From NCBI GenBank assembly GCA_033439255.1, contig CM065878.1:4030001-4094000 (forward strand): a DNA stretch of 64,000 bases, written 5' to 3'. The first letter of the stretch is position 1. Each line of letters opens with the position of its first letter. Of this stretch, positions 1 through 64,000 are shown piece by piece. The DNA comes from Hericium rajendrae. Lineage: Eukaryota > Basidiomycota > Agaricomycetes > Russulales > Hericiaceae. The position numbers and the translations under genes were made by a program. Under the pieces are notes generated by a model. The model worked only from the letters and a program-made list of their open reading frames with translations, was not told where the DNA came from and did not search any database.

Positions 1-23
1 TCCATTCTTATTTCCCTTTGTAG

Positions 24-1210
24 TCCGGCAACAGCTTCTTTCAGGGATGGGATTTCTTCACGGGGGCGACCCGACGAATGGAATCGTAAACTACGTGAAC
101 CAGGGCACTGCCGTGAGTCTTCATTCATATACTTTGCAACCGGTTCTCAACAATAAAAATCTGTGATATATCAGCAATCGAACAATCTCACGTCAATTAA
201 CGATGCGGGGAACGCCATCATGCGCGTCGAAACCACCCCACAGGTCCAGGGCAACCGCCAGAGCGTGCGCATCACGTCGCAGCTCGTGTACACGGGCGGA
301 CTGGTCGTCCTCGACTCGGTGCACATGCCGACCGGCTGCGGGACATGGCCCGCGTTCTGGTCGAACGGTACGTCCAGTCCTCCCAGCACCCCTTCGTGCA
401 CTGACGCGCGTGTAAGGCCCCAACTGGCCCGCAGGCGGCGAGATCGACATCGTGGAGGGCGTCAACGACTACACGAACAACCAGGCGACGATACACACGA
501 ACCCGGGGTGCAGCATGCCGACCTCGAACACGAATACCCTTGCGATCAGCGGCAGCATTGTTGGCGGGACCAACTGTGCGGCTGCGCAGACCGGCAACCA
601 GGGCTGCGGTGTCCGCGCTGTGCAGACCAACTCCTTCGGCGCCGCGTTCAATGACAATGGCGGAGGTGTCTATGCCAGTAAGTGCCGCACTCGTGATATG
701 AATGTACGAGCCATACTGATGAAGTGCCGCCCTGCGCGCAGTGCAATGGGACAACTCGGGCATCTCGGTCTTTTTCTTCCCGCGCAGCAATGTCCCGGCA
801 GATATCACGGCTGGCGCTCCGAACCCTGACAGCTGGGGCACCGCCATGGCGCGCTGGCCCGCGAGCTCCTGCAACCCGTTCCAGTTCTTCAAGACCCACT
901 CCATAATCTTCGACACGACGCTCTGGTACGCCGATGTGCTGCGGATATGCTATGTATGCGCCCATGCTGATGTGTTGCATACAGCGGTGACTGGGCGAGC
1001 GGCGTCTGGGGCTCGACCGGTGTCCCTGGACAGGAACAGAGTTGTGCGCAGCGCACGGGCGTTGCGACCTGTGAACAGTTCGTGCAGCAGAATGGCGCGG
1101 CGTTCAACGATGCCTGTGAGTCGCTCTGCATCCTTTACTCCTACTGCATGCTCAGACTATCTGCAGACTGGGAAGTCAAGAGCGTGAAGGTCTACCAGAC
1201 TCAGTCATAA
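24..1210 (+). CDS. Glycoside hydrolase family 16 beta-glucanase (5' end outside the window)
   Basis: Secreted-type endo-beta-1,3(4)-glucanase of the fungal laminarinase branch of GH16, which cuts beta-1,3-glucan by a retaining mechanism. The window opens in an intron and coding sequence starts at 24. Exons read as 24-112, 175-367, 417-677, 742 to about 924, about 985 to 1114, and 1167-1210. The joined frame gives WDFFTGGDPTNGIVNYVNQG, then the catalytic signature GGEIDIVEGVNDY near 432-470, whose two Glu are the nucleophile and the acid/base in this family. It ends with WEVKSVKVYQTQS and TAA. Several Cys (TNCAAAQTGNQGCG, CGDW, SCAQ, ATCEQ) match the disulfide-rich secreted fungal enzymes. Signal peptide and first exons lie to the left. 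Family assignment is firm; the exact substrate is inferred. Confidence 0.93.
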
Positions 1211-1653
1211 CGCGCGCACGTATCTATTCACGAGGAGATGCCGGCGCTGTACTTTTAGACCCGTGGAGCATTTTGTATTGGGTACGCGGGTTATTGTATA
1301 GGTTATGTTATTAGATAGACACGAAGTTCATGACCTACCGGAACTGTATCATGTCACTCATTGGCGATACTGTATAATAGATGCTGGTGCAATTTATTAA
1401 TGGTTTAGACGTGTAAATGCGACCGAGAGCGACGACAGGACATCTAGAGTGCTAGTGAGATTGGACATGCGTGGGATGGACGCGTTCGGTATGAGGACGG
1501 GATGCATGGCGGATACGGATATAGTGAAATGTGATGGGATGCGATATATGCCGTCGCCGGAAGCTTCCCAGAGAAGCAGCGTCCATTTCCGATCGCAAAC
1601 GAAGGCAACGCAAGGCCTGTCCAGCCGCCCATGGGACGCGCCCGGCAGCCACT

Positions 1654-1944
1654 CTATTTCCCCTTCGTCTTCGAGCTCTCCACGAACAGCACCCTTCGCT
1701 TCACTGTGCGCGATCATCAGCCATGCCGAAGCGGAAAAGAATGGAGGAAGAGAAGCGCACCCTGCGGGTCGTATTTCACGGCGGCGAGGCTGGGGCCCTG
1801 GCGCGCGCGCTGGGTGGTGTAGATGTAGCCTGTCTGGGCCGTGGAAATCAGGCGGACGATAAGCGTCCTGGAGACGTGGTCAGCATGTACGGTATGGATG
1901 GGAAAAGAGAGGAGGACGGACCGTGCTTTTGACTTGGCTGCCAT
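1654..1944 (-). CDS. MRPL39: Mitochondrial large-subunit ribosomal protein bL33m
   Basis: Small protein of the mitochondrial 54S ribosomal subunit. Three exons on the minus strand: 1944-1922, 1867-1761 and 1703-1654, joined by GT-AG introns of 54 and 57 bp. They give a 59-residue protein starting MAAKSKARTLIVRLIST, then GYIYTTQRARQG, then LAAVKYDPQVKRRVLFVES, ending KTKGK and TAG. The length and the TGY-YTTQR and KYDP-V-R-VLF blocks match bL33 of bacteria and mitochondria (yeast Mrpl39). Longer open frames on either strand here are artefacts of the introns. Its 3' end faces the GH16 gene, about 440 bp away. Confidence 0.92.
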
Positions 1945-1954
1945 CGAGCGAGTG

Positions 1955-2679
1955 GTCTCGGTGATACAAGCGTGGGAAAGGTCGGTTTGCTGGCCGCTGG
2001 GCTTTTGCACAAGTTCTTTGAATCTTTCGGACTCGATGGTCACCTATGGTCACCCAGCTGTAGGCAGCAGGTACTTAAGTACTTATATTGTAGTCGATTC
2101 AGGTATGTCTGCTATGCTCCTTTGAACCACCTTGGACTCTGAATCATATTTCGTATGAAAAAGCAGTACTTTTCAGTGCATCGGCGAGCTCACGGTGTCA
2201 TGGCCGCGCATTCCCGGACGTCTTTCTGAATGACCCCATCTCTCTCATGTCCAGCCGCCTCTGATATGATACTTTGGACTGCGCAGTCTTCCATTCTGAT
2301 GCCCTCTTGAATACTCAACGTTATCGGCGGTCTCGGAGTATGTGTCTGCCGCCTGCAAGCCAATTATATGGACATGTGTGATTACTTCCCTTACTTCCCT
2401 ATGGATCTGCACTACAAGCCAGACGCTCTGCCTTCCGGGTAGTTGACGATGCGTCCGTGCTTCACCGCGCCGCCGTGGTTATATGCCTCAGGTTCCACTT
2501 CCAGATAGCAGTCGCGAAGAAGACGCGGTAATTTGGATTACTGTCGAGCGCTTCATGTCCTGGTATGCCTCCGTTCATCTGGACAATCCTTCAAGCTAAG
2601 CAGCCGAGCAGGAAGCAAGTACCCAAATTATCTGGCAATGCGATGTCCCATCTCGATGGCATCGCTAGACATGTGGTAC
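1955..2679. other. Intergenic stretch, no gene recognised
   Basis: Between the bL33m start and the decayed RSC-like tail there are only short open frames without recognisable motifs. The first 150 bp should hold the bL33m promoter. A weak resemblance to the Arg/Gly-rich linker of the RSC1/2-like gene (about 19980-20020) begins near 2680. Confidence 0.5.
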
Positions 2680-3235
2680 TTGCGGCATCAGAGGCACACG
2701 AGAGGTCGGTCTGGTTGGGGCGGATGATGGGCATTTCGGATGAACATCTACTCTTTCATTGGCCTCCTTTGTGAATTACTCTCCCAGCAGTAACAACCAT
2801 CCTCAAAACATCCAGCATCGGTTACTAGAGCTCAGTCCAGCCTCACTGCGGAAGGTGGGTCTGATCGTCTCGGAAATAGCGATGCCATCGAGAAGCTGTC
2901 TATAGAGATGAATATGTGCTGCTATCTTTATCTGATTGACAGCGTATGCTGATATCATGATATAGTGAAACACGTCGACCGCGATCTTGAGAAGAACAAA
3001 GTTCTCTGGTTCGCGATGCCCCCGATGAAGATGTGGCACACATGTCTGCACTGCACTATAGCCTCACGTACCCATGACAAACTGGGAGTTGGATGGAAGA
3101 TGAAGGTGAGTGTTCTGTTGTTGATGAATCTGTTTGGGGCTGCCCCGTTGACCGTTGTCAACGGCACGCCCATTGACGGTTATCTGGACATTTAGGCCAC
3201 ATGGAGAGATGCTGCCATTTGAGTATCTAGCTTGG
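2680..3235 (+). pseudogene. Decayed copy of the 3' end and flank of the bromodomain-BAH (RSC1/2-like) gene
   Basis: This block matches the tail of the gene at 17706-20593 in the same orientation. Bases 2843-2905 match 20196-20260 (Leu-Gly-Asn then IEKL). Bases 2966-3035 match 20317-20387: here HVDRDLEKNKVLWFAMPPM, in the intact gene HFDRDPETNEVLWFASPPM. Bases 3085-3130 match 20738-20783, in the intact gene's 3' flank, and weaker similarity runs to about 3235 (20905). About 330 bp corresponding to 20410-20735 are missing. The frame is not continuous and no upstream bromodomain or BAH sequence is present, so it cannot make a functional protein. Because it includes sequence downstream of the stop, it arose as a DNA-level duplication, not from a spliced transcript. 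The part from 2680 to 2840 is less certain. Confidence 0.75.
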
Positions 3236-3664
3236 GTTCAACCTCTTTGTAGGCGATATCCCCGACTGTGGCAACGCGTACCACACACTATCGTAGATGT
3301 CAATGAGAATGTGCTTCGTGGCGTTGTTTCTCGGGAAGATATCTTCTCCTGTTCGGCAGAATCACACTCACGTTTTCCTCAAATTCTTCCATCACCGTGA
3401 TCTAGCCAGATCTCGCGCCCGGAGGACTGCCGATTTCCGCCCATGGCTATTTTTTTATCACAAGTCTGTGAAGCAGGTTACCATCGGTGAGTCCAGATTG
3501 GTCCTTCGTTGGGCTTGGACTTGTTTAATGTGATCGTGCTGTGTTGCACAGTCACCTTCATCACGGATGTTGGGATATAGGTCCCAACTCCTATATAATG
3601 GTCGGCCCCAGAGCTGCATGCTCGACAACTTCCTTCGTTTCTACTCTATTATCACGTGTTGAAC
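3236..3664. other. Intergenic stretch, no gene recognised
   Basis: Short open frames only. It probably contains the promoter of the membrane-protein gene that follows; a TATA-like string (cctatataatgg) lies at 3590-3601. Confidence 0.4.
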
Positions 3665-5335
3665 ATGTGCGGGAGACAATTTTACCTGGTATGTAAATCG
3701 ATTCGATATGTCATATTTTTGCAGGTTTTACAAGATCCAACCAGATCAGTTTAGCTGGGCTTTGGGTGAGATAGCATTAACTCCATATATGCGGTGACTG
3801 CACTCACACTACATCCCCTTGAGGTCGGGGCCGTTTTATATGGTCAGTGTGCCCAATATCTCGCCGGCCGACTCAAACGTCGTTACAAATTTGATTAGGA
3901 CTTTATTTGATGTTGTTCGGAGCTTCTGTCTACATTCTTGTCCGACGAAACCCAAACAAGCTCTATCTCGCCGTCACTATCACCCTTTTTATCTTCACCA
4001 CCGCCACTACCTTGGTTGACTTCTTGAACACACTTTTGACACCCCTTATGACTACTAAGAGCGAAATAAGGGGCGGGGTGTAGTCGTCTTTTGTGCCGAC
4101 CCAAGTAAACTTCAAGAGCAAGAGGGATTAATCAAAAATTTGATTAATCCCATCCAGATTGCTATGCTTGCAGCAAACACGTAGGTTAACTCATTTTTCA
4201 GTTACAACCGTCTGACGCGTTGGATGAAAATGCAGGGCTGTGGCGGACGGTCTATTGGTGCGTAAAAATCATTTTTGCACGATCCTGCTGCAGCGCTGAG
4301 TACTGAGTATCGATGTTTCGCTGATCAGATCTATCGTGCCTGGATTTTATGGGGATATAATAAATGGATAGTCATGCCATTGGCCACCATTTTGATTGCT
4401 ACAGCACGTACGTCTTAGTACAAAAGTGAAAGTGTTTGTTGCGCTAAAACTTCCCATCCATAGTGTGTAACATGGCTGATGTGGGCTATCTTAGCCGTTT
4501 ATACGTCCTCGATAAAGGCTTTGTCAGTGGCAGTGTGCCAGTAGATTTTTGTCCTCAGAGCTAGCAGTTGTCAATCTGGCCAACCACTTCTCTGTCGCTG
4601 CTACTATTTTGTCACTGGTGCTGACTATAATAACTACAGTCCTTATAAGTGCGTGTTTTGCAGTTAACTGTCATGATCAGGATCGCTTTTTAACTGCCGT
4701 GAGCATTTTTGCAGCGATTAGACTCTGGATCGTAGCAAAGGCGGTCCGGAATACCATGGGGCGGAATGCTGGGGCAAAGTATCATACTGCGATTGCTATA
4801 ATGTATGCCAATTGTTTATGGTTGCTGTTTATCATTGATACTAATGCCTTGCCAGTGTGGAATCTGGAGCGCTCTATGCAGTGTGCCTTATTCTAAATAC
4901 TGTGGCCGACTTTACAGAAATAAATGGCTCCGTACGCGTATTTGTTTCCTTTATCCTATCTGCTTCACTAAAAAAACGTTTCACAACAGACCATAATCAG
5001 CATAGCTATGAATCATATGCTGGTAAGATACACTCGTCCCATATGGACGTAAACTAATGTCCCAAAAGTCCATCGCCCCGACCCTCGTCATCGTTCGTGT
5101 TGGAATGGGCAAAGGCTTCGAGACCGTGCAAGATTCGGTGCATACCGGCAGTCTGCGAAATAGGACTGTCGGGAGGAATGTCCTCGCGAACGGCGGAGAT
5201 GGGACCGTGTCTGCCCTGCATTTCAGAACGGTGCAAGAGTCAGAGTTAGAAACATCGAGTATTGCTGATGATGATCATGCCACCGAAAATCGGGATAACA
5301 CGTATGGTGTTCTCAACAAAAATGGAAAGGAATGA
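3665..5335 (+). CDS. Agaricomycete seven-helix integral membrane protein (function unknown)
   Basis: Member of a large basidiomycete family of multi-pass membrane proteins without known function. Recognisable exon pieces in order: GLYLMLFGASVYILVRRNPN then LYLAVTITLFIFTTATTLVD (3899-4030); DQIYRAWILWGY then IVMPLATILIATA (4322-4409); NHFSVAATILSLVLTIITT (about 4580-4650); RLWIVAKAVRN followed after an intron by VESGALYAVCLILNTV (4859-4908); and SIAPTLVIVRVGMGKGFETV (5068-5130). The VESGALY and APT-I-VRVG-G blocks are the family signatures. A hydrophilic Ser/Thr/Asp-rich cytoplasmic tail ends at TGA 5333-5335. The start is unresolved: the ATG at 3665 lies upstream of the first convincing helix, but its splice phase does not fit cleanly. 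A perfect inverted repeat sits in an intron at 4124-4151. Confidence 0.8.
4124..4151. repeat. Perfect 13-bp inverted repeat with 2-bp spacer
   Basis: GGGATTAATCAAA and its exact reverse complement flank AA. It lies in non-coding sequence inside the seven-helix gene, between the exon ending near 4080 and the next at about 4320. It could form a short hairpin in pre-mRNA or be a palindromic protein-binding site. Neither role can be decided from sequence. Confidence 0.9.
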
Positions 5336-5725
5336 ACGACGGCGGGGACGTTGTCTAAGTGCAAGGATTGCGGGTTGTCATCGAGTTGATCTTCGCTCCG
5401 ACCTTTTTGTTTGTTCTACAGGCTGCTTAGGCTCGATCATCGGAATGTCCGCTCAGCAATAACCTTTCGTTGAGTGTTGTTCTTACTTGACGAACTCGTA
5501 TCTACCTTGTATATTTATGGGCAATTCATCCTGCCACATTTTCGGACGACCCCTAGCATGGCTTGTTGACGAGCATAACGTCTCGTTCCTCGTAGTTTTG
5601 TCTTCTCACAGCGGTCGATCGCTCGTCCATCTGAATGTCTTGCTTTGGATATCGATCGCGCCAGAGTCGTTAAATGGCCTACCGATTCCAATGATGCATC
5701 AATATTGTACGTCGTCAAAGGAAAT
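5336..5725. other. Intergenic region between convergent genes
   Basis: Shared 3' region of the plus-strand membrane protein and the minus-strand pectinesterase. No conserved coding sequence was seen. Confidence 0.5.
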
Positions 5726-7102
5726 TCACAGTAAATAGTCTGCATCCACCCACTCCTCCCACCCATCGCCTACTGCACTCGTGATGTCATATGCATTTGC
5801 TTCGTCCTCTGACAGCATCGTCACGAAGTCTGGGCGCGCCGCATTGCTCGGTATGCCCGAACCCGTGGTATTGAACTCGGCGAAGAGGACGTGGTCCGTA
5901 TTAGGCTCATCGGCATGCCAGATCGACCAAATCGCGGGGTTCAGCGGAACGGTGACAGTTGTCGACTTGAAGATTACGCGCGCATAGTCTGTGAATGGGA
6001 TGCGGTGAGCTCAGGAAGTCATGGATAATGAAGAAGGGGCTATACCGCCCCACGGTCGACCGAGATAGGTGCCGCCACTTGTATTCGATGCGGCTCCAGG
6101 GGCCAGGATGATGTTGTTTTGGTTGAAGACGTCTGCATCGACACAAGGAGGTCAGAAGGTGTGGTATTGAGACTTACGAAATACGTACATATCGCTACAT
6201 TATCTGCCTCCCGCCCTGAAGCTGTGATATATCCAGCGCTCGATACCGCAATAGTATTTCCCTCGAAATACGCCTGGCCTAGGGATGGCGCGATGACCAT
6301 CTTATCCACGCACGTGCGATGAATATGGCCTACCAAGTCGCCCAAATATGAAGTCCACGGCGCCCTATAGGTCTTGGTATTGAGCCATGCAATATCAAAC
6401 TAGAGACCCGGACTGACTTGAATGTATCCTTGTAGGTATATCTGGGTGCCTTGGTTTGAAAGGAGTGTGTCCTGCCAAGCGTCTAGTCAGGACCATGACG
6501 AAGGACACGGAGCGCTCTGGTGAATGGTACCTGGAATCCATATATCCCGCAAGCGTACATCCCAACTTGACTCCCATAGTTGCTCACAGCAATCGCCTGC
6601 GACCCTGGGCCGTAGTCGTTCCTGACATTGAGATTGTATATGGACACATTGTTCGTGTGGATACGCAGCGTGCCGGAGAGATCGTTGGACCCGCTGACCG
6701 CAGAGGCAGGGACTGAGGCGACGAGGGTCGCGGTATTGGCTGTCTGCTTGGCAGGGTCGATGGTGTAGCCAACGATCTGGACTTATAATTTAGGCATGCG
6801 ATTCTCTGCAGATGAGGATAAGGAGCTCAGGCGCTTACAGTTACGGGTCCAGAGCGCTGAATGTTGACTTGACCTTCGTACGTGCCAGGGAAGATGAAGA
6901 TTATCTGCGCAGACTTGTCGGCGGGGAGCGCGGCAACGGCCGCGATCAAGGAGGGATATTCGCTGGACGAAGTCGTGTTCTGGCGAACGACCAACGCGCC
7001 CCCGGGCGGCGTGGTGCGCGGAGGAGGTGGAGACAGACAAAGGGCAGAGAGTGCGCACGATAGAATGACAAGGCCAAGTCTGAGAAAATCAACAGTAAAC
7101 AT
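5726..7102 (-). CDS. Secreted pectin methylesterase (carbohydrate esterase family 8)
   Basis: Removes methyl esters from homogalacturonan in plant pectin, releasing methanol and exposing the chain to pectinases. The start at 7102 gives a signal peptide (MFTVDFLRLGLVILSCALSA), followed by YPSLIAAVAALPADKSAQII and FPGTYEGQV, the family's N-terminal beta-helix. Across at least five introns the conserved CE8 blocks follow in order: PGSQAIAVSNYGSQVGMYAC (the Gln of the first motif), GIYGFQDTLLSNQG (catalytic Asp in QDTL), GAVDFIFGRLGQAYFEG (catalytic Asp in DFIFG) and GGTYLGRPW (substrate-binding Arg and Trp). The C terminus ends DGWEEWVDADYLL and TGA at 5728-5726. All catalytic residues are present, so it looks active. 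Confidence 0.94.
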
Positions 7103-7479
7103 AGCTTGCTTTTCGTGGCTTCAGTTGCAGGCTGTGGAAATCAACGGGAACAGCTATATAATGGCCGCCACGCATCCAGAGACTTGCCGGGCCGTGAAGT
7201 GTACCATGCTGGTATAACCATGAAACGTAACTGATATCGGAAACAGCACGAGACCAGACAGCAGCCGATTATACCCCGTGAGGGCTTCGTAGAAGATATC
7301 ATGGAGGTAGAGGGTCTACATGATGAAAGCGAAGCAACTTGTGAGCTTTGAGTGCGGACCGGGGTGATAGACGGAGTTCAAGTATCGACTTCGAACGTTC
7401 AACAAACAGGTCAAGCTGGTTTGTCACCTGCGTCGATGAATGATTGTGAGTAGGCCTCTTCAAAAGGGTATCCATTGTG
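7103..7479. other. Intergenic region holding the pectinesterase promoter
   Basis: Lies between the pectinesterase start and the stop of the kinase gene on the same strand. A TATA-like tract (gctatataatgg on the plus strand, near 7152-7163) sits about 50 bp upstream of the pectinesterase ATG. Nothing else was recognised. Confidence 0.5.
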
Positions 7480-8518
7480 TCACGGAGTAGCAAAAACAGG
7501 GTCATCTACGCTTTTGATCACTCTGGTGGGCTCTAACATATTTGCTATGATAAATTTTCCATCTGAGAAATAATCGTCAAACAAATGGCTATGGCATCAA
7601 CGAGGGGAGTACGAGAGATAAATAGAATCCAGGTAAGCGGAAAGATACGTACTTGGCATATCATTTTCATCTGCCCTCCACTGCGCCTCCTCCAGGTCCT
7701 TCGCGACACCGCTCACAACATGGCGCTTCACAAGGCGCTGAGACGCCTCATCGATATCGACCTCCACGAACCAGCGTTCATCGAGTAACTTGGCAGCTTC
7801 GACCCATGGCGGAATCGCTAAGAAGGTGTACAAGCCTTCGATTACAATAATGCGGTGCTCTGGAAGAATTGTCACAGCATGCGGTGCGGGATCTTTGAGC
7901 GCGTGGTCAAAGGATGGTGCGGTGATTGCTGGGCTCTCGGGTTGGAGGTAGGAGAGAGGCTGACGGATGGATTTGACGAACGAGACGTAGGAGTCGCCGT
8001 CGAAGGTCCAATGGATCCCTCTGCGGTCATGCGCCAGCTTCGGGTCGGGGAACGCGTCTAGTTGGTTACGAGTCTATTAAGGCGCGTGCAGCAAGCTCAG
8101 ACCAATGGGCTGCGACCAGAAGTATGATTGCGCACCAAATGCCATCCATCTAAGCCTACAATTATTGCACTGTCAATGCCAGGATCAGTGACGATGACCT
8201 GCGATTCTCGCCAGTGTCACAGCGATGTGTGTAGGTGTATCAGACCTTTCGGCAGACGAGCTCAGCCGTTCATTTGTCTTGTCCACAACGAATTCTGCCA
8301 AAGTCGACTTTCCAGAAGCTGGGATGCCTGAGATGCCGACAAGGATACGGGCATCGGGGGCTGTCCTTCATAATGGTGTGCAGCACAGGATACGGGTGGT
8401 ATCGCGAGCCATCGTGCACACAATTAGCACCTGTTGGAGTTGTGAGAGACAGACAACAGCCTCACTTGCCGAGATGATCTATGAGATAGTCTGCGAGGTC
8501 AACAGCGATGGCGTCCAT
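7480..8518 (-). CDS. YFH7: Yfh7-like P-loop kinase (phosphoribulokinase/uridine kinase superfamily)
   Basis: Predicted ATP-dependent small-molecule kinase; the substrate of the yeast relative Yfh7 is not established. Start at 8518: MDAIAVDLADYLIDHLGK, then after introns RILVGISGIPASGKSTLAEF with the Walker A P-loop at about 8349-8300. Downstream come FDHALKDPAPHAV, RIIVIEGLYTFLAI (the EGLY Walker-B-like strand), VDIDEASQRLVKRHVVSG (the Arg/Lys-rich lid) and ADENDMPNGKFIIANMLEP after the last intron. The stop is at 7482-7480. Order and spacing match yeast Yfh7 (FNHALKDPTPD, ILEGLYLL, KRHLQSG). The protein is shorter than yeast Yfh7, lacking its long insertion between the P-loop and the FNHALKD block. 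The superfamily is certain; the Yfh7 orthology is likely. Confidence 0.85.
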
Positions 8519-8746
8519 GGCTGTTGACAACGTTGACAACCCGTTCACAACGGTGAACAGAAAGTGTACAATCCGGATAAGGAAGGTAAGCAAGATCAAT
8601 AATTGTCCGCAGCACTGCTTTCAATTCCGCTCCCGAAGGCACCATCCAGTGCCCTGCGCCTCAAACCTCAAGGCCTCAAGTATGACCTGAATAGTCACCA
8701 AACAGTCATTTATCTTTCTTACTTTCCTCAACTCTTCACGACCGCC

Positions 8747-11396
8747 ATGAGCAATTCTGCATTATCGACCGAGAGCAACATCCGCAGGTGCGTGTGGCCT
8801 GCCTCCGTCCGCTGTCGCATGCTAAGCTCTGCTGCGCGCGTGCAGAGCAGACCCTTCCACTATCCAGAATAAATTTCTAGTTGGATATCAAGGATGGTAT
8901 GTGGCGAACTCACCTTGCTCCTGACCTCATCTCATCAGCTCGGTTCTAGGTTTACCTGCCATGGGGATGGTGAACCAATAGGCGAAGGTGCGCCCTCGTC
9001 TCCTATAAGCGTGATAGAGTTTTGATAAACATCTCGGTCTCATAGGCCATCATGGTTGGCTGCACTGGTTTGGCCATCCAGTTCCTGAAGGGGGCAACCC
9101 GAACTTCGATCCTTGGCCCGGACACATCTGCTTACTCGCAGGATGAGCTTTACCCCGCGCCTGGTTTCAAGCATGAGAATGGAGAGCAGGCATACCTGTT
9201 TTCGTCGCGGCATCCGAAGACTGTGCAAAGGTTGGTTATGCATCTTATTGGTCAGGAAGGAGTCTATCTGACGTTCTCGTGCTTAGGCATTTCCATTGGA
9301 TGGCGGAGAACGGTGTCGATGGCGCCTTCCTGCAACGCTTCTTGGGACAGACAGATCTCGAGCAGGGAAATCACGGTATACGGCGGCTTAGAGATGAGGT
9401 TGGAGACCGTGTCAGGGAAGCAGCGGAGAAAGAAGGCAGGACATTTGCGATCATGTAAGTTCCTCCATCCTTTCGTAAGATGTATTCATTGACGCGATGA
9501 AACAGGTACGATGTAGTGGGTGTACAACCCGAGCGCGTTCTCCAGGTGATGCAAGAAGACTGGAAACATCTCATGTATGAGCAGAAAGTCCTAGAGAGCC
9601 CGAATTATCTTCACGAGAAGGGCAAGCCTGTCATCGCTATATGGGGTATGTTTTCCTTTCTCTTGTTTCGCCGCGTCCTGTGGGTTTAAGCAAGACTTGC
9701 TCTTTCAGGCTTTGGATTTTCCGATGCCAAACACACCCCAGACCAAGTACGTGCCGTCACCCAATTCCTCCGCAATGCGACGCCCGGTGGCGTATATCTT
9801 ATGGCCGGTGTGCCTACGCACTGGTGCCGCTCCAGAGAGGATGCAAATCCTGATCCCGGTTTTCCTGCTGCCTTCATCGAGTCGTTCGATGCGCTCTCGC
9901 CGTGGAGCGTCGGGCGGTACTCGGAGAACAACGCCATCGATTGGTTCGCAGAGCACTGCGTCAAGGCGGATATGCTGTTCCTGCAGAATTGGGAGAGGGA
10001 GAAAGGAAAACATGTGGATTATATCCCAGTCGTGCATCCAGGTGGATCAGTGAGCCACCTTATTTTGCCTTTGGTGAATTTGAACTGATGCGGATGGGCC
10101 AGGGAAACAACATTTCTCAGAAAAAGTGGCCCATCAATGCTGCAGCACGGCAGGGCGGTCGCTTTCTCTGGCGACAATTGTACAACGTAAAACGGCTCGG
10201 TGCAACGACGATCTACGGCGCCATGTGGGACGAGTACGACGAGGGCACGAACTTCCTGCCTATAACTCAGAAGACAAGCCAGCTGCCGCACGACGATGAA
10301 CACAAGTTCCAGTTCTTTGCGAACGACGCCGATGGGTACGACCTCCCAACGGACTGGTACATGCGCATTGCAGGCTACGCCGCTGAGGCGCTGAAGGGCG
10401 AGCGCAAGATCGGCGAGCAGTTCCCCGAACAAGAAATCCACGACTGGTTCAACACAAGGCCATTGCGCGAAAGCAGCCGCGAACACGGCGCAGGGCCATC
10501 TACGTCGGGGGCATCAGCAATTCCAAATGAAGCACCTCCACCGTACTCAGCCAACGCCGGATACGGAACCCAGCCCCTCCAGACGGCGAAACCCGCTCTA
10601 CCACTATCCACGCGCCCGTCAGTTGCTGCAAGGCACGGAGATCCCGCTGTGTCCGCCCTCGCGGACAACCTGCAACGCCAGTCCTTCGCGCCCCCTCCCG
10701 GCCCGCCGCCCATGCACCCCTCCTCGCGCCCGCCGCAAGCCCAGCAGGGCTTCGGCATTCCCGTGCCCGAAGTCGCGCCCCAGGGCTCCTGGGCCCAACC
10801 CCCCAGGGCGCGCATGGCCACCTGCGCAGTGGGGCGTCGGCCCCCGCAGCCGCAGCCGCACTACCAGCCCCAAGCACAGCCCGGCCTGTTCGCGTACCCG
10901 GGTGCATATGCCGCGCGCCATCGCCTGGCGGGTTCGGCGTCGCGTTCCCGGAGGCGCAGGTGTCGCCGACGGAGCCTGGGTTGGGTATCCCGCGCCGGGC
11001 GGGTACAGTCCGTCGTATGGCGGTCCTCAGCAGTATCCGCCGCCGCCTGTGCCGCCTCGTAAGCCTGATTTCATGTTGTAGTGATGGGTTATGGATGCTG
11101 ATTTATATCGTATTGCAGGCCCGACGAGTGTAGGCGGGAGCGCTCCGCCACCGCCGCCTCCACCGAGACGGAACGACTACCCGCCGCCGTCGACGGCGCC
11201 CTATGCGTCACAGTCGCAGGGGCAGTCGCAGGGACAGTGGGGCGGATTTGTGAACGACGATCGGCGGAGGCAGCTCCAAAGGGGGCTGGCAGTCTTGCGG
11301 AGCGTGAGTGTCGTTTTTTCTTGATTATCGCTGGGAGTGCTAATGATTTGTGCTGCTGCAGGGGGATCGAAGCTTTGGAATAAATTTGCAAAGTGA
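8747..11396 (+). CDS. GH99/GH71-like glycosidase domain with long proline-rich C-terminal tail
   Basis: Start at 8747 (MSNSALSTESNIRRADPSTI), no signal peptide. After short introns the core follows: KFLVGYQGW, HHGWLHWFGHPVPEGGNPNF, HFHWMAENGVDGAFLQRFLG, then GRTFAIMYDVVG, KPVIAIWGFGFSDAK, GGVYLMAGVPTHWC, ATTIYGAMWDEYDEGTNFLP and WYMRIAGYAAEALKGE (to about 10400). This is the TIM-barrel arrangement of uncharacterised GH99/GH71-like proteins found in fungi and bacteria. In the related families the acid residues lie in the YD and WDEYDEG regions. From about 10440 a low-complexity Pro/Gln/Gly tail of roughly 250 residues follows, interrupted by introns (for example 10903-10960 and 11059-11119). 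It ends GGSKLWNKFAK and TGA at 11394-11396. The conserved end and clean splice phases argue that the tail is real. Substrate unknown. Confidence 0.8.
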
Positions 11397-12110
11397 GGCG
11401 GATAAGGCAGGTTTCTTCAGACTTTTTTTTTTAGCCAAATGTCTCTCCAGACGGATATTTGAATGGACGGAATGTTTGTTGTTTCTAGCGCGAGGTCGAT
11501 CGATATCGTCTAACGATTGACTGCGACGTGGGTAGCATCATCTGATCCAGTAGAATGACCCATTCGCGCGTTTCCAGCTACGTACCATACATTGACAGTA
11601 AACTCCAAGACATTTTCACTTTAGACGAGTAGGTCGTTGCTTGGTGGTCATCGATTATCGACGGTATGTTCACAAGTCACCATGAATTCTCGGGGTTTAT
11701 CGCGCACTGAACTGAGCTGCTGGCATGGCAATCATGTCTAGCGTGATTTCTGGCCCTCCGACACCGACTCAATGACGGCATAAGATCTTGGAGGTATGGC
11801 GGCTACAGAGCTTCGGGCTCCTTTGGTCCCCGCTACTCCTATGAACGTCCACTCAGGGTTATATCACCGCCAGACCGTATAACATTATTCTCCTGTCTAT
11901 GCAGTTCTTGCTCTGGTCACCCCTTGAACTTAATGCCCGTCCCTGACACGCGGGAACTTCCTATCAGTCGAGTTCTCCAATGGCTCAAGCAGCCGGGCAC
12001 ACTCAGGCCAAGGACATATATCATGGTCCGGCCTGATCCCCACGAATCACCAGGTTGGATTGTAGGTCCCAGCACACGTCGTCATTCGACGCTCCACTGA
12101 CCCGGCCCCT
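11397..12110. other. Intergenic stretch, no gene recognised
   Basis: Short open frames without motifs. It may contain the first exon and promoter of the hypothetical gene that follows; candidate ATGs at 11981 and 12023 could not be joined to it in a convincing phase. Confidence 0.4.
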
Positions 12111-12637
12111 GACGTACTAGCGCAGGGACGTGGGCAAGCATCCCGAGTACTACATGAATCTTGGCGGCGACTCGGGCACCGCACCCTTCAACCCCCTGGG
12201 GCCCTTCGGGCCTCCCAATTTCATGTACGCCATCGCCGCCATGTGCGCGTTGCCCACGACAATGCTGATGCGAGTGCAGGTCTTCGGATAACGTGACGCG
12301 CCTGCGCGGCCACGCGCAGAGGCCTGCCACAGACAAACTTATCTGTCCGTAGCACCCTCTCCCCCTTTTCCTCCGTTGACCTCACGGAATTGCAGTCTCG
12401 GAGTGGGCGCGCGTCGTCGACAGGGCGTGCAACGCCGAAGCTCGCATCGTCGACGAGGCCAAATACGGTCCGGACTCCGCCACGACGTTCACGCCTGCGG
12501 AGCAGGCGCTCGTCGACGTCGTGGCGGCGTTTCCGCTGTACGATATGAGCACGGCGGAGGGCACGGCGGCGGCCGTTGAGGATATGCAGGCGAAGCTGCT
12601 CGCTGCGGTCAACGACGATGATGATTCGACAGTGTGA
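12111..12637 (+). CDS. Hypothetical protein, at least two exons
   Basis: Not recognised. An exon around 12120-12285 reads GKHPEYYMNLGGDSG, FNPLGPFGPPNFMYAIAAMC and LPTTMLMR. After an intron ending near 12395 a second exon reads EWARVVDRACNAEARIVDEA, FTPAEQALVDVVAAFPLYDM and VEDMQAKLLAAVNDDDD, ending at TGA 12635-12637. Codon use has the strong G/C third-position bias of the neighbouring genes, which supports coding. The predicted C-terminal part is acidic and helical. The start codon and exact first intron are unresolved. No enzyme motif or signal peptide was seen. Confidence 0.5.
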
Positions 12638-14395
12638 TTGGGTGTGTGGGCTGTTTCTGCATTTTTGTTAGATTGTGTCGTGGGCTCAAGGTGCCTGCTG
12701 ATGGTGGTTGTGGTGTCAGGCGATTCCGAGGCATGAAGTTCATTCTTATGTAAGTAGTCTGCCTCTGGGAGAATTGTAGTGTGGTCTGTTCATTCTGTAA
12801 CACAAGATGGGGGACAAAATTCTAGTTCCCTGAGCAGATCTTATACAGAAAATAGTACTAGAATGTGCTTGATGTGAGCCGTATACGTGAGTTCATGTGC
12901 AGTCGCTTCAAGAAGTGCGAATGGATTCAAAAGGCTCAAACCTAGTATATCAATACTATAATTCCACCAGTACGTCCATCATGGCCTTGCTCGACCTAAT
13001 TTCGTGACTGTGCAACGTCGCATTCGCCGACCCTGTATGCCTCTTCCGTATACAGACAACTGTCAAACATGCACGGCCACATGGAATTCGACTGACGTTT
13101 CAAGAACAAAACCTTGTTTCCGATCTTCATCCCACCTACCGTCTCTGTACTTCCCACAGCCCCATCATCGCCGCCGGCGCAGCACATGACATCTCCAAAC
13201 ATCACGTTCGGACCTTCGAGTCAACGAACCCCCGCCCGATCGTCCCATCTGGACACACGCAGGCAATCAGCCAGCCTCCCCACTCGAAGCGGACGCACCG
13301 TGTCGGCTTCGAGTCAATCGAGCCGTCGCGCCGTGTCCAACTTGCGGCGATTGACGGCAGATGGTAGCACGGGACGTACACATGACGCCAATGAGAAGTG
13401 ACGGATCCCGCTGCACGCATGCGGCACGCCCCGCAGGTCAACCGCGTCGCCGTTTTTGAAGGAAAAGTTAAACACAGAACGACTTTCTTCTGTGTAAGGT
13501 CTTCTCGGAGACTAAAGGACAAGCCAGTTTGCGTTCACGAGCGATGCCCCGCATGGTGTTAATCACAATGTGGATGCGTGCCGCGAGCGCTTCTTCGATG
13601 AGATGCTGATTCTGCATCGGGGGCGGAGTGTAGAGGCGGCCTGGGCCCGATGCGTGCCATCTGAAATTCTCAAACCGTGCATGCGGGCGCCTGCGGCCAT
13701 AGAGCCGCAGAATCCACATCCGTGACGAAAGCCACAGGATGCAGGGCTTCGTCGTCCCCGTCCCGTGCGCGTGGTGGACTCGAGGCGGCTATGGTTAGCA
13801 CGCCGCAAGAGCAGGTCCAAGATAGATGCATTGTGAGAACGGGAAGCGGGGTGTCTGGGAAAGCACGTCACGGCCACATGCCAGCGGGCTCGCTCGTGCG
13901 GGCTGCGCACATACCAACTCTGCGCGGCGGGTTTGATGGGGCGGCAGATGATGCATGATGGATACGTACATCAGAGGCTAGCGAGGGACAGATGATGGCA
14001 TGGTGCGGGCGGGACGTGTCTGGCGGTCGCGTTTCCTCCTCGAGGATGAAGAAGCCCACGGGGGTGATTCGCGCCGAGAGTCCGAGATGAAGCGGGATGC
14101 CCCTGGACGGGCGATATGAACTGCTTGGGCGCGCAGGCCATATGAATTCAAAAGGCAATCGTCAGCAGGCTCTGGTTGCTGGTGCGGGGGACGTCGGAAT
14201 GGAGAGGTGCGATCTGTCGCGAGATGATGGGTATGCGTAAGAAGGAACTGGAGAGCAAAGTCCGCTGGTAGGCGCGCCGGGCTGTCGGGCTGCGGGGAGA
14301 GATCGATCTATACATAATTCAGCTCCCTTTCCCTCCTCCCCCTCCCTCGGCACGTATATATATCGTCCAGGCCCTGTCATTTCTCCGCCCACACC
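12638..14395. other. Intergenic stretch with only weak coding signal
   Basis: Contains several short open frames on both strands (for example 13114-13401 plus, and 13468-13719 and 13563-13910 minus). None has recognisable motifs or a consistent splice pattern, so none is called. The right end is the promoter of the zinc-finger gene: a TATA box (cgtatatatatcg) lies at about 14352-14364, some 40 bp before its ATG. Confidence 0.4.
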
Positions 14396-15652
14396 ATGGC
14401 TTCCTTCTCCCGCTTCGCCCTCCAGCTAAGCCCGTACCCGTCCTGCGCCCCACAGCCAAGGCCGTACGCGGCTCAGCACCTCCTCGATACCGCCGGCTTC
14501 CTCGACCGATCGCCCTCATCCGCCCAGCTGCTCGATCATGGGTTCTACCCCGCGCACCCCTCTGCCCTCCCAAACCCCTCCTCCGTGCCGTGCACCGCGT
14601 CACACTGGTCCTCTCAGTTTGATCTCGCTGCGCTCTCCGGCCCGTCCAGCGTATATATGGCCCCGCCCCAGCCCTGTACCCCCGCGTCTGCGTCTGCATC
14701 CACCTCAAGCACGTCCTCGTCCCCGCTCGCCAGCATGACCGTCCCGCAACAGCGCCTCCCGCTCTCCGCCTTCGCACAGGCGCCCGACGCGGACGAACGG
14801 CCCGCCCCGGCCCCGTCGCCCTCTCCACCGCCGCCGCGCGTGCGCGAGAAGAGGCACGCCTGCTGGATGTGCCACAAGAGCTTCGACCGCCCCAGTACCC
14901 TGCGCAAGGTGAGTCCGTCGTTTCACGCCTCCCGGCACCGCTCACACACGCCTCGTCCAGCACCTCCTTGTGCACACCGGCGAAAAAGGTTGGTTTGCCC
15001 TAGATCGATAAAACGTCTGGCACTTATCCATGTGTGCAAAGCATACGCTTGTGAGACGTGCGGCCGCCGCTTCGGCGTCGCGTCCAACCTGAACCGGCAC
15101 ACACGCCGCTGCGTCCTGCGGCCCGTCCACGCAGTCCAGAACGCGGCTGCGTCCGACGAAGACACATCCAACACATCCAACACATCCACGTCTACCGAGA
15201 GCGTGCCTGCAGATGCCCCACAGCCAGAGGCCTCTCCCGCAGACGCCTCTGCTGACGCTGAAGACGCATCCGCCTCGCGGCCGCGCGGCCGTGCCCGTAC
15301 GTCCACCATCGCCGCGGCGTCCACGCGGCCAAGCTTGGGCACTTCCACGCCCCCCTCCACACGCCCACGTCCGGCCAAGAGGCGCCGTCGCGCGCCCTCG
15401 CCCTCGCACTGGATCCCCCCGTCGCTGCTCACATTCGACCTTACGCCGCCCAAGACGCCGTGCGCGGTGCCGCTGGCGCCCGTAGTGCCGTACGAGTGTC
15501 CTGACGCCGAGCCCGAGGAGCGCAACTCGTACGGCGACTGGCCGTTCAACCCTTATCATCCGCGCGGATGGCGCGGGCGGCTGCCAGGGCCGGGGCTGCC
15601 GCGCGATTTGGTGAGTGCGGGCATGATGGTCGGGCGCCTGATCCTGGCGTAG
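14396..15652 (+). CDS. Two-finger C2H2 zinc-finger transcription factor
   Basis: Probable DNA-binding regulator in the nucleus. Start at 14396 (MASFSRFALQLSPYPS), 40 bp after a TATA box. A Ser/Pro/Thr-rich N-terminal region of about 150 residues is followed by two adjacent fingers: CWMCHKSFDRPSTLRK, then after an intron HLLVHTGEK (a 28-bp exon), then after a second intron AYACETCGRRFGVASNLNRH and TRRC. All zinc ligands are present and the linker HTGEK is canonical. A long acidic, Ser/Thr/Ala-rich, then Arg/Pro-rich tail follows, ending with LVSAGMMVGRLILA and TAG at 15650-15652. The tail includes tandem 9-bp units (acacatcca) at about 15163-15190 coding NTSNTSTST. The length and finger pair resemble fungal developmental regulators, but no orthologue is named. 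Confidence 0.88.
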   Translation: MASFSRFALQLSPYPSCAPQPRPYAAQHLLDTAGFLDRSPSSAQLLDHGFYPAHPSALPNPSSVPCTASHWSSQFDLAALSGPSSVYMAPPQPCTPASASASTSSTSSSPLASMTVPQQRLPLSAFAQAPDADERPAPAPSPSPPPPRVREKRHACWMCHKSFDRPSTLRKVSPSFHASRHRSHTPRPAPPCAHRRKRLVCPRSIKRLALIHVCKAYACETCGRRFGVASNLNRHTRRCVLRPVHAVQNAAASDEDTSNTSNTSTSTESVPADAPQPEASPADASADAEDASASRPRGRARTSTIAAASTRPSLGTSTPPSTRPRPAKRRRRAPSPSHWIPPSLLTFDLTPPKTPCAVPLAPVVPYECPDAEPEERNSYGDWPFNPYHPRGWRGRLPGPGLPRDLVSAGMMVGRLILA

Positions 15653-17353
15653 CATGCACGTTTGCTTAAATTTTGGTGTGTACGAAGTTTCATTGACGAC
15701 TGCACGGTGCTTGTTTCGCTTCACGCTCACGCCTTCATGACCTCATATGTGTCTGTTGTACCCGTTTGCTGGGTCTGCCTTGATACCGATACCGATACCA
15801 TTATCCTACTGACTCGGCTAATGGCCCTGCTTCTTGCCCGCTTGGATTTCACTGCCATCATACCCGGTTTGCTGTCTGTTGTTGTACTTGCCCGCCGACG
15901 GCCCGTATCGATACTGTTCTTCCACCCGTACGCATATTGTCTTGCATAGCATCTCTCCCTCACAATCGTCTACCTCGCTACATATACGCGTGGGCTGAGG
16001 AATGTTTACAATAATCATCAAATTCGCATTTGAGCCCTTCGTGCTTCGAGGGTCGGTTCCCCGCCCGAGATACCCGCTTTGGAGCCAATGCGTGATAAAT
16101 GGCCCCAAGCCTGCGTGAGCCTCGCAGGAGGAGCTGCTGCAAGACTTATGTCTGCGCCACAAAGCCCGCGAAGCCCATCCGCCGTCACCCATCCGTCAGA
16201 TCTGAATGCAATCTCCAACCCAAATCTGCAATGGGACCCTGACTTTAATAAACGTCAGCCGCGCTGCACCCCGGATCCCTGCCTCGATCGTCGCGCCCGT
16301 TCGGGCAGGCGCGCTGCCGTGTGCGGGGCGAGTGGGCTTCTGCAATTATGCGTGCGTGTGTGAGATGCATCTTGCCTCATCTCATCTCGGTCCTTGATGG
16401 CTGGATGTGACCAGGCGATGGCTAACTTGGGAGGTCCGGTGAGTTACGGCTGGTTGGCGGGTTCATATGGACTGTTGCGGATAGCGGGACGCCACAAGGT
16501 TGCCGGGAAGTCGAACGAGTGCACCAGAGGGTGTTGGCCCGTCATCCCATTGGTGTTAGCTGCCTGGGGGAATATCATTCGATATGGGGATGTGAAGCCC
16601 CGCCGAGGGGGTGCGGTGCGGCTTGGTGCGCACTGTGACCGCGTATGGTCCGGGGAAAATGCGGGGGGCGCACGGATACCTTTGGGGCGTCTCGTCCTGT
16701 AGATTCTGAGACAGGGGGCGAAGGGTTAGGGCTGCAAGCGGTAGGCGCACGGCCGCGTGGGGCGGAGGTGCAGGATGCACGGTTAGTGCATTGATATCGT
16801 GTGCGTCGTCCTGGCGACAAGAAGAAAGGAACGGAGACAACGTGCATTGGTGCATGCGTCGTGATTGCGAAACAAGACCTGCGGTTCCTTCGCGGGAGTA
16901 AGCATGCTGCGTGGCGGATCCCTGCACGACGCGGCGATGGCAGCTTGTCCCTGGCAGCTAGCGAAGATCGACGCGGGGCGCTGGACAGCTGTCTGTCGAC
17001 GGGGGATTAATTAATGTGCGACAGGCTGTGCGCTTGGTGGACAGCGACGGGCCTGTCGTTGGGGTAATACTACTGGATCTGTGGAGGTCGGCTTGTTGTG
17101 TGTCCAGGTGCCAGCTTCAGTTGTTCGGACAGGCCTGATTTGGGGATGCGGGGAAATAGTAGCTGGATCACTCACTTGAGATGCCTGCCCCAGATATCTA
17201 CGCCCCCAGTAGCTTGAGGCTTATTTGTCGCATGTCGCATCATATGCAGATGGCAAAGCATTTCTTCGAAGTGCCTTAAAGACTGTCGAAGTTACTCGTA
17301 TACGGCATAACAATGATTATAAATATATTTAAACATTCTCTGGGTATCGATAG
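15653..17353. other. Long intergenic region, no protein gene recognised
   Basis: About 1.7 kb with short unsupported open frames on both strands. Several G-rich stretches occur (16590-16750) but no conserved motif. The tRNA gene follows directly. Confidence 0.45.
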
Positions 17354-17427
17354 GGTCCGATGGCGTAGTTTGTTATCGCATCTGTCTAACACACAGAAGG
17401 TCCTCTGTTCGAGCCAGGGTCGGATCA
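17354..17427 (+). tRNA. tRNA-Val (anticodon AAC)
   Basis: A 74-nt cloverleaf without intron. The acceptor arms GGTCCGA and TCGGATC pair with one G-U. The D arm is GCG...CGC. The anticodon stem TCTGT/ACAGA encloses the loop CTAACAC (anticodon AAC). The T arm is CTCTG-TTCGAGC-CAGGG, and A is the discriminator base. The internal A box (TGGCGTAGTTTGTTATCGC) and B box (GTTCGAGCC) are recognisable. A run of five T about 20 bp downstream (near 17450) can stop RNA polymerase III. Confidence 0.92.
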
Positions 17428-17705
17428 CTGCCATTGATGCACCAATTCTATTTTTCGAGGCCGACTTACATAGGACTAACCAATTTTTTTCTCCATCCTT
17501 CATGTTTTCATTATGACTGTTCGGATATGTTTTGTCATCATGTGGACAATGCGTAATACTTACCGTATGTTGCAGCATTTTGCGTTGTTGTAGTTTGTTT
17601 TTTCCAGAAGCTCTTGCCAAACCTGCCACAACAACCGCCTGAATGCGTCGATAGCTCAAGCGCTTACGCTCGAATTCGCCGCGTCGCGTCCGCCGATCTA
17701 CGAAA

Positions 17706-20593
17706 ATGCCAATCACCGCTGCGCAGAAGACCGCGATCGAGGAGATAATAGGCGTCATCCTCGCGCAGACGAGCCCGCGCAAGAAGCGGCGGATCGCGGA
17801 CATGTTTTTGGAGCTTGTGGACAGGGATGCATGGGCGGATTACTATGAGGTGCGTTCGCCGGGCTGTTTCGAGAACTTCATGTTGATTGCAGTCTTGAAG
17901 CATATACCGGCGCCGAGGTCTCTCAATGAGGTCCAAGAGAACTTGAAAAATAACAAGTACAAAGATCCGCTAGTCGTGTACGAGGATCTATGGCTTGTCT
18001 TCTTAAACGCACAGTGGTACAATGAGACCGAGAGTCAGGTGGCTAAGGACGCCCTGACATTGCAGGTGCGAACTTGTGCACGGTTTTTTCATCTGATTAT
18101 GCGGACTCAGCCATGCACAGGAAGTCCTGCAGCGCGAATGGACGCAACGCTCTGCCATCCTCCCCCCTCCGCCGACTGCCCTCCCGCGCAACTCTGCGCA
18201 AGTCAAATACGCAGATGTCATCGATGCGACGCCGACGCCGACGCCGCCCGCTCCCACACCACAAGCCGCGCCGACGCCGAAGCCGCCCGCGCCTGTGCCT
18301 GCGCTTGCACCTACACCTGCGCCTGCACCTGCACCGACACCCGTGCCCGCGGTACGAAAGTCGACCCCGCTGCCTACGCCGCCCGTGCCGTCGAGCGGGC
18401 CCTCGCGCACTCCGCAGCGCCCGTCCTCGCCCGACGTGGAGGTCGACGTCGGCGGGACGCCCGAGCCGGAGCCCGCGCACGAGATGGTGCGCGACGACGA
18501 AAGCGACGCGGTCGTGCGCCAGCTGGAGCGCGGGCTGCCGCGGTGGGAGGGCCCGGGCGACTTTGGGTGGATGCCAGATGGCGGGTCGGAGGACCGGTGG
18601 TTGGAGATTGTGTTGGCGTTGAAGAGCCATAAGGATGTGATGTGAGTTTGTGTTCTGGGTGTTTGCGGTGGGTGCTGATTGGGCGGTGTAGTGGTAATCG
18701 GTTGGCGGCGGCGTTGGAGGCTGTTCCAGAGGAGACGACCTTGCCGTACTTGTCGTTTAGTGTGAGTGACTTGCTGCGTGCTGCGCAAAGTGTATCATTG
18801 ACATGCGTTGTACATTCCAGTTTCCTCTTTCATTGAAACTCGTGGAGGTAGGTTTCATTGTCTCTGTACTAATTCACCTGTCACTCATCACTCATAATGG
18901 GGCCATCATAGACACATGCTCGGGCCAAGACATACGCCTCGAACAAGGACTTCGATAAGGAGATGTCTCGCCTCTTCGAGAAGGCGCGAAGATGGCACGA
19001 GCCGGGGAGTGATGCTTATGGCCATGTCCTCCTTCTTCAGGCGAGTGCCTGCCACCGATCATTTATGCCATACATTTACATGTTGATGTGCAGCGTCTAT
19101 ATCAAGCCATCGTTTCGCCGAATCCACCGCCTGGACCCCCGTATGCATCCACGAGTAACTTTGCGTCGCTGCCTGCAGGTCCGGGGACCGCGCGCCCGCT
19201 GCACGCCGGCGATTCTGAGCAGCCGGGGGTGACGACGTTTAGGATCTCGACGAAGGATAGGACGTTTGTAGATGAGGTGCAGTATAAGGGGTGGAGCATC
19301 CGACTTGCGGATTGGGTGCATCTGAGCAACCCGGATGACCCCAGCAAGCCCATTGTCGCGCAGGTGTTCCGGGTTTGGATTTCAGAGGAACCGTAAGCGT
19401 ATATATCTTCACGGTCTCGCCCGGGCCAGCTCACATGTTTGCAATTCAGGGGGAAGAAGGGCCAACCTGGGTTAACTGTTTGCTGGTATTATCGGCCAGA
19501 ACAAACTTTCCATCCTGCACATCGACAGTTCTGGGAAAATGAAGTCTTCAAAACCAGTAAGCCTTTGTCTTTCATAGGAAGACCCTGTCCCCTGCTGACT
19601 CCGTCATCAGGCCACTTCGCCGACCACCCAGTGGAGGACGTAATTGAGAAGATTGCATGCCAGTTCACTGCGCGCCACATTCGTGGTCGGGCGCGCCCAC
19701 CTTATTGGTACCTCGGCTGGCCCTTATACGTGTGCGACTCACGGTACAACGACCGGGAACGCATCTTCGTCCGTATCAAGAACTGGAACTCGTGTGTGCC
19801 GGAGGAGGTGCGCAAGTCGACGGAGTTCATGCCCATCTACCCGTTCGAGCGCACGGTGTTCCCGCGCCGCTTTGGCAGCCCGTTCCTGAAGGGGAAGGGC
19901 GTCAAGGGCCCGGGCGGCATCGGCGAGAGCATTGAGCGCGGCGACGGGGAGCGGATTGAGGGCGGTGGGACGGGGCGGAAGCGGTCGAGGCGGACGGTAG
20001 GTGGGGCGGCGTCTGCGACGGATATCTCGGGGCCTAGCAAGGGGTTGTACGTCGGTGTGCCCGGCGCGAGTGGGAATGGGACGCCGGCGACGGTGTCGCC
20101 GTATCAGAATCCGTATCCTGCGCAGTATGCGGTGCCTCAGCAGCAACAGCGTCAGCAGAGTGTACAGCCCCGGCCGCCAGAAGATAGGTCCATCCTCACT
20201 GCGGCGGGTGGTCTGGCGCATCTTGGAAACAGCGCTGTCATCGAGAAGCTGCCCGCAGAAACGGGTATGTGTCATTCTCGTTGTCTAAATGAGGACGCGG
20301 GCTAATATTCTGATGCAGCGAAACACTTCGATCGCGACCCCGAGACGAACGAGGTACTTTGGTTCGCGTCGCCCCCGATGGACGTGGCGCATGCGCCGGC
20401 ACCGCGCTACAGCCTCGCGTATCTGCACTGGCTCGCGACGAAGCGGAAGCGGGCGACGCAACTCTCAAGGGACGATACGATGGACGTCGATGGGGAGCAG
20501 GGCGGAGATGAGGGCGGGCCCGCAGCAAAACGGCCGCGCGTACAGACGGTCACGGAGGTATTGGATTCACTCATGGCGTCGTTTGCACCGTGA
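17706..20593 (+). CDS. RSC1: Tandem-bromodomain and BAH-domain protein, RSC1/RSC2 type chromatin remodeller subunit
   Basis: Predicted subunit of the RSC (SWI/SNF-class) nucleosome remodelling complex that reads acetylated histones. Start at 17706 (MPITAAQKTAIEEIIGVILA). The first bromodomain includes YYEVRSPGCFENF, KYKDPLVVYEDLWLVFLNAQ and YNETESQV. A Pro/Ala/Thr low-complexity linker (PTPTPP, PAPAPAPTPVPAV) and an acidic region precede a second bromodomain, spread over small exons: FPLSLKLVE, THARAKTYASNKDFDKEMSR and LYQAIVSPNPPPGPP. A BAH domain follows: RISTKDRTFVDEVQYKGWSI, VHLSNPDDPSKPIVAQVFRV, GLTVCWYYRPEQTFHPAHRQ and PPYWYLGWPLYVCDSRYND. The C terminus is DRDPETNEVLWFASPPMDV to MASFAP, with TGA at 20591-20593. 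The domain order is diagnostic of yeast Rsc1/Rsc2. A decayed copy of its end lies at 2680-3235. Confidence 0.92.
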
Positions 20594-22383
20594 GGTGGCC
20601 GGCATCGGTTATACGTTATAAGAGTATGATTGGATATGAGGGGGTTGGCGTGCGTTCCTCGAGGGATTGTGTTTTGGATCGCGATAGTAAGGAACCTGGT
20701 TTTGTGGGATGCGGCGGTCGGATTATACCGTTATACGTTGGGAGTTGGATGGGACCTGAAGGTAAGTGTTTCGTCGTCCTTGAGGAATCTGTTGGAGGAA
20801 ATCCGTTTCTGACCATCGTTAACAGCACTTCCATCGATGATTGTTCGGCCGTGTATACATACAGGAAGAGATCCCGCCCTGTGGGCGTCTATCTCAGCTT
20901 TAGCTTCTTTCTCGGAAACAGTCCACAAAGCGTCATGGTATAGTGCGTTGCCGTGGGCTTCGATGTCTGTGTATGCAAGTCCATGTTGTCTGCCTGAAGT
21001 CTCGTTACACATACGGCCTTCTATCGGGGTCTTGTCGCGGTGGTAAATCATCCAAGTGTTCAAACATTTGGCTTCAAATTGTGCCGTTTGAACCGACTGG
21101 GATGAACCGTTCACAGGATATAGGGAGATCATCCTGTACGGATTGTTGCATGAGCTTGCACGCATTTCAATCTTTCTGACCAGGTGATGATCCAAGGTGT
21201 GCGGCAACTCGACGATCGTCATTCTCACATCTTTCTGGACCCCTAATTCTGTACGTCTGCAGTCGTCTAGCCGATTTCCTTGTTCATCGACATCTGCAGT
21301 ACTTGATTGCTGTTGATCTCGTCCCTGCTACATTTTTGGACCGTCGAGATTTAGAACTGCACGGTACCGTGAACATGCAATGTGTCTCTTCCGATGACAA
21401 CAGTTTTTTTTTTGCTGGACACGAATCTACGAATTTCATATTCAGGCATTACAAGTTCGTCGCCTTAGGCTTGACAGCTATCCCGTTGTTGTCGATCTAG
21501 CTTTCTATTGATCGCGCGCACACAGCCAGTTTTGATTCCGCCTGCAAGGCGGCAGTCCCCAACATTTCCCTAATTTGTCGGAAAGCGCTGCACTGTTGTG
21601 TTCCTCTAGTCTCCAGCTATTGGTTTGGTTCCTGAAATAATATCGCGTCGAGCTCATCGAATAGATTCCACCTTTAAATATTTGACGAACTATCGACTGC
21701 ATCGAGGATGGGCCCGTCCGAGCTGATCCGTGAAGGATCCGGGACGATCCTATTGAAAACCGTCCGGATATGGCAGGTTCAGTACTTGTGCTCGGGCTCG
21801 ATGTTCGACATGCATCGTGGCCTGCCCTGACAATGAAAAGTCGCCCAGCTCTGTGATCCGAGTCCTTTTGATGTCGATATGCAAATAAATAAATTAAATG
21901 CATGACATTCCAGCTGCCGCATCGCAAGCCGCGTCGGATTCAAGTTGTAATGCAATTGACAGTGCATTCCGGAACCTATAACAAACGCACCGCAGTCCTC
22001 GAGCATAGGTTAGTGCTGAAGACATTTTATCACCGACTGATGGAGCCGTGAATGAGTCTTTGCTGCGGCATTTCGTACTGACGAGAATGAAGACGAGGAT
22101 GATACAGCAGCGGCCAAGTTTGGCGAAAAGTTCCTGAAGTGTGCCTGGCTGTAGACATGATAGGCACAGCGCCAATGTTCTGCTCGTCTACACCGCTGCC
22201 TTATACACCCCACCCCGCTTCCACATCACACATCCTATACGCCTCTGCGACAACATTCTATCCTACTCAGCCTATTCACGTTCCTGGCCTCTGCTCCCTA
22301 CCCGGAGTTTGCATGCACCCACCGATTATCCACTGTCCAGCAAATCCGGGTACAAATCGCGGTCTCTGTCTCAGCTCGATAGC
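20594..22383. other. Intergenic region; its first 300 bp are the source of the duplicated RSC tail flank
   Basis: Bases 20735-20905 are matched by 3085-3235 in the decayed copy, including a splice-donor-like GAAGGTAAGTG. Conservation of a non-coding flank may mean a 3' UTR intron or simply a recent enough duplication. From 20900 to 22383 only unsupported short frames were seen. The OPT promoter should lie near 22200-22380. Confidence 0.5.
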
Positions 22384-25300
22384 ATGGAGAGCACCGAGGT
22401 GCAGGGGGTGGCACCAGATGGGGACTATGACTTTGAGACGAAATGGGTGGTGACCGAGAACGGAGGTGAGCACCATTGTGCTATGTTCTGCAAAAATCCG
22501 CCTGACCGGCGCTCCTTATCAAACAGTGGTGAGTACCTGTGATATCTTCCAATGTTCGGATGATATGTTTATACGTCAACATACAGAGTATCGTAGAGAA
22601 GGCTGCGGTTTTCGATGATCCCAACATTGATTTAGCATCTACTACGAGCCAAGGTGCGTCTTCGCACCCTTCCCGTTCCGGTATCCAACACTCATTGCGC
22701 TGGTCTATCCTCACAGAATGGGAAGATGAATCACCATATCCTGAAGTTCGCGCCGCGGTGTCGAACACAGACGACATGTTTATGCCCGCCGATACCTTTC
22801 GCGCATGGACTATTGGAATGCTTTGGGCGATTCTTATCCCCGGGCTCAACCAGTTCTTAAGCTTTCGATACCCCGCTATCACCGTCGGCTCTGTGAGTTC
22901 CTTTTGAATACTGGTTCACCCATGATCGGGTGCTGAACGTCATGTAGCTTGTTGCTCAACTGTTGTCATATCCTCTCGGTTGCACATGGGCACGCTTCAT
23001 GCCATTAATCACCATATTCGGCGTGCCCTTGAACCCAGGTCCCTTCTCTGTGAAAGAACATGTCGTTATTACTGTCATGGCCACTGTGGGCTCGACTTCC
23101 GCCTATGCCGTACGTCATGCCCTAATCTCCGAGCACACCGAGATGTTTACGCGTTATTGTCCGTTATCGCCCCCTTATCTATCTTGCAGACCGACATATT
23201 AGCCGTGCAGCAGCAATACTATGGGCAACAGTGGTCCTTTGGATTTCAATGGCTGCTCGTCATATCGACGCAGCTTTTCGGGTTCTCCCTTGGAGGTGTC
23301 GTCAAGCGGTTCCTGGTCTCGCCTCCATCGATGAGTGCGTCACCTCCCCCTTGAGAAACAGCTGACTTCATTCACTCTGTTCTCCCGCAGTCTGGCCGGC
23401 GAATCTTGTCGCATGTGCTCTCTTCAATACCCTGCATTCGCAGCAATACCCTGGCTTCGGGCAGCACGGGATCAGCCGCGAACGGTTTTTCTTATACGGG
23501 TTTTGTGCAGCAAGCGTCTATTGTCCGTGTTCTTGCGCCCATTGCTCATTCGCACCTGATCACTGACCTTGGAACAGATATATTTCCAGGCTATCTCTTC
23601 ACCGCGCTATCGACTTTCTCTTGGGTGAGATGCTTATTCAATTCCGGTCTTGAGAGTCAGCTTTAATGACGCCTGGACATAGGTTACATGGATCCGACCA
23701 GATGATAGTGGGTCCTTTCGCAGATGTTGGTAATCTGATACACTGACAGCGGCTCTCCGGTTCCTGTCTTTCCCCAGTCGTCAGTCTGTCTTCCTTTGTG
23801 GACTTCATCTAGCCGCTAAAGCCGCACCTATAGAAACTCAACCAGTTATTCGGCTACAATTCTGGTCTCGGCATGTCTATAATCACGTTCGACTGGAACA
23901 ACATCGCCTACATTGGCAGTCCGTAAGTGCTAATTTTATCTTCTATAGTGATCATAGCTTACGCGTGTGTACGGTTGCAGACTAGCTACTCCTTGTAAGT
24001 GTGACCGATGCTCGGACATGAGCTGCTATAAATGACTTTGTACTGTTCAGGGTGGGCTGAGGCGAACGTCACAGCTGGATTCGTGATCTTCTTCTGTGAG
24101 TCACATTTCGTTCGATATCGAAGGTAGACCGGAGCTGATACATTCCGCAGGGGTCATAACGCCCATTATCTATGTATGTACAGTGGCGCTTCCCGGGCAC
24201 TGCACCCGTTTCTGACCCTTGGAGCCTAGTATACCAATACGTGGCACTCACAATACACGCCGTGCGTCATCTGATTGCTGTCTTCCTGCCTTATCGCCGA
24301 AGCTGACAGCGAATGATGGTCGTCCAGCATGTCTTCGCGGCATCCATTCGACAACACGGGTTCGGCGTACAATATATCTCGAATATTGACCCCAGATTTG
24401 ACCCTGGATTTGCAACAATACAAGGAATACAGTCCGCTGTTCCTCTCGTACGTTGCTTGCTTGGCTACGTTGCCTCAATTCATGTCTGACCTCCGTTCAA
24501 TTTGTCGCCAGAGCGACGTTTGCCGTTGCCTACGGCATGAACTTTGCGAGCATAACGGCGACGCTCGTGCACTCGGTCTTATACTTCCGCAAGCTGATTT
24601 GGACGCAGGCACGGCGGTCGCTCCACGAGCAGCCCGATGTGCACGCACGCTTGATGGCACGATACCCCTCTGGTACGTTCTGCACCCGCTCCAGCGGAAA
24701 GCCGCCGCATTCTCACGTATGTTACCCCGTCCCCAGTGCCTGAGTGGTGGTACATCTGCATCTTTGGTACGTCAGCCCCATTGCTACCGACCGGGGCGAT
24801 CTGACGCCCGCGCGCTCCCAGTGTGTGTATTCATGATGAGCGCCATCACCGTCGAGGTGTGGCCGACGCAGATGCCTATTTGGGGCTTGTTTTTGGCGAT
24901 TGCGATTGCTGGGTTCTACATCATCCCCTTGGGCATGATCCAGGCGATCACGAACCAGCAAATCGGACTCAATGTCATCACGGAGCTCGTCGCGGGATAT
25001 GTGCTGCCTGGCAAGCCGCTCACGATGATGTTGTTCAAGACGTATGGGTATATCGTGAGTATTGCTATTGCGGTGGTCGCTTTCTTGGGCGTGGGACTGA
25101 TGGTTGGTGGGCGCGTAGATGATGACGCAGGCGCTGCAGTTTACGTCGGACATGAAGCTCGGACACTATATGAAAGTGCCGCCGAGGACAATGTTCTGGT
25201 GTCAGGTGAGAGGAGCTTGTTCGCCGCACGGAGGTCCGATGCTAATAGTGCGCAGATCATCGCGAGTGTTGTCGCCGGGACAGTCCAACTTGCGGTGCAA

Positions 25301-26321
25301 ACATGGTATGGTATTCCCCTTCAGCATAAACGTGCGCCCTTGACTGACCGAGAACAGGATGTTTGGCCACATTGATAACATTTGCGCACCTGATCAGAAA
25401 GACCAGTGAGCCTGTCTTGTCTGTGTGATTCTTGCGGCCATGCTGAGTTGTATTCAATAGTTTCGTCTGTGCCAATGTGGAGACATTCTATGTCGCTAGC
25501 ATTGTTTTTGGTGTGATCGGTCCGCAGCGACAGTTCTCGTCAGGACAAGTTTACCAGTGAGTAGAAATCCTTGATCGAAATGAAACGAATTCTGACCGTT
25601 GTTTTCTCTGCGTTCAGCGGTATGGATGCATTTGCAGGCACCAAAGTGATGGCTAAACGTCAGAATGTCTAGGTCTTACATGGTTCTTCCTCGTTGGTTT
25701 CATCACACCGATTATATTTTGGTTGATCAACAAGCGCTGGCCGAGCAGCTTCTTCCGATATATCAAGTCTGTATTTCTTCCATGGTCGTGTATATGTCAC
25801 TGACACCCTGTTCAGTGTCCCTGTCATCCTGTCCGGCACGGATTGGATACCACCAGCGACAGCTGTGAACTACATCCCGTGGGCCATCGTTGGGTTCATC
25901 TTCAACTACATCATCCGAAAACGACATTTCGGATGGTGGGCTAAGTACAACTGTACGTTATTATCTTTACACCTGAAGTTCTCATGTTCTGACTCCACAT
26001 CACTAGATGTGCTTTCGGCTGCTCTGGATTGTGGTACAGCAATTGGGACGTTATTGGTCTTCTTCTGGTGTGTATTCCCATTCCAGTCCCGAAGCTAGAA
26101 TCTGACTGCATTATCTTAGCTTGCAGTACCCACGACATGGGGCAATAGGGAAGGACACAATACAGCGCTGGTGGGGGAATACTGTATACAATAATACGGC
26201 CGATGCTCTTGGCTCGCCATTGAAAACCATATCTGCGGATAGGAAGTTCTTCGGGTACGCTTTCCCCCTCTCGCGCCGCTCGCCCGCTGCTGACCACCAA
26301 GGCAGGCCGAAAATTTGGTGA
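22384..26321 (+). CDS. OPT-family small oligopeptide transporter
   Basis: Proton-coupled importer of tetra- and pentapeptides or related small peptides in the plasma membrane. Start at 22384 (MESTEVQGVAPDGDYDFETK). At least 15 short introns. Conserved blocks in order: YPEVRAAVSNTDDMFMPADT, FRAWTIGMLWAILIPGLNQF, FGVPLNPGPFSVKEHVVITV, QQYYGQQWSFGFQWLLVIST, NTLHSQQYPGFGQHGISRER, GLGMSIITFDWNNIAYIGSP, WWAEANVTAGFVIFF, VEVWPTQMPIWGLFLAIAIA, NQQIGLNVITELVAGYVLPG, TSDMKLGHYMKVPPRTMFWC, WLINKRWPSSFFRYI and YIPWAIVGFIFNYIIRKRHF. The last exon, after an intron that ends near 26305, completes FFGPKIW and TGA, the expected OPT C terminus. The SPYPEVRAAV and NPGPF motifs place it in the peptide-transporter branch. 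No disruption was seen. Confidence 0.93.
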
Positions 26322-27570
26322 TATGATGCTATCTTGGGTCTCTGGTATGGTGGTCGTACTGATGTTGTACTAATTGTATACTATCTATATTTATAGTAGC
26401 TTTCATCTTATGATACGGGTTTTAGAGGCCCGCATGCTTTACGATCTTCGAATGAACAGTGCTTTGCGTCTGCATACTCGAGTAGGGACGATGCTTTCTT
26501 GACTGATCTGCCCGATTGTTATTTGTTCCATAAGGATGAGTTGGTCTGATGGTGGGCCTGGTGAGCTTGCAAGGGAACTCGAAACGATAATGTATACAGG
26601 TTAAATTTACATACTTTTGCTAGTTCGCGAGCTCACAATACAAGGTGTCGCTAGTGAATTATTGACCAGTCACCTGGATTAAATTATACTGGGTTTCATT
26701 GGATAGCAGGGTAAGGGGTGCGACGTGGAATCAATGGGGTAAGACGAGAGTCGGAGTCGCCTCCCTGCTGTCAGTACTAGGTGTCGAAAGATCGATTCGA
26801 AAGATGCCTCCATGCCTCCAAGTCACGACAAGTTGAATTGAGAGTTCGGCGCACCATACTGAGGCTGGCATCACATTGCCCATGGATGTGAAAAAAGTAT
26901 CTCGACGCTGGACACTGACCAGCTGAGAGTCAGTGAGTCCGAAGCCGAGCGCCAGACGTCGAATCCGGGGAGCTCGGAGTTTCTAGTTGGCGCATGTGCT
27001 TGACATGCTGTGTTTCGTGCAGCCTCTACGCATGGTGCGAACGGCCACATTCGAGGGCGAACGGTTGAAAATCCGAGTAGCTCTACTGGCATGAGTAGGA
27101 TCAGGATACAACGGTAAGATGACATGTACTAAACCAAACCACTGTGATAGTCACACAGGAGCTGGGAAAAGAAGCTTCCCATGGCGCAACACAAGGAGCC
27201 ATCCGAAGCCGCTGAGCCTGCCCGAGGCGAATACGCGGATCCTAACATCGAACGCTATGGCTTTTGTGATGTCCGTCGGAGTCTCAGACGCAGACACAAT
27301 CATAAAGGGTCGAAACAGCCTCACCATCTTCTGATCCTCCACAACGAACAACTGGACTGTTAGACACTGCCATACAGACCGTAGATTGGGTAGACCATAA
27401 CCTCAAATCAACTCCCGATGAATACGAACATCGCAACAGCGCTCTTCGTCAGTGATAGATGCCCGCTCTCTGCAAGATATCGAGCCCAAACGAACATGTT
27501 TTGATAGGGACGATCTACGCCACTGCTCGATCAATCAGGGAGAAGGGCGAACGCAACTCGCTAGTCTGAA
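26322..27570. other. Intergenic region, no gene recognised
   Basis: Convergent 3' space between the OPT gene and the minus-strand membrane protein. Short frames only (for example 27151-27351 minus), without motifs. Confidence 0.4.
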
Positions 27571-28846
27571 TCAGACACTGCTACTGTCGTCTGACCCATC
27601 TTTCTGTCCATCTTCGTGTTGTACCACTTGCCTGGTGATCTCGATGGCGAGCGGTGGTACTGTGTAGTTACAGTTGGGTTTGAAAGTAGCTCGGCTCGCC
27701 GCTCTACAACCGCGTTGTTGCGGGAGATTCAGATGTGTTGCCTGTATACGCATCGGCCTTGGCGTGTAACGCGTTTGCAAGATTATAAGACAGTAGAGTA
27801 TGCCCTGGATGATTCCAGGAATATTTGAGTCAACAGACCGAAAGAAGAAGCGTGAAAGGACACGCGCCACGAGAGGGATTGACGAATCTAAAGCGGGCCA
27901 TTGCCCATTCGACTCGACGATGTACGTCACCAGGTAAGCGACAATATTTGCCGTGTATGATGCACTGCTTTCGACGGCGATCGTAATGACAGGTAAGAGA
28001 CTGCCTGTGTAAGAAAGACTCTGGCGTGAGCCTTTCCGCCAGATGATTATGACTATTGCACCTGATAGCAAGACAATTAGAACCATATAGATGCGCCGCA
28101 GCATTGACGGGGACGAACATACCAGTGCAGTAAATGTTCTCACACACTGCCAATATGAAACAAGGCAGGAGCCAGCGCGCGACAGCCCTCTCAGGCCAAA
28201 AGTCGGCTAATTTGGCAACGATGACAATACCCAAAGCTGCGGACGATCTCGTCAGTACGTGGTGGATAGAAGGGCCAACACTGGATCGTACAGACTGCAG
28301 CGAGAAAGACCAGGGCAGGTGGGATGGTAACAAGAAGACATTTGTTTGAAACGATGCACAGTCTCCATATCTAGGTCTCCGTCAGCTCCTGCCCAGTATT
28401 CGGCATGCAACCGTTACGCACATTGACACACATTCCAAGGGCCAGCTGCACAATGAGCACCGTGCACTTCGCTATAAATAGTCTGTTGGCCAGATTTCCG
28501 TAATACATATCGGCCGGAGTGGCAGCGATGAACGCATTGAATGCTCGAATAAAGTCTATGACGAGATACTGGCATCGACATAAGTGAAGACTCGATGATA
28601 TTCCCAATGAATACACTCACTGTCGTAGCGCTGAGTATCAAAAAAAAGTAGAATCAAGAGTAACATCCTCGCAGGCCGTTGTCCATCCCTTCGATGTACT
28701 ACAATTGCTGTTGCAACTGCAAGAACGACGAAGACGCCTATATAAAACCATGAAGATAGTGGCTATCCAACTTTTCAGTACTTACCATAGAGTATACTCT
28801 GCAAGAACAGCGCAAGCAACTCTGCCCCGGCTAATGAAATGGACAT
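27571..28846 (-). CDS. Second agaricomycete seven-helix integral membrane protein (function unknown)
   Basis: Distant relative of the gene at 3665-5335. Start at 28846: MSISLAGAELLALFLQSILY, then after an intron GVFVVLAVATAIVVHRRDGQ, MLLLILLFFLILSATT, IDFIRAFNAFIAATPADMYY, LFIAKCTVLIVQLALGMCV, IWRLCIVSNKCLLVTIPPAL, RIYMVLIVLLSGAIVIIIWR and ITIAVESSASYTANIVAYLV. The last block corresponds to the family's ES-A-LY signature. The C-terminal part reads IPGIIQGILYCLIILQTRYT and then a basic cytoplasmic tail to the stop at 27571. The layout of seven hydrophobic segments with short loops is seen directly. Biological role unknown. Confidence 0.82.
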
Positions 28847-30021
28847 GCTGCAGCTGAGGATGACTGGGCTCCGTAGAGCTGTGTAGAGTGGGCTTGTGTG
28901 GTATGGGTATCTGGCCCCATGTTCTAATACTGCGGACTATAGAAGAACATCTCGACTGGTGAAGTGCCGAACAGTAGAAGCTGTGCTGTTGCCGAGATGG
29001 TTTGGGGTTGATATGATGATCAAGATGGACAAGAAACCAACCAACATAGTTGCGGGAGACTGGCTTGATCATTGAACTATCCTTCAAAAGGCATGTACTC
29101 GGGACATACGTACATCGTTTCCGGCCGTCTGATACCCTGTTCTGACGATGAAGGTAATGATGGGCATGAGAAGGTACGCTCGGATATCAAGGACAGCCAG
29201 TAGGCAGACAATGCTGGAAGGTCGAATTTGAAGGTCTAATCAGAACGAGCGGCTTGCTTCTGTAACACGATAATGCCGATCACAATGCGGTCGTTCAACG
29301 ACGGCTCACCGTTCAGTATCGATCCCTACAAGATGTCCCGTGTGGACGGAATGGCATGTTCTTCAGGGGCACTTGATAAGACCAGAAGGACGCTTTGATT
29401 AGATGTTGCTGTTCGCGGCGGAGAGAAACGCGGGTCCCAGACACAGCAACTTATCGGGAGATGCCTCAATGTCCGCGTGGAGGGGGGGGAAGGCACCTTT
29501 CATAAGGCTTGTGGGCTCGTAATCACATTGTTGCAACCGACAGCCTGGATCTGCACTTTTGAGATGAGCTAGTCACATATGCGGACCTTATGCAGAAGAT
29601 AGTCGTTCTGTACGATGGGTATAGTCTCTCGAACGACACACCGAGTCGGATTGACCGAATAGAATGTCATGTTGAAATGAAATTGGGCAATCTGAATGAA
29701 GGAGATATCGCATGCCTTTATGCACAATACAGTATTGGGTTGAAGAATCGGCGAAGTGTATGCAGCTTGTACAGGGCAATCGTCACCGAGCGCTCGTGTG
29801 TCGCAAGTGCAATTCCGGCTATCTCCGAAGGGTAGACGGGCAACTGTACAGTTCTCACCAAACAAAGTTATGGTGGCTGGAATTACGTAACTTGACGCTG
29901 CGAGACGCAGGGGTCAGTGTATCGTCTCCTCCATCGACCGCCCCCCTCAAGAACAAGGTTGGGCGCACATATTCATATTTTCTGGGTCTCTCGACTGACT
30001 TCCTGCAACAGACAACCGACG
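28847..30021. other. Intergenic region with possible remnants of a membrane-protein gene
   Basis: On the minus strand near 29110-29240 a hydrophobic piece reads PSSIVCLLAVLDIRAYLLMP then IITFIVRTGYQTAG, and a 98-codon open frame lies at 29569-29865. Neither could be joined into a gene. The last 300 bp should contain the eL19 promoter. Confidence 0.35.
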
Positions 30022-30718
30022 ATGGTCAACCTTCGCTCGCAAAAGCGGCTTGCCGCATCCGTCGCCGGCGTCGGCAAACGCAAAATCTGGTTGGACCCTA
30101 ACGAGCAGTCTGAGATCGGAAATGCCAACTCGCGCACGCACGTCAAGAAGCTCATCAAAGATGGGCGCATTATCATCAAGCCCACCACCGTCCACTCTCG
30201 CGCACGCACTCTCGACCTCCTCGCTGCGAAACGCAAGGGCAGGCACACTGGTGTGGGTAAAAGAAAGGGTACCGCCGATGCGCGTATGCCGGTGAAGGTG
30301 TTGTGGATGAGGAGACAGCGGGTCCTCAGGCGGTTGCTCAGGAAGTACAGGGAGGCGGGCAAGATTGACAAACATCTGTGAGTTTGCTGTCTGCCTTCGT
30401 TTGGATGGTCCCATCTAAATTAGTGATCGATGCTTAGGTACCACTCTCTTTATCAGAAGTCTAAGGGTAACGTTTTCAAGAACAAGCGTGTCCTTATGGA
30501 ATACATTCACAAGGCCAAGGCCGAGAAGACCCGTACTAAGGTCCTCACCGACCAGATGGAGGCGCGCCGCATCAAGAACAAGGTTTGTTGTCTTCAAGTT
30601 TTCGTAACTACGTGAGGCTTACCGCGAATTTTAGGCCGCTCGGGAGCGCCGTTCCGCTCGTGTTCTCGAGAAGAGGCAGGCAATCCTGGCTATCGAGCAC
30701 GAGGAAGCCAAGGAGTAA
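30022..30718 (+). CDS. RPL19: Cytosolic 60S ribosomal protein eL19
   Basis: Structural protein of the large ribosomal subunit. Three exons: 30022-30377, 30438-30582 and 30635-30718, giving 194 residues, the usual eL19 length. Sequence blocks: [118 protein letters not shown] and a basic C-terminal helix ending [11 protein letters not shown]. It is followed at about 330 bp by the MYST acetyltransferase gene on the same strand. Confidence 0.97.
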
Positions 30719-31047
30719 TCCTGCAGTCTACCATCGTCGTTTGTCCTTGTATCCCCTACCCTATGCTATGCTGCATGCAATCTCCCACGCAATATCGCGT
30801 CAGGTCTTCATGCTCGCATGTATTTCTCGTCCAGTACTCCTATTTCAGTCCTGCCACTTCCTATTCGAGGTATTGCGTGTGTCGATAGTAACAGTACAAT
30901 GAAATGTCCAGTCGTCACTAAACGCTGTACAATTTATTGAGTGTCATTGGGTAAGAGTATGCTAGGTTGTAGTTGAGCTTGGGCGTCCTCGCTATATCGC
31001 GTTTGCGGGGGACTTCTTGAAAGTAATCATTGCTCTCGGGCTGCATA

Positions 31048-33108
<2,061 letters not shown>

Positions 33109-33510
33109 ATTTTAATATCCTCCTTGTGGTTTGGTGGTGTCCATTATAATTCTGATGTTATTCGCCCAGAATTATAATCTGACCTTTGAAATAGCCTTAA
33201 CTTGGTGACCTCTGATCCGAGCGGTCTGTGGACAAGTTCAAGTTCTTCCTGGGTTTTTGAACCCGTTGTTATGTTTCAAGCAGGTTTTGTGACTAACCTA
33301 ACTGCGTTCTTGACCTCACACACAGGACATCCATTCTTATGAGAACGGCTGCGCCAGCTAATCCATGCATTGAAGCCTGATCAAATTTGGGAGTTCACCT
33401 TCCCAATTCGGCCGCATATATCAGGTCTCTCGTGGACTCTATCTCCCGCATCCTACTTTGATTCGAGACCAGTACCACATCCTGCGGCCAAAGAAACACT
33501 ACATTCAAGA
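33109..33510. other. Intergenic region, MSH4 promoter
   Basis: About 400 bp. No motif is firm enough to call. Confidence 0.4.
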
Positions 33511-36500
33511 ATGTCGAACTGGTCAACGTCGATACCGCGCCCAACGTCGGGGGCCATCTCACGCCCATGGACCGGCGCGTCTGCAGCTCAGTCGCGTCCA
33601 GGAACCGCGCGTCCCACCACAGCCGCGTCTTCAAGACACGAAGCAAGCTATGTCATTGCAGTGCTCGAAGGACGGGGAGTAGCCCGAGAAATCGGCATGG
33701 CTGCCCTCGATAGAGATACCGGCAGGACGATGCTTCTCCAGGTCAGTATATGCGCTTTCATGCCGCTTTATGCTTTGACGGACAATCCTTTATCAGCTTG
33801 CAGATTGCCAGACATATGTGAAGACGCTGCACCAAATGCATCTTCACAGCCCTTCGCTCATACTCGTTCCCGATACCTTCATCTCCGCCGTGGATACGAC
33901 CATGGCTTCGGGTGGTAAGAAACCGGGAACAACGTCTCTGCTAGTACAGTGCATTCAGGACGAGTTTCCATATGTTCCTTTGGAGCCTGTGCTTCGCAAA
34001 TACTGGAACGATGATGCAGGTAACGTGTCTTTAGTCTTCGAGAACGTGTCCTCTGAACAGCTTGCCTTTGAAGGCCTGCAATTTATCGACCAGCTTTGTG
34101 TCCAGGATGACGAACGCGCCGCTACAATTCTAGCAGCTTCGAATAAGTGCATATATGCCTTCTTCACCTCTCCTGGGCTGAGGGAGATGCTTCAGATATT
34201 ATGCTCTCTCTGCAGCCTGCGCGCTATTCAAGCATGTCGAGCTAAAGCTCAACACTACATATGCACCAGCTTCGCTTCGGATACGCTACGTTGCCGTCGA
34301 AGGTACCATGCTGATCGATCCAGAGACCGCGCGGAACCTGGAGCTAGTAGGGAATATGTCCCAGAACAGGTCTCCGCACTCGCTCTTTGGGTAAGTACCA
34401 TATAACTGCATCCGCCAACCATGCTGAAGAGTCGTAGGGTGCTCAACCATACGTATACAGCTATGGCAGCGCGGTCGCTGCGTGCTACGTTGCTAGCTCC
34501 GGTGACAGGTAAGGCAGAATCTCCGTCCCCTGCACGGATGCTTACATGAACCGCTGCAGTCCAAACTGCGATTGATGCTCGACTCGATGTTGTTGAAGGT
34601 TCGGCTTCTGCATCTGAGTGCTTGATTATTTATGTGACCGTTTCGTCAGAACTTGTCCAGTCCGAGGATATGTTCATTGCAGTCAAGGATGCGCTCAAAC
34701 AATTGAACAAGATGGATTTCGATAAGTTGATCTCATCAGTACGATCCATTCTTGCAAAGCTCGTCTCGTTCTCAGCCTTTTCGCGTTCCAGCTCGCAGCT
34801 TCCGAGACCCGGCCCACGGACACGGCCGCAACCGCGGGGGCCAGGGTTGGAAACATGCTTAACTTGCGCTGCATTGTGGGCGCTCTGCCCACTTTGCAGA
34901 AGGCCTTGGCTGGTGGAAGAAGCCAGCTGTTGCAAATCATGTCCGAGGTATCTTATTTATGGTAGTCGTCTCCCAGTTTTGACGGCGAAGTTGACCTTTC
35001 TCATAGATGCTATGTGATGAACGACTGGAGAAAATCCAGCAGCTCATAGCCGATAGTCTGAATGAAGATGCAATCCCTCACAAGGTATTTCTCACCATCT
35101 GTCCGTGTGGAAAACTGTACTTACAACTCACCGTAGGGTGGCATCGCTGCCGTTAATGCTCGTGTATACGCTGTCAAAGCGAATCGCAACCCTTTGCTCG
35201 ATGTTGCGCGCGAGACGTACAAAGAAAACGTCGGAGACATCATTACACTCAATAAAGACTTATCGGACAAGCACGATCTCCCTTTGACGCTTGTATATCA
35301 AGGATCTGGCTTCGTCTTTGCGTTGAAAAAGAGCCAAATTGACGGTCAACTGCCTCCTGGTTTCATCAATGTTGCTATGCAGAAGGGTCGCTGGCTGTTC
35401 AGTAGTCTAGAGCTGGTGGGTAACCGTACCAAAGCTGAAGACCGAAATACACAAACTAATGCCTACGTACAGAAAAAGCGGAATGCAAGGATGAAGGACG
35501 CACTCGATGAGACGCTGACACTCAGCAATGCGTACGTGTTCCTGCTGGCTAGCCCACTACTGGGCTGACTGACAATATTTGTCAGGACGATACAAGGTTT
35601 AGTTGAAGAAATCTTACAGGATGTCGGCGTTTTGTACAAGGCGTCTGAAGCTGTTCGTCTGGCCCATCAACCCAGGAAACGCATGACTGACCTTGTGCTC
35701 AAGGTATCCCTCCTGGACATGCTTTGGTCGTTCGCACACGTATCAATCCGTGAGTGACCGTGTCATGAGGAAATACCCATTTTCAACTTGACGTCATCCA
35801 TAGTTCGTAATTATGGTGAGTTAGCCAAATTTTCGATTCCTCTGGATCATTGAATACAATGAATTCCTCAAGTGCGTCCGGAGTTCACTGGTACTCTTGC
35901 CATCAAGGCGGGTCGTCACCCCGTCCTGCAATGCGTCCAAGCTGCCAATGGCACGCTGGTCCCCAATGACGTGTACTGCTCGGATACCTCGTCTTTCCAG
36001 CTTATCCAAGGTCCCAAGTAAGCATCACATATTTACAAATAGCCGGCTCATTCACCGGCAATCGCAGCATGTCAGGCATGTCGCTGCCATAGACGTTCCT
36101 GCCTGCCATTATATTCAGCATTTTGTAGGAAAGAGCACATACCTCAAGCAAATTGCGCTCCTGACAGTTATGGCGATGTCCGGGTGCTTTGTTCCTGCGG
36201 AATACGCCAGCTTCCAGTGAGTCGGAAAGTCGCAACCTCGTATGCGTGATTTGACCGCAAGCACTGTAGCATTCATGACACCCTCTTGACACGGCTCTCG
36301 AACGATGATGACATGGAGAAGAGCTTGAGTACCTTTGCAAATGAAATGGCTTCGTGCGCGATGATTTTAGGTCTGGCCACGTCGGAGTCTCTCGTTCTTG
36401 TCGATGAGCTTGGCCGCGGTACATCGCCGGACGAGGGCGTCGGCATTGCACATGCGATTGCGGGAGAATTGATCAGGAGGAAGGTGCGATTCAGCTTTGT

Positions 36501-37320
36501 ATTTTTGGGGAACCTTTTGGATTGATAGAGCATCCTTGCAGTGCTTTGTTTTCTTTGCCACGTGCGTTTTCTAATCTGAATGCTGACCTGGGAGATGATT
36601 AATGAATACTGGACACCTATAGGCATTTCCATGAATTGTCAACGACGCTCTCACGGCAGCCAACCGTTGTAAAGTACGCCCTGGTTTATTTTCGTTGGTA
36701 AGACCATCCTAACGTTGCTGCAGCCTTCATCTCTCTACTCAGGTTGGGAACACGTTTCTCAGATTGAACATAATGAACTGATGGAGCACAGAGGACGCGG
36801 TCTTCGAGCTCGAATTGTGGCATTACCTTTCAGTACAAGTATGCGGTCCAAACGTACACCAAAAACGTAAATTTGACCATTAAGTTAATTGTAGGATTGT
36901 CGATGGTGCGCTGGGTGACCTGGATCATTATGGTTCGTGAATGTTACGCCGTGAGATTGTCCTGTCTGAGCTCACTCCCCGGCAGGCCTAGAGCTTGCTC
37001 GCCTGGCGGACCTGCCCAGCGATGCGTTGGTCGAAAGTCGGAAGATCGCAACGCACCTAGCCAGTCTGAAGGCCCAGAAACATGAGGAAAGTGCATCGAG
37101 TAGGATAGCTGCCAGGAGAAAGATTCTGCTGAGGGTGAGTTTTCTGCGTTATTGCGTTACTTGTACTGATTCGACTCCTACTGTTTACCATGCGTGACAG
37201 CTCCAAACGCAGATCACGCAGGCCTATGAACTCTCTAAGCTGCCCGAAAAGGATCTGGCCGCCTACCTGGCTCATCTTCAGAAAGATACAGCGAGAGCAC
37301 TGTATGAAAGCATGCAGTAG
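33511..37320 (+). CDS. MSH4: Meiosis-specific MutS homologue MSH4
   Basis: Partner of MSH5 in a sliding clamp that stabilises recombination intermediates and promotes crossovers in meiosis. Start at 33511 (MSNWSTSIPRPTSGAISRPW), then a connector domain (YVIAVLEGRGVAREIGMAAL, LADCQTYVKTLHQMHLHSPS), core and lever pieces (LRIRYVAVEGTMLIDPETAR, SLFGVLNHTYTAMAARSLRA, RVYAVKANRNPLLDVARETY, LTLVYQGSGFVFALKKSQID, VRPEFTGTLAIKAGRHPVLQ). Then the ATPase: Walker A GPNMSGKSTYLKQIALL assembled over three exons, Q-loop CFVPAEYASFQ, DTLLTRLSNDDDMEKSLSTF, Walker B ESLVLVDELGRGTSPDEGVG and the FFATHFHELSTTL switch. C-terminal dimerisation helices end YESMQ, TAG 37318-37320. It lacks the N-terminal mismatch-binding domain with its Phe-X-Glu, as expected for MSH4. 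An 8-nt exon (36068-36075) followed by a GC-AG intron splits Walker A. About 20 introns in all. Confidence 0.94.
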
Positions 37321-38770
37321 ACAGTAGTTGGTGGCGGTTTCGGGAAGCATGTGTGGCCGGAAAGCCGTTGTCAATGCATGGTCGCCAGAGTAAATTAGTC
37401 GGTACTGCCCCTAGGTCGAATGATACATCATGACAAGAATAGTAGGGATAAATGCCAGCTGGTCGAGAGCTCACAACTACACCGCCATTTTGGTTTGAGA
37501 TCCGAAACCGGTTTATCCGAAGTGCTTCTATTGATACCTTCGATCGGAGCTCTTTTTTACATCAAAACGAGCTCAGGAAGCTGTCATTTCGTAAATATCC
37601 CTGTGAGCTGCTGAGGATCTCCTCGGTATATCCCAGCCCATGTCTCCTGGATATTGCTCTCCTATGATATCCTGAGCTCCGGCTTGGCGCTGTGCTGACA
37701 AGATTTCGTTGTCCATCGCGCCACAGTTCGAAGTCTTCAAAGTCCGCCACCCACGCCGTTGCTCTGAGTTCACGACTGACTTTGAACCTCGTGCGACGCG
37801 ACTTATGTTCAACTTCATCTCCTCGTCGTTTCGTCACGACTTGCCTTCTGCCACGTCGATTCACCCGCCATGACTCCGGATATCGAGACGGTCTGCAGTG
37901 CTATTAGCGTATTCCTTGCATTCTCGGTGAGTCGACCTTCCTCTCGTTATATCAGTCTTTCAGGTGAGTCCAAGTTAATATTTCTCGTCTGTCGTCTCTG
38001 CCCCGGTTTGCATGCCCCATTCTCGCACCTCGCTCGCACCTCGCCCACACCCGCTTCTCATCAGCGCCGCGGCCGGATTATACAGTCTCTTTCCCCGATC
38101 ACTCCCACCCTCTATGATCCCTTCGCGCTGTTGTTGTCGCGCCGCTTTCGTAGCTGCTGTCACTGCTACCTTTTGGTTCAGTTTGCCTTGCTGTGTTGCC
38201 TTCTAATGTCGTGTAATGTCCATAGACTTTATTTCAATATGTTGTACACGAATTTTGTATTATTACTGCTTGCAATAGAATCATTCCCTTGCTTTCCATT
38301 ATCCCGCAACAATCCCGCAATGAGTGAAGCAATAGCTAGAATTAAATAAATAAAAAGGAAGAAAAAAAAGGCTTTGCTACCGGGCGTCTATATGCCATTT
38401 GAAGCCCCGAAAAACTCTCGGAAAGCTCAAATATCCATAGGAGATCGCAGCAGATGTCGCTGGGACATAGCTCTCACCGAAGATTGTGGGATTTGACGAT
38501 TTGGTGTCTGAGAGATATGCCGGGGAGATCCGAAAATAGTCTACGCGTGATCACGAGAGATCCTGGGAAGGAGATCTATTTGGGATCCGAAAAAAATGGC
38601 GGTGTAGTGACAACCAGTGCGAAGAATACGGATGTCGCGGCAAGCTGGCGATGCATACTGTATGGTACTCAATACTGCTGACGTAAGCGAGGTGAACGCG
38701 ACTGGCAGAACGCGTGCCTTCAATTGTCTGTTCCAGACACCACCACTGCAATATTTGCAGTCTTTCCTTG
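37321..38770. other. Intergenic region with one unproven small gene
   Basis: An ORF at 37870-38349 opens MTPDIETVCSAISVFLAFS and meets a good splice donor (gtgagtcg) at once, with an acceptor (tctttcag) some 35 bp later. This could be the first exon of a small gene, but no continuation with recognisable content was found. An A-rich stretch (aaataaataaaaaggaagaaa) lies at 38343-38370. The Nup160 promoter lies in the last few hundred bases. Confidence 0.3.
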
Positions 38771-41700
38771 ATGGCGACCAACACCACGCTTGTGTCGACC
38801 CATCTGTCGTCGCTATACACTCCATCCCATGTTCCCGCCATCACTGTCCAGACGGCGCGTCGCAATACACCTCTTCCTCCACCCCGGTCAGATTCAGATC
38901 TTCCAGCCGAACACGCGTCCTTTTCGTCCGCCTTCCACTGCAATCTCACCGGCACCATCATCCTGCGACTGCTCCATAACGGCATCATCTTGGAGCTCGT
39001 CTCACTATCCACCGAGACCACCCCGATTCGATTCGTGTTTCCCGCCGCAATCTTGTCGAACCCTGCTATCCTGCTCTGGAATGCGCGAGAGCTGCATATT
39101 CTAGCCGTGACCTCTACAGGCTCACTATACCGCATCGTTCTTCCCCTTCAAAGCCCTGCGCAATTGTGGAGTGAACATCTTGGACGTAATTGGTGCCGAG
39201 AATACCAAATCAAACATACCCAGGATACGCTCCGTGGTTTGGTACAGGTTCAAGGCGCGCATTGCGTAGCTGTAGCTCTGGAGAGTAGCCAGCTCCTTCG
39301 CTTGGATGCAGAGTTCATCGGCGATGAATCGTCTGACGGTACGTCTGTATTATCTGTCCCGCCTGCTGCTCGCTAAACCTGCCCAAAGATCAATGGACAG
39401 AGTCAATTTTCCAACACACCTCCTTCTTGACATCCATCGCGTCCTTCCTTCCTTTGCATCAGCATCCCGCTGAAGGATCGCAAACCGTAGCCATAGCGAG
39501 CCATCCGCAGCCCACCGACATACCTCACGTGTGGACGCTTTCTCGTGACCGCACCTTGAGACTCTGGGCCGCAAGGAGTGGATGCACCTCTGCAAGGACG
39601 CTTCCGACCACCTTCTCTGCTGCTCGAGAAACGACTCCTTCCCCGGGCTCCACCCCTGCGCCCAAAGTCAACGTGTACCTTGACCCGGAGCCGCAGAAGC
39701 TGCTCGCTGTATTCACGGTGGAAACGCACCCCGAAGAAGCATATGTCCTTGCATTCATTCCTACCCCATCATCATCTTCAGCCGGCGGCTTTTTCCAGCT
39801 TTTTGGCTCCGCGAACGACTCGTTGCGAATGATCGAGTCCTTCGAGAGCTCTGCAGAGAGTGCTCATTGCCACCTGCAAGACTTCTCTGTTACCAATGGG
39901 CGCGTGATTACGTTGTGGGATAGGCAGGGTCTGTCTGCTGTAGAGAGCATGGATCTGCTTTCACTGGCTACAGAAGGCGGCCTGGTTGGTCCCACACGGT
40001 GGCGCTCGGCAACATACCCTCACGAACCTGAGCTCACACCGGCCTATCTGGACGAGCTGTTGTTGGCTCCAGGGTCTTTAACAGAGAAGTTCTTCGCAGC
40101 AGTTATGAGGCCGGGGATCTTTTCCTCTTTGACCTTGCGGACTGCTATCGAGCAATATACCGACGCATGCCTCTCGATCCCTGGTCCTCGGCCACCGCAG
40201 CTCAATGCCACCTATCAAAGTCTCGCAGAAAACATTGCAGCAGTCGTCGGCTGCACCGTCACCCTTGTTAAGGACCCGCAAACGGGTGCCCTGCAACACG
40301 AGAGGTACTGGACCTCTCTCAAACGAGATTGGGAGGGCTTTATCGCCCGGTGCCGTGAAGTCGAACGCAGTGCACGATGGCCTCTTGCCCTCGGCATCTG
40401 CGACGCTGCAGGAAGCGATGTCATCGTCGTTGAGCGCGAGCGCATGGGCTCCCTTGTGGCAGAAGACTTGCCACTGCGTCTTTGCAAGACATTGCGCGAG
40501 AGCTCGGACGTCGAGACACAGTTCTCGCTGTGCGAGATCGCATGGACGCTGCGTTCCAAGTTGGGCACGCGTCTCGTGCGCGCCCTGGAAGCCCGCATTG
40601 TCGACGTTGTTCATCAGGAGATCGCTTTCCCCTTCGCGGACATCATTCACGACCAGGCGCAGCGCTCACTATTCAAAGACGAACTTGACGAGGGCCTCGA
40701 GAGTTGGATTTCGGGCCGCCTGCAAAGTATCGAGGATATCGACGCGGAGACGAGGCTGACGCTTGATCTCATCGGCGGATTTGACAAGGACGTCAAGCGC
40801 GAGGAGGACGAAGTCGAGCTGCTCATCCCGCAGCAGGCATCGCACTGGACGCGCCTCCTGACGGCGTCATACATCAATTTCTCAGTGGAGGCGCGCTACG
40901 AGTTCATCGTGTGCTTGGTGATCCTGCTGTTCTTCCTCTCGGAGGACTTGCCGCAGTGGGATCCGGCGCTCCTCGCGGAGGTGTTTGCTGTGTTCCGCGG
41001 GGTCGCGATGCTTCGTTACGCTACCGAGCAGCCTGTTCCCGCCGGCATCGCGTCCGAACATACGGCAGGGCGCGGCTCACTCGACCCTGACGATGTCGTT
41101 TTACGCCTGCGCAACCTCAATGTCGCGCGGACACCACGTCCCAGCGTCTCCTCGCCCGCGCCGTCGCTATTGGATCTTCTGCTCTCACAGGCCGGGAACA
41201 CCAAGGCTCCGTTACCCAGTGCAGCGCATGCGTTCATGGACGGGACGGGCCTGCTGCAGGCGACTTCGCCGGCACACGCGGCGAAGCTAGAGGTGCTGTG
41301 GTGCGAGCGGTTCAGGACCCTGGGCCTGTATGAGGTCGCGCGTGAGATGCTGGAGTGGTTGCCCCGGACGCCGGGCGTGATGTATGTGCGGGCACGTTTG
41401 TGGCTAGATATCGCAAGGGAGGCGGACGCTGTGGGCGCGTTTGAGAATCTCGCGGGCAGTTTTGGTGCGTTCATTCCTTTGATCGGTTACGAATCGGTGA
41501 ATCTGAGTGCTTTGTTGTAGGTCCTCATAGTGCGCTCTCGCAAGAAGATGCGGAGGCGCTTGCGGCAGTGTTGCCTGGAGGGCATCTTTCTGACTCGGAC
41601 TTTGGGTTCTACTTGCATGTGTCGGCGTTGTTCAAGGCTGCTGGGCTGGCGGATTCGGAAGTCCGTTTTGCTCGTCTCGCGTTGTCGGTCGCATCTCCGG

Positions 41701-43376
41701 ATAGGGATACCACGGAATTGTGGTTCACAATCATCAAGGGCTCCATCGATCTCGGATATTACGATGACGCGTATGTCGCTCTGATGACAACGCCACATGA
41801 CAAGCTGTAAGTGTGCCTCTCATCTATCATGCATTGTGTTGAACGGATCCCAGGAGACGGGAATGCGTCAGGCAGTTTGTCTATCGTATCTGCGAAGAGC
41901 AAGCTGTCCAGAAGCTCGTCTCGTTCAATTTTGTCGGCCTGGCGGACGAGGTAGAGGAGTGCTTGTCGTTCAAGGCGCGTAACGCAGATCCACGCGAACG
42001 ACCGTCGTACGCCCGAATTCTGTATACGTGGTACATCACACGAGGCGATTACCGCAATGGTATGCAAGTCCTTTCCCAAGTCTTTTTGATCCTGATTGCT
42101 TTCTTGCAGCGGCTTTGGTCATGTACCAGCGTGCCAGGAAGCTATCCGTGCTTAGCAACGATCCTGCTCAATTCGCGTTCATCGCTGAACAAACTCTTGA
42201 ATCCTACACCATCGCAATCAACGCACTGAGGCTCCTTGACCAAAAGAATCCGTGGATCGTCTTGCCGCTGTCTGCGGAGATCGGACACCCGAGGAAACGC
42301 AGGAAGCTGACGAAAAACATTCCGGAGGACAACTTTAGCAATGAAAGGCGCGACTCGGAGATCGTGGAGCTGAACGACATCTTGGAGGAATATACCCTGT
42401 TGCTGGCGCGTATAGAGCTCATCAGACGAGATCCATCATTGTTGCACATCGGCGGTGAGTTGCATTTCAATCAGCTGGTGTCGCTTGATGCTAATTTATT
42501 ACATGGACGGGCAGACGTGCTCCTGCAGCCGGAATCGGTTGTGCTCAGGCTGGGACAAGCGAGCCGGTTCGACATGGCGCTATCGACTGCACATACTTTG
42601 AATGTCGATGCGACCGACGTGTTTTCGCATCTCACGCGTCAATGCCTACGGCTCACGAGGAACCCCGACGCAGTTCTGTGCGTCCTCCTCTTCGTTGTCC
42701 GGTGATTGACATGCTGAGTATCTTCACAGGTCGGAAGACACGAGCGATTGGCTACTCACAGATAAGGCGACATCTTGGCCCGGAACGCCTGCCGATCGCG
42801 GCTGGAGATACCTGCGGCAAGCGCTGGAGCGGTATGATAGCCAGGCGACCGACTTCAAGTACACAAAAGCTGTGTTCCAGACGGTATTGGGCTACGACCG
42901 GTCGTCAATGCCGCCGCCATGGCTGGTACGCTCATTGGAGGTGAGATCGTTGTCCAAGATATTGTAGACCACGCCGATTTATTGGTTGTTGCAGGAGCAT
43001 CACCCTGAATGGCTGATTCGAACATGCCTTCGGTACGAGATGTTCGAGATGGCGCTTGAGCAGACAAAAGCTATGATTCGCGCGGTGCGTTCTACCTTTC
43101 TCATCACTTTGTATCACCTATTCACCCGCCTTCCATCTACAGGCGGACGCGCGTCTCGCACAATACCCACCAAAAACGTCCATGGCGACGTGGCTGCCGT
43201 ATACACTCATCGACCAATTGCTGATCGCCACCGCCGAGGAGGCTCTGTCGGCGAAGGCGCAGAGTCTGCGGAAAGAGGTGCATTCGGAGGTACTCAACCG
43301 GACGAGGAAGATGGAGAAGATGACTGAGGCGCTGGGTGTACCGAGAACGGGTGGTGATGCGATTATGGTGTTGTAG
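38771..43376 (+). CDS. NUP160: Nucleoporin Nup120/Nup160, Y-complex of the nuclear pore
   Basis: Scaffold component of the outer ring (Y complex) of the nuclear pore. Start at 38771: MATNTTLVSTHLSSLYTPSH. The N-terminal half reads as a beta-propeller (HCNLTGTIILRLLHNGIILE, VWTLSRDRTLRLWAARSGCT, YLDPEPQKLLAVFTVETHPE, LAFIPTPSSSSAGGFFQLFG). The largest exon (39427-41520) continues into the alpha-helical part with SLKRDWEGFIARCREVERSA. The 3' exons give FGFYLHVSALFKAAGLADSE, AFIAEQTLESYTIAINALRL, EYTLLLARIELIRRDPSLL and WLVRSLEEHHPEWLIRTCLR, ending TGGDAIMVL and TAG at 43374-43376. Roughly 1,350 residues, the usual size for this nucleoporin. Frame and intron phases are consistent throughout. Confidence 0.9.
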
Positions 43377-43844
43377 ATAGTTGATGTTGTTCGATACCTG
43401 CGGCGGGGGCGTTTGGCCAAGATCTTTGGGTGGCCAGATGATGAGATGATGAAATGCGGAGGTCCCCGCCGATATGCCGCAACACAAACTCCAACTTGCA
43501 CTAGACCGTAGACGACACACATATGACATTTGCGACGTTATATAAACACTCCACCGCCATCGCCCGTCCACTGTAATGGACTTCATGGCTATTATCACAT
43601 GCTACGGTCGCGACGCATGCACGCAAATCTTCGAGAAAGTACGTCACCCAATAGACCACTGACAGCGTGTTTCCAGCGTGTATCGTGGAAAAGGGAACAC
43701 TGACCCTTGGTGGATCTATAGTGAAAGTCAGCCTTCGACCTTGTTCTCTTTTTATTGGTCCTTGCTATCTCTGCTAATCGTCCCAAACAGCGTTCAAGGT
43801 TCAAAACCACATCGGCATCATCGAGCACGCTGCACGCTCCGTTG

Positions 43845-44000
43845 GCAGATCACGGTCAGTAAAAGCTACCGCCATGCACATCACCCAAATTGACCTTTCA
43901 TGTTATTCATTTGCCTTCGTAGGTCACGCAGAAACGTGTCTTCAGCGTTGATTCTGCTACATGCCACGTGGATGGTGCTGACCATATGCATGACACGATG
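43845..44000 (+). repeat. Diverged copy of the NDUFB3 5' end
   Basis: Aligns in order with 50277-50425, the first exon, intron 1, tiny exon 2 and intron 2 of NDUFB3. Shared pieces are TGGCAG-CACGGTCAGTA, CATCACCCA-A-TGACCT (here) against CGTCACCCACACTGACCT, the intron 1 acceptor region, CTTCAGCG, and GTGGATGGT-CTGAC--CATGCA. Identity is moderate and spacing is conserved. The ATG at 43968 of the kinase-like gene lies within this block. Confidence 0.65.
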
Positions 44001-45294
44001 TCGGCGCAGTTCCACATAATCCGAAACAAGGATAACAAGGAGTTGAAACTCTGGCCGTTCAGACGGATATCACCATCTGGGGAGGGATCGAAGGACTCTT
44101 CGTGTAGACTGGATGAGCCCCAGCCGGATCTTATCACCGGAAAACCTCAGCCCCTCGAGGTACTAACAGATAAATCTGTTGCATCTGGCAACAACATAGA
44201 ATTTTACCAAGCATACGCATTAACAACACGGAAATCAGGAAAATTGTGTTTCGCATTTGCCAACATTCATCTCATTATGTACAAGATTGCATATGGGAAA
44301 GAGGCGATCCAGAAGCTGCGCACTGAGGCTCGTCTGTATGGCCGCGAATTGAAGGCACTCCAAGGAACGTTCGTGCCGACATACCTGGGATACTTCGAAA
44401 GCCAGATCGATGATGTCGATGTCGAGTGCATGGTCGTTGAATCGATGGGACATATTACCGAGGACGTGACTCCGCCTGCGGATGATCCTTCTGGGAAGCC
44501 CATAAAGTAAGCAGTCTTTGATTCGGCTTTCTTTTGTCAGGCTCATAGTCGGCCCAGGCAAGCATTGGTCGATGCATATATCCAGATCCACAAAGCGGGA
44601 GTAATCTATAGAGATTGGTCCACTGGCATGGCCTTCATGCATGATGAAGTTCCAGGCGCAAACGTGAAGATAGTGGGATTTGGCGACGTGATAACTGGGC
44701 ATGAGTGTAAAGGGATCCAAAACCACAATGCCCACACCAGGCCAATGGACAATAGCGAAGACTGCTGCGAGGAGTTATGGGATTTTTGTGATGAGATGCA
44801 TTTTTGGGCAGCACGTAAGCCATAACCATAATGAATATGATGGACGTCGACTAATGTGTCTATAGCGTACGTGTTTTGCTGGGGTGAAAGAGTTCTTGTA
44901 GACCCCGAATTCGACGTGGCTAAGCTGGTCGAGAAAGTCACAGCCCTAAGCGACTTAGAAAATCATGGTATCTGGTTGGAGGCAGGTTTCAAGTGGAAGT
45001 GTTGGGAGTCGGCTTTCTGCTGCTACATTGAATACACAAAGAAATATGGCCCGGAGAACCGTCACGAAGGGCTGCTCGCAGAGTTTAGTAAGTCGGCACT
45101 GTTTTTGCTTCCAGATAGACACTGATAAAGAACAGGATCATGGTCAGAGAAGAATAGAAAGGCCGGAATCACGAGCTTGAGCGTGCCTAAGCATCTGCTA
45201 GAATCACGCAAGCTTGATGAGGTACATATCTGGTTGCTCGGTTCCACCTAGCTTCTGACATGTTTTGTAGGCCGGACGTACGAAGCAAGATTGA
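43968..45294 (+). CDS. Kinase-like protein A (probable pseudokinase)
   Basis: Resembles fungal proteins with a divergent protein-kinase fold. From the ATG at 43968: AQFHIIRNKDNKELKLWPFR, EFYQAYALTTRKSGKLCFAF, IMYKIAYGKEAIQKLRTEAR, LKALQGTFVPTYLGYFESQ (the lobe hinge region) and ECMVVESMG. After an intron come ALVDAYIQIHKAGVIYRDWS and IVGFGDVITGHECKG. The catalytic-loop Asp is kept in YRDW, but the Asn five positions later is Met, and the metal-binding DFG is GFG. The last exons give VLVDPEFDVAKLVEKV, CCYIEYTKKYGPENRHEGLL and SLSVPKHLLESRKLDE, ending AGRTKQD, TGA 45292-45294. A TATA box at 43541-43548 and an ATG at 43576 leave open an upstream first exon. Catalysis looks unlikely; function unknown. 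Confidence 0.6.
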
Positions 45295-45879
45295 AACCTC
45301 ATACCGAATGATCTTCTTACTTCATGGAAAGAAGACCATATGTAGTGCGCATTTGTTGAGACTGTAATGATGTCAGTGTGATATCCAAGTCCAGAACACC
45401 GACACGTTTAAAAACACCTACTGACCGGCTGCGTGTGATGCACGCGCATGAGTTTGCCCACCAGTGCGCCGTGTGTCGGCTGGACAGAATGTGCTATCTA
45501 TCTTGCCGTATCATTGTAATTGACTCTTCTCGCAGTCCGACCGTTTGCACTATGATTCTTGGCCTGAACGTATCAAAGGTTGACGAGAATTCCAGTCACG
45601 GACGATGCGCATGCATACTTGACAAGTAATGCTAATTTGAGCACGACGAGCGAACCAAACTTTGCTCGGAGGCATTTCTAGCAAGCAGTTGTGACATTCG
45701 GAGGAACTGATGTCGAGCCGACATTGTCGACGGCAGACCCTTTGTCGACGGACAATGCCACCGTTATGGGGAGACCGCCATCCATTCGGTATAGAGATGG
45801 TTTCGAGGAAAAGAGAATGTGATAAGAAGGCCACGTGTGTGCAGTGTGTATGAGTTCAAAATGCTCGACGATAGTCGGC

Positions 45880-48020
45880 TTGGGAAAAGGTGTCGTCCAT
45901 GGGAAGATGATGAGATGGTGAGATGCCGGAACGGATTTCTAAAAATGTTGCATACTTAGCTTACATCCCGATCCATCTCGCGACAGGACGACGTGCACGC
46001 CGCACATGCGATTTATGGCGTCCGTTCTTCTCCCACATTCTAGGCGATGTATGACCTGTGTGAAAGTACGTCAACGAGGCGTCTACCTAGGCTGAAAGCG
46101 TGCTTCCTGGTGCAGGTGAATAATTCTCACCGACATCCCCAGATTCTCAACAGTTTACGATCCGGCATTGCTTCGGCCATAGCGGGGCCCACATTGACAT
46201 AACCAAGCACACAATTCTCTTAGGAACCTGGAGCTGCTTCTCATCCCTACGATGTCCCACTGTGCTTTCCACATATCGAGCTCTCGAGCTGGCGCTCGAG
46301 CCGACAAGAGGCTGGTCACATTTAGTCGCATCTCGCCGTACCCACAAGGAACAGCCCAAGACGCTTCATACGATGACTGTCACATAGAATTCTTCACTTC
46401 CGGAACCAGGCAGCTCTGCAAGGATGACGAAAACACGACTGTCTACCAAGCACTTGCCGTTGTAAAGAATGCTGCGCAATCAGTGCGCTTCGTATTTGAG
46501 CCGCCAGGCATCTGAAAAAGCTCCAGGGTGTCTATGTACCGGTGTACCGCGGATACTTTCAACGCAAGCTCATTGATGGTACCGAGGCCGAGTGTATGAT
46601 TGTCAGCTCGAGTGGAAAAACAAGGGTTGGCCGACTGCGGATGGCCGACAATGATCACCTTGTTTACGCACCGATAAAGTAAGTAGCACCTTTATAAATT
46701 GCGTTGACCTATGCTTACTTCTCGTTCAGGCAAGCATGGGTCAACGCACTGATCGAGATTCACAGAGCTGGGATACAGTACGGCAACAATCTGCCGAAAA
46801 TGATGATCACAAAAGATCCAGAAAATCCTGAAATCATGAGGATCGCAGACTTCACGACGGCAACTACTGGACACAGTAATTGTAAAGGGCTCGGACTGAA
46901 AAACTCAAACTACGAAGCTCACACGACTCTAAGCGCGGACCAGGATGAGTGTTGCCCCGAGTTATGGACATTCTGCCAGATCATCAGGTTTTGGGCACCG
47001 CGTGAGTCTTCCGTCACCGTAGTGTCGTTGTTGGGATTTTAGCTGATGTTTGGTATATTTAGCGAAGATTGTCTATTGCGATAAAACTTTCCCTGTAGAC
47101 CCGGAGTTCAATGTAGGCAAGCTAGTGCAGCATGGCGGGGGTTGGCTGGTTCCCGAACAGTACTGGCCAGAGGCTTTCAAGTGTTACATTGATTACACAA
47201 AGGCATGGGGCCCTGAGAAGCGCCATCAAGAGCTCCTCGAGGAGAGAGGTGCGTTGACCATGATTTGACTTGTAGAGCAGAAATCTAATCATGAAAACTG
47301 CCTACGCAGCCGAGTGGGAGAAGCAGAACATATCTCCTGCAGTCGACGATGCCCAGGTATTTACATGCTTGCCCCATCTTGCCCAATCTTCTAACATGTT
47401 TTTCAGGTCGAGCATACAGAGCAGTAAAGTCTCATGCCGAGTGGTTTTTGTACGCGAAGATCTTCTGAAGTACGTGGTAGCATGGGGAAAGCCGCATACC
47501 GAGCATATCTTCTGATCCTTTGCCCATGTTGAGAACGTGAATATCATTTTCATGCTGAGATAATCAACCTGCCGTCCAAACTGAAACTCCGCCGACTTAT
47601 TGAATACGACAAAAATGACGAGTAATAAGAGACATCATGGAAAAGGCGCATGTGCATGTCTCACATGTATGAGTGGAAAAAGTCAACATCGTGTAAAGGA
47701 CGGCGTTCAGACCCTCAAGGGATATCGGTCTGTCGAGATGGTGCAGTGCTAAAAAGCGGGATCCCGGTGAGCACGATGAGCGAGCCACACTTTCCGCAAA
47801 AGCATTCCCAGCGAGCAATTGTGACATCCGGAGGCATCGATGTCAGACCGACATTGTCGACGGCAGACCCTTTGTCGACGGCGGACGCTGCAGTGTCATC
47901 GTTATCGGGAGACCGCCACCCATTCCGCATAGATATGGTTTCGAAAAGGAGAAGAAAAAAAGATAAGAAGACCACGTGTGTGCAGCGTGTATGAGTTGAA
48001 AACGCTCGACGACAGTTGGC
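45880..48020. repeat. Tandem unit B of the kinase-like array
   Basis: Unit B and unit C are close copies. The landmark TTGGGAAAAGGTGTCGTCC starts at 45880 and again at 48021, an offset of 2,141 bp. The duplicate intergenic sequence includes GTCGACGGCAGACCCTTTGT at about 45728 and 47858. Confidence 0.85.
46252..47429 (+). pseudogene. Kinase-like gene B, disrupted
   Basis: Copy of the same family. It begins MSHCAFHISSSRAGARADKR, SRISPYPQGTAQDASYDD, YQALAVVKNAAQSVRFVFEP. Compared with copy C it lacks 73 bp after the codons for PPGI, covering the YKVASGKEATTKLRIEARLY region, which removes the equivalent of the ATP-binding strand and helix and gives an in-frame TGA at 46513-46515. Downstream sequence is still well preserved: RGYFQRKLIDGTEAECM..., ALIEIHRAGIQYGNNLPKMM, IADFTTATTGHSNCKG, PVDPEFNVGKLVQH and YIDYTKAWGPEKRHQELLEE. 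The final exon ends at TAA 47427-47429. Its catalytic-loop Asp is Asn (YGNN), so it was already inactive by sequence. The preserved remainder suggests a recent loss. Confidence 0.8.
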
Positions 48021-50207
48021 TTGGGAAAAGGTGTCGTCCATGGCAAGATGGTGAGATGGTGAGATGGCTGACCAGATTTCCAAAAATGTCGCGTACTTGT
48101 ACAACCCCGATCAATCAGGATCCATTTCAGGACGACGTGCACGCCGCACACGCGATGAGTCTATGGCATCCGTTCTTCTCCCACATTCTAGGCAATGCAT
48201 GGCATGTGTGAAAGTACGTCAAGAGGCGTTTACCCATGCTGAAAGCGTGCTTCCTGGTGCATGTCAACAGTTCTCACCGACATCCCCAGATTCTCAACAG
48301 TCTACGATCCGGCATTGCTTCAGCCATAGCGGGGCCCACATTGACATAACCAAGCACACAGTTCTCTAGAAACCTGGATCTGCTTCTCGTCCATACGATG
48401 TCCCACTGCATTCCACATATCGAGCTCTCGAGCTGGCACTCGAGCCGACCAGAAGCTGGTGACATTTTGCCGCATCTCGCCATATCCACAAGGAACAGCC
48501 CAAGACGCTTCATACGATGACTCTCAAACAGAATTCTTCACTTCCGGAACCAGGCGGCTCTGCAAGAACGACGAAAACACAGCTGTCTACCAAGCGATTG
48601 CCGTTGTAAAGAACGGCGCGCAATCGGTGCGCTTCGTATTTGAGCCACCAGGCATCTTGTACAAGGTCGCGTCGGGAAAGGAGGCGACCACGAAACTACG
48701 CATAGAGGCCCGCCTATACTGCGAGAATTTGAAGAGCCTCCAAGGAAAATTTGTTCCGATTTTCCGCGGGTACTTTCAACGCAAGCTCATTGACGGTACC
48801 GAGGCAGAGTGTATGGTTGTCAGTTCGAATGGCAAAACAGGCTCTGGGCAACTGCGGGTGCCCAAACCCGATCATCTCGTTTGGAAACCGATAAAGTAAG
48901 AAGCACGCTCATTGTTTGTGTTGAATTATACTCAATTCTCGTTCAGGCAAGCATGGGTCAACGCGCTGATCGAGATCCACAAAGCTGGAGTACAATACGG
49001 CGACAATCTGCTGAAGATGATGATCACGAAAAACCAGGACAACCCTGAAATCATGAGGATTACCGACTTCAAGACGGCAACCACTGGACACGTTAACTGT
49101 AAAGGGCTCGGACCGGCAAGCTCAAGCTACGAAGCTCACACAAATCTTGCTTGGGTGGATGAAGATGACTGTTGCCCAGAATTATTGAGATTCTGCCAGA
49201 TCATCAATTTTTGGGCGCCGCGTGGGTGTTTCGTCACCATAACTTCGCTATCAGGATCTTCACTGAGTTTTGTATATTTAGCAAATATTGTTTACGGCAA
49301 TGACGTTCTCCCTGTCGATCCGGAGTTCAATGTAGGCAAGTTGGTGCAGCACGCCCGGCGTTGGCTCGTTCCCAATGAGCATTGGCCAGAGGCTTTCCAG
49401 TGCTACATCGATTACACAAAGGCATGGGGTCCTGAGAAGCGCCACCAAGAGCTCCTCAAGGAAAGAGGTGCGTTGACGACGATTCGACGATTCGACTTGT
49501 AGAGCAGAAACCTGATCTAGAAATTTGTCTATGAAGCCGAGTGGGAGAAGCAGAAGAAGAACGCACCGCGCGCAATTGGTGATGACCAGGTATTCACATG
49601 CTTGCCCGGCCTTGCCCAATCTTCTAACAGGTCTTTCAGGTCGAGCGTACAGAGCAGTAAAGTCTCGTGCCGAGTGGTTTTTGTATGCGAAGATCTTCTG
49701 AAGTATGTGGTGGCATGGAGAAAGCTGCATATTATCTTTTGGTCCTGTATCCATGTCGAGAACGTTTATATCATTTTCATGCTGAGATAATTGACCTGCC
49801 GTCCAAACTGGGACTTCGTCGACTAAAGGAGCGTTAACCGATCGTGTTGTATGCGGGTGGCCTTCAGTGGCCATACGCCGAGCAAGTCACGGAAGCCGTT
49901 GCATACCTACAGCTGACCTCTCTTGCAGTACAGTATGTCTTGCATCTTCGAAGGGATCCTCAGACGTCGCTCCGTTCAAGGCCCCTGAGACAGTCACCAG
50001 GTGGTCCTTAATTTCACCATCTCATGTATTGAACACGACAAAAATGACGAGTAATAAGAGATATCATGGAAAGGGCGCATGCGCGTATCTCACATGTATG
50101 AGTAGGAAAAGTCAGCATCGTGTAGAGGACGGCCTCCTCTAGACCCGCAAGCGATATCGGTCTGTCGAGATGGTGCAGTGCTGAAAAGCGCGATCCCGAA
50201 CCGATAG
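48021..50207. repeat. Tandem unit C of the kinase-like array
   Basis: Close copy of unit B. Similarity to the downstream part of unit B (47580-47765) resumes at about 50030 and stops at 50207, 68 bp before the NDUFB3 ATG. Relative to B it holds about 200 extra bases (49830-50028). Confidence 0.8.
48398..49660 (+). CDS. Kinase-like protein C (probable pseudokinase, start unresolved)
   Basis: Best preserved copy. Frame from about 48430: ADQKLVTFCRISPYPQGTAQ, AVYQAIAVVKNGAQSVRFVF, YKVASGKEATTKLRIEARLY, LKSLQGKFVPIFRGYFQRKL, AECMVVSSNGKTGSGQLR. After an intron (48899-48944) come QAWVNALIEIHKAGVQYGDN, MRITDFKTATTGHVNCKG, YGNDVLPVDPEFNVGKLVQH, CYIDYTKAWGPEKRHQELLK and FVYEAEWEKQKKNA, ending VERTEQ, TAA 49658-49660. 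The catalytic-loop Asp (YGDN) is present but the following Asn is not in place; DFG is DFK. The ATG at 48398, shared with copy B, is out of frame because C lacks two bases just after it, so either an upstream exon supplies the start or the copy is also failing. Function unknown. Confidence 0.55.
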
Positions 50208-50274
50208 ATGGACCCGAGCAAGGCCCGCAAACACGCCCAAATAACCCTCTCCGACCCGACACCCACCAAACGAC

Positions 50275-50731
50275 ATGGCAGGCCACGGTCAGTACACACC
50301 CTTCCCGAGCCCGTCACCCACACTGACCTCTGTTCTCGCCTTCCGATCGCAGGCTATGTGAAAGTGCGTCCTTAGCACGGCTTCAGCGCGTGTGTGGATG
50401 GTACTGACTGCATGCAGCACGACCCGGCCATCGAGCGATGGAACCGCATGGTGCGTGCTTCCCATTCCTCCCTGCCATTTGCCTTTGCTGAGTCTGGCAA
50501 TTTGTGGGCTACAGCGCGAAGATGTGTACAAGTACTTCAAGTTCACGCGGCGCGCGACGTGGTTCTCCCTAGTGGGGGTTGTGTTCGTCCCCGCCGCGAT
50601 CGCGTTAGCATCGCAGCAGACTGACGTGCGTGCATTCCTCTCTTGTGTGGATCGTTGGGCTGATCACTTCGCGCTGGCAGCTGAGGTGGAGCTGGCCTGG
50701 GAAGCGCAAGGGCGAGTCGCTGTCGAACTGA
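50275..50731 (+). CDS. NDUFB3: NADH:ubiquinone oxidoreductase subunit NDUFB3 (B12), mitochondrial complex I
   Basis: Accessory membrane-arm subunit of respiratory complex I. Five exons: 50275-50287, 50353-50363 (11 nt), 50418-50450, 50515-50625 and 50681-50731, totalling 219 nt (72 residues). The protein reads MAGHGYVKHDPAIERWNRMR, EDVYKYFKFTRRATWF, one transmembrane segment SLVGVVFVPAAIALAS, QQTDLRWSWPGKRKGESL and SN, TGA. HDPA-E-W--MRE and the C-terminal KRKGESL match B12 subunits of fungi and animals. Convergent with COQ7 (129 bp between stops), so two respiratory-chain genes adjoin. A diverged copy of its first two exons lies at 43845-44000. Confidence 0.93.
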
Positions 50732-50860
50732 AGTGCTTAGAGGATTTTGTGTCCCGTCTCACTTTGCCGTGCAATGCAACCTTGAACTATCATTACATTG
50801 CGCATTACGGAGTGGTAAAATACAGTGCGTGCATCGGACGCGCGTGTCCGAGTCCTAAGT

Positions 50861-51712
50861 CTATATCCGCTTGCACAATTCGATCGCGACCTTGCACCCG
50901 CCGCCGACGATGGAGCTCAGCAGTGCATGCGCCGGCGCCTTCTGCGAATCATGTTCGACGGCTATGTCGAGGTGCTCGAGCTCGTCATCTCTAAACTCCC
51001 GGATCACGTCCTTCAACAATTCAATGCTAGGGTGATCCGGGAACTCCGCCATCTCTTTCAGCTGGCTGCACCCCCTCGTCAGCCGTAGTCCGTAGTTGCA
51101 ATGAGAAGGGAGAGAGACGCACTCGTCGTAGTGCTCGCCAATGACGGTCTCGACGGCCTCGGTGCACGCCATCGCGGCCTCCTTGCCCAGGAGCGCCGTC
51201 GCGGCGCCGAGCCCGTACCCCGCGACGCGCGCGACGTCCCAGAGGAGCGTCGGGCGCACGTCGTGCTGCACCTGCAGCTTGTTCATCACCGCGAGGTGCT
51301 TCTTCTCCTGGTCCCACATTTCCTGCGGCGCGTTAGCCATAGTCTGAGAAGGAGCAGGGCGGCGCACCTGGATGAGGGCTGCAATCGCGCGGTCGCGCGG
51401 GCCTTGCATGGCGAGCTGGCCGCGGTAGATGTAGTTTGCGGCGACTTCGCCGGCTTGGTCGACGCGCAGCGCGGCGTCTAGGAGCGCTTTCTGTGCGGGA
51501 GTGAGTGTGGATGGCGTGGAGGAGACAGAGGGGTGCGCGGCGTTGGAGGCGTCGGTGTACTGGGCTGAGGCCAGTGCGGGCGCGGGTGCAGTGTGGACGG
51601 CTCTGGAGGTCAGGCGGGGTAGTGTGCGGCGTGAGGTGGATGCGAGCATCGTGGTCACCATGATTAGAGCTGGAAGGCTCAAACTGTTGAAGCTTGAAGC
51701 TCCTGCGAGCAA
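50861..51712 (-). CDS. COQ7: Ubiquinone biosynthesis hydroxylase Coq7 (demethoxyubiquinone monooxygenase)
   Basis: Di-iron enzyme of the mitochondrial inner membrane that hydroxylates demethoxyubiquinone, the penultimate step of coenzyme Q synthesis. The N-terminal region (MLAGASSFNSLSLPALIMVT, TMLASTSRRTLPRLTSRA) has the Arg/Ser content of a mitochondrial presequence. A start at the second or third Met is possible. The core carries all iron-ligand motifs: DAALRVDQAGEVAANYIYRG, EMWDQEKKHLAVMNKLQVQH, CTEAVETVIGEHYDE and FRDDELEHLDIAVEHDSQKA, ending VAIELCKRI and TAA at 50863-50861. Two introns remain inside the open frame, at about 51367-51323 and 51126-51071; both are in frame, so the uninterrupted frame alone overstates the length. 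Confidence 0.95.
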   Translation of the reverse strand: MLAGASSFNSLSLPALIMVTTMLASTSRRTLPRLTSRAVHTAPAPALASAQYTDASNAAHPSVSSTPSTLTPAQKALLDAALRVDQAGEVAANYIYRGQLAMQGPRDRAIAALIQVRRPAPSQTMANAPQEMWDQEKKHLAVMNKLQVQHDVRPTLLWDVARVAGYGLGAATALLGKEAAMACTEAVETVIGEHYDECVSLPSHCNYGLRLTRGCSQLKEMAEFPDHPSIELLKDVIREFRDDELEHLDIAVEHDSQKAPAHALLSSIVGGGCKVAIELCKRI

Positions 51713-52008
51713 GATGTCGACGACGACGAGCGCACGATCGGAGATCTCAGGCGCGCACGCGTTGACATCATCAGGTTGAGTCAGCGGGCTCGCTGCGAAG
51801 CTTCCGCCTGCGAATCGCTCTCACCACCAAATATTGTCGGCCAAATATTCAGCGCACTCTCTCATCCATGTCGTCGAGCATTCCCCGCTCTGTACCGTGC
51901 TAAACTGACAGACCTGCGCTCCAAACCACAGAGGTACACCACCACTAACCCTCCACAGACTCCGCGCCCCCGATACCTGACCCCTCCCCCGCGCCCAGCA
52001 CCCGCGCA

Positions 52009-53761
52009 ATGGGCAACCTCCTCTCGCGCGTCAAGCTCGCCCTCCGCGCGCTGCACGAGCTCGACGCGGAGTATCGCGCCGTCGAAGCGCGCCTGCAGCG
52101 CTCCCCGGGCCTGCCCGTCCCGCGCCCGACGCAGTCCTTCTGGACCATCCCCCGCGCGCCCATCGCGGATGCGCGCCCGGACAAGTTCCCGCACCATGCG
52201 GACGCAGTCATAGTCGGCAGCGGCATCGCGGGCGCCTCAGTTGCGTGGACGCTGCTGCGTGCCGCGCCCGGGCTGCGCGTCGTGATGCTCGAGGCGCGCG
52301 ACGTGTGTAATGGCGCGACGGGACGGTGCGTGTTTCCGGGCGCTTAGGCGGGCGCGGGCTAATGTGCTGTATATATGGGCGTAGAAACGGCGGGCACATC
52401 AATCCGCCGCTGTTCCACGACTATACGGCGCTCAAGCAGGAGCACGGCGCGGCGACCGCGCAGCAGATCGTGCGCTTCCGGCTCGCGCACCTCGGCGCGC
52501 TCAAGGGCGTCGCGGCGGACGTGGGCGTGCTGGAAGACGCGTTGATTAAGGACGTCGAGGGCCTGGATGTGTATTTTGAGCGGGACAAGTTTGAGCGCGC
52601 GTGTGCGGCGCTTGAGGTGTGGCGCGCGGATATGCCGGAGGAGGCGCGCGCGTCGTTTGTGGTGGAGGGCGCGGAGGCGCTTGAGGTGGGCTGTTGGTTG
52701 CTGCCGTTCGTGGGGCGGCTTGCTGATGGGTGGGTTGTAGAAATTTGGGCTCGCGCCGCAGGCGGTGGGGTGTATCGTTACACCTGCGGCCTCTGTACAT
52801 CCCTATCGCCTCGTCACGTCCATCCTGGCATACCTCCTGGAAGAATACCCCGACAAGTAACAATTTACTTACCCCCCTCTGTCCGACCTTCGCTGATACC
52901 TACGCTACATGTAGCTTCATTCTATCGACCCACACGCCCTGCACCGCGATCGCAGGCGCGACCGGCGCAGCGCCGCACTACACAGTCGACACCCCCGGCG
53001 GCCCCATCGCCACCTCTCACATCATCCACACGACCAACGGCTGGTCGGGGCACCTCCTCCCCGCGCTTCGCACAAAGATCCTCCCCGTCCGCGGCGCCAT
53101 GTCCGCACAGCGCCCCGGCACCGGCCTGCCGCGCGCACACATCTTCTACACCGGCCCGCTCGGGTACGACTACCTCACGCAGCGGCCCGACGGCGCGCGC
53201 GAGCTGCTCTTCGGCGGCGGCGCGGCGCAGGGCGGGCGCGCGGTGCTGCCGGCCGTCGGGTGCGCGGACGACGGGGGGTGGGAGATGGCGGTCGCGGCGC
53301 GGCTTGCGGGCGCGCTGCCGGAGTATTTTGGGCGCGTGCGGTGGGGAAGGGAGGGCGTGCCGGCGGCGGGGGAGGAGGAGGCGGGCGTGTGGGAGAGGGG
53401 GCGCGTGAAGCGGCTGTGGACGGGGGTGTTGGGGATCTCGGCGGATGGGATGCCGTGGGCTGGGCGGCTGCCCGCGCGGATTGCGGGGCGCCCGGCGCCG
53501 GGGGGGAACGGGGCGGGGGGGCGTGTGGGCGAGAAGCGTCTGGGTGGGGCGGGGGCGCCTGCGGGCGAGTGGATTGCGGCGGGGTTTAGCGGGGAGGGCA
53601 TGGTGCATGCGTGGTTGTGCGGGCGGGCGGTGGGGTGTATGGTGCTGGGCCCCGAGGCGGAGCGGGAGGCGCGGCTGGGGGAGTGGTTCCCGGATGTGTA
53701 TCGCGTGTCGGAGGCGCGGTGGAAGCGCGCGACGCTGGAGAGGCTCATGGAGAGGTTTTAG
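52009..53761 (+). CDS. FAD-dependent oxidoreductase (DAO family)
   Basis: D-amino-acid-oxidase-like flavoprotein, probably oxidising an amine or amino acid. Start at 52009 (MGNLLSRVKLALRALHELDA). The FAD-binding Rossmann motif is AVIVGSGIAGASVAWTLLRA, with the ribose-binding Glu in VVMLEARDVCNGATGR. After an intron come NGGHINPPLFHDYTALKQEH, RFRLAHLGALKGVAADVGVL and FERDKFERACAALEVWRADM. Further exons give VTPAASVHPYRLVTSILAYL, IIHTTNGWSGHLLPALRTKI, VRGAMSAQRPG, LWTGVLGISADGMPWAGRLP and WIAAGFSGEGMVHAWLCGRA, the C-terminal FAD-binding GFSGEG-HA. It ends LERLMERF, TAG 53759-53761. The domain is the type fused to or related to fungal TbtA/PuuB-like oxidases. The substrate cannot be read. GC content is very high in the last exon. 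Position-specific intron borders at 52325-52386 and 52688-52742 were inferred by frame. Confidence 0.88.
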
Positions 53762-55182
53762 GTCTCTATTATTGGGTTGAAAGGATCGTCTGGGAAGACA
53801 TGTCGATCTGATATTGCGGATCACTGTATTGCTTAGAGTTTTTTGATTCGTTGTATGTCTACATGTTGTTTGTATAAGACTACTATGTGTACACTGGCGC
53901 GTCGCATCGAACACCGAAGCAGCTCGTTGGTCCTGGGCGTCGGACGTGGGTACGAGTGGGTCCGACCGTCGTGCCTTCATAGATCTGGCCACGAAGCGAC
54001 GCTTCTCGACGTTCTCTTCTCCATAATCGCCCGGCGGCGTACCTTTAATCTATTCAATAAAGGGCAGCAAATGGGGTCAGCTGCGGCGGCCCTGTGCTGC
54101 TGTAATGGCCGATGTCCGGGGCGCGTCTAATCAGATTGGAGTGGGACCGGGCGCGCCGGGTTGAGATACCTTTGAGGCTGAAGATTGCAGTGGAGTAGCT
54201 GGTTCTCAAGCAACATTACTTATGACGGGTGTATTGGCGGGCCTCTGTGCTCCAGATTTCTCGGCGGCTTAGAAACATAGACGCTGAGTGGAGTGTGCCA
54301 GAGGGGATGGAGAAATCGGAAGAGGTTAGACACCGATTCGTCGGTGATTGTTGCGTTTATGGAGGGAGGGATGCATCGACGCTAGATCGCGACAGATCGC
54401 AACGCGCTCGCGTTGATGCGTGCGATCACGGGGGACGCGCCCAGATGCGCCCCCCGGTGTCGTGGGTGTATGATGTACGCATTGTACGCGTGTCATCGCG
54501 TGGCCCGGATCAGAAAGCTCGGTCACGGCGCAAAGATGGCGCAAGGATGGTAATGGAGGCTACATACAGGCATGAACGTGGCGTATGAAGGAGGCGAGGG
54601 CGCGTATGGCCGAGTGGGAAGGGACAGGTCAGCATGTTTGGCGCATGGGCCGTGCGAGGTGAGCACAGATGACAGGAATGGGTGAGGACTGCGCGAGGGG
54701 ATGAGTGCGATAGGTCAAGTGGGTGGAGTGGGAGTCGGCGAACAGAAGTTCACGCGAGGAAGATGTTCGGCAGCCGTAATAGGCCGCGTGCGCCTTGTAG
54801 GGCGATAATCAGAGACAGTCAACAAAACAATTGCTGGAAGCATCTGACAGACGAGTCGGGATAACAGAGCGTTATGGATATGTGAGAAGAGAAAAGAAAA
54901 GATAAGACAAGGATGTGATTTGCGCGTGTTTGGGTTGCATCAGCGTCGTTGCTCGGCCAGCGTTGGTCCTCCCAGCCGTGCCCGCTCTCCTCGCTTCTCC
55001 CTCTCTCCCTCTAAGGCCACCGGCCAATTCTCTCTTCTTTCTTTCTTCTTCTTGCAATTTCTTCTTTACCGCTGTGCGTCTTTTGTTCAAAGTTGGTATT
55101 GCTGCTGACACTGTGCCCTTCTCATCGCAACCAACGTTCCTTGTCGCCCTTAGCATCGCCCGACGACCCGCACGCCTGGTCC
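53762..55182. other. Intergenic region, no gene recognised
   Basis: About 1.4 kb between genes on the same strand. Open frames on both strands lack motifs. A pyrimidine-rich tract (tctctcttctttctttcttcttctt, 55029-55053) near the right end is typical of a basidiomycete promoter or 5' UTR. Confidence 0.45.
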
Positions 55183-58073
55183 ATGGCAGTTCTCGCTCCC
55201 CAGGACTGGCACCTCCATAGAGATCACCACCCAATGGACGCTCCTTCCAATTCTGTAAATGCGACCGTGCCTCGCCAGCGCGTTTCCCCCGCAAACGATC
55301 ATTCACCATCGCCCTCTCCCATCTCTCCACCTCAAGGCCAGCCATACCCGTATCCTGTCCAGCAGCAGCAGGCCGGCTGGAACGCACAGGCCCAGCCCTT
55401 CTACCCCGTTTTCTATCAAAATCCGCACCAGCAACAATACCCCATGCATCCAGGACACCCCCAGCAGGCCCAGATGGCCCAGCAGGGTCCATATTTCGAC
55501 CCAAATGCACAGTTTGCTCACTGGGCGTACCAGCAGATGATGTTCAACGCCCAGCAGGGCCACCCTCTCCCCAACGTCCCCCAGAACCATTCCCCGCTCG
55601 CCCAGGGCCCGCGCGGCCGATCCGCAAGCGCCAGCGCGTCCGGCGACTACTTTGGGCAGACTCAGATCAACGCTCCCTTCAACGCCTTTCCAAGCGGCAC
55701 TCCACCGGCGCACCCCTCGCAGCTACCCGGGTCCTACCGAGGCGCACCCAACGCCCAGCAGCAGCAAGGCCAGCAGAATTATGACGGTTTTCACCCTTAT
55801 CGGCGGCCAAACCAGCGCCAGGGCTCGCACAGCGTCGAGCCCTCGCCCAACGGAGGCAATGAATGGCGTCCCCCACCAGGGTTCCAGCCGCCATATGCGC
55901 GTACTGATGCCGCTGGCTCTTCGACCTCTGTCAATTCCACCGGCTCTGCCGGCCGACAGCGCACAAGCAGCCTGCAGGGCTCCAACGCGGGTGGCCACAG
56001 CAACCATCACCATCCGAGCAACGCAAGCTCCGCCGGCAGCGTGCGGAGCCGATCTGGCCACGCGCCCCCCAGCAGCAATGGCCGCAGCCCGTCTGCGCCT
56101 GCTTCGCCATCCACGGGGCCTGGCGCACCGAAGCCGCACAATCGAACGGCGTCTGCTTCGTCGAGCGCATCGAGTGTCGCGGCTCGCCCATCCCCTGCTA
56201 GCGCCTCGAGTGGTTCGTCCGCGTCCGTCTCGCACGCAGTGCCGCGCCCCGCGCGGCCGTCCCCGCTCTCGCAGGGCGGCATCACCGTCCCGGAGAGGCG
56301 CATGTCGCGCGACGACAGCGATCTCGCTGCGATGCTCGAGCCGCTGCCGAACCAGGCCATGCTGCGCAGCGGCGGGCTCAAGGGCCGCCTGCGCCGCGCG
56401 CTGTCGCTGAGCGCGGCACAGACGATGCATGAGGAGGGCGCGACCGCCGCGGAGGCGCGCGTGCCGAGCAGCTCGGCTGCGGTCAGCGAAGGCCTGCAGT
56501 CGAACGCGGCCGAGCCCGCGAGCGATGCGGCCTCGACGGCGACAAAGCAGACGAAGAAGAAGAGCCGCACGGCGCTGTTCAACTCGCGCCTCAACGCGTC
56601 GACGGACAACATCTCGCTGTCGTCGACGATGTCGTCTGCGTCGGTCGTCATCCGCAAGCTCGGCTCGATCGGGAAGCTCGCGCGGCGCAACTCGCTCGCG
56701 GGCATCACGTCGCTGTTCAAGGACAAAAAGGACAAGGACGGCGAGGAGGGCGCCGCGAGCAGCAGCAAGAAGGGCAAGAAGAAGAAGAGCGAGAAGGGCG
56801 AGGTGTCCGAGGCGAGCGTGTCGCACGTCACTGCTGAGCTCGACCGCCCGTCCAGCGAGTGGAGCGCAGAGCTCAATGGGCTCACTCCTGCCGCGAAGCT
56901 TGCAAGGCAGCACACGCTCAAGACCAACGCGGAGGCGGCGGCGAGGGCCAAGGCTCAGGAAGAGGCGGCGGCGGCGGTAGTCGCTGCTGCTCAGCGCCCG
57001 GTCGAGGTGCCGCAGACGTGGGAGAAGAACACGACCACGCGCCAGGGCGATTCACCGGCGAAGCCGGCCAACTACCGCATTAGCGAGGAGGGCATGCGCG
57101 TCATTGTGGAAGACGACGACTCGGCGAGCGAGGACGGCAGTGCGCATGATTATTCGTCTCATCTCGATGGCTGGGACGACGAAGACTGGAGCCACATTGA
57201 GGGCGAGGAGGATGTCACCATCCGCCAGGGCCTGGAGCGCGCGAGCATCGGCGGCGAGAGCGATGAGACGGCGGAGGCGTGGGCGATTGGGCTCAGGAGG
57301 AGCGAGGAGAGAACCAAGGTGCCTGCGAAGGGTATTCTCAAAAGTAAGTCGTTTATTCACGCTGATGCGTGCTTGTCGTTGACGATATTCGATAGATGCT
57401 GTGAATTACGACCAGCACGTTTTCATGGATGTAACAACTTCGAACTACAACCGAACACGCTCCAACTCGTACAACACCCCTGCTTCGCAACATTCTGAAC
57501 TCGGTCCCCTGGCGCGCATGCCGTCGCCGGATCCCGACCATATCGATGGTCTCCACCGACACCCCTCGTATTCGTCCGCCCACTCCAATTCCAACGGGAC
57601 GACGTTGGCTGCCCCGGTCCTGCCGCCGCTCTCCTTCAACGGTAACGGCGACGGGACAGAGTCGCCGGGCCAAGGCTCGGATGTCGAGGACTCGCCGAGG
57701 CCCGCGCCCGAAAAGACGCTCTTCAACCACCCGAACCTCAACTCGTCCGCGCCGGTGCTGTCCACGGTCGTGCAGAACCCGCCGACATTGTCCCACCGCT
57801 CCGCGACGGTGCCCGCGAAGCGCCTCGCGTTCGCGAGCAACCTGTCCGTGTACGACACGTTCCCCGCGACCGTGTACGACCGGCGGAGCGAGCCCGCGAC
57901 GTGGAGCCGGCTCACGCCCGCCCTCGCGCAGCGCATCAAGGAGGAGCTCAACTCGTTCAAGATGGAGGAGATGGAGGTACACGCCGCGAGTCGGGTCCAG
58001 TACGTCTCTCTTCATACCCGCCGCGCGACAGACGCTGACGCCGACGCCCCGCAGCACGCAGTTCTTCGTCTGA
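55183..58073 (+). CDS. Bni4-like scaffold protein with C-terminal PP1-binding region
   Basis: Large Ser/Pro/Gln-rich cytoplasmic protein. In yeast, Bni4 tethers chitin synthase to the bud neck and recruits protein phosphatase 1. Start at 55183 (MAVLAPQDWHLHRDHHPMDA). The first 300 residues are Gln/Pro/His-rich. Then come GGLKGRLRRALSLSAAQTM, NSRLNASTDNISLSSTMSSA and RKLGSIGKLARRNSLAGITS, a Lys-rich KKGKKKKSEKGE, an acidic DDDSASEDGS, and after an intron at 57343-57395 NAVNYDQHVFMDVTTSNYN. The conserved C terminus reads KRLAFASNLSVYDTFPATVY, LTPALAQRIKEELNSFKMEE, MEVHAASRVHTQFFV and TGA 58071-58073, after an intron at 57999-58054. The KRLAF string fits the PP1 docking motif, and the tail pattern fits the Bni4/Afr1 end. 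Bni4 identity rests on this tail only. Confidence 0.7.
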
Positions 58074-58681
58074 TACCGGCTCTGTTTCGTATGATATCCC
58101 GCTTTCTCGTTTCGCAGGCACGCATCCATGTCAAGTCATCATATCTCATCCTCGTTACCCCGCACTGGCATACCTCGCAGCACAATTCTACACTTTATTG
58201 TCCCTGGTCGCTCCGTGATCCGCATCGCACAACTATACCCTTTCAATGTAATTCTAATGACGCACGGTGTCCACGTCTGTCCGCTCCCTACCTATGTACG
58301 CTGTGCCGTACGCGAACGCTCTTTTCTACAAGCCCCGACACGGACGGACTCGGCGGGCGGTTGCGCACGATGCTTGCTAACCTTGTTCACTACGTACCAT
58401 GCTCTCTTCGCTGTCGTGCCGCGTGGCGGCGGTCTTGTTTCTTATTTCGTTGCATTGCATTGCATCCATAGTGGCTCCTTGTGCATAGTGCAATACAGGG
58501 CGAGTGTTGAGCTGCAAGCGCGCGCGAGTTCGGCACAATAGTTTATAACATATCTAGCGACAATAGTTATGGATGCTGTTATTCTACATGGCTGCGTGGA
58601 GGACGATGCGCGCTAGATATTTATGTGCAGACGCAGTATTCGATATAAACAACAAGACGAAAGAGACTCCGAGGGACGTGC
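58074..58681. other. Convergent 3' intergenic region
   Basis: About 600 bp shared by the Bni4-like gene and RPB1. No coding or RNA feature was seen. Confidence 0.5.
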
Positions 58682-61600
58682 TCAGTCCCATGACGGCGCG
58701 GAGCTGTACGCGTGGGAGGTCGAGCCGTTCTTTTGCGGCTGCTGCGCAGGGCTCGAAGGCGACCATTGAGGCGACGTTGGGCTATATGCGGGAGACGCGG
58801 GGGCTGGAAGCAAGAAGGTCAGTCGAGATGAAGACAAACATAGGCATCAGTTACTTACAGTATGTGGGGGCTGAAGTTGTTGCGTAACATTGTTTAGTAC
58901 GCTGTGATAAATGATATGAAGTGAGTACTTACAGGCTGGGGAATATGTTGGTGATGTTGGAGCTAAGATGAACGATAAGTGAACGGGACACTACCAAGGT
59001 AAGAATAGTAACTCACAATACTTCGGCGAAGAAGGCGAAGTCGGGGAGGTTGGTGAATACTTCGGCGAGGATGGTGACAACTGGGCGGGGGATGTTGGGG
59101 AGTATCGAGGGGACGCGGGACTGAACGACGGGCTGGTAGGCGAGTACCGCGGCGACGTTGGGCTGAACGATGGCGACTGTGGGCTGTAACGAGGCGATGT
59201 CGGCGAGAATGATGGGGACGTTGGTGAGTACCGCGGACTGGTCGGCGAGTACCCTGGCGACGTCAAATTCAGTGCAGGTGAGGTCGGCGAGTACGTAGGC
59301 GACGTCGGCGCCCTTCCACGGTCGTAGAATGGAGACGTCGCGTAGGGTGATGTACCAAATGGCGACGTCGCGCCTGCGAATGGTGATTGAGGGACGTATG
59401 GGGAGGTCGGGGAGTAGACGTTTGGCGAGCTTGGGCTGTAGCCTGGCGCTGCTGGCGACATGCCGCCTGCACCCATCGGGCTTTGACCAAAGCCCAAATA
59501 TGCGAAGCTTGCAGACTCCTCGCCGCCGCTGACAGCCAACGGCGAGAAGGCTGCCGTCTCGCCCCTGAGTGCAGCCTCCTGGCTCCACATAGGCGAAGTG
59601 CTGTCGTATGGTGTCATCGCCACCTGCCCCGGAGTCATGCCACCCTCCACCTGCGCAGCAAGCATGCTTTGCATGGGCAGACGGTGGTCGACAATTACGT
59701 CCTTCAGCATGTCGATATCGAGAGCCACGTCGAAAGCCCCTGAACCCATTGGCGCCATCTGCCCGAACATGACGTTCTCCGCGATACCGTGACAGTCGTC
59801 CCGCTCTCCAACAGCCGCCGCCTCCATCAAGATTTCCACGGTCTCCTCGAAAGACGACCGCATCAAGGCACCAGTGTCGGCACGATTGATACCGTGTCGA
59901 GTGATAGCCATGAGGCTTCCCCGATGGGTCATCAAGTCACAGAGAAGAGCGAGATGGCGGTAGTTGACGTATGAACCGTCGAACTCGATGACACCACGAA
60001 GCTCCTTCATGATCGCGTTGCGAGCGGCCTCGATGCCCAGAACGTTGAAGATCTCCACACAGCTATTTGAGTAAGTGCGAGTGAAGTCGACACCATCCAA
60101 GCACATCACGGCCTTGAGGTTGACACCATCCGTCTCGAGTACCCATTCCTTCTCGTCTCGGGCCTTGATGCTGCCCTTCTCGGTAACTACCACCTTATCG
60201 TGCTCCAGAAGGAAGACACGATGGATGCCCTTGACACCGCGAAGGCTGACCGAGTTCAGCATCGTGTTCTCCAGTTGACGCAAAAAGATGTCCTCCTCGA
60301 CCGTGCCCATGCCATCCTCATCCTTGTCCGCACCTCCCAGCACACGGCAACGGATGACCAGCTTCTCCGAGTTGTCTTCGCTCCAGATTACGAATAAGTC
60401 CGTCTTGAAGCTCTCCGCAATCCTTCCAGCAACGTACTCCATGGTCAACTTGCGATCGATCATCTTCGCGCGATCGAGCTCGAGTCGAAGCAGCCATGGC
60501 GATTGCAGGTGCAATTTGGACTCGACTTCCTCGTCCGGGATAGCAAAGAATGCCTCGACGAAGACGCGGTCCTCCTCGATGACCGTGGAACTGGGATCGG
60601 GATCGTACCAGATCTCGACGGCTGCAGTGACCGTACGCAGTGAAGTGTATGCGAGCTCCTGCTGCACATCCTTCGCCAGATTAGCGTCCTTCGCCAACTC
60701 CGGCTCCAAATAGACGGATAAAGAGGGAGTCTTGATGTTCGTCGCCACGTTGATAATCTCCTTCAAACGAGGGACACCGAGCGTGACGTTCTTACTCGAG
60801 ACACCAGCGTAATGGAACGTGTTCAGCGTCATCTGAGTGGCCGGTTCACCGATCGACTGGGCGGCGAGTGTCCCGCACATCTCGCCAGGATTCGCGATGG
60901 ACTGGTTGAACTTCGCCTCGATTTCGCCGAGGACCCAGTCGAAGGCTTCCCGGGTCAGGTGATGCCGTTCGAGTACCCGTCGAGACGCGAAGGTTGCGCG
61001 CAGATGCATGCGGAAGGTGAGCGTCGCGTTATCCTGCGCTTCTCTGCTTAGAGGGTCATCGCCGCGCACAATGACCAAGCGTTCCGCGAGAGCCTTGACA
61101 GCGTCGACGATGTAAGCAGGCTCCAGGTCGCTAGGCTTTCGCCGATCGATGTGGAAAATCTGAACGGCATTCTGCATGATGCGCTGCAGGTTGACGGGGA
61201 GATAATGTGGTATGCTTGGGTCCTGTCTTGGGAATATGAACTCGCGCAGCATGCGCCTGTCCTCCACCAATTGGTAGTACTCCTCGTCGAGTTTGGCCTG
61301 AAGCTCTAGCGAGCTGTCGTCGATGCCGACTTGCAGGACACCAGGAAGGAAACCACCAGACGGGTCTGTAACATCCACTCGATAGTTATGCTCGAACTCC
61401 TGGTTGTTCAGACTGAACGTATCGATATGTTGCCGTTCGATAAAGGCGCCATCCATGCCGTCTTCGCCGTATACGAATTGAATCAAATCGCCCAACGAAT
61501 TCCGGACCGTCCCATCGTAGTTGACCATGACATCCTCGAGCGCCTTGACCAAACGACGTTGGATGTAGCCCGTCTCGGCGGTCTTCACGGCCGTGTCAAT

Positions 61601-64000
61601 CAAACCCTCGCGACCGGCCATGGCATGGAAGAAGAACTCCTGCGGCGTCAAGCCACGCAGGTACGAGTTCTCCACGAAACCGCGCGCCTCGGGGCTGTAG
61701 TCGTCCTTCGTGAAATGCGGGAGAGTACGGTGGCGGAAACCGAATGGAATGCGTCGACCTTCCACGGATTGCTGACCCACGCAGACGGACATCTGAGAGA
61801 TGTTGATGAACGAACCCTTGGAGCCAGCTACCACCATCTGCTTGACGTTATTGTCCTCCTTCAAGTTCTTCTGCGCATATTGTCCGGACGTATCACGAGC
61901 CAAGTTAAGCTCGCGCTCCACTCGGCTCTCGAACGACTCTCGGATAGTCATACCAGGAGCGGCCTTCAGACGATCGTGGGTCGCGTCATCGATGATCTGC
62001 TGCACATTGGCCTTTCGCTCGGCGATATGCTGGGTGATGTAAGTCATGGTCTTCTTATCCGCAATGGTGTCGCCGATTCCGATGCTGAAACCATTGTGGA
62101 ATAGCCAGAAGTTGACCACTTGTTGCAATCCCGTAAACAGGGTGCGAGTGGCTTCCGGACCCTTCTCGCGGAAGACGACATGGACGAGACCACCTTGAGA
62201 TGCACCGACCGTCTTCTTCTCGACTATGCCGAAGATAATCTCTCCGTTCTCAATCATCATGCCGTCATCGAAAACCGGGTTGGCGGACTTCGGCTCAGGC
62301 GAACGCTGAATATTGATGCCCCTGGGAATCGTCATGCTCAGGATTTGCTTGCCAGTCCAGAGCGGTTTAGGCTTGACGATTGCCGGTATGGGGACTGTGC
62401 CATCCCAGTCGGGGACCCAAAGCAAGATGTTCTGGACCTGATTCCAATCGAGGAAGGTATCTCGGAGGGTAAACTTCCGGATACCACAAAGCGTGTCCTG
62501 GACGATACCCATAACAGGCTTGTTCGCTTGCGGAGAGATGATCTAAAATCCACAATAAGACCTCGGCTGATGGTAATGTAAAGATATAACACTGACCTGC
62601 CGTGGCACCCAAGCTATCTGACTTAGCTCGGCGCGAGTTTCTTCGCTTTGAGGAACGCTTCGGCAGGAGTGAGATACAATTTCTTTTCGTGGATAGTAAG
62701 AAGACTTACTGCATGTTCATCTCGTCACCGTCGAAGTCGGCATTGTATGGAGGTGTTCTGAAGAAAATTATAGCTCAAGACTATGAAAAAATCTTTCCCC
62801 GTTACTTACACAGATAGATTCAGACGGAAGGCTGGATAGAAAAAGGACACGTAAGGATTTGCGAAGAAAGAAGCGTCGATCGACATACTGGAGTACGGCA
62901 TTAGACGAACACGATGGCTCATCATACTCATTTTGTGCAGTGAAGGTTGCCGGTTGAAAAGAACGAAGCTGTGAAAACACCCCAGATTAGCATACCATAA
63001 GCGCAGGTATAAATCTGACAATACTTACTCTCCATCCTTCAAGTGTCGCTCCACAATCCACCCGTACTGGAGAAACGCATCTGCCCGCTTGTTGTACCGC
63101 AAATCGATGCGTTCACCGGTGTCGCGGACGACGTATCGGGCGCCAGGGTACGCCGTAGGACCATTCCGAACGAGTTCTTGCAAGTACGCAATATTATAAG
63201 GCGTAACTGAGATCAATACGTCAGTATATTCGGAGCGACGTCGAGAAGAAAATATAGCGTACCCCGCTCTGGGTATGTAAGCGTCATCGCTATGCTTTTG
63301 GGTACCCCGACTTCGTCCAGTTCCAGATTAGGGTCACCAGTGATGACAGTGCGAGCTGAGAAATCGACACGTTTGCCCATCAAGTTACCACGCAGACGAC
63401 CCTCTTTGCCCTTCAACCGCGCTCGAATGGCCTTGACAGGTCGACCAGATTTCTGCAGAGCTTGGGGAATTCCGGCGATGTCGTTGTCCATATACGTGGC
63501 GACATGGAACTATCGCATGGGATCAGGGACATGTTGAAATCTGTAATTCACGCGACGTACCTGAAGAAGCTGCTCGAATTCGGTGATAACGTGCGCTGGA
63601 GCGCCCTCTTGCTCGCACCGACGGACGTTAACAGAGGCTTTGATGATGTCTCCCAATTTGTAGGTCAGATCATCTTCACTTCGCATGGCGCCTCCGTCGA
63701 CCGCGATACTCGGCCGTACAGGCGGTGGCGGAACGGGCAGGATAGTCAGGATCATCCATTCCGGACGGGCGTACTCGTCGGACAGACCGAGTAGGTGAAG
63801 GTCCGAGTCAGTGATTTTCTTGAGAGTTGTGTACACTTCTGACGGCGTGAATAACCGCTTGTCAGGCTGAAGAGATTTGATTTCCTAAAAGGCCAGTTAG
63901 GCCGTCGATGAAATAATAGCACATTAAAGTACTCACGTCATCTTCATCTTTTGACCTCTTATACTGTAAGAAAGCTTCAAGCCTTCTTTCCTGATCTGTG
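58682..64000 (-). CDS. RPB1: RNA polymerase II largest subunit Rpb1 (N terminus outside the window)
   Basis: Catalytic subunit of RNA polymerase II. Reading leftward from the edge: [116 protein letters not shown] (the active-site motif with three metal-binding Asp), [20 protein letters not shown], the bridge-helix region [20 protein letters not shown], and the switch segment [21 protein letters not shown] large exon (59024-62538) reaches the C-terminal domain, which mixes YSPTSPS-like and variant heptads. Three further exons complete the CTD: 58962-58933 (30 nt), 58870-58859 (12 nt) and 58803-58682, ending [13 protein letters not shown]. The last residues diverge from heptads, as in other polymerases. 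The first about 300 residues lie beyond 64000. Confidence 0.96.

Follow-up and report, generated by a model that had tools for sequence, protein, structure and literature searches.

A tandem array of three related units (A, B, and C) at 43.4–50.2 kb of the window, i.e., of the whole stretch of 64,000 nucleotides analyzed here, belongs, judging by its homology, to a kinase-like (PKL-type) family of this fungus, within which it forms a small clade. The His of the HRD motif and the Asn of the catalytic loop were lost before the three copies split, and the losses of the DF Asp in A and of the HRD Asp in B were separate events. We favor, with a probability of about one half, the reading that the array derives from a non-catalytic protein once kept by selection, with A alone left intact and B and C recently inactivated. 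The common ancestor of A, B, and C would have already given up phosphotransfer and would have been kept as a non-catalytic (pseudokinase-type) protein working by binding, whose conserved Lys–Glu pair would serve to hold the N-lobe or a nucleotide. This lineage would have remained under selection until after the B–C duplication, leaving A as the surviving copy and B and C as recent pseudogenes. A may still make a non-enzymatic protein; B and C now look broken.

Organization of the array and gene models

The blocks common to the three kinase-like units occurred in the same order in each of them, so the description given in the sequence-only reading was correct in this respect. All features reported below are on the + strand. 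On the left, the array was flanked by the 3′ part of the Nup160 gene (41983..43376), of which the piece 41983–42702 matched PF23347 (TPR_Nup160_C) with 27.2 bits at a cut-off of 27.1. This neighbor had been named correctly; the right one had been taken for NDUFB3, which was rejected because the matches to PF07225 (21.4 bits, cut-off 21) and to NDUFB4 of complex I (7zm7_j, E 1.3e-09) point to NDUFB4, the B15/NB5M subunit, encoded by five short exons at 50275..50731.

Units B (45638..47766) and C (47768..50198), each including the gene and its flanks, were contiguous tandem duplicates with 1807 of 2115 aligned bases identical (0.854), flanks included; 202 nt downstream in unit C (about 49825–50026) were absent from unit B. 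Copy A was older than this duplication, with 43% amino acid identity to C over 248 columns. The 3′ ends of A and B were homologous (0 of 500 shuffles as good), while upstream homology between them was doubtful (10 of 500).

Copy A (43998..45294), modeled by eye from GT–AG sites, is a kinase-like gene of 365 aa with five exons (43998–44506, 44558–44814, 44866–45087, 45136–45221, and 45271–45294), canonical GT–AG borders, and a frame open throughout. Copy B (46252..47427) starts with MSHCAFHIS at 46252 and has a net deletion of 73 nt at 46513/46514, resulting in a frameshift and in the loss of the segment with the Lys and the alpha-C Glu. In copy C (48398..49660), 2 nt relative to B were deleted directly after the ATG at 48398, which is therefore out of frame; the stretch from the in-frame stop at 48342 to position 48813 contained no in-frame ATG. 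Neither deletion had been mentioned in the sequence-only reading. Intron 1 agreed in position and phase among A, B, C, and six of the seven relatives looked at.

Directly before the ATG of A, a relic of the 5′ end of NDUFB4 (43843..43998) was detected by permissive alignment with 50276–50422, a stretch comprising exon 1, intron 1, exon 2, intron 2, and the start of exon 3 of that gene. The alignment score of 41.5 was the best among 1098 window stretches and was reached in 0 of 2000 shuffles (maximum 29); under strict scoring, the relic reached 34, against at most 33 in 300 shuffles, while another window stretch, from 45445, scored 35. No such relic was found before B and C, where 180 and 174 of 500 shuffles, respectively, were as good. 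The possibility of a mobile or dispersed repeat was examined and rejected: the leader of B (613 nt) had no genomic match outside B and C. A genome search with the leader of A found only itself and thus overlooked the NDUFB4 relic, for which the more permissive alignment was needed.

The family in the genome and its relation to known kinases

The same genome contained 24 further loci with a family match, so A, B, and C are not a stand-alone family; tblastn with A and C also found the paralogues on contig 8 and elsewhere. L073 (contig 14) did not match the family at E below 1. In a tree of 26 rows built without the catalytic columns (L065, which has no catalytic part, was left out), A, B, and C formed one clade with 100/100 support. 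Its stem of 1.44 changes per column agrees with the fast-evolving lineage proposed earlier.

The contig 8 paralogues (L049–L055, L058–L061, L067, and L069) resembled A, B, and C in the order of blocks (LQG--IP--GYF, IH-AGV, H--C, CPELY, LA-DA--LA), in the place and phase of intron 1 where checked, and in the retention of the Lys and Glu. However, H-x-D, the catalytic Asn, and the DF Asp were all kept in 11 of the 26 tree rows, every one of them on contig 8 (631–737 kb), whereas A, B, and C are without the His and Asn and partly without the Asp residues. In view of these loci, an undescribed family confined to the array is not supported; they also supply the motif part of the evidence (relatives with complete motifs and demonstrated activity) that had been named as refuting the original proposal. 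The paralogues of contigs 7 and 12 (L062–L064, L066, L068, and L070–L072), like A, B, and C, had no catalytic Asn; the HRD Asp and DF Asp were also missing from most of them, and they had other replacements (YNN/HSN....H and NF) and a separate tree branch. Together with the array, they account for the 11 of 26 rows without the catalytic Asn, a loss for which one change on the tree suffices.

A profile of eight family members, A and C included, matched kinases in the PDB with a best E of 1.6e-04, mostly over the catalytic loop only; 737 sequences were matched at E ≤ 1, and the best 60 of these 737 were all named kinase or kinase-like. The search with A alone gave seven matches (best E 0.22). 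Structure prediction did not confirm a kinase fold: the AlphaFold2 model of C with A (two sequences only, intron stretches read through) had a mean pLDDT of 32.2 and a pTM of 0.26, too low to be informative. Weak catalytic-loop matches to eukaryotic kinases (PF00069; best 2.3e-05), RIO1, Kdo/WaaP, and APH were found in five of the six paralogues scanned, and none of the six had a match above a curated Pfam cut-off. The copies had been put forward as an undescribed family, and A and C, the two of the three that were scanned, indeed had no Pfam match at E ≤ 10. FunK1 (Pkinase_fungal, PF17667), a fungal kinase family likewise expanded in this genome, had 127 exon-level matches, but contig 8 and the window contained none of them, and the best FunK1 score of a paralogue was 12.6 bits vs. 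a cut-off of 24.1; for these reasons, and from the absence of any Pfam match of A and C, membership of the array in FunK1 was rejected. Among the papers listed, including PMC12394161, PMC3777111, and PMC6001611, none was found to describe the kinase-like family in its title or in the abstract shown.

Catalytic motifs

The motifs corresponding to the catalytic loop and DFG were YRD....M and GFG in A, YGN....M and ADF in B, and YGD....M and TDF in C. Replacement of the HRD His by Tyr and of the catalytic Asn by Met was common to the three copies, confirming the erosion of catalytic residues reported for this tandem family. The HRD Asp was replaced (by Asn) only in B and kept in A and C; the DF Asp was lost only in A (replaced by Gly) and kept in C. 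The earlier claim of independent loss therefore holds for these two Asp residues and not for the shared His-to-Tyr and Asn-to-Met changes. The Lys and alpha-C Glu were kept in A and C; in the family alignment, counting the rows that have a residue at the position in question, the Lys was kept in 22 of 25 and the Glu in 25 of 26.

Selection and alternative explanations

B and C differed at 37/32/71 first, second, and third codon positions over 288 codons, i.e., with a third-position excess. Their dN/dS was 0.31, 0.37, and 0.44 at kappa 1, 2, and 4, respectively (bootstrap 0.20–0.52 at kappa 1–2), and 1.2 in wrong frames. Five motif-complete pairs gave 0.20–0.37, the same range as B–C. The pair L058/L059 had a dN/dS of 0.26 although L059 looks broken; thus, a low value is no proof of present function. 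On the Asn-less side of the tree, the degenerate contig 7 pairs had values as low as those of the motif-complete side (L066/L072, 0.22; L062/L070, 0.29). Block identities between B and C were 0.83–0.96 upstream, 0.84–0.90 downstream, 0.84 in exons, and 0.74 in intron 1; since the flanks are as conserved as the exons, a neutral rate based on them would give little constraint. With this reservation, the dN/dS of 0.31–0.44 and the third-position excess suggest that coding constraint outlasted the loss of motifs. Of the earlier pair of suggestions, a non-catalytic role or relaxed selection, the latter is not supported as a simple account by the same values, under the same reservation.

A less probable, though serious, alternative is that the whole array consists of pseudogenes derived from a formerly active kinase-like gene, with A not yet broken and the motif changes representing decay. 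The constraint between B and C argues against this, and so does A itself, with its five exons, canonical borders, and open frame; moreover, the Tyr and Met are common to three copies whose amino acid identity is down to 43%, and A and C, near saturation (dS 1.5), still differ by 126/108/180 at the three codon positions. The lesions of B and C, the lack of the DF Asp and Asn in A, and the conserved B–C flanks would be expected from general decay, as would the distribution of amino acid changes, of which B received roughly double the number (10) assigned to C (5), with 45 unresolved.

It is improbable that the changed residues are compensated and that A, or the ancestor, would be an active phosphotransferase with unusual chemistry. 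Active kinases without canonical residues exist, such as WNK and CASK, and the Lys, alpha-C Glu, and HRD Asp retained in A and C, as well as the DF Asp of C, would suit such an enzyme; A, however, retains neither metal-binding residue, i.e., neither the Asn nor the DF Asp, and no alternative residue could be placed in the low-confidence structure predicted for C with A. We also give little credence to the array being three working genes, with B and C expressed via other starts or splicing: several GT–AG intervals (e.g., 46462–46526, 65 nt) bridge the lesion and join the halves of B, intron 2 of C is open in frame, and an upstream exon of C might begin at the in-frame ATGs at 48195 and 48204, but B so spliced would still be without the segment with the Lys and alpha-C Glu, the frame of C opens only after stops at 48240, 48327, and 48342, the ATG of C is at the same place as the starts of B and A yet out of frame, and the donor of its intron 2 is GTGGGT vs. 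GTGAGT in B.

Significance

The preferred reading, a non-catalytic derivative surviving in A, can be extended, tentatively, to the relatives on contigs 7 and 12. Root permitting, these and the array might form a large branch of fungal kinase-like proteins that selection has kept in a non-enzymatic role. The Nup160–NDUFB4 array would then be a local and partly dying outpost of this branch, one of its copies being joined to a leader derived from NDUFB4. One genome contrasts motif-complete and motif-less members of a single kinase-like family, which was above the cut-off of no Pfam-A model in the proteins scanned. If A is dead, the array is an ordinary decaying tandem array; if A is expressed, it would provide a simple system to ask whether fungal kinase-like expansions include selected pseudokinases.

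Genomic setting of the array

The genome searched comprises 46.8 Mb in 19 contigs; its FunK1 matches and gene structures mark it as fungal. The array consists of three related kinase-like copies (A, B, and C) with the 3′ end of Nup160 on their left (frame ending at 43376; PF23347, 27.2 bits against a cut-off of 27.1), as the sequence-only reading had it; the gene on the right, however, is not NDUFB3 but NDUFB4 (from 50275, five exons; PF07225, 21.4 bits against a cut-off of 21; PDB chain 7zm7_j matched by its product at E 1.3e-09). Copies B (45638–47766) and C (47768–50198) are contiguous tandem units that agree at 1807 of 2115 aligned bases, their duplication taking in about 0.6 kb upstream and about 0.3 kb downstream of the genes. 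A genome-wide search with the 0.6-kb leader found no site besides B and C. Downstream of C, 202 nt (approximately 49825–50026) are missing from B. The sole tRNA found in the window was tRNA-Val (AAC) at 17354–17428.

The leader of copy A contains a relic of the NDUFB4 5′ end (43843–43998, ending at the ATG of A), which aligns with 50276–50422, a stretch that spans the first two exons and the first two introns of NDUFB4 and runs into exon 3. The alignment scored 41.5, whereas none of 2000 shuffles exceeded 29 and the runner-up in a scan of 1098 window stretches reached 26.5; the match was marginal under stricter scoring and was not listed in the genome DNA search with the leader of A. Most simply, the 5′ end of NDUFB4 would have been brought to its place left of A by an unequal exchange.

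Family membership

Neither A nor C matched any Pfam family at E values up to 10. Genome searches with A, C, and three paralogues as queries revealed relatives on contigs 8, 10, 7, and 12, and 24 of the 25 further loci fetched matched the family at E below 1. In five of the six paralogues scanned, the catalytic loop gave weak matches below threshold to PF00069, RIO1, Kdo, APH, or TCAD9; the sixth, L066, had none of these. The eight-member family profile matched kinases in the PDB (best E 1.6e-04). Intron 1 (phase 2) was common in position and phase to A, B, C, and six of the seven relatives examined. Intron 2 (phase 1) was common to four of the seven; a fifth has GC for GT, in one it was not located, and one is without the shared intron. 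The model of C, predicted from a two-row alignment of C and A in which introns were read through, had a mean pLDDT of 32.2, at which its partly kinase N-lobe order of strands and helices is no evidence. FunK1 (PF17667) was strongly expanded in the genome: 127 exon-level matches on contigs 2, 4, 7, and others, many of them on contigs 4 and 7 and some with internal stops.

Expansions of PKL proteins scoring poorly against kinase profiles have been described in general terms (PMC3777111), and pseudokinases appear in the consulted parts of a fungal kinase review only as the GCN2 pseudokinase domain (PMC12394161). Among the titles and abstracts searched, none concerned this kinase-like family, which is not proof of absence.

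Catalytic residues and phylogeny

Counting only rows with a letter at the respective place, the Lys was kept in 22 of 25 rows and the alpha-C Glu in 25 of 26, the HRD His and Asp in 18 and 14 of 25, and the catalytic Asn and DF Asp in 15 and 17 of 26, respectively. His, both Asp, and Asn were all present in 11 of the 26 tree rows, all on contig 8 (631–737 kb), including L069, an apparently broken locus in which Arg replaces Lys; four rows were partial and 11, among them A, B, and C, degenerate.

In the unrooted 26-row tree, computed without catalytic columns, A, B, and C formed one clade (support 100/100), and the degenerate rows can fall on one side of a single branch (92/93). The fewest changes on the tree were one for Asn, three for DF Asp, and four each for His and HRD Asp. 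Loci L062–L064, L066, and L070–L072 (contig 7, 953–1028 kb) form a second degenerate branch, most members having NF for DF and His for the catalytic Asn.

Independent motif loss in the copies had been proposed. Asp to Asn in B and Asp to Gly in A are indeed separate changes, but Tyr for the HRD His and Met for the catalytic Asn are common to all three copies and thus, most simply, would predate the duplications of the array.

Gene models and selection

Copy A (43998–45294) can be modelled with five exons as a stop-free reading of 365 residues. Copy B starts at 46252 (MSHCAFHIS), and the ATG of C at 48398 is equivalent to this start. A net deletion of 73 nt at 46513/46514 ends the frame of B there and removes the counterpart of ILYKVASGKEATTKLRIEARLY of C, the segment carrying the Lys and alpha-C Glu. 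Just after its ATG, C has two bases fewer than B, and its reading frame is ATG-free from the stop at 48342 to position 48813. B and C are therefore broken as assembled, unless other splicing bridges the lesions.

Over 288 codons, dN/dS between B and C was 0.31, 0.37, and 0.44 at kappa 1, 2, and 4, respectively (bootstrap 0.20–0.47 at kappa 1 and 0.25–0.52 at kappa 2), and 0.36 (0.25–0.56) with the other alignment. Differences per codon position were 37/32/71, and the wrong-frame control over the same columns gave 1.23 and 1.21. The ratios and the codon-position pattern argue for coding constraint after the B–C split, against relaxed selection, suspected earlier, as a simple account, but are no proof that the copies work now. 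Flanking DNA of B and C shows conservation equal to that of the exons; this, together with the halved synonymous divergence of the first exon piece (46264–46512 versus 48408–48656; dS 0.21 versus about 0.43 in later exons, kappa 2), weakens the inference of constraint. The first exon piece suggests possible gene conversion or mixed histories; the nearest upstream flank beside it is 93% identical. For A and C, dN/dS was 0.375 at a dS of 1.5, near saturation. With the other alignment, five motif-complete pairs had values of 0.20, 0.25, 0.28, 0.32, and 0.37, two degenerate pairs of contig 7 had 0.22 and 0.29, the partial pair of contig 10 had 0.27, and the pair L058/L059 had 0.26, though L059 looks broken.

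That A, B, and C are all dead is a tentative alternative, consistent with the lesions of B and C and at odds with the stop-free reading of A. An active enzyme with altered chemistry is improbable. Three working genes are similarly doubtful, even though intervals able to bridge the lesion of B by splicing do exist. We favor, with a probability of about 0.5, a kinase-like array ancestor that would have lacked phosphotransfer and acted through binding; copy A may still retain this role, while B and C would have died recently.
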